DNA from: a virus
Virus record (IMG/VR): IMGVR_UViG_3300006917_000063
Location: 1-38,346 of that record
Strand: one strand, 5' to 3'
Length of the DNA: 38,346 nucleotides
Position numbers and translations under genes: made by a program. This document shows, in pieces, positions 1 through 38,346 of the stretch. Position 1 is the first letter of the stretch. Each line of letters begins with the position of its first letter. A model generated the notes under the pieces. It searched no databases. It was not told the origin of the DNA and saw nothing but the letters and a program-made list of their open reading frames with translations.

Positions 1-1
1 A

Positions 2-3000
2 AACATTCGTACCGCGAACACACTCATTGTTGCTGCGAATGTGACATTGACGCCAAGCGCCTTGACGATTGGCAACTCATCCGTCAACACTATTGTCAAT
101 TCGACCGTCTTTACCGGCACCGCTAACGACGCATCCCACGCATTTGGTAAGAATGAGAACCAACTCAACGTCAACAGTGCGAGTGCTGCGGCGTCTGCAA
201 ACGATAGCGCGTATTTTGGTGGTCACCTACCGGCATACTATACGAATGCGACCAGCGTCAATACCGGTCTTCTGTCTGTTGCGTATGGTGGTACCGGCGT
301 CAACTCTGCTCCGTCAAACGGTCAACTTCTAATTGGAAATAGTAGCGGGTTTGTGCTCGCGACATTGGTGGCGGGTGATTACGTCACCATCAATAACCAG
401 CCCGGTTCGATTACTATCGGGGGTTCACTCTCTCCAATTATTGTCGCGAACAGCGCGAACGCGGATCAGTTCACCAATAGCCGTGTGCAGTTTGCCGCAT
501 CTGGCGGTACCACTGTCGCATTTGATGCGGGCAATAATCGCGTCACGTTCTCGTCGGTTGATACAACGAATGCGGATAACATCACCAGTGGCACCCTCGC
601 AAATACGCGGTTGTCTGGAAACTATGCGATCAGCATTACCGGTACCGCGAACAACGCATCATACTTCAATGGTCAGGCCGCGGCGTTCTATCAGAACGCG
701 ACGAACATCAACACCGGCACGCTCTCAAACAATCAACTCTACGGCACCTACGGAATCACCATCACCGGAAGTGCAAACGATACCGCATTCTTCAGCGGTG
801 CGAATGCGGCATATTATACCAATGCGTCGAACATGAGCAGTGGTACGCTTCCTGCGGGTCGTCTCGCGGGCGCGTACACGAATGTCAACGCGATTGGCAC
901 ACTGACGAGTCTCACCATTGCGGCCGACACGTTGATCGGTTCACTCCCGGCGATCAACGTGACGCAATCGTGGACAACCGACAACACGTTCTCTGCGTTG
1001 GTGGTGAACATCACCGATAGCACCGCCAACGATAATTCGACACTGATCGATCTGCAACTGAATAGCAGTTCACGGTTCTCCGTCAATAAGTTGGGCAATA
1101 TCAGTGCGAATACATTTGCCTTAGGAGCGAATGTTACAGGGAACACCTCGGCGGTACGTGTCGGAAACAGCAGCGTCAATACGGTGCTCACGTCGTCGCA
1201 GTTAGCGATTGGCAGTGCAACCGTCAATGCCACGGTATATACCGGTACCGCAAACAACGCGACGTATGCATTCGGTAAGAGTGAAGGCAACCTCAACGTC
1301 AATAGTGCCCTGAGTGCAAATAACAGCACCTATGCGTTTGGGAAGAGCGAAGCCGATCTGAACGTCAATAGTGCCGTTATTGCGAACAACGCGACCTATG
1401 CGTTTAGCAAGAGCGAAGCGAACTTGAACGTGAACAGTGCGCTCTCCGCGAACAACAGCACCTATGCGTTTGGTAAGAGTGAAGCGGATCTGAATGTCAA
1501 CAGCGCATTAACCGCAAACAACAGCACGTATGCGTATGGAAAAACAGAAGGTGCGCTCAACGTTAACAATGCGTCATATGCGTTCGGGAAGAGCGAAGCA
1601 AACCTCAACGTCAACAACGCAGTTTTCCTGACTGGTAATCTCGCACAGACAAACTCAAGCGTCTTGTCAGTGGGAGCAAACGTTGTCGTCAACGCGTCTG
1701 CAATTCTTGTCGGCAACAGCAGCGTCAACGTTGTGACGAACTCATCGCAGATCAGTATCGGCTCCGGTACGTTGACGGCCACCAATTATTCTGGCACCGC
1801 AAACAACGCGACGTATGCGTTTGGGAAGACTGAAGGCAACCTCAACGTCAACAGCGCCTTGAGTGCAAATAACAGCACCTATGCGTTTGGCAAGAGTGAG
1901 GCGAATCTCAACGTCAATAGTGCTGTCAGTGCCAACAACAGCACCTACGCGTATGGCAAGAGTGAGGGCAACCTCAACGTCAACTCTGCTATCAACGCGA
2001 ATAACAGCACCTACGCATTTGGAAAGAGTGAAGCACAACTCAATGTCAATAGTGCTGTCAGTGCGAACAACAGCACCTACGCGTATGGCAAGAGTGAAGC
2101 GCAACTCGATGTCAATAGTGCGGTCAGCGCAAACAATGCAACGTACGCATACGGCAAGACAGAGGGCAATCTCAACGTCAATAGTGCCGTCTTCCTGCAA
2201 GGCAACGCGATACAAACAAATTCGACGGTTCTAACTGTCGGTTCAAATGTTGCACTGACAACAAGTGCGTTAGTGATCGGGAACACCAGTGTCAACGCCA
2301 GTGTTAACTCCACAGTGTTCTCGGGAACCGCGAACAATAGCACCTATGCGTTTGGGAAGAGTGAATCTGACCTCAATGTGAACACCGCATTGACGGCCAA
2401 TAATGCAACATACGCTTATGGAAAAACTGAAGGTGCGCTGAACGTCAACAGTGCCGTTAGCGCCAATAATAGCACATACGCGTTTGGCAAGAGTGAAGGC
2501 GATCTCAACGTCAATAGTGCGCTGGTTGCGAACAACAGCACCTATGCCTATGGTAAGACGGAAGGCAACCTTAACGTCAACAACGCGACGACCGCAGGCA
2601 CCGCAAACAACGCGACGTATGCATTTGGTAAGAGTGAAGCGAATCTGAATGTCAATAGCGCGGTAGTTGCGAATAATGCGACCTACGCGTATGGCAAGAC
2701 GGAAGGGAACCTGAACGTCAATAGTGCTGTCAGTGCGAACAACAGCACCTATGCCTACGGAAAGACGGAAGGCAACCTGAACGTCAATAGCGCAGTATAC
2801 TTGACTGCGAAACTTCCGCTTTCGAACACAGCACTACACACCGTTGGAAATGTGACGTCTGTCACCACAGGGCAAGATTGGGTTCACTATGCGTGGTCGT
2901 CTGGTCTTGTCTACGGCGGTGGTATTGTTGATAACGGTAACGGCAGCGTCACTCTCGCAAATGCGGAAGTGATGCTGCGTTCTGCAGATACCGATCACGC

Positions 3001-6000
3001 AAACCTTGCGGTCTATTTTGTTCCCGGCGCCACACTGACGCTCACAAATAACGACGTCAATTATGTGCATGCGGATTACAACGGCGGGTCGCCCATCTTT
3101 ACAACCTCCACCGCGCCAGATGATATCAACGGGCACACACAAACAATGCTGTATGTGCTCTCACGACGGGATAGTGAGATTGTCGGTATTGATGCAACTA
3201 GCCAAAATGTGGATGTCGGCACTAAGGTTGATGACTTATTGGTGCTGAGTGACGGATACAAATATGGCCCGTTCACGCATGCCACAGGCGGCAGCCGTAT
3301 TGGCAACGGAACAGCGACATACATCACATTGACCGAGGGTAAGTTCTATTACGGTCTGACGCCTGTCGCACACCCATCCTTCGATACGTCGATTGCGGGC
3401 ACTAACAGCAACAACGTCTTCCGCTACTACTATAATCGAAGCGCGTGGACATATACAGCGGACAGTAAAACCATCAGCAATACGCAGTATGATAACGCCG
3501 GTACGCTGACGGCATTGCCGAATAACCGGTATCGCACTGACTATGTGTATTTGGTGCCGAATGGTATTCTTGGCAATTCCTATCTCGTTGTCGTATACGG
3601 TAATACACAATTCCAGACTTCTGCGGAAGCGGCGGTCGCGCCCGTGCCGTCGTCGCTGCCGTCTGAAATCGATGGATTAGCGATTCTTGTCGGACAAGTC
3701 ATTGCGCAACAAGGCAGCAACACGATTACCGTTGCGTCGTTCCGGACAGACTTTGCCGTCTCTCCGGTCACGAACCACAACGCATTAGCCGGATTGCAGG
3801 GTGGTACGACAGGTCAATACTACCACCTTACGTCGATGGCCGCGACGTCGCTGAATGCGATTAGCGACACGCTGCCGACAAACGGTGCGCTGCTCATCGG
3901 TAACTCATCCGCATTCAATCTCTCAACACTCACTGCTGGTGAGAATATTGCGATCACCAACGGAAACGGCACCATTAGCATTGCGGCCACCGTGGGTGTT
4001 GTCGCGATGGGAATCGGAAACGCATCAGACAATTTGATCTTCTCGAATACGCAAGTCAACTTCGCGGCGTCTGGCGGCACCACGGTTGACATCAATGCGG
4101 CCTCGCGCACGGTGACGTATTCGTCTGTAGACACCACGAACGCGACGAATATCAGTAGTGGCACGCTCGCCAATACACGGTTGTCTGGTACGTACGGTAT
4201 CGACATTTCCGGTACCGCAAACAACAGCACGTATGCGTACGGCAAGACAGAAGGCAATCTCAACGTCAACAGCGCACTGGTCGCGAACAATGCGACGTAT
4301 GCGTTTGGCAAGAGTGAAGCGAATCTAAATGTCAATAGTGCGTCGCAAGCATCGAACGCGACGAACCTCAATAGCCAGCCGGGTTCCTACTACACGAACG
4401 CCAGCAACATTACGACAGGCACACTTCCGGAAGCACAACTTTCCGCGAATGTATTGCTGACGACCAGCACGACGGGTATCAATGCGTCTGCGATCTCAAC
4501 GGGCACCGTACCTGCGGCTCGATTGGCCTCCGCAAACACCACCGTCAATGGTGTCGTCGATACCACGACGCAGAGCTTTGCGGGTAGTAAAACGTTCACC
4601 GGCGTGCTCACCGCAAATGCGGGATCGAAGCTGGTCATTCAGAATGGCGTCGATGGTACATCTACACGCGGTATCTTCTTCTGGACAGAAACCGACCCCA
4701 ATTGGGGTATGTATCTCAGTCAAGCTGGTGCCTCGAAGTCATTAGCGAACGGAGTCGCTGCGAGTAGTATCGATAGTCGCTCCGGATGGCACGTGCGCAG
4801 TCGTTCAGGAAGTTTGAATTCCGAAGGCTTCTTGTGGGAAAATCAAGGCGAAGTCGCGCTGATGAGCTTGACAGGAGATACGGGCGATCTGTATCTCAAA
4901 GGCAATGCGTATGTGGGGAACTCCACCTCACAAGTCGTCATTCATAGCGGCAGCACGACTGGCATCAATGCATCGGCCTTGTCTACGGGTACCGTACCGG
5001 ATGCGCGGCTTTCGGGCACCTACACCAACATCACCGCAAACAATGCGACGTATGCATTTGGCAAGACCGAAGGCAACCTCAACGTCAATAATGCAACAAC
5101 CGCAGGTACCGCGAATAACGCGACCTACGCATTCGGGAAGAGTGAAGGCAACCTGAACGTCAATAGTGCTGTCAGTGCGAACAACAGCACGTACGCGTAT
5201 GGGAAGAGTGAAGGCAACCTGAATGTCAATTCCGCTGTCACGGCGAACAATAGCACGTACGCGTTCGGAAAGAGTGAAGGCGATCTCAACGTCAACTCTG
5301 CCACATCGGCGGGTACTGCGAACAACAGCACCTACGCATTTGGGAAGAGTGAAGGCAACCTGAACGTCAACAGCGCCGTTTTCGTGTCAGGGAACACCGT
5401 CACGACAAACAGCACGGTGCTGGCTGTTGGTGCGAACGTCATTGCAAACACCTCTGCGCTCTTGATCGGGAACAGTAGTGTCAACGTCGTCACCAACTCA
5501 TCGCAGATCAGTATTGGTGCGGGCACCCTCACCGCGACGGCGTATTCTGGCACCGCGAACAATGCGACGTATGCGTTTGGAAAAACCGAAGGCAACCTGA
5601 ATGTCAACTCCGCGGTCACAGCGAATAATGCGACCTACGCGTACGGGAAGACGGAAGGGAACCTGAACGTCAACAACGCGACGACCGCAGGTACCGCAAA
5701 CAATGCGACATATGCGTTCGGAAAAACCGAAGGCGACCTCAACGTCAACAACGCAACATACGCGTATGGCAAAACGGAAGGCAACCTGAACGTTAATAGT
5801 GCGGTATTCCTCTCTGGAAATACCGTCACGACGAACAGTACCGTACTGGCTGTCGGCGCAAATGTCGTGGCAAATACATCGGCACTGTTGGTGGGCAACA
5901 GCAGCGTCAACGTTGTGACGAACTCATCGCAGATCAGTATCGGTAGCGGTACATTGACCGCAACCGCCTATTCGGGTACCGCAAACAATGCGACGTATGC

Positions 6001-6565
6001 GTTTGGAAAAACCGAAGGCAACCTGAACGTCAACAACGCGACGACCGCAGGTACCGCAAACAATGCGACATATGCATTCGGAAAAACCGAAGGCGATCTC
6101 AATGTCAACTCCGCAATCAATGCAAACAACACGACGTATGCATTCGGAAAACTTGAAGGGGCCCTAAACGTTAACAGTGCGTCGTATCTCGGTGCGAAAA
6201 CAGAAGGCAACCTGAACGTCAACTCAGCGGTGTTCCTGTCATCGAATACGGTGCAGACAAACACCACCGTTCTATCGGTGGGCAGTAACGTTGCTGTCAA
6301 TACGTCGTCATATTTTGTTGGCAACTCAACACAGAATAGCATTCACACATCGGTATCGCTGATCACAGGCAACAGCACCGTGAACACGGTCGTCAATACG
6401 ACGACGATGGCCGTTGGTGCGAATGTGTATCTCAACGCGACGGCACACTTCGTCGGAAATAGCAGTGTGAATACTGTCATCACCGCAGGAAGCATAACTA
6501 TAAGCGGAACACCCGTCACTGCGGTTTCGCTTGATCCCATTGTTGCAGCAATTGCATTAGGATAA
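2..6565 (+). CDS. Giant repeat-containing tail fibre / adhesin-like virion protein (5'-partial)
   Basis: The frame is open to the left edge of the window, and the residues before the first in-frame GTG (base 41) already match the repeat family, so this is the C-terminal part of a larger gene. More than 2,180 residues are visible. About 33 copies of a 22-residue unit (consensus NNSTYAFGKSEGNLNVNSA plus 3 residues) are grouped in runs of 2-7. Most runs end in a 60-70 residue spacer containing VGANVxxNxSAxLVGNSSVN. A non-repeat domain (about residues 925-1260 from base 41) ends in a GLQGGTTGQYYHLTS motif that is widespread in phage tail proteins. A second unique segment lies near residues 1530-1640. 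The low-charge, Asn/Ser/Ala-rich composition suits a fibrous beta-structured appendage. No enzymatic motif was seen. The role in host binding is inferred from family resemblance and from its neighbours. Confidence 0.85.
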   Translation, partial: NIRTANTLIVAANVTLTPSALTIGNSSVNTIVNSTVFTGTANDASHAFGKNENQLNVNSASAAASANDSAYFGGHLPAYYTNATSVNTGLLSVAYGGTGVNSAPSNGQLLIGNSSGFVLATLVAGDYVTINNQPGSITIGGSLSPIIVANSANADQFTNSRVQFAASGGTTVAFDAGNNRVTFSSVDTTNADNITSGTLANTRLSGNYAISITGTANNASYFNGQAAAFYQNATNINTGTLSNNQLYGTYGITITGSANDTAFFSGANAAYYTNASNMSSGTLPAGRLAGAYTNVNAIGTLTSLTIAADTLIGSLPAINVTQSWTTDNTFSALVVNITDSTANDNSTLIDLQLNSSSRFSVNKLGNISANTFALGANVTGNTSAVRVGNSSVNTVLTSSQLAIGSATVNATVYTGTANNATYAFGKSEGNLNVNSALSANNSTYAFGKSEADLNVNSAVIANNATYAFSKSEANLNVNSALSANNSTYAFGKSEADLNVNSALTANNSTYAYGKTEGALNVNNASYAFGKSEANLNVNNAVFLTGNLAQTNSSVLSVGANVVVNASAILVGNSSVNVVTNSSQISIGSGTLTATNYSGTANNATYAFGKTEGNLNVNSALSANNSTYAFGKSEANLNVNSAVSANNSTYAYGKSEGNLNVNSAINANNSTYAFGKSEAQLNVNSAVSANNSTYAYGKSEAQLDVNSAVSANNATYAYGKTEGNLNVNSAVFLQGNAIQTNSTVLTVGSNVALTTSALVIGNTSVNASVNSTVFSGTANNSTYAFGKSESDLNVNTALTANNATYAYGKTEGALNVNSAVSANNSTYAFGKSEGDLNVNSALVANNSTYAYGKTEGNLNVNNATTAGTANNATYAFGKSEANLNVNSAVVANNATYAYGKTEGNLNVNSAVSANNSTYAYGKTEGNLNVNSAVYLTAKLPLSNTALHTVGNVTSVTTGQDWVHYAWSSGLVYGGGIVDNGNGSVTLANAEVMLRSADTDHANLAVYFVPGATLTLTNNDVNYVHADYNGGSPIFTTSTAPDDINGHTQTMLYVLSRRDSEIVGIDATSQNVDVGTKVDDLLVLSDGYKYGPFTHATGGSRIGNGTATYITLTEGKFYYGLTPVAHPSFDTSIAGTNSNNVFRYYYNRSAWTYTADSKTISNTQYDNAGTLTALPNNRYRTDYVYLVPNGILGNSYLVVVYGNTQFQTSAEAAVAPVPSSLPSEIDGLAILVGQVIAQQGSNTITVASFRTDFAVSPVTNHNALAGLQGGTTGQYYHLTSMAATSLNAISDTLPTNGALLIGNSSAFNLSTLTAGENIAITNGNGTISIAATVGVVAMGIGNASDNLIFSNTQVNFAASGGTTVDINAASRTVTYSSVDTTNATNISSGTLANTRLSGTYGIDISGTANNSTYAYGKTEGNLNVNSALVANNATYAFGKSEANLNVNSASQASNATNLNSQPGSYYTNASNITTGTLPEAQLSANVLLTTSTTGINASAISTGTVPAARLASANTTVNGVVDTTTQSFAGSKTFTGVLTANAGSKLVIQNGVDGTSTRGIFFWTETDPNWGMYLSQAGASKSLANGVAASSIDSRSGWHVRSRSGSLNSEGFLWENQGEVALMSLTGDTGDLYLKGNAYVGNSTSQVVIHSGSTTGINASALSTGTVPDARLSGTYTNITANNATYAFGKTEGNLNVNNATTAGTANNATYAFGKSEGNLNVNSAVSANNSTYAYGKSEGNLNVNSAVTANNSTYAFGKSEGDLNVNSATSAGTANNSTYAFGKSEGNLNVNSAVFVSGNTVTTNSTVLAVGANVIANTSALLIGNSSVNVVTNSSQISIGAGTLTATAYSGTANNATYAFGKTEGNLNVNSAVTANNATYAYGKTEGNLNVNNATTAGTANNATYAFGKTEGDLNVNNATYAYGKTEGNLNVNSAVFLSGNTVTTNSTVLAVGANVVANTSALLVGNSSVNVVTNSSQISIGSGTLTATAYSGTANNATYAFGKTEGNLNVNNATTAGTANNATYAFGKTEGDLNVNSAINANNTTYAFGKLEGALNVNSASYLGAKTEGNLNVNSAVFLSSNTVQTNTTVLSVGSNVAVNTSSYFVGNSTQNSIHTSVSLITGNSTVNTVVNTTTMAVGANVYLNATAHFVGNSSVNTVITAGSITISGTPVTAVSLDPIVAAIALG
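1253..2803 (+). repeat. Tandem 66-bp coding repeats, blocks A-C (6, 6 and 7 units)
   Basis: In-frame 66-bp units encode NN(S/A)TYA(F/Y)GK(S/T)E(G/A)(N/D/Q)LNVNSA plus three residues. They are grouped 6+6+7, and spacers of about 60 residues containing GNSSVN- or GNTSVN-type motifs separate the groups. The protein sequence is kept much better than the third codon positions, so the array is old but under selection. Some long stretches are nevertheless identical to copies 4 kb away. Confidence 0.9.
5039..6228 (+). repeat. Tandem 66-bp coding repeats, blocks E-G (5, 4 and 3+ units)
   Basis: This second repeat array belongs to the same giant gene. Several units carry a 3-residue insertion (TTAGTA). 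Bases 5661-5715 and 6021-6075 are identical over 55 bp. Bases 5894-5943 are identical over 50 bp to 1712-1761 in the first array, which points to recent duplication or gene conversion. A short two-unit block also lies near 4219-4344. Confidence 0.88.
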
Positions 6566-6574
6566 GACACACGT

Positions 6575-6907
6575 ATGGCAAGCACATTTTCGCGAAAACT
6601 TTCACGTAGCATCGGCACCACCCTCACCGCTGTCGGCAGTTATACGGTGGGCGCTTCCACTCAAACCACAGTCATCGGGTTGTCGGTCGCGAACATCAGC
6701 GCCGCGACGGTGGAAGTCGATATTAGCCTGAATGACGGCACCAATGACACCTACCTCATCAAAGGTGCGCCGGTGTTGCCGGGCGCGTCGTTGGTAGTAA
6801 GTGGTGGTGACCAGAAAATTGTGCTGGTGACGAACGATAGTGTCAAAGTCAAATCGAACACCGCAAGTAGTGTCGATGCGGTGATGAGCATTCTCGAACT
6901 GACGTAG
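6575..6907 (+). CDS. Small beta-rich virion structural protein
   Basis: This 110-residue protein starts MASTFSRKLSRSIG and ends VDAVMSILELT. It starts 9 nt after the giant fibre gene without a convincing Shine-Dalgarno site, so translation may be coupled. The alternating hydrophobic/polar pattern (VIGLSVANISAATVEVDISL, then GAPVLPGASLVV) resembles small beta-sandwich proteins found in many tailed-phage structural regions. Its general form resembles the 120-residue product at 16056, also encoded in the fibre cluster. No catalytic motif, signal peptide or membrane segment was seen. A role as a fibre accessory or virion decoration protein is inference from position. Confidence 0.72.
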   Translation: MASTFSRKLSRSIGTTLTAVGSYTVGASTQTTVIGLSVANISAATVEVDISLNDGTNDTYLIKGAPVLPGASLVVSGGDQKIVLVTNDSVKVKSNTASSVDAVMSILELT

Positions 6908-6930
6908 TTCATCGCGGTCTGTAGAGCGTT

Positions 6931-8406
6931 ATGCCACTGACAAAAATTGAAGGCCCATCCGTCGGAAACGTCACTGCAAACAATGTGACGGTGAGTAGTA
7001 ACACCGTTAATGCCGCCACGTTCTATGCGGGCGCCAATGTGTATATGAACACGTCTGCGGTGTTCGTCGGGAATAGTACTGTCAACTTCACCATTACCTC
7101 AAGCAGTGTCGCCTCCGCGAATACGGTGGTGGCGAATGGCTATTCGGTGACCATGGTCGCTGGAGAATCACTGGCGGCGCTGGATGCGGTGTACATTGAG
7201 CCGACCCTAACCAGTGGTACCGCCGGTCGTGTCTATAAGATGGATGCGGATGTCTTGGTGAAAAGTTCGCAAGCGTTCTTTGCGGGGTTTGCGTTAGCAT
7301 CGGCGAGTGCTGCGGCGAATGTCGCAGTGCAGATCAGTGGCGTGGTATCGGGATTTGTTGGATTGACCACGGGTGCCGTGTATTATGCCGGTAGCACGGC
7401 GGGGGCGATCACCGCCACGAAACCGCTCCATCCGCTACCAGTCGGGATTGCGATTTCCACGACACAACTGCTCATCAATACTGGCGTCAAACGCGAACAG
7501 GAACAACGTGGTGCGGTGTACGGGTATGTGTTGGGCGGGTCTACTGGTGCTGCTGTCGCAACAACTGACCGTACAACGTTTGCTACGGGGGCCACCGCAG
7601 CTTATACGACGGGTAATCTAACACAAGCACGTAATCTTTTGGCGGGATGCTCCGATGCTTCCGTGTACGGCTATGCGTTGGGTGGAATTTCCTCGACCTA
7701 CACGACAACAACAGATCGCGTGACATTTAGTAGTGGTGTCACCGCCGCATGGACAGCCGCCAACATCTCACTGGCCCGCAACTATATGCAAGGTCTTTCC
7801 GATGGTGCGGTATATGGATACGTCTTGGGCGGGTGGTCGGGTGTAACCGTTGTGACGACAGATCGCATCACCTTTAGTTCGAGTTCGACCGCAGCCTATA
7901 CCGCAGGTAATCTCTCATCCGCTCGTAGTGATGCTACGGATATCTCCGATGGTTCTGTATATGGATATGTTGTTGGAGGATATACTACTGCAATATGGGC
8001 GGGTTCGGATCGCGTCACCTTTAGTACGGGTGTTAGTGCCGCATATACTGCGGCTAATCTATCACAAGGACGCGGTGACAGTGGTGGTCTTTCTGATGGT
8101 GCTGTTTATGGATATGTGTTAGGGGGAAACACCGGCGTGCCAGTCGTCACCGCCGACCGCATTACGTTCAGTACCAGTGTCACCGCAGCCTTTACCGCCG
8201 CCAACATCTCACAAGCACGTTTTTCGTCTGGGTCTTCGTTCTCCGATGGGGCTACATACGGGTATGTATTAGGGGGAAACACGGGTGCCGGCGTGACCAC
8301 CGCAGACCGCACGACTTTCAGCACGGGAGCTACCGCTGCCTATACCGCGGCAAATCTCTCACAGGCACGTTTTGGATCCACAGGTATCTCTGACGGGGCC
8401 GTCTAA
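6931..8406 (+). CDS. Kelch-like six-repeat receptor-binding/tail protein, paralogue 1
   Basis: The 491-residue protein has three parts. Residues 1-60 carry the cluster-wide module (YAGANVYMNTSAVFVGNSTVN). Residues 75-185 form a beta domain (GESLAALDAVYIEP through KPLHPLPVGIAISTTQLLIN) shared with three paralogues here. From residue 194 there are exactly six repeats of about 49 residues with consensus VYGYxLGG ... DRxTFSTGxTAAYTAANLSQAR ... SDG, after which the chain stops at GAV. The GG doublet and aromatic spacing are kelch-like, so a six-bladed beta-propeller is likely. Such propellers typically bind ligands through loops, and the variable loop residues sit before DRxTF and before SD. I infer a host-surface recognition role; the fold is not proven by sequence alone. 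Confidence 0.8.
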   Translation: MPLTKIEGPSVGNVTANNVTVSSNTVNAATFYAGANVYMNTSAVFVGNSTVNFTITSSSVASANTVVANGYSVTMVAGESLAALDAVYIEPTLTSGTAGRVYKMDADVLVKSSQAFFAGFALASASAAANVAVQISGVVSGFVGLTTGAVYYAGSTAGAITATKPLHPLPVGIAISTTQLLINTGVKREQEQRGAVYGYVLGGSTGAAVATTDRTTFATGATAAYTTGNLTQARNLLAGCSDASVYGYALGGISSTYTTTTDRVTFSSGVTAAWTAANISLARNYMQGLSDGAVYGYVLGGWSGVTVVTTDRITFSSSSTAAYTAGNLSSARSDATDISDGSVYGYVVGGYTTAIWAGSDRVTFSTGVSAAYTAANLSQGRGDSGGLSDGAVYGYVLGGNTGVPVVTADRITFSTSVTAAFTAANISQARFSSGSSFSDGATYGYVLGGNTGAGVTTADRTTFSTGATAAYTAANLSQARFGSTGISDGAV

Positions 8407-8409
8407 CCT

Positions 8410-9933
8410 ATGCCCCTCCAACGGTTAGAGGGCCCCTCCCTCGGAAACGTCACCGCAAACACCCTCACAACTACCGCATCGGTGAATGCGGCGACGTTCT
8501 ACGCGGGCGCAAACGTTTCGCTGAATACCTCAGCCGTCTTTGTTGGCAACAGCACCGTCAATACCGTCATTACCAGTAGTAGCATTACAGGGGCCGTCTC
8601 GGGTGTGGTGGCGTCCCCGACCGGATTTGCGACGACGTTGGTAGCGGGTGAATCACTCGCGGCGCTCGATGCGGTCTATGTGGAACCCACCTTGACAGGC
8701 GGCACCGCTGGTCGCGTCTATAAGATGGATGCGGATGTGCTCATCAAGAGTTCCCAAGCCTTTTTTGCAGGGTTTGCCTTGGCGAGTGCGAGTGCCGCGG
8801 CCAACGTCAACGTACAACAATCGGGTGTGGTGTCGGGGTTTACGGGATTGACGACGGGCGCAATGTATTATGCGGGCAGCACCGCAGGAGCAATCACGGC
8901 GACCAAGCCCTTGCATCCATTACCAGTCGGCATTGCGATTTCGACCACACAACTCCTGATCAATACCGGTCGCAAACGAGAAGATGAGCAGTCGGAGAAT
9001 GTGTCGGCGGTGTATGGGTATCAACTGGGTGGATATACGGGTGCCTATCTCGCAACAGCCGACCGTATTACTTTTAGCACAGGTGCGTATGCCGCCTCCA
9101 CGGTGAATAATCTTTCTGAGGCGCGGTTTTCGTTAAGTGGTCCATCGGATGCTTCCGTGTATGGCTATACCAATGGGGGGTACAACTCATCGGTCGTCGT
9201 AGCGACGTGTGACCGCACCACCTTTGCAACAAGTGTCACGACGGCCTATGCAGTGGGGGCCCTCACCGCCGCCAGATATAATCATTATTCGCTGAGTGAT
9301 GGAGCGGTCTATGGCTACGTGCTCGGTGGATATAACTCTGCCTTTACCGTCTTATCATCCGTCGAACGTCGCACATTCAGCACAGGTATTTCCGCTGCAA
9401 TTAGTGCCACCCTCTCAACTGCTCGTACCGGGCGCTTGGCACAAGGATTATCGGATGGTGCGACCTATGGTTATACGATGGGCGGTTCTACATCGGGCGG
9501 TGTGGCGGGTGGTGTGAGCACGTCGGATCGCATCACCTTTAGCACAGCAACAATTGCCGCATCGACGATCAGTAATTTATCAGTAGCCCGATCAGATATT
9601 GCCACGGTTTCTGATGGGGCTACTTACGGCTATACGTGCGGTGGGTATAACACATCAATAGTTCCTGTAACAACAGGGGATCGTACAACCTTTAGCACTG
9701 GTGCAACTGCGGCCTTAACCAGTGCAAACTTGTCATCGGCACGGGCGTTGTTGGCAGGGGTCTCCGATGGAAATGTGTATGGGTATATCAGTGGAGGCGA
9801 CACGGGTGGTGGAAATCATGTCACAACCACAGATCGGATTACGTTTAGTACTTCCGTGTTGGCGGCCGCTACGGCCAGTAATTTACCAGCAGCAAGAGGC
9901 ATTTCCAATACCCTCTCCGACGGTGCCGTCTAA
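8410..9933 (+). CDS. Kelch-like six-repeat receptor-binding/tail protein, paralogue 2
   Basis: This 507-residue paralogue starts 3 nt after the previous stop codon, so translational coupling is likely. The N-terminal module and the GESLAALDAVYVEP beta domain are close to those of its neighbour. The linker changes to KREDEQSENVSAVYGY. Six repeats follow and the protein again ends SDGAV. The loops are more variable than in paralogue 1: repeats 3 and 4 carry extra loop residues (SVERRTFSTG and SGGVAGGVSTSDR). The gene is followed by a late promoter box, so it is probably the last gene of its transcription unit. The loop variation fits altered ligand specificity, which is inference. Confidence 0.8.
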   Translation: MPLQRLEGPSLGNVTANTLTTTASVNAATFYAGANVSLNTSAVFVGNSTVNTVITSSSITGAVSGVVASPTGFATTLVAGESLAALDAVYVEPTLTGGTAGRVYKMDADVLIKSSQAFFAGFALASASAAANVNVQQSGVVSGFTGLTTGAMYYAGSTAGAITATKPLHPLPVGIAISTTQLLINTGRKREDEQSENVSAVYGYQLGGYTGAYLATADRITFSTGAYAASTVNNLSEARFSLSGPSDASVYGYTNGGYNSSVVVATCDRTTFATSVTTAYAVGALTAARYNHYSLSDGAVYGYVLGGYNSAFTVLSSVERRTFSTGISAAISATLSTARTGRLAQGLSDGATYGYTMGGSTSGGVAGGVSTSDRITFSTATIAASTISNLSVARSDIATVSDGATYGYTCGGYNTSIVPVTTGDRTTFSTGATAALTSANLSSARALLAGVSDGNVYGYISGGDTGGGNHVTTTDRITFSTSVLAAATASNLPAARGISNTLSDGAV

Positions 9934-9941
9934 CATCACAC

Positions 9942-9948
9942 CTAAATA
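9942..9948 (+). promoter_or_regulatory. Late promoter box CTAAATA upstream of the 118-aa gene
   Basis: The context is CCTAAATAC. It resembles the T4 late -10 element TATAAATA. If transcription starts six bases past the box, the mRNA begins AGAGG, so the Shine-Dalgarno site is at the very 5' end of an 11-nt leader. Confidence 0.7.
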
Positions 9949-9964
9949 CTCCTAGAGGTTTTCT

Positions 9965-10321
9965 ATGTCTCAATGGATCGAATATTCACTTGTCGTGCTC
10001 AACGGTAGTGGTCTGCAACCCTATGAAACACTCGTTCCACTCGGGGTCAATTTTGATGGAGGCTACTATGTGGAAAATGGTCGCTATCGCGGTCGGTTGA
10101 GCGGCACACAAGAACAGATCGACAATGCCCTGCGGTCGCTGGTCATGTTTGGCGTGCAGCCCCTCACCGAATCGGATATACTGGGCATCGTGGAACGTGT
10201 CGTGCCGACCAACTCGCTGGTGCGGAGTGCGACCCCCGATGCCCCCGAACAATATCTCGGCCCCGCATCCTTGACCGACACATTAGAGATTACCCGACCT
10301 CTTTCTGCCACCCCGTTCTAA
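9965..10321 (+). CDS. Uncharacterised 118-aa phage protein
   Basis: I do not recognise this family. The protein starts MSQWIEYSLVVLNGSG, has a GGYYVENGRYRGRLSG stretch that looks beta-stranded, then a helical segment (TQEQIDNALRSLVMFGV), and a Pro-rich end. It has a good AGAGG site 6 nt before the ATG and its own late promoter box just upstream. It precedes the glycosyltransferase-like gene by 20 nt, so the two are probably co-transcribed and may act together. No signal peptide or membrane segment was seen. Confidence 0.65.
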   Translation: MSQWIEYSLVVLNGSGLQPYETLVPLGVNFDGGYYVENGRYRGRLSGTQEQIDNALRSLVMFGVQPLTESDILGIVERVVPTNSLVRSATPDAPEQYLGPASLTDTLEITRPLSATPF

Positions 10322-10341
10322 CTTTAATGATGGAGTAGACA

Positions 10342-11601
10342 ATGGAACACACGATGACTGAAGCGTTAGCGACGATTGAACGTAATGTGCGTCAGCAGGA
10401 ACTGTTAGAAGATTTTGACGCAATTCAGATGGCACGCACCCCCGAAGTGCTGAAACGCTTCGTGGTCGGTGCGCAAGCGATGGATCATCCCGCCCAAGGC
10501 TGGGCGCAATGCGTCTTGGAATTGCAAATCAAGTATGATGATATTCGACGCGCCAAGATCAACTCGGAACTCATTCAGATCGAAATCGACGAACTCGAAA
10601 AAGAAAACACACCCAAGTCATTGCTCAATGCAAAACTCAAGCATATCGATCTGGAAGCACAAGATCGAGCAATGCTCGGCGCGATTCGTGAGTTCCAGTC
10701 GCTCTATGCGATCTACAAAAACTACGGCAAACGCTACTCTCGCGATGAACTGGATGCGTCACAGGTCGAATATTGGCAGAACCGCTTGACGCGCCAAGCC
10801 TTGCAGGAGCAGCAGTCACGTCAGTTGGGAATCGGCCCCGGCAATCTGGAAGCGTTGCGAGAGATCGACTTGTCACCACTGGCGCTGCCGTCACCCACAG
10901 AAGCGTTGAAACTGCCTGCCTCGCGCATTGACGACATCATCAAGACGGAAGATCGGTTCCTCGCACAACCTGCGGCGGATGATGTGGCAGCCGTGCAGCG
11001 ACGCTACTTGGAAACCGGCAAACAGCGTATGCTCATCGTGACGCTGACGGCGAGTGAAACGCAGCCGGAGACGGTGCCGGCACTGGAGCGCCCGTATAGC
11101 ATTCCTGCGACCGTCGAACGTCGGCGTCATTGCATTCACGGGATGACCATCGACCGTGGGTATACCGAAGCGGTGTTGCAAGCGATTCGCGAGGGCGCCA
11201 CGCATCTGATGTGCATCGAAGACGATACGTTCCCGCCGCTGGATGCGATTGAACGCTTATTGGCGCACGACACGGATATCGTGTGTGGCTGGTATCCGAA
11301 GCGTCAGCCGGGGCCGCGTGTCGGCGTGCCCATCGTGCTAGAGAACGGGAAGCGCAAGACGCTGGATAATCCCGATGCGACGAATGGGTTGGTGGAACTC
11401 TACACGGTGCCGATGGGCTGCACGTTGATCAAGACCGACGTGTTCAAGCATATTGAGATGCCGTGGTTTGTCACCACAGGGCAACTCACACAGGATAGTT
11501 TCTTTAGTCAAAAGGCACGCGATGCGGGGTATACGCTATGGTGCGATACGTCGATTCGCTGCGAACACCGCGACCGAGAGACAGGGGTCGTGTACGTCTA
11601 A
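10342..11601 (+). CDS. Glycosyltransferase-like protein with phage-specific helical N-terminal domain
   Basis: The 419-residue protein has a GGAG site 6 nt before the ATG. Residues 1-170 are helical and rich in Glu, Lys and Gln (coiled-coil-like around residues 60-110). From residue 229 the sequence becomes GT-A-like: MLIVTLTASE at the first strand, then GYTEAVLQAIREGATHLMCIEDDTFPP with E293-D294-D295 as the probable metal/nucleotide-sugar acidic motif. GWYPKR and VPMGCTLIKTDVF follow, and a late TQDSFFSQKARDAGYTLWCD segment ends with H409. That order is typical of family-2-like glycosyltransferases. It lies between kelch-like genes, so glycosylation of virion proteins or of a host glycan is plausible. 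The donor and acceptor are unknown. Confidence 0.72.
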   Translation: MEHTMTEALATIERNVRQQELLEDFDAIQMARTPEVLKRFVVGAQAMDHPAQGWAQCVLELQIKYDDIRRAKINSELIQIEIDELEKENTPKSLLNAKLKHIDLEAQDRAMLGAIREFQSLYAIYKNYGKRYSRDELDASQVEYWQNRLTRQALQEQQSRQLGIGPGNLEALREIDLSPLALPSPTEALKLPASRIDDIIKTEDRFLAQPAADDVAAVQRRYLETGKQRMLIVTLTASETQPETVPALERPYSIPATVERRRHCIHGMTIDRGYTEAVLQAIREGATHLMCIEDDTFPPLDAIERLLAHDTDIVCGWYPKRQPGPRVGVPIVLENGKRKTLDNPDATNGLVELYTVPMGCTLIKTDVFKHIEMPWFVTTGQLTQDSFFSQKARDAGYTLWCDTSIRCEHRDRETGVVYV

Positions 11602-11608
11602 CTAACCG

Positions 11609-13036
11609 ATGGCGATCACCAAACTCGAAAACGACGCACTCTCGAACACGGTCACGGCCAACGTCGTGTCGATGTCGTTTGGCAACAGTAGCGTCAATAC
11701 CGTTGTCACGTCGAGTGGGATTACGCTATCGAATACGGTGACGACCCAAGCGTTTGCGGTACCGCTGGTCGCAGGCGAAACACTTGCGGCGTTAGATGCG
11801 GTGTATGTGGAACCCGCGCTGACAAGTGGTACCGCAGGGCGTGTCTATAAGATGGATGCGGATGTGCTGGTCAAGAGCACCCAAGCGTTCTTCGCGGGGG
11901 TTGCATTGGCAGGGGCGTCCGCAGGTGCGAACGTCAACATTCAAACGAGTGGTATTGTCTCGGGGTTCGTGGGGTTAACGGCAGGGGCGATGTACTATGC
12001 GGGAAGTACCGCAGGGGCGATTACCGCCACCAAACCCTTACATCCACTGCCGGTCGGAATCGCAGTCTCGACCACGCAGTTGTATATCAACATTGGCAAC
12101 AAGCGAGAAGATGAGCAGTCAGAGAATGTGTCGGCGGTGTATGGGTATGCGTTAGGTGGATATTCGGGTGCGTATGCTGCTACGGGAGATCGTATTACCT
12201 TTAGCACGGGTGCGACGGCTGCCAGTACTGTCAGTAATCTAACATATACAAGTTATTATCCGGCCGCCGTTTCTGACACCTCTGTGTACGGTTATATTGC
12301 TGGTGGCGCGACAAACTCTGGTGTATATGTTACGACCGCGAACCGTATTACTTTTGCTACCAGCGTGACGGTGGCCAGCACCGTTAGTAACCTATCGCAA
12401 GGTCGTCAAGCACTAGTGGGTATTTCTGATGGGGCCGTGTATGGCTATACAATGGGGGGAAGTAGTGGCTGGCACGTTGTAACTGCTGAACGTATTACAT
12501 TTACTTCTGGTGTCACCGCCGCGAGTACGGTGAGTAATTTATCACAAGCACGAAGTAATTTATCCGGCTTATCGGATGGTTCGGTATACGGATATGCTAT
12601 GGGTGGTTACAGTGGCTCTCCCGGTTATGTGGCCCCAGCCGATCGCACAACGTTTAGCACCGGTGCTACCGCTGCCAGTACCGTAAGTAATTTATCTCAA
12701 GCCCGTGCCAATTTAACAGGCGTATCCGATAACGCTACGTACGGATATACACTCGGTGGTGAAACAGGGGCATCGGTCGCTACCGCAGACCGCACCACAT
12801 TTAGCACAAGTGCTACGGCCGCCTATACGGCCGCGAATCTATCACTCGCACGATATGTGATGTCTGGAGTTTCAGATGGTAACGTGTATGGGTATGCATT
12901 AGGTGGAACTTCTGGTACGATTGTTACTACTGCTGACCGCATCACTTTTAGTACAGGCGCGACGGCTGCATATACCGCCGCCAATTTATCACAAGCACGC
13001 TACGGTGCTGGATGCGTCTCCGACGGTGCCGTCTAA
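11609..13036 (+). CDS. Kelch-like six-repeat receptor-binding/tail protein, paralogue 3
   Basis: This 475-residue paralogue starts MAITKLENDALSNTVTANVV and has a shorter N-terminus than the first two copies, with only a partial FGNSSVNTVVTSS module. The same GETLAALDAVYVEP beta domain follows, then linker KREDEQSENVSAVYGY, six blades and the terminal SDGAV. Blade 1 has lost the usual NLSQAR end (NLTYTSYYPAAVSD). The gene begins 7 nt after the glycosyltransferase-like gene with no clear Shine-Dalgarno site. I infer a receptor-binding or exchangeable tail-tip role. Confidence 0.8.
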   Translation: MAITKLENDALSNTVTANVVSMSFGNSSVNTVVTSSGITLSNTVTTQAFAVPLVAGETLAALDAVYVEPALTSGTAGRVYKMDADVLVKSTQAFFAGVALAGASAGANVNIQTSGIVSGFVGLTAGAMYYAGSTAGAITATKPLHPLPVGIAVSTTQLYINIGNKREDEQSENVSAVYGYALGGYSGAYAATGDRITFSTGATAASTVSNLTYTSYYPAAVSDTSVYGYIAGGATNSGVYVTTANRITFATSVTVASTVSNLSQGRQALVGISDGAVYGYTMGGSSGWHVVTAERITFTSGVTAASTVSNLSQARSNLSGLSDGSVYGYAMGGYSGSPGYVAPADRTTFSTGATAASTVSNLSQARANLTGVSDNATYGYTLGGETGASVATADRTTFSTSATAAYTAANLSLARYVMSGVSDGNVYGYALGGTSGTIVTTADRITFSTGATAAYTAANLSQARYGAGCVSDGAV

Positions 13037-13039
13037 CTC

Positions 13040-13046
13040 CTAAATA
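13040..13046 (+). promoter_or_regulatory. Late promoter box CTAAATA immediately before kelch paralogue 4
   Basis: The context is CCTAAATAT. The box ends 5 nt before the ATG at 13052, so the predicted start site is the A of the ATG (leaderless mRNA). Confidence 0.7.
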
Positions 13047-13051
13047 TTCGT

Positions 13052-14497
13052 ATGGCATTCACTAAGATCGAGAACGACGCCCTCGCAAACACCGTCACCG
13101 CCAACGTCACGTCGCTCTTTACCGGTAACAGCACCGTCAACACCACCATCACCGCAGGGTCGATCACCACCTCCAATACGATTATCGCAACAGGCTATGT
13201 GGTATCGTTCACCGCAGGAGAAACCCTAGCCGCACGGGATGCGGTGTACATCGAGCCCGCATTGACCAGCGGTACTGCGGGACGTGTCTATAAGATGGAT
13301 GCGGATGTCTTGGTGAAGAGTACCCAAGCGTTCTTTGCGGGGTTTGCGCTCGCGAGTGCGTCAGCGGCTGCGAGTGTGAATGTGCAGATTAGCGGCATCG
13401 TCTCGGGGTTCTCGGGCTTGACAGTGGGGGCGTTGTATTATGCGGGGAGCACCGCAGGCGCAGTGACCGCGACGAAACCGTTACATCCGTTGCCGGTAGG
13501 CATTGCGGTGTCTGCAACACAGATCTTGATCAACCCCGGCATCAAACGCGAACAGGAACAGTCAGAGAACGCATCAGCAATATATGGTTATGTGATGGGT
13601 GGAACGACGGGCGCAGTCGTGGCTACCACAGACCGCACTACTTTCAGCACCGGTGCGACAGCGGCCAGTACCGTGAGCAATCTTTCGGTCGCAAAAGCTA
13701 CCCCATATGCTATTAGCGACACCACGGTGTATGGATACGCCGCGGGTGGCACGACGGGTGCGTATGTTGCTACCACAGATCGTATTACCTTTGCGACCAG
13801 TGTGACCGCGGCGTATGCGACCGCAAATTTACCGGCCGCGGTTGGTGATGGCCATCTCAATGGGTTGTCTGATGGGGCGATTTACGGATACCGATTGGGC
13901 GGGTATTCTTCTACGTATAACTCCACGGCGGATCGTCTCACCTTTACCACGGGAATATTTGCGGCCAGTACCGTGAGTAACTTATCAACCGCTCGCTATG
14001 GTACATCCACCGTCAGTGATGCAGGCACGTATGGTTATAATCTCGGTGGTAACACGGGTGCGGATGTCACCACAGCGGATCGTGTGACGTTTAGTACCAG
14101 TGCGACGGCCGCGTACACTGCCGCAAATCTCTCTCAAGATCGACGCTATGCCGCAGGTGTGAGTGACGGGGGCATTACCTACGGATATATTCTTGGTGGT
14201 CGGCGGCAGTCATCCAGTAGTGAAGTGACGACCGGTGATCGTCTCACATTCAGCACGGGTGCCACTGCGGCGAGTACGGTATCCAATCTCGTGACAACAC
14301 GAGCGATTATGCCTGCGGTGAGTGATGGTACGGTATATGGTTACATCGCAGGTGGTAGCACGAATTTTGCAATCAGCAGCCCTACAACCTCCGCAGAGCG
14401 CATCACTTTTAGTACCAGTGCGACGGCTGCATATACGACGGCTAACTTATCACAAGCCCGATATGGTCTTAGTGGTCTCTCTGACGGCGCTGTCTAA
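13052..14497 (+). CDS. Kelch-like six-repeat receptor-binding/tail protein, paralogue 4
   Basis: The 481-residue protein starts MAFTKIENDALANTVTANVT, close to paralogue 3, so these two form a sub-pair distinct from copies 1 and 2. It has the GETLAARDAVYIEP beta domain, the linker KREQEQSENASAIYGY and six repeats, and ends SDGAV. Blades 5 and 6 carry longer loops (GGRRQSSSSEVTTGDR and GGSTNFAISSPTTSAER). It has its own late promoter box 5 nt before the ATG and no Shine-Dalgarno site. Function is inferred as for the other three copies. Confidence 0.8.
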   Translation: MAFTKIENDALANTVTANVTSLFTGNSTVNTTITAGSITTSNTIIATGYVVSFTAGETLAARDAVYIEPALTSGTAGRVYKMDADVLVKSTQAFFAGFALASASAAASVNVQISGIVSGFSGLTVGALYYAGSTAGAVTATKPLHPLPVGIAVSATQILINPGIKREQEQSENASAIYGYVMGGTTGAVVATTDRTTFSTGATAASTVSNLSVAKATPYAISDTTVYGYAAGGTTGAYVATTDRITFATSVTAAYATANLPAAVGDGHLNGLSDGAIYGYRLGGYSSTYNSTADRLTFTTGIFAASTVSNLSTARYGTSTVSDAGTYGYNLGGNTGADVTTADRVTFSTSATAAYTAANLSQDRRYAAGVSDGGITYGYILGGRRQSSSSEVTTGDRLTFSTGATAASTVSNLVTTRAIMPAVSDGTVYGYIAGGSTNFAISSPTTSAERITFSTSATAAYTTANLSQARYGLSGLSDGAV

Positions 14498-14503
14498 CCC
14501 CAC

Positions 14504-14510
14504 CTAAATA
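14504..14510 (+). promoter_or_regulatory. Late promoter box CTAAATA before the MGYLGR fibre gene
   Basis: The context is CCTAAATAC. Six nt separate the box from the ATG at 14517, which predicts a 0-1 nt leader. Confidence 0.7.
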
Positions 14511-14516
14511 CATCAT

Positions 14517-15443
14517 ATGGGCTACCTCGGACGACAACCTTCTATCGGGCGCTTCGCACACCTTGACGACATCACGTCATCGTTCAATAGTGCGTGCACC
14601 ACGTTCTCGCTGACACAATCGTCGGTGCCACTTGTTCCCGGTGCCGCCTCGAACCTCATCGTCAGTTTGGGTGGTGTGTTGCAGGAACCCGAAGTCGCCT
14701 ACACCGTGAGCGGATCGACCATCGTGTTCTCCGCCGCCCCCGCGAATACCCAACCGTTCTTTGGCATTCTGTTGGGGGATGTGCTCGACGTGGGGCAGGT
14801 GTCGCAGGGTGCGGTGATCAATGCGTCGTCATTCAGTGTGGGCGCGAATGTCGTTATCAATACCTCTGCGGTATTTGTAGGCAATAGTACTGCGAATGTC
14901 ATTCAAACAAGTAGTGCTGTCACCGTTGGGGCGAATGTGGTTGCGAATACGTCAACAGTATTTCTTGGAAATTCTACGGCGAATCTTGTTCTCACCAGCA
15001 CCAGTCTTACGATTGCCAATTCAACCGCGAATCTGGTTCTTACTCCGACTGACATTTATTCCGTGGCGTGGACAGATTACACCGCATCATCCACCATCAC
15101 GGGATGGTCGTCATTTACAGCAAATCGTAAAATTATTAAATATAAAAAAATTGGCAAATTAGTATTTGTGCAATGGCATTTGGAAGGTACCAGTAATGCC
15201 ACGTCAGTATCCTTTACTCTTCCGTATACGTGTGTAAATAATACCGGAACCGGGTATCCATCCGCCTATGGTACATGGTTTGGATATGATAAAGGTGCAT
15301 ATCTTTCAACAATTCAAAGCAACTATATTTCAGCAGGTTCGTCTTTAGTCGAACATCGCACATCTCCCGGCACAGCGGCAGGTTGGACGGCAAGCGGCAC
15401 TAAAATATCCAGCGGCACATTATTCTATGAGTCTACGACATAA
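14517..15443 (+). CDS. Tail-fibre-type virion protein with MGYLGR N-terminal anchor
   Basis: The 308-residue protein starts MGYLGRQPSIGRFAHLDDI. The SSFNSACTTFSLTQ and NLIVSLGGVLQEPEVAYTVS segments (to about residue 90) match a common N-terminal domain of tailed-phage fibre and structural proteins. Residues 105-180 hold two copies of the VGANVxxNTSxVFxGNSTAN module and a third degenerate one. The C-terminal 130 residues (VAWTDYTASSTITGWSSF, then KIGKLVFVQWHLEGTSNATSVSFTLPYT) form a distinct, more AT-rich beta domain. The KIGKLVFVQWxLEG pattern occurs in C-terminal domains of phage fibres, so this may be the receptor-contacting tip. The drop in GC over 15120-15330 suggests recent acquisition of the tip. 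Confidence 0.78.
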   Translation: MGYLGRQPSIGRFAHLDDITSSFNSACTTFSLTQSSVPLVPGAASNLIVSLGGVLQEPEVAYTVSGSTIVFSAAPANTQPFFGILLGDVLDVGQVSQGAVINASSFSVGANVVINTSAVFVGNSTANVIQTSSAVTVGANVVANTSTVFLGNSTANLVLTSTSLTIANSTANLVLTPTDIYSVAWTDYTASSTITGWSSFTANRKIIKYKKIGKLVFVQWHLEGTSNATSVSFTLPYTCVNNTGTGYPSAYGTWFGYDKGAYLSTIQSNYISAGSSLVEHRTSPGTAAGWTASGTKISSGTLFYESTT

Positions 15444-15446
15444 CCT

Positions 15447-15453
15447 CTAAATA
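15447..15453 (+). promoter_or_regulatory. Late promoter box CTAAATA before the second anchor-type gene
   Basis: The context is TCTAAATAC, the closest of the set to T4 TATAAATA along with the copy at 17567. Five nt separate it from the ATG at 15459 (leaderless prediction). Confidence 0.7.
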
Positions 15454-15458
15454 CTCAT

Positions 15459-16022
15459 ATGGCATACCTCGGTCGCCCACTCGCTACGGATAAAACCACC
15501 CGCACGAAGAAGATCGACTCGCTCGCCGCGTCGTTCAATAGTGCCTGCACGGTGTTCAATCTGACCTCCAGTGGGGCGGCCGTCTATCCTGCGACCTCGA
15601 AAAATCTGCTCATTAGCATCAACGGTGTCATTCAGGAACCCGATGTCGCGTTCACTGTGAATGCGGCAACGATTACCTTTACCTCGGCACCTTCGACGGG
15701 CGCGACGTTCTTTGGCGTGCTCAACGGCGAACCGAATGATTTATTGCTGACACCCTCCGTCACCACGTTGACGATTGGGTCGAACGTGAGTGCGAATGCG
15801 ACCACGGTGTTTGTGGGAAATAGCACGGCGAACGCCGTGCACACCTCAGCAGGATTTACTGTGGGTGCGAACGTGACGATGAATGCCTCCACCCTGTTTG
15901 TAGGCAATAGTTCTGTCAATACCGCGATTACCGCCGGTGCGATTACGTTGAGTGGTGTGGCAATTGGTGGCGGTGACGGTGACCAGATTGTGTTAGCCAC
16001 GCAAATCTTCGGAGGTCGGTAA
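15459..16022 (+). CDS. Short fibre-anchor virion protein (MAYLGR type)
   Basis: The 187-residue protein starts MAYLGRPLATDKTTRTKKID. It shares the SFNSACTVFNLTSSG and LLISINGVIQEPDVAFTV anchor domain with its upstream neighbour, then has two copies of the module (GSNVSANATTVFVGNSTANA and GANVTMNASTLFVGNSSVNT). It ends GGGDGDQIVLATQIFGGR without the extra tip domain seen upstream. It may be an adaptor or truncated fibre on which another subunit sits. The paralogy is visible directly; the adaptor role is inference. Confidence 0.78.
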   Translation: MAYLGRPLATDKTTRTKKIDSLAASFNSACTVFNLTSSGAAVYPATSKNLLISINGVIQEPDVAFTVNAATITFTSAPSTGATFFGVLNGEPNDLLLTPSVTTLTIGSNVSANATTVFVGNSTANAVHTSAGFTVGANVTMNASTLFVGNSSVNTAITAGAITLSGVAIGGGDGDQIVLATQIFGGR

Positions 16023-16032
16023 GATGCACGCA

Positions 16033-16039
16033 CTAAATA
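16033..16039 (+). promoter_or_regulatory. Late promoter box CTAAATA before the 120-aa gene
   Basis: The context is ACTAAATAT. The predicted start is at about 16045, so the mRNA would begin GAGG, placing the Shine-Dalgarno site at the extreme 5' end, as at 9942. Confidence 0.65.
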
Positions 16040-16055
16040 TGTGTGAGGTTCGGTA

Positions 16056-16418
16056 ATGGCCACATTCTCAAAAGTTCTTCTCTCGGGCAGTTCACAGGGT
16101 AAAGGCATCAAGGTCGCGGCAACTTCCAGTACCGGCACGACGATTCACGCTACGGGCACGTCATCCAGTATTATTGATGAGGTGTGGCTGTGGTGTGTGA
16201 ACTCCTCAACGACCGCAGTGAAACTCACGGTGCAATATGGCGGGACGACCTCACCCGATAATGATATTGAAGTGACGGTGCCGGGTGAATCTGGATTAAT
16301 GCTCGTCGCGCCGGGGTTGCCGGTGACGGGTACGGGTGCTGCGGCCACGACCATTTATGCCTTTGCGGGCACGACGAATGTGCTGGTGATATATGGCTAT
16401 GTTAATCGTATTACCTAA
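16056..16418 (+). CDS. Small beta-rich virion structural protein
   Basis: The 120-residue protein (MATFSKVLLSGSSQGKGIKV...) has the form of a small beta-sandwich virion protein. A segment IIDEVWLWCVNSSTTAVKLTV is followed by DNDIEVTVPGESGLMLVAPGLP and TTIYAFAGTTNVLVIYGYV. Proteins of this pattern are common near tail and neck genes of tailed phages. It has GAGG 7 nt before the ATG and a late promoter box. Its exact location in the virion is not determinable from sequence. Confidence 0.72.
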   Translation: MATFSKVLLSGSSQGKGIKVAATSSTGTTIHATGTSSSIIDEVWLWCVNSSTTAVKLTVQYGGTTSPDNDIEVTVPGESGLMLVAPGLPVTGTGAAATTIYAFAGTTNVLVIYGYVNRIT

Positions 16419-16430
16419 ACGAGACGAGCG

Positions 16431-17018
16431 ATGAGTTTACGATTAGGTACGGGCAGTGGCCCGTTGGGTAGTGCAGGGATGGTGAGTTTATGGAACTCAC
16501 CGAGCTTGCTTGTTGCCTCTGTTCAACGTGGATCTACATCGATCACTGGGGCAAACTACTCCGCAACCTCTACCATTAGCAGTGTAAACACAAACTATAG
16601 TGTCGTAAGCTGCCGAGGGAATGGAAATGGCGGAGTTGCGAATCGGTCATTAATTCCATATATCCAGTTAACGAATGCAACGACGTTAACGGCAACTCGC
16701 CCATATCAGGATGGAAGTAACTCCTCAACTATTTATTGGGAAGTCATCGAATTCTACCCGGGAGTTGTGCGAAACATCCAATCGTTTAGTTTGAGTTTTA
16801 CTGGAGGCCCTACACCGACCGCAACGCTTACGACGTTTAATACAAGTAAAAGTTTATTGTTTTATCGTGGCGTAGATCAGCCGGGTGGGTATGGTGGCGA
16901 TCTAGCATCTTATACGGCCTATCCAGTTACAAACGTAGATAGTAGTACGCAAGTTTCTGGTAGTATCGGTGCCTGGGGTGACGGCCGTATTTTTGCTACA
17001 TTAGTAGAGCTTTATTAA
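16431..17018 (+). CDS. Beta-rich virion protein (SVQRGSTSI-type domain)
   Basis: The 195-residue protein starts MSLRLGTGSGPLGSAG. The core SVQRGSTSITGANYSATSTI followed by SSVNTNYSVVSCRG matches a pattern seen in phage fibre and tail proteins in which a basic QRG leads into repeated beta strands. The pattern TISSVNxxxS..V and WEVIEFYPGVVRNIQSF is compatible with a jelly-roll-like binding domain. It starts 12 nt after its neighbour and is part of a small-gene run 16056-17473. No catalytic residues are evident. Confidence 0.7.
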   Translation: MSLRLGTGSGPLGSAGMVSLWNSPSLLVASVQRGSTSITGANYSATSTISSVNTNYSVVSCRGNGNGGVANRSLIPYIQLTNATTLTATRPYQDGSNSSTIYWEVIEFYPGVVRNIQSFSLSFTGGPTPTATLTTFNTSKSLLFYRGVDQPGGYGGDLASYTAYPVTNVDSSTQVSGSIGAWGDGRIFATLVELY

Positions 17019-17029
17019 AGGTGCATACA

Positions 17030-17473
17030 ATGAATCGACAATTACAAATTCGCAACGGGCAAGCAGAAACCGAATGGTCGGGAGCAAACGGATTTCCTAT
17101 ACCACCATCGGATGAATGGATCTTTGTGGATGTCACCGACCGCCCCGACGCCACCGTCGGCATGCGCTACGACGCCGCGACCGACACGTTTTCACCCGCA
17201 CCTGTCGTTCCACGCACCATCGTGAGCAAAGCACAGGTGGTCGGTGTGCTGACGGCACAGGAGTGGTCGGAAATGAATAAGTATCATCCGACCGCAGACG
17301 CCCCCTATAATGATGCAGAAGTATTCTGGGCGATTACGCAGTTCAATCTCGCGGATCGCATTAATCTCGCAGACCCGCGTATCACGCAGATTTTTACGAT
17401 GCTGGTGGGAAAGAACTTGTTGAGTGAGGCACGAGCCGCGGAGATCACCGCGGCACTTCTCGCATTGGCCTAA
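17030..17473 (+). CDS. Uncharacterised virion-associated protein, 147 aa
   Basis: A GTG at 17021 would add three residues, but I place the start at the ATG at 17030 because AAGGTG lies 6 nt before it. The N-terminal half (MNRQLQIRNGQAETEWSG, then PPSDEWIFVDVTDRPDATVG) is a compact beta module with a DxxTDTFSP end. The C-terminal half is helical (SKAQVVGVLTAQEWSEMNKY, then AEVFWAITQFNLADRINLADP and a final Leu/Ala-rich helix). The layout resembles small proteins encoded beside phage tail fibres, sometimes as chaperones. That function is only a guess. Confidence 0.65.
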   Translation: MNRQLQIRNGQAETEWSGANGFPIPPSDEWIFVDVTDRPDATVGMRYDAATDTFSPAPVVPRTIVSKAQVVGVLTAQEWSEMNKYHPTADAPYNDAEVFWAITQFNLADRINLADPRITQIFTMLVGKNLLSEARAAEITAALLALA

Positions 17474-17521
17474 CTACTCGTTGGTAAGCATTTCCACGAA
17501 GTATTCTACATCCAACTCATC

Positions 17522-17555
17522 GGACATCCCAAACAGCCATTCGTCGGGGGTGTCC
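17522..17555. other. Intergenic inverted repeat in the 105-bp gap before 17579
   Basis: GGACATCCC (17522-17530) can pair with GGGGTGTCC (17547-17555) with one G-U pair, giving a 9-bp stem around a 16-nt loop. There is no T-run on either strand, so it is not a standard intrinsic terminator. The rest of the 17474-17578 gap holds the late box at 17567 and no supported + strand gene. Confidence 0.35.
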
Positions 17556-17566
17556 CGTGCAGTCTT

Positions 17567-17573
17567 CTAAATA
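17567..17573 (+). promoter_or_regulatory. Late promoter box CTAAATA upstream of the fibre / His-Asp cassette
   Basis: The context is TCTAAATAT, 5 nt before the ATG at 17579 (leaderless prediction). No further box was seen until 23319, so this promoter probably drives the fibre gene, both His/Asp-tail genes, the radical SAM gene and the methyltransferase-like gene as one unit. Confidence 0.7.
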
Positions 17574-17578
17574 TCGGT

Positions 17579-19291
17579 ATGGCCACTATCGATCCACTGA
17601 CACTTGCAAATACGTTCGAAGATCTTGTCACAACCGTCAATGCGGTAGCGACGGAACTCAACACGAATGTATTGAAAATTGGTGACATCTCCGGTAATTT
17701 GGTCGTCGAGCAGATCACGACGAATACGCTGACGGTTCTCGCGACGACGAGTCTGCGTGGAAACACCTCTGCAAACGCCAATCTAACTGTCAACGCCACG
17801 ATCAATACCGTCGCGCTGGTCGTCAGCGGAAACGCATCAATTGCCACATTGAATGTGAGCACAAACACAAGTACCGGTAATCTGACGGTCAGTGGCACAC
17901 TCACTCTCAATGGCGCCGCGATCAATACGACGGCTGTTCCCGAAGGCACCAATCAATACTATACCGATACTCGCGCACGTGCCGCGGTAAGCAATGGTGC
18001 GGGTATTGGCTATAGTAACAGCACCGGCGTCATCACGAATCTTGGTGTCACCGCACTTGCTGGGCAACTACCAATCTCCGTCAATGCATCATCGGGAAGC
18101 GTTGCGGTTTCGATCTCGGACACTCCGTCATTCACAACCGTGACGACAGGCAACGTCGTGGCCAATACTACAGCACTGGCCGTCGGCGCGAATGTGGTCA
18201 GTAACACGTCAGCGATTGTCATAGGGAACAGTAGCGTCAATACGACGATTACGTCTTCCGCGATTACGACGGGCCTCGTGGTGCCCGTAGATCGAACCAT
18301 TACTGCTAATGGTAGCACTGGCACTTCTGGACAGGTGCTCACGTCAAATGGAACGACTGCGTATTGGAGTACCGTCTCGGGTGGAAGTAGCGCAGGTGGA
18401 AATGGTGCGGTGCAATATTGGAACACCAGCACCAACGCGATTGATGCATCAGCGAACCTGTCGTTTACCGGCAGTGTACTCACACTTGGAAACTCCTCTG
18501 TCAATACCAGTCTGAATAGTTCCGCGCTGCTCGTCAGTAGCGTATCGCTGGGCGCAAACGTCTCGTTGAATGTGTCCGCGTACTTTGTTGGCAACAGTTC
18601 CGTCAACACCGCGATTACCGCAGGCAGTATCGGGTTGAATGGCGCTGTCGTCAACTCTACCGTGTTTACGGGTACATCGTATTCGGCGAATAACACCACG
18701 TATCTCAATGGTCAAGCCGCTTCCTACTATACGAACGCGACGAACATTACTACGGGCACATTGGCCAACGCGCAGTTGTCGGGTGCGTATACCGGCATCA
18801 CCGGTCTTGGTACTCTCAGTACACTTACCGTATCGGGCAACACCACAATAGGCGCGAACCTGATCGTTGCGAACAGCACAGGTGTCTATGTGGGAAATGC
18901 TGCGGTGAACGGTTCCGTCACCAGCGCACTCCTGAGTGTGCGACGCAGCGGGTCGTCAATGGAGTTCGGCGCGGCCAACGATGGGTTTCAGTCCGTCGTT
19001 GGCAGTGAAACCACTGGCGCGCCTTTCATCGCATTCAACTGCGAAGCCGGTACCAACAGCGATACCTATCGCACACGCGGCACACGTGCTGGTGCGGTAC
19101 TGCGTGCGGATGCAGGCAACGTCATCATCGGATATGTGGGCACTGCAAATACAGACAATCAATCATTACTTGAATTGCTTCGCGTCAGCGGGAGTGCCGG
19201 CTCTGTCAGCGCCAACGGTATCGTGCGATGTGACACGACTTCCGGAAGACTCGTCGTGCCGGTAGGTGCGAATAAGTACGCGACAACATAA
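17579..19291 (+). CDS. Tail-fibre-type virion protein, 570 aa
   Basis: The N-terminus (MATIDPLTLANTFEDLVTTV) is helical and resembles that of the 451-aa protein at 23335. A run of short beta repeats (TSTGNLTVSGTLTLNG) and the VPEGTNQYYTDTRARAAVS motif, widespread in phage tail fibres, follow. Two GNSSVNTxITSSAI modules sit near residues 210 and 335. The NGQAASYYTNATNITTGTL and AQLSGAYTG patterns are shared with the giant fibre. The C-terminal segment (RRSGSSMEFGAANDGFQSVV onward) is a distinct domain ending SGRLVVPVGANKYATT, nearly the same end as the 23335 product. It is separated by only 2 nt from the first His/Asp-tail gene, so the two products are probably made together. Confidence 0.78.
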   Translation: MATIDPLTLANTFEDLVTTVNAVATELNTNVLKIGDISGNLVVEQITTNTLTVLATTSLRGNTSANANLTVNATINTVALVVSGNASIATLNVSTNTSTGNLTVSGTLTLNGAAINTTAVPEGTNQYYTDTRARAAVSNGAGIGYSNSTGVITNLGVTALAGQLPISVNASSGSVAVSISDTPSFTTVTTGNVVANTTALAVGANVVSNTSAIVIGNSSVNTTITSSAITTGLVVPVDRTITANGSTGTSGQVLTSNGTTAYWSTVSGGSSAGGNGAVQYWNTSTNAIDASANLSFTGSVLTLGNSSVNTSLNSSALLVSSVSLGANVSLNVSAYFVGNSSVNTAITAGSIGLNGAVVNSTVFTGTSYSANNTTYLNGQAASYYTNATNITTGTLANAQLSGAYTGITGLGTLSTLTVSGNTTIGANLIVANSTGVYVGNAAVNGSVTSALLSVRRSGSSMEFGAANDGFQSVVGSETTGAPFIAFNCEAGTNSDTYRTRGTRAGAVLRADAGNVIIGYVGTANTDNQSLLELLRVSGSAGSVSANGIVRCDTTSGRLVVPVGANKYATT

Positions 19292-19293
19292 TC

Positions 19294-20010
19294 ATGGCTA
19301 AGACCGCAGGCAGTGTGTGGGTATCCGGAAACACGTTTCATTATATTGACGCTTCGGGCGTTGAATGGTATGCGATTGGGAGCAATACAGGTCTTGTCTC
19401 GAATGCGGTCGCCGGTTCCATCTGGGTCGAAAACAGTAATCTCGCGTACATCGACGAGAACCAATACAAGCGCACACTGAATGTCGCGACGATTGCGAGC
19501 CGCGCTAATTCTATCGCGGGGTCGCTATGGGTGTCGAACACCTCGGGCACCAGCGCGAATACCGGTAATGTGCAACTTCGCATCATCGGCACCAATAATT
19601 ACGAGTATGCAGTGCATGATGATGTGTCGCATACCGATGTGCCGCATAGCGACATTACGCACACCGATAGCGTAACTCATTACGATTCACATAGTGATAC
19701 TGCCGGCTATAGTGATCACAATGATTATTATTCATCTCATACAGACTATTCCGACTCGTATCATGATGACTCGCACACCGATACATATTATCACAACGAT
19801 GCGCCGGAGTATCATGAAGATTATGGGGACTCTCATACCGATAATCACGCCGATCATGGCGATTATTTCAACGATGGGCACGTCGATTCGCATACGGATT
19901 CTGTGCATAGCGATTCACATAGCGATAGTGCCACACACAACGATGTGGCACATGCGGATGTGACGCACAGTGACGTTGCGCATAACGATCAGCCCGTCTA
20001 CGTAGGATAA
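19294..20010 (+). CDS. His/Asp-rich-tail virion-type protein, copy 1
   Basis: The 238-residue protein has two parts. Residues 1-106 contain three AGSxWV units (near 5, 40 and 75) with FHYIDASG/AYIDENQ strands, a small beta module of the type found in phage structural proteins. Residues 108-230 are a low-complexity tail with 23 His in 123 residues, mainly as H-S/T-D, H-N-D and Y-S-D triplets every 4-6 residues, with no Lys or Arg. The tail ends AHNDQPVYVG. There is no Cys. It is followed 4 nt later by a paralogue and then by a radical SAM enzyme. I infer that the tail is either a substrate for that enzyme or a metal-binding appendage. The high His/Asp content would allow both. Confidence 0.82.
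   Translation: MAKTAGSVWVSGNTFHYIDASGVEWYAIGSNTGLVSNAVAGSIWVENSNLAYIDENQYKRTLNVATIASRANSIAGSLWVSNTSGTSANTGNVQLRIIGTNNYEYAVHDDVSHTDVPHSDITHTDSVTHYDSHSDTAGYSDHNDYYSSHTDYSDSYHDDSHTDTYYHNDAPEYHEDYGDSHTDNHADHGDYFNDGHVDSHTDSVHSDSHSDSATHNDVAHADVTHSDVAHNDQPVYVG
19615..19983 (+). repeat. His-(Ser/Thr)-Asp repeat tail of copy 1
   Basis: These are in-frame degenerate repeats of CAT/CAC-(AGC/ACC)-GAT type. The central part (residues about 137-198, with SDSYHDD, HTDT and NHADHGDYF) is almost identical in copy 2, while the flanks differ in length by indels. Confidence 0.85.
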
Positions 20011-20014
20011 GATT

Positions 20015-20674
20015 ATGGCAAAAACAGCAGGTAGCATTTGGGTCGCCGGAAACACCGTACATTACATCGATGCATCTGGTGTCGAGTGGTACGCGATTGG
20101 CAGCAATACCGGTTTAGCATCTGGTGCTATTGTGGGTTCGTTGTGGGTGGAAGGCACCAATCTTCGCTATGTTGATGCCAGTGGGTTTGCCCGCACACTC
20201 AACGTCACATCGATTGCGAACCGCACAGGCGCTATTGCGGGTTCTATTTGGGTGTCGAATAGCGGAGGCACGAGTGCCTCCACTGGAAACGTACAACTGC
20301 GGATTATCGGGAACAATAACTATGAGTATGCGGTGCATGATGATATTGCACACACTGACTCACATAGTGATAGTGTAAGTCATGGCGACGCGGCCGGCTA
20401 TAGTGATCACGACGATTATTATTCATCTCATACAGACTATTCCGACTCGTATCATGATGACGTACATACCGATACGTATTTTCACAACGATGCGCCAGAG
20501 TGGCATACAGATTATGGTGACACTCATACCGACAATCATGCGGATCATGCCGATTATTTCAGCGATGGGCACGTCGATGTGCATACGGATTCTGTGCATA
20601 GCGATAGTTCCTCTCATGACGACACACACAGTGACGTCGCACATAACGATCAACCCGTCTACGTAGGTTCATAG
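20015..20674 (+). CDS. His/Asp-rich-tail virion-type protein, copy 2
   Basis: This 219-residue paralogue of the preceding gene starts MAKTAGSIWVAGNTVHYIDA, with the same three AGSxWV-type units and the same GNVQLRIIG end of the N-domain. The tail runs from H108 to H210 and has 19 His, no Lys, Arg or Cys, and ends AHNDQPVYVGS. Compared with copy 1 it lacks a stretch after H123 and a stretch near the end, but the central segment from AGYSDH to YFxDGHVD is nearly identical at DNA level. The stop codon overlaps the AGGAGA site of the radical SAM gene. Substrate or metal-binding roles are inferred as for copy 1. Confidence 0.82.
   Translation: MAKTAGSIWVAGNTVHYIDASGVEWYAIGSNTGLASGAIVGSLWVEGTNLRYVDASGFARTLNVTSIANRTGAIAGSIWVSNSGGTSASTGNVQLRIIGNNNYEYAVHDDIAHTDSHSDSVSHGDAAGYSDHDDYYSSHTDYSDSYHDDVHTDTYFHNDAPEWHTDYGDTHTDNHADHADYFSDGHVDVHTDSVHSDSSSHDDTHSDVAHNDQPVYVGS
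20336..20644 (+). repeat. His-(Ser/Thr)-Asp repeat tail of copy 2
   Basis: This is the same kind of repeat as in the preceding gene. It is aligned with it over a conserved core and shortened at both flanks. Together the two copies form a direct repeat of roughly 650-720 bp with a period of 721 bp. Confidence 0.85.
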
Positions 20675-20690
20675 GAGAAAGTAGTTTATT

Positions 20691-22034
20691 ATGAGTATTG
20701 AAGTTAGACCTGTAGGTGTTACGTGCAACATACAATGCAAGTATTGTTACGAAACGGAAATGCGCAATGTGCAAAAATCTCACAAGTATGACCGTAAGGC
20801 CGTGCTTGCAGCCATCGACAAGCTCAAGCCGGACGAATACTTCTCCTTGTTTGGGGGCGAAGCTCTCATTCTTTCTCTCAAAGATCTAGACGAACTGTTA
20901 CAGATCGCGCACACACGTTTTGGCCATTCGGGTGTGCAAACGAATGCGTCGCTCATTACCGAAAAACACATCGAACTCTTCATCAAATATAACACGCATG
21001 TGGGCATCTCAATGGATGGCCCCGATGAACTGAACGATAGTCGATGGGCAGGCACTTTAGAGGCGACACGAAAACAGACACAACGTACCATGTGGGCATT
21101 GAAAGAACTCTGCGGCCGCGCGGTCACCACTCCGCATTTACTCCCCAGTTTGATCGTGACGCTGCATGCCGGCAACTGCCGAGCGGATCGCTTTCCTCGA
21201 TTTCTTGAATGGTTGCACGAACTAGACACAATGGGTGTGCGTCATGTCAATATGCATTTGATGGAGATGGATCATAAAGCGCACGAACTGTATCTTCCTA
21301 GTGAGGAGATTGCAGATCGGCTGATTGAGATCTGGAATATCCTGCCTTCATTCAAACAGTTGCGCATCTCCAAGTTTGACGAGATCCTGAAACTCCAGCG
21401 CGGGAACGGAGATTCAGTCGTATGTCATTGGAAACCTTGCGACCCGTGGAATACCAGTGCAGTAAATGGTATTGAGAATGATGGTTCGCCGTCGCATTGT
21501 TCACGCACCAATAAGGATGGTCAAAACTGGTTGCCGGCCGAAGGATGCGGCACGAAAAACGGTGCTTCAACGTTTATCGGTCATCCCGGTGCTCGACATT
21601 TTGAACGACAACTTGCGTTGTATGTCACGCCGCAGGAATACGGTGGATGTCAGGGATGTGAATATTGGCTCATGTGTTACGGGCAATGCCCCGGTGAAGG
21701 CGCGAATCACGATTGGCGCATGCGCTCCACGTACTGCGGCACCTTCAAGCGTCTATTTGCGGAAGGCGCACGACGACTTCGCGCCGCGGGTGAAGTGCCG
21801 TTTTCCGAGCACCCCAAGCGCACAGAAATTGAAGCGCAGATGTACGCCGCATGGTCGCAAGAAGAAACGCCATATTTGAGTAAGTACACGCAGCCGTCAT
21901 CGAGCACCACACCCGCGACGAAGCACGGTGACCAGCACGGCGATCATACGGATACACAGCCCCATACGCACGATGACGTTCCCCACGGTGATTATTCTGA
22001 TCATGGAGATCATACAGATGTCAACAAGAGATAA
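20691..22034 (+). CDS. Radical SAM / SPASM-type enzyme with its own His/Asp C-terminal tail
   Basis: The 447-residue protein opens directly on a CxxxCxxC cluster (C12, C16, C19, followed by Y20), which binds the 4Fe-4S cluster that cleaves S-adenosylmethionine. SLFGGEAL (G55-G56-E57) is the SAM-binding strand, and GVQTNASLI and GISMDGP are further barrel motifs of SPASM-class enzymes. A Cys-rich C-terminal domain (C245, C250, C270, C286, C320, C323, C329, C333, C349; includes GGCxGCxxWxxCYGQCPG) should bind auxiliary clusters. Residues 412-443 are a His/Asp tail (8 His; HGD, HTD, HDD, HGDYSDHGDHTD) like those of the two upstream proteins. SPASM enzymes usually modify ribosomally made peptides, so the adjacent tails are candidate substrates. 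The reaction is unknown. AGGAGA lies 12 nt upstream. Confidence 0.88.
   Translation: MSIEVRPVGVTCNIQCKYCYETEMRNVQKSHKYDRKAVLAAIDKLKPDEYFSLFGGEALILSLKDLDELLQIAHTRFGHSGVQTNASLITEKHIELFIKYNTHVGISMDGPDELNDSRWAGTLEATRKQTQRTMWALKELCGRAVTTPHLLPSLIVTLHAGNCRADRFPRFLEWLHELDTMGVRHVNMHLMEMDHKAHELYLPSEEIADRLIEIWNILPSFKQLRISKFDEILKLQRGNGDSVVCHWKPCDPWNTSAVNGIENDGSPSHCSRTNKDGQNWLPAEGCGTKNGASTFIGHPGARHFERQLALYVTPQEYGGCQGCEYWLMCYGQCPGEGANHDWRMRSTYCGTFKRLFAEGARRLRAAGEVPFSEHPKRTEIEAQMYAAWSQEETPYLSKYTQPSSSTTPATKHGDQHGDHTDTQPHTHDDVPHGDYSDHGDHTDVNKR
21924..22019 (+). repeat. His/Asp tail at the C-terminus of the radical SAM enzyme
   Basis: This 32-residue in-frame segment carries eight His, with HGD/HTD/HDD triplets and almost no basic residues. 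It is separated from the catalytic part by a Ser/Thr/Pro linker (QPSSSTTPAT). Its last codons overlap the start of the next gene. Confidence 0.85.
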
Positions 22035-23322
22035 TGTTCCGGTACTTCCGGATTGGACACGATGGTCATGGCGCAGTGCTGATGAACGCGAGTGGTGGCA
22101 ACCATTGTTCACGCGTGCGAGTAATGCGTATCAAGATGTCGAACGATTGGCTGTTGTGCACGGTCTGCGACCCGCCGCGTTTCAGAATGTTCCTTCCGAT
22201 GGTCTTATTGAGGCCACCCGCTGGGCTGCGCGGCATAACATTCTATGCGTACCACAAACTACCGTAGGTGTTGCCTCTTCGTATAGCAGCACCTCTCAAC
22301 CCATTCGCGATGGAAAATTCGTCTATCGGGTTTTGTATTTGAACCCGCAATACTATGACCGGGCGTTTCCACAAACCGATGCGCAGTATGGCGAACTCTT
22401 AGGCTATCCCGCCTGCTGCCGAGACGCGTATGATGCCACATGGGGCGCGGGTCGTGTCGATAGCACGTGGGAACAAACACGCGAGGGTGCGCATCCGAAT
22501 AGCGACCCCTACGCGAGCACCCTATTGCGCTGGATGGGCCTGCGTTTGGTGTCGCATATGCCGTGTTCCTATACGTGCGACGCGTCGCAACGCATCGGTC
22601 ACGCGATGTTTGATTTGGGTTGCGCACATGGATACCGTGAGGAGATGCACACCATTCGTGAAGTCTTGTCATGGCCGCTAAAGTGGTCACGACTATTTGG
22701 TATTGCGGAGATCGTCACACCTGCGTTGAAGATCTCAACACGCAGCGACTGGACGCCGCAGAAACAGCAGTTCTTTCGTACGGGGCACTATGAGCGTGTT
22801 CGAAAGACGCTATGGAAGGATAATCAATTTTCGTCTGCAGAAGGCATGCGTACGACTCACGAAGATATGATCCCTGCGTTAGCGACGCAATTACCGGAGC
22901 AGGCACGTGTGTTGGATCTCGGATGCGGAAATGGGCATCTGCTGCGACGACTAACTATATATAGACCAGATATTCGTATTGCGGGAGTGGATACGAACGC
23001 TGACGCGATTCATCGTGCCCAACATCCGATTTCTCCGACAGCACGGTTTACTGCGGCTCGTATTCAAGACGGCACATGGCGCGACTGGAACCCTACAGCG
23101 GTGCTGTTTAATCCTGCACGTCTGACGGAAATGTCTCCGTCAGACGCAAGTAATGTTGCGGCGTGGATTCGAGAAATACCATATCAGTTTCCATATTGCT
23201 ATAGTGATTGGCAAGCAAAAATCGACGTGCGCACCTTGTGTGAACAATATCATGTGGGCACACCCGCGCCCCTGATTCGTACACCGAACGTGGAAATGGG
23301 AGTCATGACAACTTTTACCTAA
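22018..23322 (+). CDS. GYPxCC-domain / SAM-dependent methyltransferase fusion
   Basis: I choose the ATG at 22018 (MSTRDNVPVLPDW). It has GGAG 9 nt upstream, and the longer frame from 21928 only reads through the previous gene's His/Asp tail in another frame. The two genes overlap by 17 nt. In the 434-residue product, residues 30-240 contain ELLGYPACC (C133, C134) and SHMPCSYTCDAS (C183, C187), a four-Cys pattern that resembles the GYPxCC proteins grouped under DUF483. It could bind metal or an Fe-S cluster. Residues 295-390 form a class I methyltransferase domain: VLDLGCGNGHLL (motif I), IAGVDTNADAI (motif II) and LFNPARL. Position and overlap suggest it works with the radical SAM enzyme on the same target. 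The methyl acceptor is unknown. Confidence 0.8.
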   Translation: MSTRDNVPVLPDWTRWSWRSADEREWWQPLFTRASNAYQDVERLAVVHGLRPAAFQNVPSDGLIEATRWAARHNILCVPQTTVGVASSYSSTSQPIRDGKFVYRVLYLNPQYYDRAFPQTDAQYGELLGYPACCRDAYDATWGAGRVDSTWEQTREGAHPNSDPYASTLLRWMGLRLVSHMPCSYTCDASQRIGHAMFDLGCAHGYREEMHTIREVLSWPLKWSRLFGIAEIVTPALKISTRSDWTPQKQQFFRTGHYERVRKTLWKDNQFSSAEGMRTTHEDMIPALATQLPEQARVLDLGCGNGHLLRRLTIYRPDIRIAGVDTNADAIHRAQHPISPTARFTAARIQDGTWRDWNPTAVLFNPARLTEMSPSDASNVAAWIREIPYQFPYCYSDWQAKIDVRTLCEQYHVGTPAPLIRTPNVEMGVMTTFT

Positions 23323-23325
23323 ATA
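23319..23325 (+). promoter_or_regulatory. Late promoter box CTAAATA before the 451-aa fibre gene and neck genes
   Basis: The context is CCTAAATAT, overlapping the last codons and stop of the methyltransferase-like gene. The predicted leader is about 4 nt. It probably reads on through genes 13-17, where no other box was seen. Confidence 0.7.
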
Positions 23326-23334
23326 TAGACATCT

Positions 23335-24690
23335 ATGCCACTGATTACACCGATACAAACTACCGATACGTTCCGCACATGGGTCACCCGTACCAATACG
23401 GTTATTGATCTTTTGAATAGCAATACCGTCGTTGTGGGCGGCAATGCTATCGGTGCCTTCACGATTGGTAATTCTTCCCATACAAATACGAGTCTGTCGC
23501 TTAATGGCGGAAAAACGCTCGCGAACTTGAGTGGTCTTTTTCTTGCGGGAAACTCGACATTTGGCGCCAACGTCTCTGTCAATAGTTCCGCGCTGGTCGT
23601 CAGTGTGTCCGCGAATACGACACTATTCCAGTCGCCCGGTGGAACCGTCGTTAACGCCAGCCCGCTATCGGTGAATGCTGCCGCCACATTTAATGGTGCG
23701 GTCACATTTACCGCATCTGGGCCACTGACAATCGGTAATGTTGCATCATTTGCAAGCAACGTTTCCGTTGCGAACAATCTGGTGGCATCGAACACCGCCT
23801 ACATGCGGTCAATTCTGTTCAGCGAAAGTGGAGCAGTTATTGCGGCTACCGTGTCGTCAGCACAATACGACAATTACAATCCCAGTGGATTGCACGATGC
23901 GCAAGTCGTGCACATGAATCCGGATACGCAGAATATTATTCTGACGGGTATTGTCGCTCCCACAAACCTGTCTATCGGTGCTAAAGTACTATACCTTCAG
24001 AACCTATCCGGTTCCTATAAGATTACGCTCAAGAGTGAAGACCCGTCATCGAGCGCCCTGAACCGATTCAAGACTGTCTCCAACCAAGATGTTGACGTGC
24101 CACCCGGTGGTTCAATTCCGCTATTGTACACCACAGCCACAGGTCGTTGGCGGTTATTGGCGGCACCTGCAGGCACCAGCACGACATTATCTGTGTCTGG
24201 CGCCGCCACATTCAGTGATACCGTCAATGTGACGGGTGTGGCGTCATTTACCAGTAACGTCGCGGTTGATAGCAACGTCTTGTTTGTCGATACCGTCAAC
24301 AACCGCGTCGGCGTGAATATCAGTTCACCCACATCTCCGTTACACGTCGTAGGCAATTCGCTATTCGGTAATGTGACGATAGGTGGAACCGCAAGTATTA
24401 CCGGGGCGGCCACGTTCAGCAATACCGCATCCGTGACCGGCGCGGTGAATGCATTGAGCACTTTCGGTGTGACAGGCGCAGTCAATGCGCTGAGTACCTT
24501 GGGCGTGACAGGCGCAGTCAATGCGCTGAGTACATTCGGGGTCACAGGCGCCACCACACTCAATAGCACACTCGCCGTATTGGGGGCCGCGGATTTGCGA
24601 GCGAATGTCAGTGTCAATGCGATTGCACGTTTCGATAGCACCGGAGGCCGCCTCGTGCTGCCTGTCGGTACCAATAAATGGGCTTCGTAA
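23335..24690 (+). CDS. Tail-fibre / neck-appendage-type virion protein, 451 aa
   Basis: The protein starts MPLITPIQTTDTFRTWVTRT, a helical N-terminus shared in form with the 17579 product. It then has FGANVSVNSSALVVS and several short beta-repeat units (AATFNGAVTFTASG and similar). A central domain (residues 155-285, SGLHDAQVVHMNPDTQNIIL onward, with PPGGSIPLLYTTATGRWRLL) resembles the beta domain of other phage fibres. Residues 369-404 are three perfect-period 12-residue repeats (GAVNALSTFGVT). It ends GGRLVLPVGTNKWAS, matching the end of the 17579 protein. It lies 6 nt before gene 13, a place where related T4-like phages often encode fibre or whisker-like proteins. I cannot assign it to whiskers. 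Confidence 0.75.
   Translation: MPLITPIQTTDTFRTWVTRTNTVIDLLNSNTVVVGGNAIGAFTIGNSSHTNTSLSLNGGKTLANLSGLFLAGNSTFGANVSVNSSALVVSVSANTTLFQSPGGTVVNASPLSVNAAATFNGAVTFTASGPLTIGNVASFASNVSVANNLVASNTAYMRSILFSESGAVIAATVSSAQYDNYNPSGLHDAQVVHMNPDTQNIILTGIVAPTNLSIGAKVLYLQNLSGSYKITLKSEDPSSSALNRFKTVSNQDVDVPPGGSIPLLYTTATGRWRLLAAPAGTSTTLSVSGAATFSDTVNVTGVASFTSNVAVDSNVLFVDTVNNRVGVNISSPTSPLHVVGNSLFGNVTIGGTASITGAATFSNTASVTGAVNALSTFGVTGAVNALSTLGVTGAVNALSTFGVTGATTLNSTLAVLGAADLRANVSVNAIARFDSTGGRLVLPVGTNKWAS
24439..24546 (+). repeat. Three 36-bp in-frame tandem repeats
   Basis: The repeats encode GAVNALSTFGVT three times (the second with L for F). Units 2 and 3 differ at only a few third positions, so this is a recent expansion within the fibre gene. 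Confidence 0.9.
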
Positions 24691-24696
24691 CCTTTT

Positions 24697-25710
24697 ATGG
24701 CCATTCCAACTACACGTAACGATTTCAAATCGTATTGCCTTCGCGCTCTTGGCGATGGTGTACTTCAGATCAACGTCTCTGATGCGCAAGTGGAAGATCG
24801 CATCGATGAGTCGCTATACGTCTATCAGCAGTATCACATGGATGCGGTGGTCAAGACGTATATGCGCCATGAGATAACGGGCAGCACACTACTGTTTACC
24901 GGAGCGACCACGGGAACCTTTACCAATAGTGAAATGATTGTCGGTCAAACGTCAAACGTGCAAGGCATCGTCACGCGTACCGTCAATTCAACTTCCATTA
25001 TTTTCTTTACGGTCGCCTCATCCAATACCGGCGCTGCGACCACAGATAGTTACAGTGATACCGCTCGCAAGACGTTTGTGGCGGGAGAAGTTGTTCTGGG
25101 CAAGCAATCGGGCGCGACTGGTACTGTGGCAGCCAACGGTGTGACGTTTGGCGACATGGACAACAAATGGTTTCCCGTTGTCGATTCGGTGATTGGCATT
25201 ACAAAGGTATTTCCCCCGTTCGATTCGCGCATCTCTGCGGATATTCTGTTCGACCCGCAGTCGCAGTTCAATATCTCGCTGTTGTCGAACTTCACCTCCA
25301 ATTCAATCATCCCGTATCACATTGGTCGTTCGTATCAGCAGTTGCTGAACGACACATTCCGTGGTCGGCCATCGGTGCGCTTCTCACGACACATGAATCG
25401 TCTCTACGTCGATGTGAACTGGTATGCAACATTCGCGCCCGGTCAGCACATTGTGCTTGAAGGGTATCGCACCATCGACCCCGCAGCGTATACCGATGTA
25501 TGGAGTGATCGGTGGTTGCAGCGGTATGCCACATCCTTGATCAAGCGTCAATGGGGGTTGAATCTTTCCAAGTACACGGGCATCGCATTACCCGGCGGAG
25601 TGAATCTTGACGGTCGTGCGATTCTGTCAGAAGCGCAACAGGAAATTCGCGATTTGGAAGAACAAGTGCGCACAGAGTTTCAGGAACCGCCGCAGTTTAT
25701 TGTTGGCTAA
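24697..25710 (+). CDS. gp13: gp13 neck (head completion) protein
   Basis: The 337-residue protein starts MAIPTTRNDFKSYCLRALGD, a conserved N-terminus of T4-type gp13, followed by VEDRIDESLYVYQQYHMDAV. The C-terminal part (FPPFDSRISADILFDPQSQF, the arginine-rich RPSVRFSRHMNRLYVDVNW and RWLQRYATSLIKRQWGLNLSKY) is also typical. It is somewhat longer than T4 gp13 (309 aa) because residues 62-153 hold an inserted beta module (TGTFTNSEMIVGQTSNVQGIV and GEVVLGKQSGATGTV). gp13 joins the portal to gp14 after packaging. The gene order 13-14-15 supports the call. Confidence 0.93.
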   Translation: MAIPTTRNDFKSYCLRALGDGVLQINVSDAQVEDRIDESLYVYQQYHMDAVVKTYMRHEITGSTLLFTGATTGTFTNSEMIVGQTSNVQGIVTRTVNSTSIIFFTVASSNTGAATTDSYSDTARKTFVAGEVVLGKQSGATGTVAANGVTFGDMDNKWFPVVDSVIGITKVFPPFDSRISADILFDPQSQFNISLLSNFTSNSIIPYHIGRSYQQLLNDTFRGRPSVRFSRHMNRLYVDVNWYATFAPGQHIVLEGYRTIDPAAYTDVWSDRWLQRYATSLIKRQWGLNLSKYTGIALPGGVNLDGRAILSEAQQEIRDLEEQVRTEFQEPPQFIVG

Positions 25711-25716
25711 ACCGTC

Positions 25717-26589
25717 ATGATCAATCCCTATTTTAATCAGACGACATTTGCTACAGAGCAAAATTTGGTCGCCGATCTGATTGATGAATCCATTCAGATC
25801 TACGGCCACAACGTCTACTACTTGCCGCGTTCTGAAGGCAACATCGATGCGTTTCTGGGCGAAGATCCACTAGCGAACTTTCAAGATGCGATTGAAGTCG
25901 AGATGTACGTCAAGTCGTACGAAGCATTTACGGGTCAATCTGAGTTCATCAGCAAATTCGGGTTACACATCGAAGATCAGATCACACTCGTTGTGTCGCA
26001 GCGACGGTTTGCAAATACGGTGACGGCAGGTGATGCAACGATTGTGCGACCTCGCGAAAATGATCTTATCTATATTCAGATGACGCCGACAAATCGGTAT
26101 TTGTTTGAAATCCGATTTGTGGAAAACAAAGAAGAACTGTTCCAGTTAGGTAAACTTTACACCTATGAGCTTCGGTGTGAGATGATGAACTTCACGAACG
26201 AAGTCGTCAACACTGGCAATACTGATGTCGATGCTGTCGCCTCACGTGATGCATACACGATTGCGCTCGTCATGAACGCGGGCGGAAATGGTACCTTCAC
26301 GATTGGTGAAACTGCCTATCAAGGTGCGAACCTTGCATCCGCGACAGCGACGGGCGAAGTCTATCAATGGACAGCGAATACGCGCACGCTCTTGGTGCAG
26401 CAGATCACGGGCACCTTCGCGAATGTCACCACGGTACGTGGTGCGAACAGTAACGCGGCATGGGTCGTCAGCAATACCACACCGAATACGGCACCGACGA
26501 TTCACGATCCGATCAGCGACAACGAGTTCTTGCAAGGCAATCCCTTGGGTGTCGTTGTCACTCGCGGCACACACATGTTAGACGATTAG
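25717..26589 (+). CDS. gp14: gp14 neck protein
   Basis: The 290-residue protein starts MINPYFNQTTFATEQNLVAD, typical of T4-type gp14, followed by LIDESIQIYGHNVYYLPR and RPRENDLIYIQMTPTNRYLFEIRFV. A beta insert lies at residues 190-250 (GNGTFTIGETAYQGANLASA ... LLVQQITGTFANVTTVRG), making it longer than T4 gp14 (256 aa). The C-terminus NPLGVVVTRGTHMLDD is conserved-looking. It forms the neck with gp13 and connects to the tail terminator gp15. It begins 6 nt after gene 13, without a clear Shine-Dalgarno site. Confidence 0.92.
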   Translation: MINPYFNQTTFATEQNLVADLIDESIQIYGHNVYYLPRSEGNIDAFLGEDPLANFQDAIEVEMYVKSYEAFTGQSEFISKFGLHIEDQITLVVSQRRFANTVTAGDATIVRPRENDLIYIQMTPTNRYLFEIRFVENKEELFQLGKLYTYELRCEMMNFTNEVVNTGNTDVDAVASRDAYTIALVMNAGGNGTFTIGETAYQGANLASATATGEVYQWTANTRTLLVQQITGTFANVTTVRGANSNAAWVVSNTTPNTAPTIHDPISDNEFLQGNPLGVVVTRGTHMLDD

Positions 26590-26592
26590 CAT

Positions 26593-27393
26593 ATGCACAC
26601 GCATTTCAAGCATCTTCTTCTCCGTCGCTATCTGTTAGCGTTTGGGTCACTGTTTGACAGCATCACGATTACCCGTGAGAATGAAAGCGGCGCCGAGACG
26701 TTTCGTGAACAGGTGCCGTTAGAATACGGCCCCAAAGAGCGATGGTTGACGCGACTCACGCAAGATCCAGAATTTCTGCGTGGTGTGGCACAAGTCGTGC
26801 CGCGCATTTCGTATGAGTTGTCGAATATCGCATACGATCCGTCGCGGAAGATGAACACGCTCAATAATCTCAAGTTCAACAGCAATGAAGAACATAAGTT
26901 AGCAAAATTGTATGTCGGGGTGCCGTATACGCTAACGATGACGCTTTCCGTCTTGACAAAACTGCAACAGGATGGTATGCAGATTGTTGAACAGATTCTT
27001 CCATTCTTCACTCCCGATTATACGATTGCTGTTCGACCGTTAGCGAACTATCCGGATCTTGTTGATGTGGTGCCGATTACGCTGCAAAGCGTGTCACATT
27101 CGGATAATTATGAAGGCGATTTTGTCACGCGCCGCGTCATTATCTGGACACTGGAATTTTCGATGAAGGTGTTCTTTTATGGCCCAGTCAAGGATAGTAA
27201 GCGTATCGAAGAAGTCATCGTCAATCTGTATAACTCTCCGTATGAAGATCTGTCAGCACCGAATGCGAACACGCTGCCAAAGGTGACGATCACGGTGCAA
27301 GCGGATCCCGCGAATCAGACGATCAACAGTACGTCAACAACGATTACGTCGAATACGACGATTACGGAAGACTTCACATACGAACCTGATTAG
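26593..27393 (+). CDS. gp15: gp15 tail terminator / proximal sheath stabiliser
   Basis: The 266-residue protein is near the T4 length (272 aa). Characteristic segments are HFKHLLLRRYLLAFGSLFDSI, VPLEYGPKERWLTRLTQDPE, RISYELSNIAYDPSRKMNTL, YVGVPYTLTMTLSVLTKLQQ and VIIWTLEFSMKVFFYGPV. The protein caps the tail tube and sheath and receives the head neck. The C-terminal 40 residues are Thr/Asn-rich (NQTINSTSTTITSNTTITED), which looks like a low-complexity extension. It starts 3 nt after gene 14. Confidence 0.93.
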   Translation: MHTHFKHLLLRRYLLAFGSLFDSITITRENESGAETFREQVPLEYGPKERWLTRLTQDPEFLRGVAQVVPRISYELSNIAYDPSRKMNTLNNLKFNSNEEHKLAKLYVGVPYTLTMTLSVLTKLQQDGMQIVEQILPFFTPDYTIAVRPLANYPDLVDVVPITLQSVSHSDNYEGDFVTRRVIIWTLEFSMKVFFYGPVKDSKRIEEVIVNLYNSPYEDLSAPNANTLPKVTITVQADPANQTINSTSTTITSNTTITEDFTYEPD

Positions 27394-27395
27394 GT

Positions 27396-27845
27396 ATGAC
27401 GAAACAATTAGATGAAATATTTGATGTCGAACCCACGTTAGTGGCCAATGCATCGACGGCGCTCGCGACTACGACATCGACTGAACTTGTGGTGGCAGAA
27501 CCCGTCGAGGCCCCTCCGAATGGTGCGTTAGAAAAAGATTTTCAATATGCCCGCACCACGATCACCGATAGCATCAATGATGTCAAGGAAGCGGCAAAAA
27601 GCGCCATTTTGTTAGCGCAGAGTGGGGACAGCCCGCGAGCGTATGAAGTCGTCGCCACGATGCTCACCGCTATTGTCAATGCGAACAAAGAACTAGTGCA
27701 TTTGCATAAAGCACGAAAAGACGCCTCTACAGAAGTCAAAACGGATCAAAACGAAAGCAACGTCACAATCGAAAAAGCTGTGTTTGTCGGACGCGCTGCT
27801 GATTTGTTACGAGAGCTTCGTTCTATCCAAAAAGACACTAAGTAA
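27396..27845 (+). CDS. gp16: gp16 small terminase subunit
   Basis: The 149-residue protein is similar in length to T4 gp16 (164 aa). The core GALEKDFQYARTTITDSIND, KEAAKSAILLAQSGDSPRAYEVVATMLTAI and NANKELVHLHKARKD form the helical coiled-coil region of T4-type small terminases. The first 45 residues are Ala/Thr/Glu-rich and probably flexible. It recognises DNA and stimulates the large subunit encoded immediately downstream. It starts 2 nt after gene 15. Confidence 0.9.
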   Translation: MTKQLDEIFDVEPTLVANASTALATTTSTELVVAEPVEAPPNGALEKDFQYARTTITDSINDVKEAAKSAILLAQSGDSPRAYEVVATMLTAIVNANKELVHLHKARKDASTEVKTDQNESNVTIEKAVFVGRAADLLRELRSIQKDTK

Positions 27846-27855
27846 GTGAACGCAT

Positions 27856-29517
27856 ATGCCTAAGAGTACCCGCTCTGAAAAGGGGTATAACGGGAACCCC
27901 AACCTGCCGCTTCCCAACGAACAAGTCTCGCTTACACAAGCAGAACTTGAAGAGTATGTGAAATGCGCGAACGACCCGTTCTACTTCATCAATAACTACG
28001 TTAAGATCGTGCACGTCGATCATGGTATCGTGCCGTTCAAGATGTGGCCGTTCCAAGAGAGCATCATCGACGTCTTCGAAAACAACCGATTCGTTATCTG
28101 CAAGATGGCGCGTCAGTCGGGAAAATCGACCGTCGTGGTGTGTGGATATTTTCTCTGGTTCATTACCTTTCATCCGGATGTAAGTGTTGGCATTCTTGCG
28201 AATAAAGAAAACACTGCGATTGAGCTGTTGCGCCGATTGAAGCAGTCGTATGAGTATCTGCCCAACTTCCTAAAGCAAGGCATTCTCAAGTGGGATCAGA
28301 AGCTCATCATGCTCGCGAACAACTCCCGCGTACGTGCGGAAAGCACCAGTGCCAGCGCCATCCGCGGCGACACGTTCAACATTCTGTTCCTCGATGAGTT
28401 TGCGCACGTGCCTGAAAACATTGCGGGTGAGTTCATGACCTCCGTGTTTCCGGCAATCTCGTCTGGTAAGACGACGAAGTTGTTCGTCATTAGCACACCA
28501 AACGGATACAATCTGTTTTACAAGATTTGGAATGATTCGGAAGAAAAACGTAATACCTATAAGACGATTGGGTTTACGTGGCGTGATGTGCCCGGTCGCG
28601 ACGAGCAATGGGCCGAGGAAATGCGCAAGAATCTTGGTGAGCAGGCATTCCAGCAAGAGTTTGAATGCTCGTTCCAAGGATCCGCAAACACGCTGATTCC
28701 GGGCTATAAGCTCTCACAAATGACGTATATGACGCCTGTGGAAGATCGAGGCGATCTCAAGATCTACGTCAAACCCATTCGCGCTGACGAACGGGATCCC
28801 GCGCATGTCTATGTCATGACTGTCGATACGTCGCAAGGGCACGAACAAGACTATGCGGCCATTAGCGTCTTCGATATTTCAGTCGCGCCGTTTCGTCAAG
28901 TCGCGATGTTTCGACGAAACAATTTGGCACCGCAGTTGTTAGCACCCCTAGTCAAACAAATCGGCCAATACTATTGCAATGCGTTCGTGCTCGTGGAAAT
29001 CAATGACGTGGGGTTGACGGTCGCGGATTCGCTGCACACAGAATTAGAGTATGAGAACATGATCTATGTGCGCTCACATCCCAAAAAAGGGCAAATGCTT
29101 GGAGGGGGGTTCAATCCCAAAGCGCGTATGGGATTGCGCATGACGCAAGCGACGAAACGTATTGGGTGTGCGCAACTTCGTGCGATGATTGAACGGGATC
29201 AATTGCTGATTACGGATTACCAAACACTTCGAGAACTCACGACATTTGTCGCGAAAGGCGGCACCTATCAAGCGGAAGAAGGCGCACATGACGACTGTGT
29301 GATGACGCTGGTGATTCTCGGATGGTTGACGGCACAAAGTGGATTTGAAAATTATGTGGGTCTGTCGATGCGTCGCATGCTCATGAACCAAGCGGAACCC
29401 GTTACGCTGGAGGAACCGTTTATAGGGTTTTTTGATGTACAACCAGAAGTCACATGGGAAGATGCAACATCGTCACGATATGCGGTGGTGGAGGATACGG
29501 ATTTCTGGAAAACGTAA
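27856..29517 (+). CDS. gp17: gp17 large terminase subunit (packaging ATPase and nuclease)
   Basis: The 553-residue protein (T4: 610 aa) carries Walker A as ARQSGKST at residues 85-92 and Walker B as NILFLDEF with D180-E181, followed by the coupling segment VISTPNG near 211-217. The C-terminal nuclease has its acidic residues as D324 (MTVDTSQG), E381 (LVEINDVG) and D479-D480 (HDDCVM), the RNase H-like arrangement of phage terminases. It drives DNA translocation into the prohead and makes headful cuts. I see no intein or intron, although this gene is split in some relatives. Confidence 0.97.
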   Translation: MPKSTRSEKGYNGNPNLPLPNEQVSLTQAELEEYVKCANDPFYFINNYVKIVHVDHGIVPFKMWPFQESIIDVFENNRFVICKMARQSGKSTVVVCGYFLWFITFHPDVSVGILANKENTAIELLRRLKQSYEYLPNFLKQGILKWDQKLIMLANNSRVRAESTSASAIRGDTFNILFLDEFAHVPENIAGEFMTSVFPAISSGKTTKLFVISTPNGYNLFYKIWNDSEEKRNTYKTIGFTWRDVPGRDEQWAEEMRKNLGEQAFQQEFECSFQGSANTLIPGYKLSQMTYMTPVEDRGDLKIYVKPIRADERDPAHVYVMTVDTSQGHEQDYAAISVFDISVAPFRQVAMFRRNNLAPQLLAPLVKQIGQYYCNAFVLVEINDVGLTVADSLHTELEYENMIYVRSHPKKGQMLGGGFNPKARMGLRMTQATKRIGCAQLRAMIERDQLLITDYQTLRELTTFVAKGGTYQAEEGAHDDCVMTLVILGWLTAQSGFENYVGLSMRRMLMNQAEPVTLEEPFIGFFDVQPEVTWEDATSSRYAVVEDTDFWKT

Positions 29518-29521
29518 ATCC

Positions 29522-29528
29522 CTAAATA
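29522..29528 (+). promoter_or_regulatory. Late promoter box CTAAATA for gene 18
   Basis: The context is CCTAAATAA, starting 4 nt after the gene 17 stop. The predicted leader is about 57 nt and contains a short stem GCCG/CGGC (29537-29552) near its 5' end and AGGAGA (29578-29583) 7 nt before the ATG. Confidence 0.75.
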
Positions 29529-29590
29529 ACCATGTCGCCGCATAACAACGGCTTATTTCAGTCACTTACTCCATATTAGGAGAATGTTCT

Positions 29591-31687
29591 ATGGCATTTC
29601 AAGTTTCGCCGGGCGTCAACATTTCAGAAATTGATCTGACCGCTGGCGTTCAAGCAGTTTCTCTTTCCGCAGGTGGTTTTGCTGGCCCGTTTCAGTGGGG
29701 CCCAGGCCTCGATGTTATCAATGTTAGTTCGGAAGAAGACTTGGTGCGTAAGTTTGGCAAACCAGATACAAACGTCTACGAATACTGGTTCACTGCGCAG
29801 TCGTTTCTGTCGTATTCCAACCAGTTAAAAGTGGTGCGTGCGCTGAGTGCGCGAGCACTGAATGCAACTGCCGCATTCAAGACGCTGACAGGTACTGTTG
29901 CGAATTCTAGTGCGACTGCATTGACAGGCACCGGGACACTCTTTCAGACAGAACTGAAAGTTGGTCAGAAGATCGTATTGGCCGGTAGCGTGGAAGCTAC
30001 TGTCAACTCTATTGCCAGCAACACCTCGCTGACGGTGACGTCGGCGCTGTCGAATGCTGTGTCAAGTGCAACAGTCGCCGCGTATGGCGTGCTGGTGCAG
30101 AATGATGCGGATCACGACAACAACTACGCGTCAGGTGCTTCCGGATATGGCCTTGCATCCGCAAAATGGCCGGGCGATCTTGGCAACTCACTCAAAGTGA
30201 GTCTGTGCCCCAGTGCTGGCGCATTTAGCAACAGTGGCCTTACGGGCACACTTTCGCTGACTGCGGATAGCACCAGCGTGTCTGGCTCAGGCACATTGTT
30301 TTCCGGCGAACTGCTTGCTGGTGATTACATTGTGGCGAACGGAAAGTCATATCAAGTGTCATCCGTCGCGAGCAACACGGCATTGACGCTCGCAGAAGCT
30401 GCAGACGATACGGGTTCATTCACGACAGGTAACTGGTCGCGCAAGTGGGAATATAACTCACTGTTTGATGCGGCGCCGGGTACAAGTGATTGGGCTACGG
30501 CTCGCAGCGGATCGACAGATGAACTGCACGCGGTTGTCGTCGACCAAGACGGTCTGTTTACAGGCGTTCCCGGTACCGTGCTTGAGCGTTTTGCGTTCCT
30601 GTCAAAGGCATCGGATGCAAAGACGCTCAATGGCGATTCCAACTACTACGCAAACGTGCTCAACCGTCAGTCTGCATACGTATGGTGGATGGGTCACGTG
30701 GGCACCACAACCAACTGGGGTTCACCCTCAACGGGTCTGACGTTCGGTGCTGCGGTATTGCCATACACGAAGTCGCTTGATGGCGGCAACGACGCGAACG
30801 AAGTGATCAGTGCGGGTGAAGTGCAGACTGCGTACGATCTGTTCGCAGATGCGGATCAGTACGACATCTCGTTACTCGCAGCGGGCCCCGCGTCAATGGC
30901 TACCGCTGGATACCTCATCAGCAACATTGCAGAAGTTCGCAAGGATTGCGTGGTGTTCGTTTCACCGCTCAAGGCTAGCGTGGTCGACAACGCAGACAAC
31001 GAAGTGGATGACGTGATTGGAGATCGTAACGATCTGCCTTCAAGCAGCTACGCGGTGATGGATAGCGGGTGGAAGTACACCTACGACAAGTATAACGACG
31101 TTTATCGGTGGGTGCCGCTCAACGGCGACATGGCCGGTTTGGCAGCACGCACGGATACGACCAACGATCCGTGGTTCTCACCCGCAGGGTTCACGCGTGG
31201 CAATATCAAGAACGTCGTGAAGTTGGCGTGGAATCCGAAGCAAGCCGACCGCGACGACATCTACAAGGTGGGAGTCAATCCTGTCGTGAGCTTCCCCGGA
31301 CAGGGCGTCGTGCTTTACGGCGATAAGACGTTGCTGAGCCGTCCGAGTGCGTTTGACCGTATCAATGTGCGCCGTCTCTTCATTGCATTGGAAAAGACGA
31401 TTGCACGCTATGCCAAGAGCCAACTCTTTGAGTTCAACGACGAGTACACGCGTTCCGCATTCCGGAATGTGGTGGAGCCGTATCTGCGGGATGTGAAAGC
31501 ACGCCGCGGCGTTACTGACTTCTTAGTCGTGTGCGATACCACAAACAACACACCAGCAGTGGTGGATGCAAATCAGTTTGTGGGTGACATCTATGTGAAG
31601 CCTTCACGTTCAATCAACTTCATTCAGTTGAATTTCGTGGCGGTTCGTTCAGGCGTTTCGTTCCAAGAAGTCGTGGGGGCGGTGTAA
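29591..31687 (+). CDS. gp18: gp18 contractile tail sheath protein
   Basis: The 698-residue protein (T4: 659 aa) starts MAFQVSPGVNISEIDLTAGV, the conserved start of T4-type sheaths, followed by YWFTAQSFLSYSNQLKVVRA. The C-terminal half has typical sheath segments (FVSPLKASVVDNADNEVDDV, GFTRGNIKNVVKLAWNPKQA, ISVNPVVSFPG-like GVNPVVSFPGQGVVLYGDKT, and VRSGVSFQEVVGAV at the end). Two related beta inserts are present at residues about 100-166 and 218-279, sharing the patterns SGTGTLFxxELxxGxxIVxxG and IASNTxLTVT. They probably decorate the outer face of the tail. It has a strong AGGAGA site and its own late promoter. Confidence 0.96.
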   Translation: MAFQVSPGVNISEIDLTAGVQAVSLSAGGFAGPFQWGPGLDVINVSSEEDLVRKFGKPDTNVYEYWFTAQSFLSYSNQLKVVRALSARALNATAAFKTLTGTVANSSATALTGTGTLFQTELKVGQKIVLAGSVEATVNSIASNTSLTVTSALSNAVSSATVAAYGVLVQNDADHDNNYASGASGYGLASAKWPGDLGNSLKVSLCPSAGAFSNSGLTGTLSLTADSTSVSGSGTLFSGELLAGDYIVANGKSYQVSSVASNTALTLAEAADDTGSFTTGNWSRKWEYNSLFDAAPGTSDWATARSGSTDELHAVVVDQDGLFTGVPGTVLERFAFLSKASDAKTLNGDSNYYANVLNRQSAYVWWMGHVGTTTNWGSPSTGLTFGAAVLPYTKSLDGGNDANEVISAGEVQTAYDLFADADQYDISLLAAGPASMATAGYLISNIAEVRKDCVVFVSPLKASVVDNADNEVDDVIGDRNDLPSSSYAVMDSGWKYTYDKYNDVYRWVPLNGDMAGLAARTDTTNDPWFSPAGFTRGNIKNVVKLAWNPKQADRDDIYKVGVNPVVSFPGQGVVLYGDKTLLSRPSAFDRINVRRLFIALEKTIARYAKSQLFEFNDEYTRSAFRNVVEPYLRDVKARRGVTDFLVVCDTTNNTPAVVDANQFVGDIYVKPSRSINFIQLNFVAVRSGVSFQEVVGAV

Positions 31688-31700
31688 GTACTTACACCGC
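31679..31700. other. 22-bp perfect palindrome across the gene 18 stop codon
   Basis: GCGGTGTAAGT followed by its exact complement ACTTACACCGC. As RNA it would fold into a stem of about 9 bp with a 4-nt loop and includes the UAA stop at 31685-31687. No T-run follows, so termination would be atypical; an mRNA processing or stability element between sheath and tube is equally possible. Confidence 0.6.
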
Positions 31701-31728
31701 ATTCCACAGCCAAGGAGTATAACAAGTT

Positions 31729-32319
31729 ATGGCATTCAATCTCGATCAGTTTCGCAATACGCTCATCAACGGCGGTGCCCGTCCCTCGCTCTTTGAGATG
31801 GAACTTCGTTGGCCTGCAAGCGTTTCGACTGGCCGTCTCGCGGAACAGCTATCGCGATTCATGGTCAGCGTGTCGGAAATTCCAGCTTCGACCATTGGAA
31901 CGGTTCCCGTTTCGTATTTTGGTCGGAAGCTGAACTATCTCGGCGACCGCACGTTTGCGACGCTGAGTGTGACGGTGATGAACGATGAGAATTTTGCGAT
32001 TCGTAAGGCACTCGAAGAGTGGATGGATCGTATGTCAGGGCATCGTTCCGCCACGTCGCAGTATCGTGGCGGCATTCAGTCAGGTAACTTTGTGAGCGAT
32101 CTGTCGCTGACGCAGTTCGGTCGTGAAGGCAACCGTCTTCGTACCTACAACTTCATTGGTGCGTTTCCTAACAATCTGGGCACGATTAGTCTGGATTGGA
32201 GCACGAATGATTCCATTGAAACGTATACGTGCGAGTTCACCTATCAGTGGTGGGAAGTGTCGGGTCAGATTCCAACACGCGATAACCCGACTCTGACGGT
32301 CGACGTTACCGTCGGATAA
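31729..32319 (+). CDS. gp19: gp19 tail tube protein
   Basis: The 196-residue protein (T4: 163 aa) starts MAFNLDQFRNTLINGGARPS, then FMVSVSEIPASTIGTVPVSYFGRKLNYLGDRTF, the conserved tube-protein core. FAIRKALEEWMDRMSGH and the end segment YTCEFTYQWWEV are also typical. It polymerises inside the sheath as the DNA channel. AAGGAG lies 11 nt before the ATG, after the palindrome at the end of gene 18. It is probably co-transcribed with gene 18, with hairpins on both sides setting relative mRNA levels (inference). Confidence 0.95.
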   Translation: MAFNLDQFRNTLINGGARPSLFEMELRWPASVSTGRLAEQLSRFMVSVSEIPASTIGTVPVSYFGRKLNYLGDRTFATLSVTVMNDENFAIRKALEEWMDRMSGHRSATSQYRGGIQSGNFVSDLSLTQFGREGNRLRTYNFIGAFPNNLGTISLDWSTNDSIETYTCEFTYQWWEVSGQIPTRDNPTLTVDVTVG

Positions 32320-32334
32320 GTAGAGATAATATTC

Positions 32335-32360
32335 GAGAGGTACCCTTCGGGGTACCTCTC
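32335..32360 (+). terminator. cUUCGg-capped 11-bp hairpin between genes 19 and 20
   Basis: GAGAGGTACCC (32335-32345), loop TTCG, then GGGTACCTCTC (32350-32360), a perfect 11-bp stem with an extra-stable C(UUCG)G loop. Such CUUCGG hairpins are known in T4 intercistronic regions. There is no U-run after it and the gene 20 ribosome site follows at once, so it may be a weak terminator, an mRNA-stability element or a processing site rather than a full stop. Confidence 0.7.
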
Positions 32361-32373
32361 AGAAGGTGATTAC

Positions 32374-34056
32374 ATGCCACGTTTATTTGGCTTTGAATTT
32401 GATTTCAATCGTAAGTCGTCGGCCCCAACTGCATCATTAGTCGCCCCAACCTCGAATACCGTTAGCTTTGTTCCACCGGATAATCAAGATGGCGCGCTCA
32501 ATGTGCAATTTGGCACTGCTGGTGGCTACTTTGGATACTATCTCGATCTTGATGGCACGGTTGTTGATGACTTTCAACTCATCAACCGCTATCGAGAAAT
32601 GCAGATTGTGGCTGAAGTTGATGAAGCTGTCGATCAAATCGTCAATGAACTTGTAGTGCAGGATGCGGATCGCATTCCCGTTTCACTGAATTTGGATTAT
32701 GTGGATTTGGGAGAAGAATTCGAAGCCCGTCTACACGCAGAATTTAACAACATTCTCAAGATGTTGAACTTCCACCGCGATGCATACAGCATTGTGCGTC
32801 AGTGGTATGTGGATGGCCGTCTCTATATGCACTGCGTCATCGACGAAAAGAATCCCCAAGACGGTATTCAAGAACTACGCCTTGTCGATCCGCGCACGAT
32901 TCGAAAAGTGCGTGAAGTGGCGCGCAAGCGTCATCAGCAAGGACAGTTTGATATCGTAGAAGTTGTACGCGAGTACTTCGTCTACAACCCAATGGGGTTT
33001 GTGGCACCCTCGAACATTTCTGGTTCCACAAATCCCACAGCGGCATTACTGAATTATAACGGCATTCGTATCACTACCGATTCGATAGCGTTTTGCCCGT
33101 CAGGCCTGTACGACGCCAATAAGAAGACCGTGCTCTCATGGTTGCATAAGGCGATCAAGCCGCTCAATCTCCTACGCATGATTGAAGACTCATGCGTGGT
33201 GTATCGCGTCTCCCGTGCACCAGAACGTCGTGTGTTCTACATTGACGTGGGTAATCTTCCCAAGCAAAAAGCGGAACAATATCTGTACGACATAATGCAG
33301 CGGTATCGTAATAAGCTGGTCTATGATGTGGGCACAGGTGAAATTCGCGACGACCGCAAGTTCATGTCGATGCTGGAAGACTTTTGGTTGCCACGACGCG
33401 AAGGCGGAAAGGGTACCGAAATACAGACGCTACCTGCAGGGCAGAATCTATCGCAGATGGAAGATGTCGATTACTTCCGCAAGAAGTTGTACCGCGCTTT
33501 GGGATTGCCTCCGACGCGTACGGAATTCGGTCAAGGGTTTCAACTGGGCCGCGCAACAGAAATCACTCGCGACGAATTGCGGTTTAGTAAGTTCGTACAC
33601 CGTCTACAAACCCAATTTCAGTACTTGTTTGATCAACTACTTGAAAAACAATTGCGACTGAAAAAGGTCATGACTGAAGCGGAGTGGCACAAAATTAAGG
33701 ATCAGATTCGCTACAAGTGGCAGCAAGATATGTATTTCGAAGAACTCAAAGAAAACGAAATCATGACGGCTCGCGTGAATCTCGCCACGTCACTGGAACC
33801 TTTTGTCGGCAAGTACTTCTCACAGCAATACATTCAGCGTGAAGTGTTCAAACTGACGGATGATGATCTATCCTCTATGCAAGCGGATATGGCAGATGAG
33901 TCGTCAGAAGCGTCATCATTTGATCGTGAAGCGGATGCCACATTGCGCGATACCGATAGCAGTTCGGAAACTCGCGACAATACGGTACAGATTAACCCGG
34001 CAGCGAAATCGGATGTTGTACCTCCAGCATCGAAGACGACTGCAAATACTAAATAA
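32374..34056 (+). CDS. gp20: gp20 portal protein
   Basis: The 560-residue protein (T4: 524 aa) has recognisable T4-portal segments: LINRYREMQIVAEVDEAVDQ, IVNELVVQDAD, VDGRLYMHCVIDEKNPQDGI, ELRLVDPRTIRKVREV, KPLNLLRMIEDSCVVYRVSR, APERRVFYIDVGNLPKQKAE and YFRKKLYRALGLPPTR. The dodecameric portal nucleates prohead assembly and binds the gp17 motor. The last 60 residues are Ser/Asp/Thr-rich and probably disordered. GAAGGTGA just before the ATG serves as ribosome site, directly after the UUCG hairpin. The last two codons and stop overlap the next late promoter box. Confidence 0.96.
   Translation: MPRLFGFEFDFNRKSSAPTASLVAPTSNTVSFVPPDNQDGALNVQFGTAGGYFGYYLDLDGTVVDDFQLINRYREMQIVAEVDEAVDQIVNELVVQDADRIPVSLNLDYVDLGEEFEARLHAEFNNILKMLNFHRDAYSIVRQWYVDGRLYMHCVIDEKNPQDGIQELRLVDPRTIRKVREVARKRHQQGQFDIVEVVREYFVYNPMGFVAPSNISGSTNPTAALLNYNGIRITTDSIAFCPSGLYDANKKTVLSWLHKAIKPLNLLRMIEDSCVVYRVSRAPERRVFYIDVGNLPKQKAEQYLYDIMQRYRNKLVYDVGTGEIRDDRKFMSMLEDFWLPRREGGKGTEIQTLPAGQNLSQMEDVDYFRKKLYRALGLPPTRTEFGQGFQLGRATEITRDELRFSKFVHRLQTQFQYLFDQLLEKQLRLKKVMTEAEWHKIKDQIRYKWQQDMYFEELKENEIMTARVNLATSLEPFVGKYFSQQYIQREVFKLTDDDLSSMQADMADESSEASSFDREADATLRDTDSSSETRDNTVQINPAAKSDVVPPASKTTANTK
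34049..34055 (+). promoter_or_regulatory. Late promoter box CTAAATA overlapping the gene 20 stop
   Basis: The context is ACTAAATAA. It lies within the final Thr-Lys-stop codons of gene 20. The predicted leader is about 4 nt before the ATG at 34065. Confidence 0.6.
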
Positions 34057-34064
34057 TACCAACT

Positions 34065-34751
34065 ATGGCCATCTCATCAGGAACCGCAAACGTTCAAATT
34101 CTCATCGACACGTCGTCACGACTCGTCGCTCGTTTTTTGTATTACACCAGTAACGGGGCGAACGAGACGGATTCACTAAAGATCAATGTGTCTACTCTTG
34201 CGGCTCGGGCATATTCATTGGTGGTCGCAAACAGCAATGTGTATGTTCAACCCGGTGCCGTTGTTGTGGGTACCACCAGCAATGCGCATGCAATCGTATC
34301 GGAATGGAACAAAGCCGTCAACACCGCAGTAATCACTGCCCTGACAGGAAACACCGCATTTGCGGATAATGAAGTGCTGACGTTTACGTTTGGCAATACT
34401 ACATTGGGCACCTGTAATTCCAAGAGTTCGAGCGCATTTGTCACGCCAGCAAGAAACTTGGATATCACAAGTGTGTGGTATTCCATCAGTGCGGGTATGA
34501 CGGTAGAATTAGGGTTCGGTGGCGCCTATGCGAACTCAACTGCGTATGTTGCTCCGTCAATGCTCTTATCCGGTTCCGGATATTTTGGCAAGAATGCGCT
34601 ACCTGCACAACTCGATAATCCCGTGCTCAACCCGACTGGAAATTTTTACATCAGCACATATAACGATGGTACATTAGGTACAGCACTGTCATACACCGTG
34701 ATCACGGAATTCCGCAAGACTGCGGGATTTGTTGCCGTACCCGGATACTAA
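34065..34751 (+). CDS. Virion-type protein between genes 20 and 21, 228 aa
   Basis: The protein starts MAISSGTANVQILIDTSSRL, then ARFLYYTSNGANETDSLKIN. A beta module (residues about 54-110: NSNVYVQPGAVVVGTTSNAHAIV, then ITALTGNTAFADNEVLTF) resembles those inserted in gp13 and gp14. The end (DNPVLNPTGNFYISTYNDGT, ALSYTVITEFRKTAGF) is compact and beta-rich. T4 has 67 and 68 between 20 and 21, but this protein is neither in length nor in charge. A capsid or neck decoration role is possible; the function is unknown. Confidence 0.75.
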   Translation: MAISSGTANVQILIDTSSRLVARFLYYTSNGANETDSLKINVSTLAARAYSLVVANSNVYVQPGAVVVGTTSNAHAIVSEWNKAVNTAVITALTGNTAFADNEVLTFTFGNTTLGTCNSKSSSAFVTPARNLDITSVWYSISAGMTVELGFGGAYANSTAYVAPSMLLSGSGYFGKNALPAQLDNPVLNPTGNFYISTYNDGTLGTALSYTVITEFRKTAGFVAVPGY

Positions 34752-34764
34752 TAAAGGAAGCATC

Positions 34765-35073
34765 ATGAATTCACTTTCACAGCTCATTCAGAACGTCAAG
34801 TCGGCCTCGTGGTCGAACGCAAATCAAGTGTTTGCAGAGATTATGCAGCAGAAGGTTGCGGATCGTTTGGCATCAGAACGTCAGACGATTTTCAAGGAAG
34901 AAGCCGATGCATCGGCTTCAGCCGATGACATCAAGTATCAAGAATACTTTCGTGGCATGCTGAAGAAGCACGGCTATGACTCGCCTGCGGATATTCCGGA
35001 TGACAAGAAAAACGAATTCTTTAAGTCGGTTGATGCGGGATATCAAGCCAAAGATGAGTCGTGGAAGAAGTAA
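34765..35073 (+). CDS. Small prohead core-like protein upstream of gene 21
   Basis: I start at the ATG at 34765 (MNSLSQLIQNVKSASWSNAN), which has AGGAAG 4 nt upstream. The longer frame beginning at 34729 overlaps the previous gene and adds MLPYPDTNKGSI, which looks unrelated. The 102-residue product is highly charged and helical (FAEIMQQKVADRLASERQTIFKEE), then KYQEYFRGMLKKHGYDSPAD and KKNEFFKSVDAGYQAKDESW. Position between portal and protease, size and composition match the T4 prohead core proteins 67/68, but I cannot say which one. Confidence 0.72.
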   Translation: MNSLSQLIQNVKSASWSNANQVFAEIMQQKVADRLASERQTIFKEEADASASADDIKYQEYFRGMLKKHGYDSPADIPDDKKNEFFKSVDAGYQAKDESWKK

Positions 35074-35100
35074 CGATTTTCTTTTTCTAGGAAAACACTC

Positions 35101-35778
35101 ATGAAATTCATTACCGAAGTGTTCGAACGTGTCACCCCGCTGATTGAAGCGGTCGACAACGGTTCGAAAAACTATCAGATTGAAGGCGTTTTTCTTCAGT
35201 CAGAAGTCAAAAATCGCAACGGTCGCATTTATCCCTATGCGGTGCTAGAGCGTGAAGTCGAACGCTATAACCGCGAATACGTGCAGCAGAATCGTGCACT
35301 TGGCGAGTTGGGGCATCCTGATTCTCCACACATCAATCTGGATCGAGTGTCGCACATGATCACCAAGTTGGTGCCAAACGGCACCGATTTCGTTGGGCGT
35401 GCGAAGATCATGGATACCCCATACGGCAAAATCGTCAAGTCGTTCATCGACGAAGGTGTCAAGTTTGGTGTGTCGTCACGCGGTGTCGGGTCATTGCACG
35501 ATAATGACGACGCAGCGGTCGTAGGAGAAGACTTCTATCTCGCTACCGCAGCAGACATCGTTGCAGACCCAAGTGCTCCTGAAGCGTTTGTACACGGTTT
35601 ACGTGAACAGCGTGAATGGGTGTGGGATAACGGCGTGCTCTCACCGGCAGCCGTTGAACGGTTAGAGCGGCAGTTGCATGCCGCCTCGGTGAAAACGGTG
35701 CCGCAGCGCAAGCACATTGAAAGTGCGGTGTTCGAATCGTTTATGAAGGCATTACGTCAAGGTACAACTATTTCATAG
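35101..35778 (+). CDS. gp21: gp21 prohead core protease
   Basis: The 225-residue protein (T4 about 212 aa) starts MKFITEVFERVTPLIEAVDN. The conserved QIEGVFLQSEVKNRNGRIYP block leads into GELGHPDSPHINLDRVSHMI with H72 as the probable catalytic His. KFGVSSRGVG holds the nucleophile (S125 or S126) of this serine protease family. After assembly it degrades the core and trims the shell protein. The gene begins after an AGGAAA site 6 nt upstream. The C-terminal segment (ERLERQLHAAS through FESFMKALRQG) is helical and probably removed on activation. Confidence 0.95.
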   Translation: MKFITEVFERVTPLIEAVDNGSKNYQIEGVFLQSEVKNRNGRIYPYAVLEREVERYNREYVQQNRALGELGHPDSPHINLDRVSHMITKLVPNGTDFVGRAKIMDTPYGKIVKSFIDEGVKFGVSSRGVGSLHDNDDAAVVGEDFYLATAADIVADPSAPEAFVHGLREQREWVWDNGVLSPAAVERLERQLHAASVKTVPQRKHIESAVFESFMKALRQGTTIS

Positions 35779-35790
35779 AACTGCGTTTTA

Positions 35791-35797
35791 CTAAATA
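35791..35797 (+). promoter_or_regulatory. Late promoter box CTAAATA for gene 22
   Basis: The context is ACTAAATAA, in the 68-bp gap after gene 21. The predicted leader is about 44 nt with AGGAGA (35835-35840) 6 nt before the ATG. Confidence 0.75.
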
Positions 35798-35800
35798 AAA

Positions 35801-35826
35801 TCTGTGGTTCATTTGAATTCCACAGA
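35801..35826 (+). other. 5'-terminal leader hairpin of gene 22 mRNA
   Basis: TCTGTGG (35801-35807) pairs with CCACAGA (35820-35826). Inside, TTCA pairs with TGAA around a TT loop, with a 2-nt bulge. With the predicted start at about 35803 the mRNA would begin inside this stem, as expected for a structure that protects the 5' end. Confidence 0.5.
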
Positions 35827-35846
35827 ACAGTTAGAGGAGATACCCA

Positions 35847-37115
35847 ATGAGCGAGTTAGTCAATCCCGTTTCAGCGGCTCAGTTGCAGCATCGCAATCAA
35901 GAGCCGTCACATCTTGGTGGCGCGTCGTTCGACGATCTGGGCGGCACAACACCTGAGACAGAACCCAATGCTGCTAAGATTGACGCCGCGAAGGGTGTCA
36001 AAGGGCAGGATACATCCATTCCACGTTCAGTGGCCGCAGAGCCTTCACACCTGAAGGGCGTTGTGGAAGACGACGAGAAGGAAGTGGAAGTGGCGTTTGG
36101 CGACGACGAGGTCAAGGCCGAAGAGGTTGACGATCTCGACAAGGCGCTCGACGAAGCGATGGAAGACGAGCCGGCGAAAGTTGACGTGAAGGTCGACGAA
36201 GAAGCCGACGACGACGAAAAGAAGATCGCTGAAGAGGCCGACGACGAGAAGAAGGCAGACGACGTGCACGAGAGTGCGGATGCGGATGCTGACGACGAGA
36301 AGAAGATGGATGAGGAAGCCGACGACGAGAAGAAGATGGACGAGGAAGACGACGACGAGAAGAAGGTCGAAGAGTCAGTCTCCATTCGCGTCAAGATGCC
36401 AAAAGCAAACATCTTCGAGAGCGCCGGATTCGATGCGTCACAGCAAAAGCGCGTGGCCGCAATCTTCGAGAGCGCCATCAAGGATACCACCAAGCAGGTG
36501 AGCACGAAGTTGAACGAGCACTACAAGGCTCGCTACTCGCAGAAGCTCGCGGTTGCGGAACAGAAGCTCACGGATCGTCTGAACACCTACCTGTCGGTGG
36601 TGGTCGAGACGTGGATGGAAGAGAATCGCGTGAACGTGCGCAAGAACCTGCGTACAGAACTCGCGGAAAATTTCTTGAATGGTCTTCAGTCACTGTTCAA
36701 GGAAAGCTACATTGACGTGCCGGAAAGCAAGGTTGATGTGGTCGAGACGTTAACTTCGCGTGTTGAAGCTCTGGAAACAAAGCTGAACGAAGAACACACG
36801 AAGAACTTGAAGTTGCGTCGGTTGGCAGAAGCCGCAAACAAGAAGCGTATTGTTGCGGAGTTTGCTCGTAATATGAGTGAAACACAAGCGGCGAAGCTGG
36901 CTAAGCTCGCTGAAAACACTGATTATGTGGATGCGAAAGACTTCCGTGAGAAGTTGGGGATGTTGAAGGAAAGTTACTTCGGTGCAAAGGAAACAAAGAT
37001 GGACCGACTGCCTGAGGAAAATGTGCAGGTGGTTAGTGAGAATACTACCAAGGTGAAGAGCGAAGCGGATGCGGTGGCAGACGCGATCTCTCGTCAGGTG
37101 AAGTCAAACTGGTAA
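35847..37115 (+). CDS. gp22: gp22 major prohead scaffold (core) protein with acidic N-terminal expansion
   Basis: The 422-residue protein is much longer than T4 gp22 (269 aa). Residues 74-177 are almost wholly Asp/Glu/Lys with five DDEKK repeats. From about 178 the sequence becomes the typical helical scaffold: VKMPKANIFESAGFDASQQK, FESAIKDTTKQVSTKLNEHYKARYSQKL, ETWMEENRVNVRKNLRTELA, ENFLNGLQSLFKESYIDVPESK and a coiled coil (LTSRVEALETKLNEEHTKNL). It shapes the prohead and is digested by gp21. Several L-x-E and I-x-E sites suit that protease. Its strong ribosome site and private promoter predict high expression. Confidence 0.93.
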   Translation: MSELVNPVSAAQLQHRNQEPSHLGGASFDDLGGTTPETEPNAAKIDAAKGVKGQDTSIPRSVAAEPSHLKGVVEDDEKEVEVAFGDDEVKAEEVDDLDKALDEAMEDEPAKVDVKVDEEADDDEKKIAEEADDEKKADDVHESADADADDEKKMDEEADDEKKMDEEDDDEKKVEESVSIRVKMPKANIFESAGFDASQQKRVAAIFESAIKDTTKQVSTKLNEHYKARYSQKLAVAEQKLTDRLNTYLSVVVETWMEENRVNVRKNLRTELAENFLNGLQSLFKESYIDVPESKVDVVETLTSRVEALETKLNEEHTKNLKLRRLAEAANKKRIVAEFARNMSETQAAKLAKLAENTDYVDAKDFREKLGMLKESYFGAKETKMDRLPEENVQVVSENTTKVKSEADAVADAISRQVKSNW

Positions 37116-37128
37116 CAGTTGGATTTTA

Positions 37129-37135
37129 CTAAATA
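37129..37135 (+). promoter_or_regulatory. Late promoter box CTAAATA for gene 23
   Basis: The context is ACTAAATAG, 13 nt after the gene 22 stop. The predicted leader is about 40 nt, with AGGAG (37167-37171) 9 nt before the ATG at 37181. Confidence 0.75.
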
Positions 37136-37143
37136 GTTTTCAC

Positions 37144-37166
37144 GCGATGTCGTAGACACGCTTTTT
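37144..37166 (+). other. Leader hairpin followed by T-run upstream of gene 23
   Basis: GCG-A-TGTC (37144-37151), loop GTA, GACA-CGC (37155-37161), then TTTTT (37162-37166). This is a 7-bp stem with one bulged A. It resembles a small intrinsic terminator but lies between the late box and the ribosome site of the major capsid gene, so it could equally be a 5' stabilising hairpin or stop read-through from gene 22. Confidence 0.4.
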
Positions 37167-37180
37167 AGGAGTTAACTACA

Positions 37181-38346
37181 ATGGCCGATTTTCTGTCAGA
37201 AGACGTTAAGAACAAGTGGTCGAAGGTGATCAATCACCCCGATCTGCCCGAAATCAAGGAGTCGTGGAAGAAGAAGGTCACCACGATGATGCTGGAGAAC
37301 ACCGCCCGCGAAATGGCGAAGGCTCAGCAGATCAACGAAGATGCTCCCGCGAACCAGTCGGGTGCGTTTCCGAGTGCGACGAACCTTAAGGGTTTTGATC
37401 CGATCCTGATCTCCCTGATTCGCCGTGCAATGCCGAATCTGATCGCGTACGATCTGTGCGGCGTGCAGCCGATGACGGGCCCGACGGGTCTGATCTTCGC
37501 AATGAAGTCGAAGTACTCGTCACAGGGTGGCGATGAAGCTCTGTTCTATGAGGCGAACACTGCGTTCGCGTCAGCAGGCCTCGGTAGCCCTGCATCACAG
37601 ACAGGCACACTGCCGTCAGGTAACTCGTCGGCGCTGTCGAACAGCACCAACTATACCTACGCCGGTGGTATGTCAACGCTCGTGGGTGAAGGTCTTGGTA
37701 CCTCAGGCAACACCGCAATCCCCGAGATGGCATTCTCCATCGACAAGGTGACGGTGACTGCAAAGACCCGTAAGCTGAAGGCAGAATACACCATCGAAAT
37801 CGCTCAGGATCTGAAGGCGGTTCATGGTCTGGATGCTGAGACTGAGCTTGCGAACATTCTATCGGCGGAAATCCTCGCGGAAATCAACCGTGAGATCATC
37901 CGCACGATCTACTTCGGTGCCGTTGCTGGCGCAAACAACAACGTTGCGACCGCGGGCGTGTTCGACCTCGATACGGATTCGGATGGCCGCTGGATGGTTG
38001 AGCGGTTCAAGGGTCTGTTCTTCCAGATCGAGCGCGATGCCAACGCAATCGCAAAGGCCACCCGTCGTGGCAAGGGTAACATCGTGCTCTGCTCGTCAGA
38101 CGTCGCGAGTGCCCTCGCTGCTGCGGATTTCCTGAGCTACGACAGTGCGTATGACGCCAAGCTGTCGGTGGACGACACGGGTTCGACCTATGTCGGTACT
38201 CTGCAGGGTCGCTACAAGGTCTACATCGATCCGTACGCACCTGTGAACGATGCTCAGCACTTCGTGGTGGGCTATCGCGGTAACAGCCCGTATGATGCAG
38301 GTTTGTTCTACTGCCCGTACGTGCCGCTGCAGATGCTCCGCGCACA
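37181..38346 (+). CDS. gp23: gp23 major capsid protein (3'-partial)
   Basis: The frame runs from ATG 37181 to the right edge with no stop (388 codons visible; T4 gp23 is 521 aa). It starts MADFLSEDVKNKWSKVINHP; then GFDPILISLIRRAMPNLIAY, DLCGVQPMTGPTGLIFAMKS, MAFSIDKVTVTAKTRKLKAEYTIEIAQDLKAVHGLDAETELANILS, IVLCSSDVASAL and GLFYCPYVPLQMLRA are hallmark gp23 segments of the HK97 fold. In T4 the gp21 protease removes an N-terminal piece after an (I/L)-x-E motif. Here INE at residues 51-53 (followed by DAPANQ) is the likely cut site. This is the gene commonly used to place T4-like phages phylogenetically. Confidence 0.97.
   Translation, partial: MADFLSEDVKNKWSKVINHPDLPEIKESWKKKVTTMMLENTAREMAKAQQINEDAPANQSGAFPSATNLKGFDPILISLIRRAMPNLIAYDLCGVQPMTGPTGLIFAMKSKYSSQGGDEALFYEANTAFASAGLGSPASQTGTLPSGNSSALSNSTNYTYAGGMSTLVGEGLGTSGNTAIPEMAFSIDKVTVTAKTRKLKAEYTIEIAQDLKAVHGLDAETELANILSAEILAEINREIIRTIYFGAVAGANNNVATAGVFDLDTDSDGRWMVERFKGLFFQIERDANAIAKATRRGKGNIVLCSSDVASALAAADFLSYDSAYDAKLSVDDTGSTYVGTLQGRYKVYIDPYAPVNDAQHFVVGYRGNSPYDAGLFYCPYVPLQMLRA

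Follow-up and report, generated by a model that had tools for sequence, protein, structure and literature searches.

A phage gene module of aromatic-X-Asp/Asn repeat proteins, a radical SAM/SPASM enzyme and a DUF483 partner, with a proposed role in the maturation of appendage proteins

Gene layout and domains

The window, that is, the whole 38,346-nucleotide stretch analyzed, is taken from IMG/VR virus record IMGVR_UViG_3300006917_000063 and has the setting of a T4-like myovirus, with fibre proteins 5′ of the module and gp13-like Ad2 3′ of it, then neck, sheath, terminase, tube and portal. The original prediction, made without database searches, described four consecutive genes with tight spacing inside the fibre cluster, encoding two proteins with His/Asp triplet tails devoid of Lys, Arg and Cys, a radical SAM enzyme with a SPASM-type domain, and a GYPxCC domain fused to a methyltransferase. 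All of these features were found as described: the genes are spaced by +4, +16 and −17 nt, with fibre-like proteins on both sides (Table 1). For the fourth gene, a longer ORF starting at GTG was set aside in favor of the ATG start.

Table 1. Coordinates of the module and its flanking genes within the window
Feature	Position	Strand	Evidence or remark
Fibre-like protein, upstream (setting)	17579..19291	+	no family match
Tail protein A gene	19294-20010	+	
Tail protein A, N-terminal beta module, three GSxWVEG...YID repeats, carrier domain	19294..19614	+	alignment
Tail protein A repeat tail, proposed substrate	19615..20007	+	23 H-x-D and several Y/F-x-D triplets, no K/R/C
Tail protein B gene	20015-20674	+	
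Tail protein B, N-terminal beta module	20015..20335	+	paralogue of A
Tail protein B repeat tail, proposed substrate	20336..20671	+	19 H-x-D, and Y/F-x-D triplets
Radical SAM/SPASM enzyme gene	20691-22034	+	
Radical SAM/SPASM enzyme, catalytic part	20691..21920	+	CxxxCxxC and SPASM seven-Cys motif; PF04055 3.6e-14
H-x-D tail, enzyme's own C-terminus	21921..22031	+	KHGDQHGDHTD...HGDHTDVNKR
DUF483-methyltransferase gene	22018-23322	+	ATG start at 22018
DUF483 domain, conserved third partner	22018..22797	+	GYPxCC and PCxxxC cysteines
Class I SAM methyltransferase domain fused to DUF483, accessory	22861..23319	+	
Fibre-like protein, downstream (setting)	23335..24690	+	

Tail proteins A and B are 79% identical overall. 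Their repeat tails, of 131 and 112 amino acids, respectively, lack Lys, Arg and Cys altogether and consist almost entirely of aromatic-x-Asp/Asn triplets, chiefly His-x-Asp. Every one of their 42 His residues sits in H-x-D (23/23 in A, 19/19 in B); in 2000 composition-preserving shuffles of each tail, the mean number of H-x-D was 5.1 for A and 4.5 for B, with maxima of 13 and 10. The full-length putative substrates, whose N-terminal carriers are folded, span 219–238 amino acids in the window and up to 1400 among relatives, and tails reach about 80 aromatic-x-D/N triplets. The beta module of tail protein A aligns with its counterparts in Thermus phages and in 11 further viral sequences; as a search query, the carrier module offered no conserved stretches. 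When tail protein B was compared with phage records by tblastn, only Cumys and phiMa matched, and low-complexity filtering perhaps partly hides tails.

In the enzyme, the radical SAM core reads C12-x3-C16-x2-C19 and the SPASM domain fits the exact pattern C250-x14-G265-x4-C270 ... C320-x2-C323-x5-C329-x3-C333 ... C349. Across 24 aligned relatives, the core Cys and most SPASM Cys never vary, and in the 23-member family alignment none of these Cys does. The nearest named families by profile were AmcB (cyclophane), anSME and DynA, with scores of 69.9 bits for AmcB (cut-off 425), 69.2 bits for anaerobic sulfatase maturase (cut-off 349; nearly equal to AmcB) and 45.7 bits for YhhB (cut-off 445). 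XyeB and GrrM/OscB were also far under their cut-offs, as was every NCBIfam family for the window enzyme, while 23/23 relatives matched the cyclophane-maturase profiles AmcB and YhhB and the dynobactin profile DynA. By structure comparison, the fold matched ChlB and anSME, the closest solved SPASM folds. Residues 411–447, a feature absent from the original prediction, carry seven H-x-D triplets, and at least one C-terminal H-x-D/N is present in 20/24 family members; the enzymes of loci L020, L068 and L069 lack a tail of their own, yet adjoin tailed proteins.

The N-terminal half of the fourth protein is DUF483 (14/17 relatives match PF04467), with GYPACC at residues 129–134, and the methyltransferase occupies residues ~282–434. 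The DUF483 profile was found in 30/33 loci of the enzyme family; in Paenibacillus (L069) radical SAM enzyme and DUF483 are fused, and in two Paenibacillaceae genomes the fusion adjoins a protein with an H-x-D tail. When the predicted DUF483 structure (pLDDT 91) was used for a structure search, the best 50 matches were all to methyltransferases, leaving the DUF483 fold itself unmatched; a literature match for DUF483 was dropped as a prefix match to DUF4832. The closest solved structures to the methyltransferase by sequence were the plantazolicin methyltransferases BpumL/BamL (2e-10). This domain is missing from Thermus phages and falls outside the constant core; the conserved half of the protein is DUF483.

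Triplet grammar and co-occurrence of enzyme and tails

Residue preferences were determined for 40 tails (8177 amino acids, 1397 His). D/N stood at +2 for 97% of the His residues and Ser for 6 of the 1397. Among Asp residues without His at −2, Y/F/W was at −2 in 134/270 (50%), versus 7–10% at each other offset; for Asn, the corresponding values were 31% and 4–10%. Altogether, 91% of tail Asp have an aromatic residue at −2. At the third position, Asn swaps for Asp and Glu is not favored; in some tails (L010, L012, L014) the ladder contains F-x-N and F-x-S units. Within the L025/L026 pair, position 1 differs at 1/37 sites and position 3 at 9/37, 8 of these being D<->N, while the middle residue drifts; the swaps between Cumys and phiMa are H->Y in the first triplet position and N->D in the third. 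Published i,i+2 pairs include Tyr-Asp (YxdB), His-Ala (HaaB), Trp-Asn/Asp (OscB), Phe-Asn (XncB/OscB) and Phe-Ser (MscB) (PMC11002830). As read from the sequences, the tail grammar is the aromatic-X-X3 rule of radical SAM enzymes that form three-residue cyclophanes, not a metal-binding rule.

Raw H-x-D pattern matches were often out-of-frame DNA repeats (e.g., HKDN, HADQ), which were removed by residue diversity and Lys/Arg content. Of 33 loci that contain a close relative of the enzyme, 32 have a separate H-x-D/N-rich ORF, the sole exception being an 8-kb fragment, versus 0/113 loci of distant radical SAM enzymes (0/35 viral, 0/78 genomic; Fisher p 2e-31, uncorrected for relatedness). In the reverse direction, the enzyme was found on 18/20 and 30/34 tail-bearing viral contigs (two overlapping sets), and tails without enzyme occurred only on records of 10–78 kb, and some of these are evidently cut short. 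The 105-kb record L359 holds both enzyme and tail, but far apart, and cyanobacterial locus L284 has the enzyme and DUF483 with no H-x-D tail nearby. Most family loci contain a single radical SAM enzyme, which accompanies the tails in very different phages and in two bacterial lineages. Related phages carrying the tails but never the enzymes had been named in advance as grounds for rejecting a substrate relation; the reciprocal co-occurrence gave no such refutation, and relatives of the enzyme are almost never without tails. That tails A and B are the substrate of the enzyme is strongly supported by this genomic evidence; no modified peptide has been observed.

Known systems and alternative readings

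The module was compared with the triceptide enzymes (XncB, OscB, MscB, YxdB, HaaB, YhhB), which have the same radical SAM/SPASM architecture and act on aromatic-X-X3 triplets with D/N/S third and all aromatics accepted. The CxxxCxxC core, the SPASM seven-Cys motif and an adjacent aromatic-X-X3 substrate are all present; a score above a named-family cut-off (resemblance to AmcB and YhhB stays under each) and a short leader precursor with protease/export genes are not. Triceptides use short leader peptides, whereas here long tails are borne by full-size phage proteins with no evident RiPP-type leader or protease gene (none of the latter in the four-gene module), a DUF483 partner is added and the enzyme itself carries substrate triplets. 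In the Hxs system, radical SAM enzymes likewise adjoin repetitive His peptides, but membership was rejected (HxsB profile 30 bits versus a cut-off of 370; third residue D/N rather than Ser), and Hxs has an HxsB/HxsC pair where this module has one enzyme and DUF483. In TvgA/TvgB (poly-cyclopropylglycine), a single SPASM enzyme modifies many repeats of one peptide (PMC9062424), with other chemistry and another motif (TVGG), and the system is not viral. Assignment to anSME was rejected: the score is under the family level, and Cys and Arg are missing from the window tails. anSME converts Cys/Ser of Cys/Ser-x-Pro-x-Arg to formylglycine; formylglycine at Ser/Thr of H-S/T-D was also discarded, as the middle residue varies freely and that motif is impossible in the window tails. 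A viperin-like or defence system was dismissed as well (42.8 bits versus a cut-off of 180), the PADLOC match reflecting only the shared radical SAM core.

An unlikely reading that still deserves weight is that the enzyme modifies the tails without forming a C-C cyclophane, through a dynobactin-like bond from His-N to Asp C-beta, epimerisation, beta-hydroxylation or desaturation of Asp/Asn, or other oxidation of the third residue. DynA ranks with the best profile matches of the relatives (8e-26), the oxidising enzyme anSME matches as closely as AmcB does, and the reciprocal co-occurrence is compatible with any modification; however, modification of Asp/Asn alone would not need the aromatic at −2 that nearly all tail Asp have, and a His-type C-N bond is impossible for Phe and Trp at position 1. 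That the tails are instead metal-binding appendages (Fe, Zn or Ca), with the enzymes acting elsewhere, was the rival offered by the original prediction. Phage fibre tips with iron-binding His residues are known, and His/Asp-rich repeats resemble metal sites. This reading is disfavored because of the triplet grammar, in which Asn but not Glu freely replaces Asp, Tyr, Phe or Trp can take position 1, and F-x-N and F-x-S serve as ladder units; it also leaves the enzyme's association with tails across diverse phages and two bacterial lineages to be accounted for, and we regard it as improbable.

Thermus phages Cumys, phiMa and phiLo carry the module; in Cumys and phiMa the tail protein, radical SAM enzyme and DUF483 adjoin as the same gene set, the enzyme being 37–40% identical to that of the window. 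This association was noted in 2024 and guessed to serve DNA modification (PMC11437467), the main text of which describes neither the tail grammar, the enzyme tail nor the wider tail-bearing family. Cyanobacterial homologues are reported to lie close to deazapurine DNA-modification genes (PMC11437467), but that proposal, in which the module would make hypermodified phage bases, does not mention H-x-D tails in the main text, and the enzyme belongs by type to the SPASM peptide maturases, sits beside tail genes, bears the same triplets and co-occurs with tails almost one to one; we consider it very improbable. It is hardly credible that one protein's tail serves the enzyme as scaffold or docking string instead of being its substrate, with H-x-D triplets on enzyme and partners used in assembly. 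A small protein in L401 does share HADHxDETGRY with the enzyme's own tail, but docking would need neither the dozens of triplets found in each carrier nor the aromatic and D/N interchange, and the three tail-less enzymes still adjoin tailed proteins.

Proposed maturation of appendage proteins

The gene set, triplet grammar, reciprocal co-occurrence and fusion are present in the sequences, and the reading we consider probable is that these four genes make up a module which matures phage appendage proteins, in which the enzyme would cross-link each aromatic-X-Asp/Asn triplet with DUF483 as obligatory partner. In repeated rounds, the enzyme would modify the C-terminal tails of A and B and perhaps its own tail as well. 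Most likely it would abstract the C-beta hydrogen of the third residue and then join that C-beta to the first residue's ring (at His C2, Tyr C3, or Phe/Trp carbons); each triplet would thereby become a three-residue cyclophane and lose 2 Da. The bond type is inferred only, without a mass spectrum; among the published examples found, a His-to-Asp C-beta bond does not occur, while His-Ala, His-Arg and Tyr-Asp do. Also inferred are the roles of DUF483, which may bind or present the tail, and of the fused methyltransferase, which may add optional methylation. The product, whose virion location and benefit are likewise inferred, would be a stiff, acidic, protease-resistant (trypsin-proof) appendage. 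The broader proposal, that the appendages of many tailed phages, and of a small number of bacteria, are proteins locked into ladders of tens of consecutive aromatic-to-Asp/Asn cyclophanes by one phage-encoded radical SAM enzyme with a DUF483 partner, is favored only slightly.

If this is correct, viruses apply radical peptide chemistry, so far that of bacterial RiPPs, at dozens of sites per chain, and RiPP-type macrocycle formation becomes a maturation step of viral structural proteins; chemical reinforcement of viruses' own surface proteins by this route would be undescribed. It would also account for the module known from cultured Thermus phages, assign a function to DUF483, and provide enzymes able to cyclise long repetitive proteins, also at high temperature. 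Such tails lack Lys/Arg, and crosslinked residues would be passed over by standard database searches, so the proteomes obtained to date may not show them; the isolates Cumys, phiMa and phiLo (T. thermophilus HB8) allow direct testing by virion proteomics. Some substrates may not be virion proteins, since the carriers include a KilA-N protein (L068).

Four genes within the fibre cluster

The window derives from a T4-like myovirus (38,346-base IMG/VR virus record), with head-tail adaptor Ad2, neck, sheath stabiliser, terminase, sheath, tube, portal, protease and scaffold genes 3′ of the fibre cluster. Sequence analysis established the gene set listed below. As in the original prediction, four consecutive genes were found, spaced by +4, +16 and −17 nt (predicted range, −17 to +16 nt). 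Tails A and B, the repeat-rich C-terminal parts of the first two products, lack Lys, Arg and Cys as predicted, and their expected His/Asp triplets account for every His (23/23 in tail A and 19/19 in tail B within H-x-D; shuffled means, 5.1 and 4.5). The predicted radical SAM CxxxCxxC and SPASM-type Cys-rich domain were present in the third product as C12xxxC16xxC19 and a SPASM motif of the canonical seven-Cys form.

Module genes in the window
Feature	Position	Context
Tail protein A	19294-20010	Within fibre cluster
Tail protein B	20015-20674	Within fibre cluster; paralogue of A, 79% identical
Radical SAM/SPASM enzyme	20691-22034	Within fibre cluster
DUF483-methyltransferase protein	22018-23322	Within fibre cluster

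The final 37 residues of the enzyme (KHGDQHGDHTDTQPHTHDDVPHGDYSDHGDHTDVNKR), not listed in that prediction, are also rich in H-x-D triplets, and 20/24 members of its family of close relatives have one or more H-x-D/N triplets in the C-terminal region. All 23 family members gave profile matches to the cyclophane maturases AmcB, YhhB, GrrM/OscB and XyeB and to dynobactin DynA; the window enzyme scored far under the cut-offs for all of these, and anSME was equally near. The closest folds to its predicted structure (pLDDT 80) were ChlB and anSME. For the methyltransferase, the nearest sequence relatives in the PDB were plantazolicin methyltransferases.

A 133-aa protein at L401 1076-1474 (-) repeats HADHVDETGRY, a possible docking tag that matches the end of the enzyme's own tail (HADHTDETGRY). 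The fibre proteins on either side of the module have a C-terminal peptide in common, perhaps an attachment or assembly tag (RLVLPVGTNKWAS, RLVVPVGANKYATT; window 19255-19291 and 24650-24690; loci L010, L011, L018 and L007), with counterparts in Cumys_14 (VVLPVGTDRWAP) and L018 (YRLVLPVGTNLYAT).

Co-occurrence of enzyme and tails

Using tblastn against annotated phages, the enzyme was found at 37-40% identity in the Thermus phages Cumys, phiMa and phiLo, where DUF483 adjoins it and H-x-D-tailed proteins lie in the vicinity. Together with these phages, profile searches raised the family to 33 loci, 31 of them phage or viral and the others from Scytonematopsis and Paenibacillus. Co-occurrence was established in 32/33 as a separate ORF rich in H-x-D/N; only L017, an 8-kb fragment, had none. 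No such ORF was found around more distant radical SAM enzymes from the same searches (0/35 viral and 0/78 genomic loci; Fisher p 2e-31, uncorrected for relatedness, several family loci being near-duplicates). DUF483 was present in 30/33 family loci, the locus end cutting off the remaining three. A single fused protein comprises the enzyme and DUF483 in Paenibacillus harenae and adjoins a protein of 1051 aa that bears an H-x-D tail; the same fusion recurs in another genome of its family, there with an H-x-D carrier of 1394 aa.

For the converse comparison, H-x-D repeats with periods of 4 and 5 were back-translated and sought in viral contigs, and chance-frame readings of simple DNA repeats were filtered out. 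The tail-bearing contig sets overlap; by hand, L187 was brought in and three repeat-like contigs (L164, L310 and L335) were left out. Among the matches listed, 18/20 and 30/34 tail-bearing contigs had the enzyme, either at the tail locus or in another part of the record, so the finding named in the original prediction as refuting a substrate relation, tails never accompanied by enzymes, did not arise. Contigs without the enzyme were records of 10-78 kb, with the tail at the contig end in some; three (L304, L331, L353) have a collagen-like carrier in common with L359, whose 105-kb record has the enzyme, distant from the tail.

In these four related contigs the tails follow collagen-like GPPGPPGPAGA repeats. 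One carrier, at L068 9113-9877 (-), is not a virion protein: this cyanobacterial KilA-N protein has an H-x-D tail and adjoins the enzyme and DUF483. In Thermus phage phiLo, a second, larger H-x-D tail protein adjoins phiLo_137 (L008 15256-17110 (-); 90 H-x-D in the part fetched). The converse exception is at L284 5990-9050 (-), in a cyanobacterial genome, where enzyme and DUF483 have no H-x-D tail nearby; the neighbouring proteins are fibre-like coiled coils, one of which has a run of 12 Pro close to its end, possibly a frameshift-prone tract.

Triplet grammar of the tails

The grammar established from 40 tails (8177 residues) places Asp/Asn at +2 of 97% of 1397 His, with Ser there for only 6, and an aromatic residue at −2 of 91% of Asp against a background of 24%. 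Where Asp lacked His at −2, that position held Tyr/Phe/Trp in 134/270 (50%), versus 7-10% at −1 and −3 to −6; Asn gave 31% at −2 versus 4-10% at other offsets. Aromatics at −2 of Glu were under background (12% vs 24%). Since tails were picked for triplet richness, overall frequencies are partly selected for, and the offset contrast and the Tyr/Phe/Trp excess at His-lacking Asp are the more telling figures.

Close relatives keep triplet positions 1 and 3, while the middle residue and linkers vary. Between L025 and L026, position 1 was altered at 1/37 sites and D/N swaps made up 8/9 position-3 changes; Cumys/phiMa substitutions included HYD to YYD and WTN to WTD. Some tails in L010 and L014 have a ladder-like build in which F-V-N or F-S-S alternates with H-S-D or H-Y-D. 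The tails sit on widely different carriers (beta module, laminin-G-like, glycine-rich, collagen-like, KilA-N), which indicates that the enzyme tracks the tail and not the carrier.

Proposed modification and alternatives

The pattern aromatic-X-(D/N, sometimes S) is what defines the substrates of radical SAM/SPASM enzymes forming three-residue cyclophanes. Published i to i+2 bonds include Tyr-Asp (YxdB), His-Ala (HaaB), Tyr/His-Arg (YhhB), Trp-Asn/Asp (OscB), Phe-Asn (XncB, OscB) and Phe-Ser (MscB) (PMC11002830). By inference, the enzyme would cross-link triplets along the tails, with DUF483 as an obligate partner of unknown chemistry and the methyltransferase as an optional part, because Thermus phages lack it. 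The cross-link chemistry, the number of modified sites and virion incorporation are all inferred. The resulting appendage would likely be rigid, acidic and protease-resistant, with its benefit (stability, receptor contact) left open.

Were the tails only to bind metal, Glu rather than Asn should replace Asp and Phe/Trp should be missing from position 1; both expectations are the opposite of what was observed. DNA modification has been proposed for the Thermus phage module, in a paper whose main text is silent on the tails (PMC11437467). Another modification of the tails, such as a C-N bond, epimerisation or hydroxylation, is not excluded; that an aromatic partner is required speaks for a bond joining the two residues.

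A cross-linking module would work in like manner to triceptide systems but lacks two of their usual features: the window enzyme falls under every named maturase cut-off, and the substrates are full-size proteins, not short leader peptides. The module is not the Hxs system. No paper on phage proteins modified this way was found in the open-access literature; most subscription journals were not covered, and an earlier description is possible. The viral use and the DUF483 chemistry have a substantial chance of being wholly new.

Radical SAM enzymes occur as tandem duplicates at L010 7992-11448, L012 8001-11126 and L014 7971-11387; in L010 and L014 they stand alongside tails with F-x-N/F-x-S units and possibly split work between His and Phe triplets.
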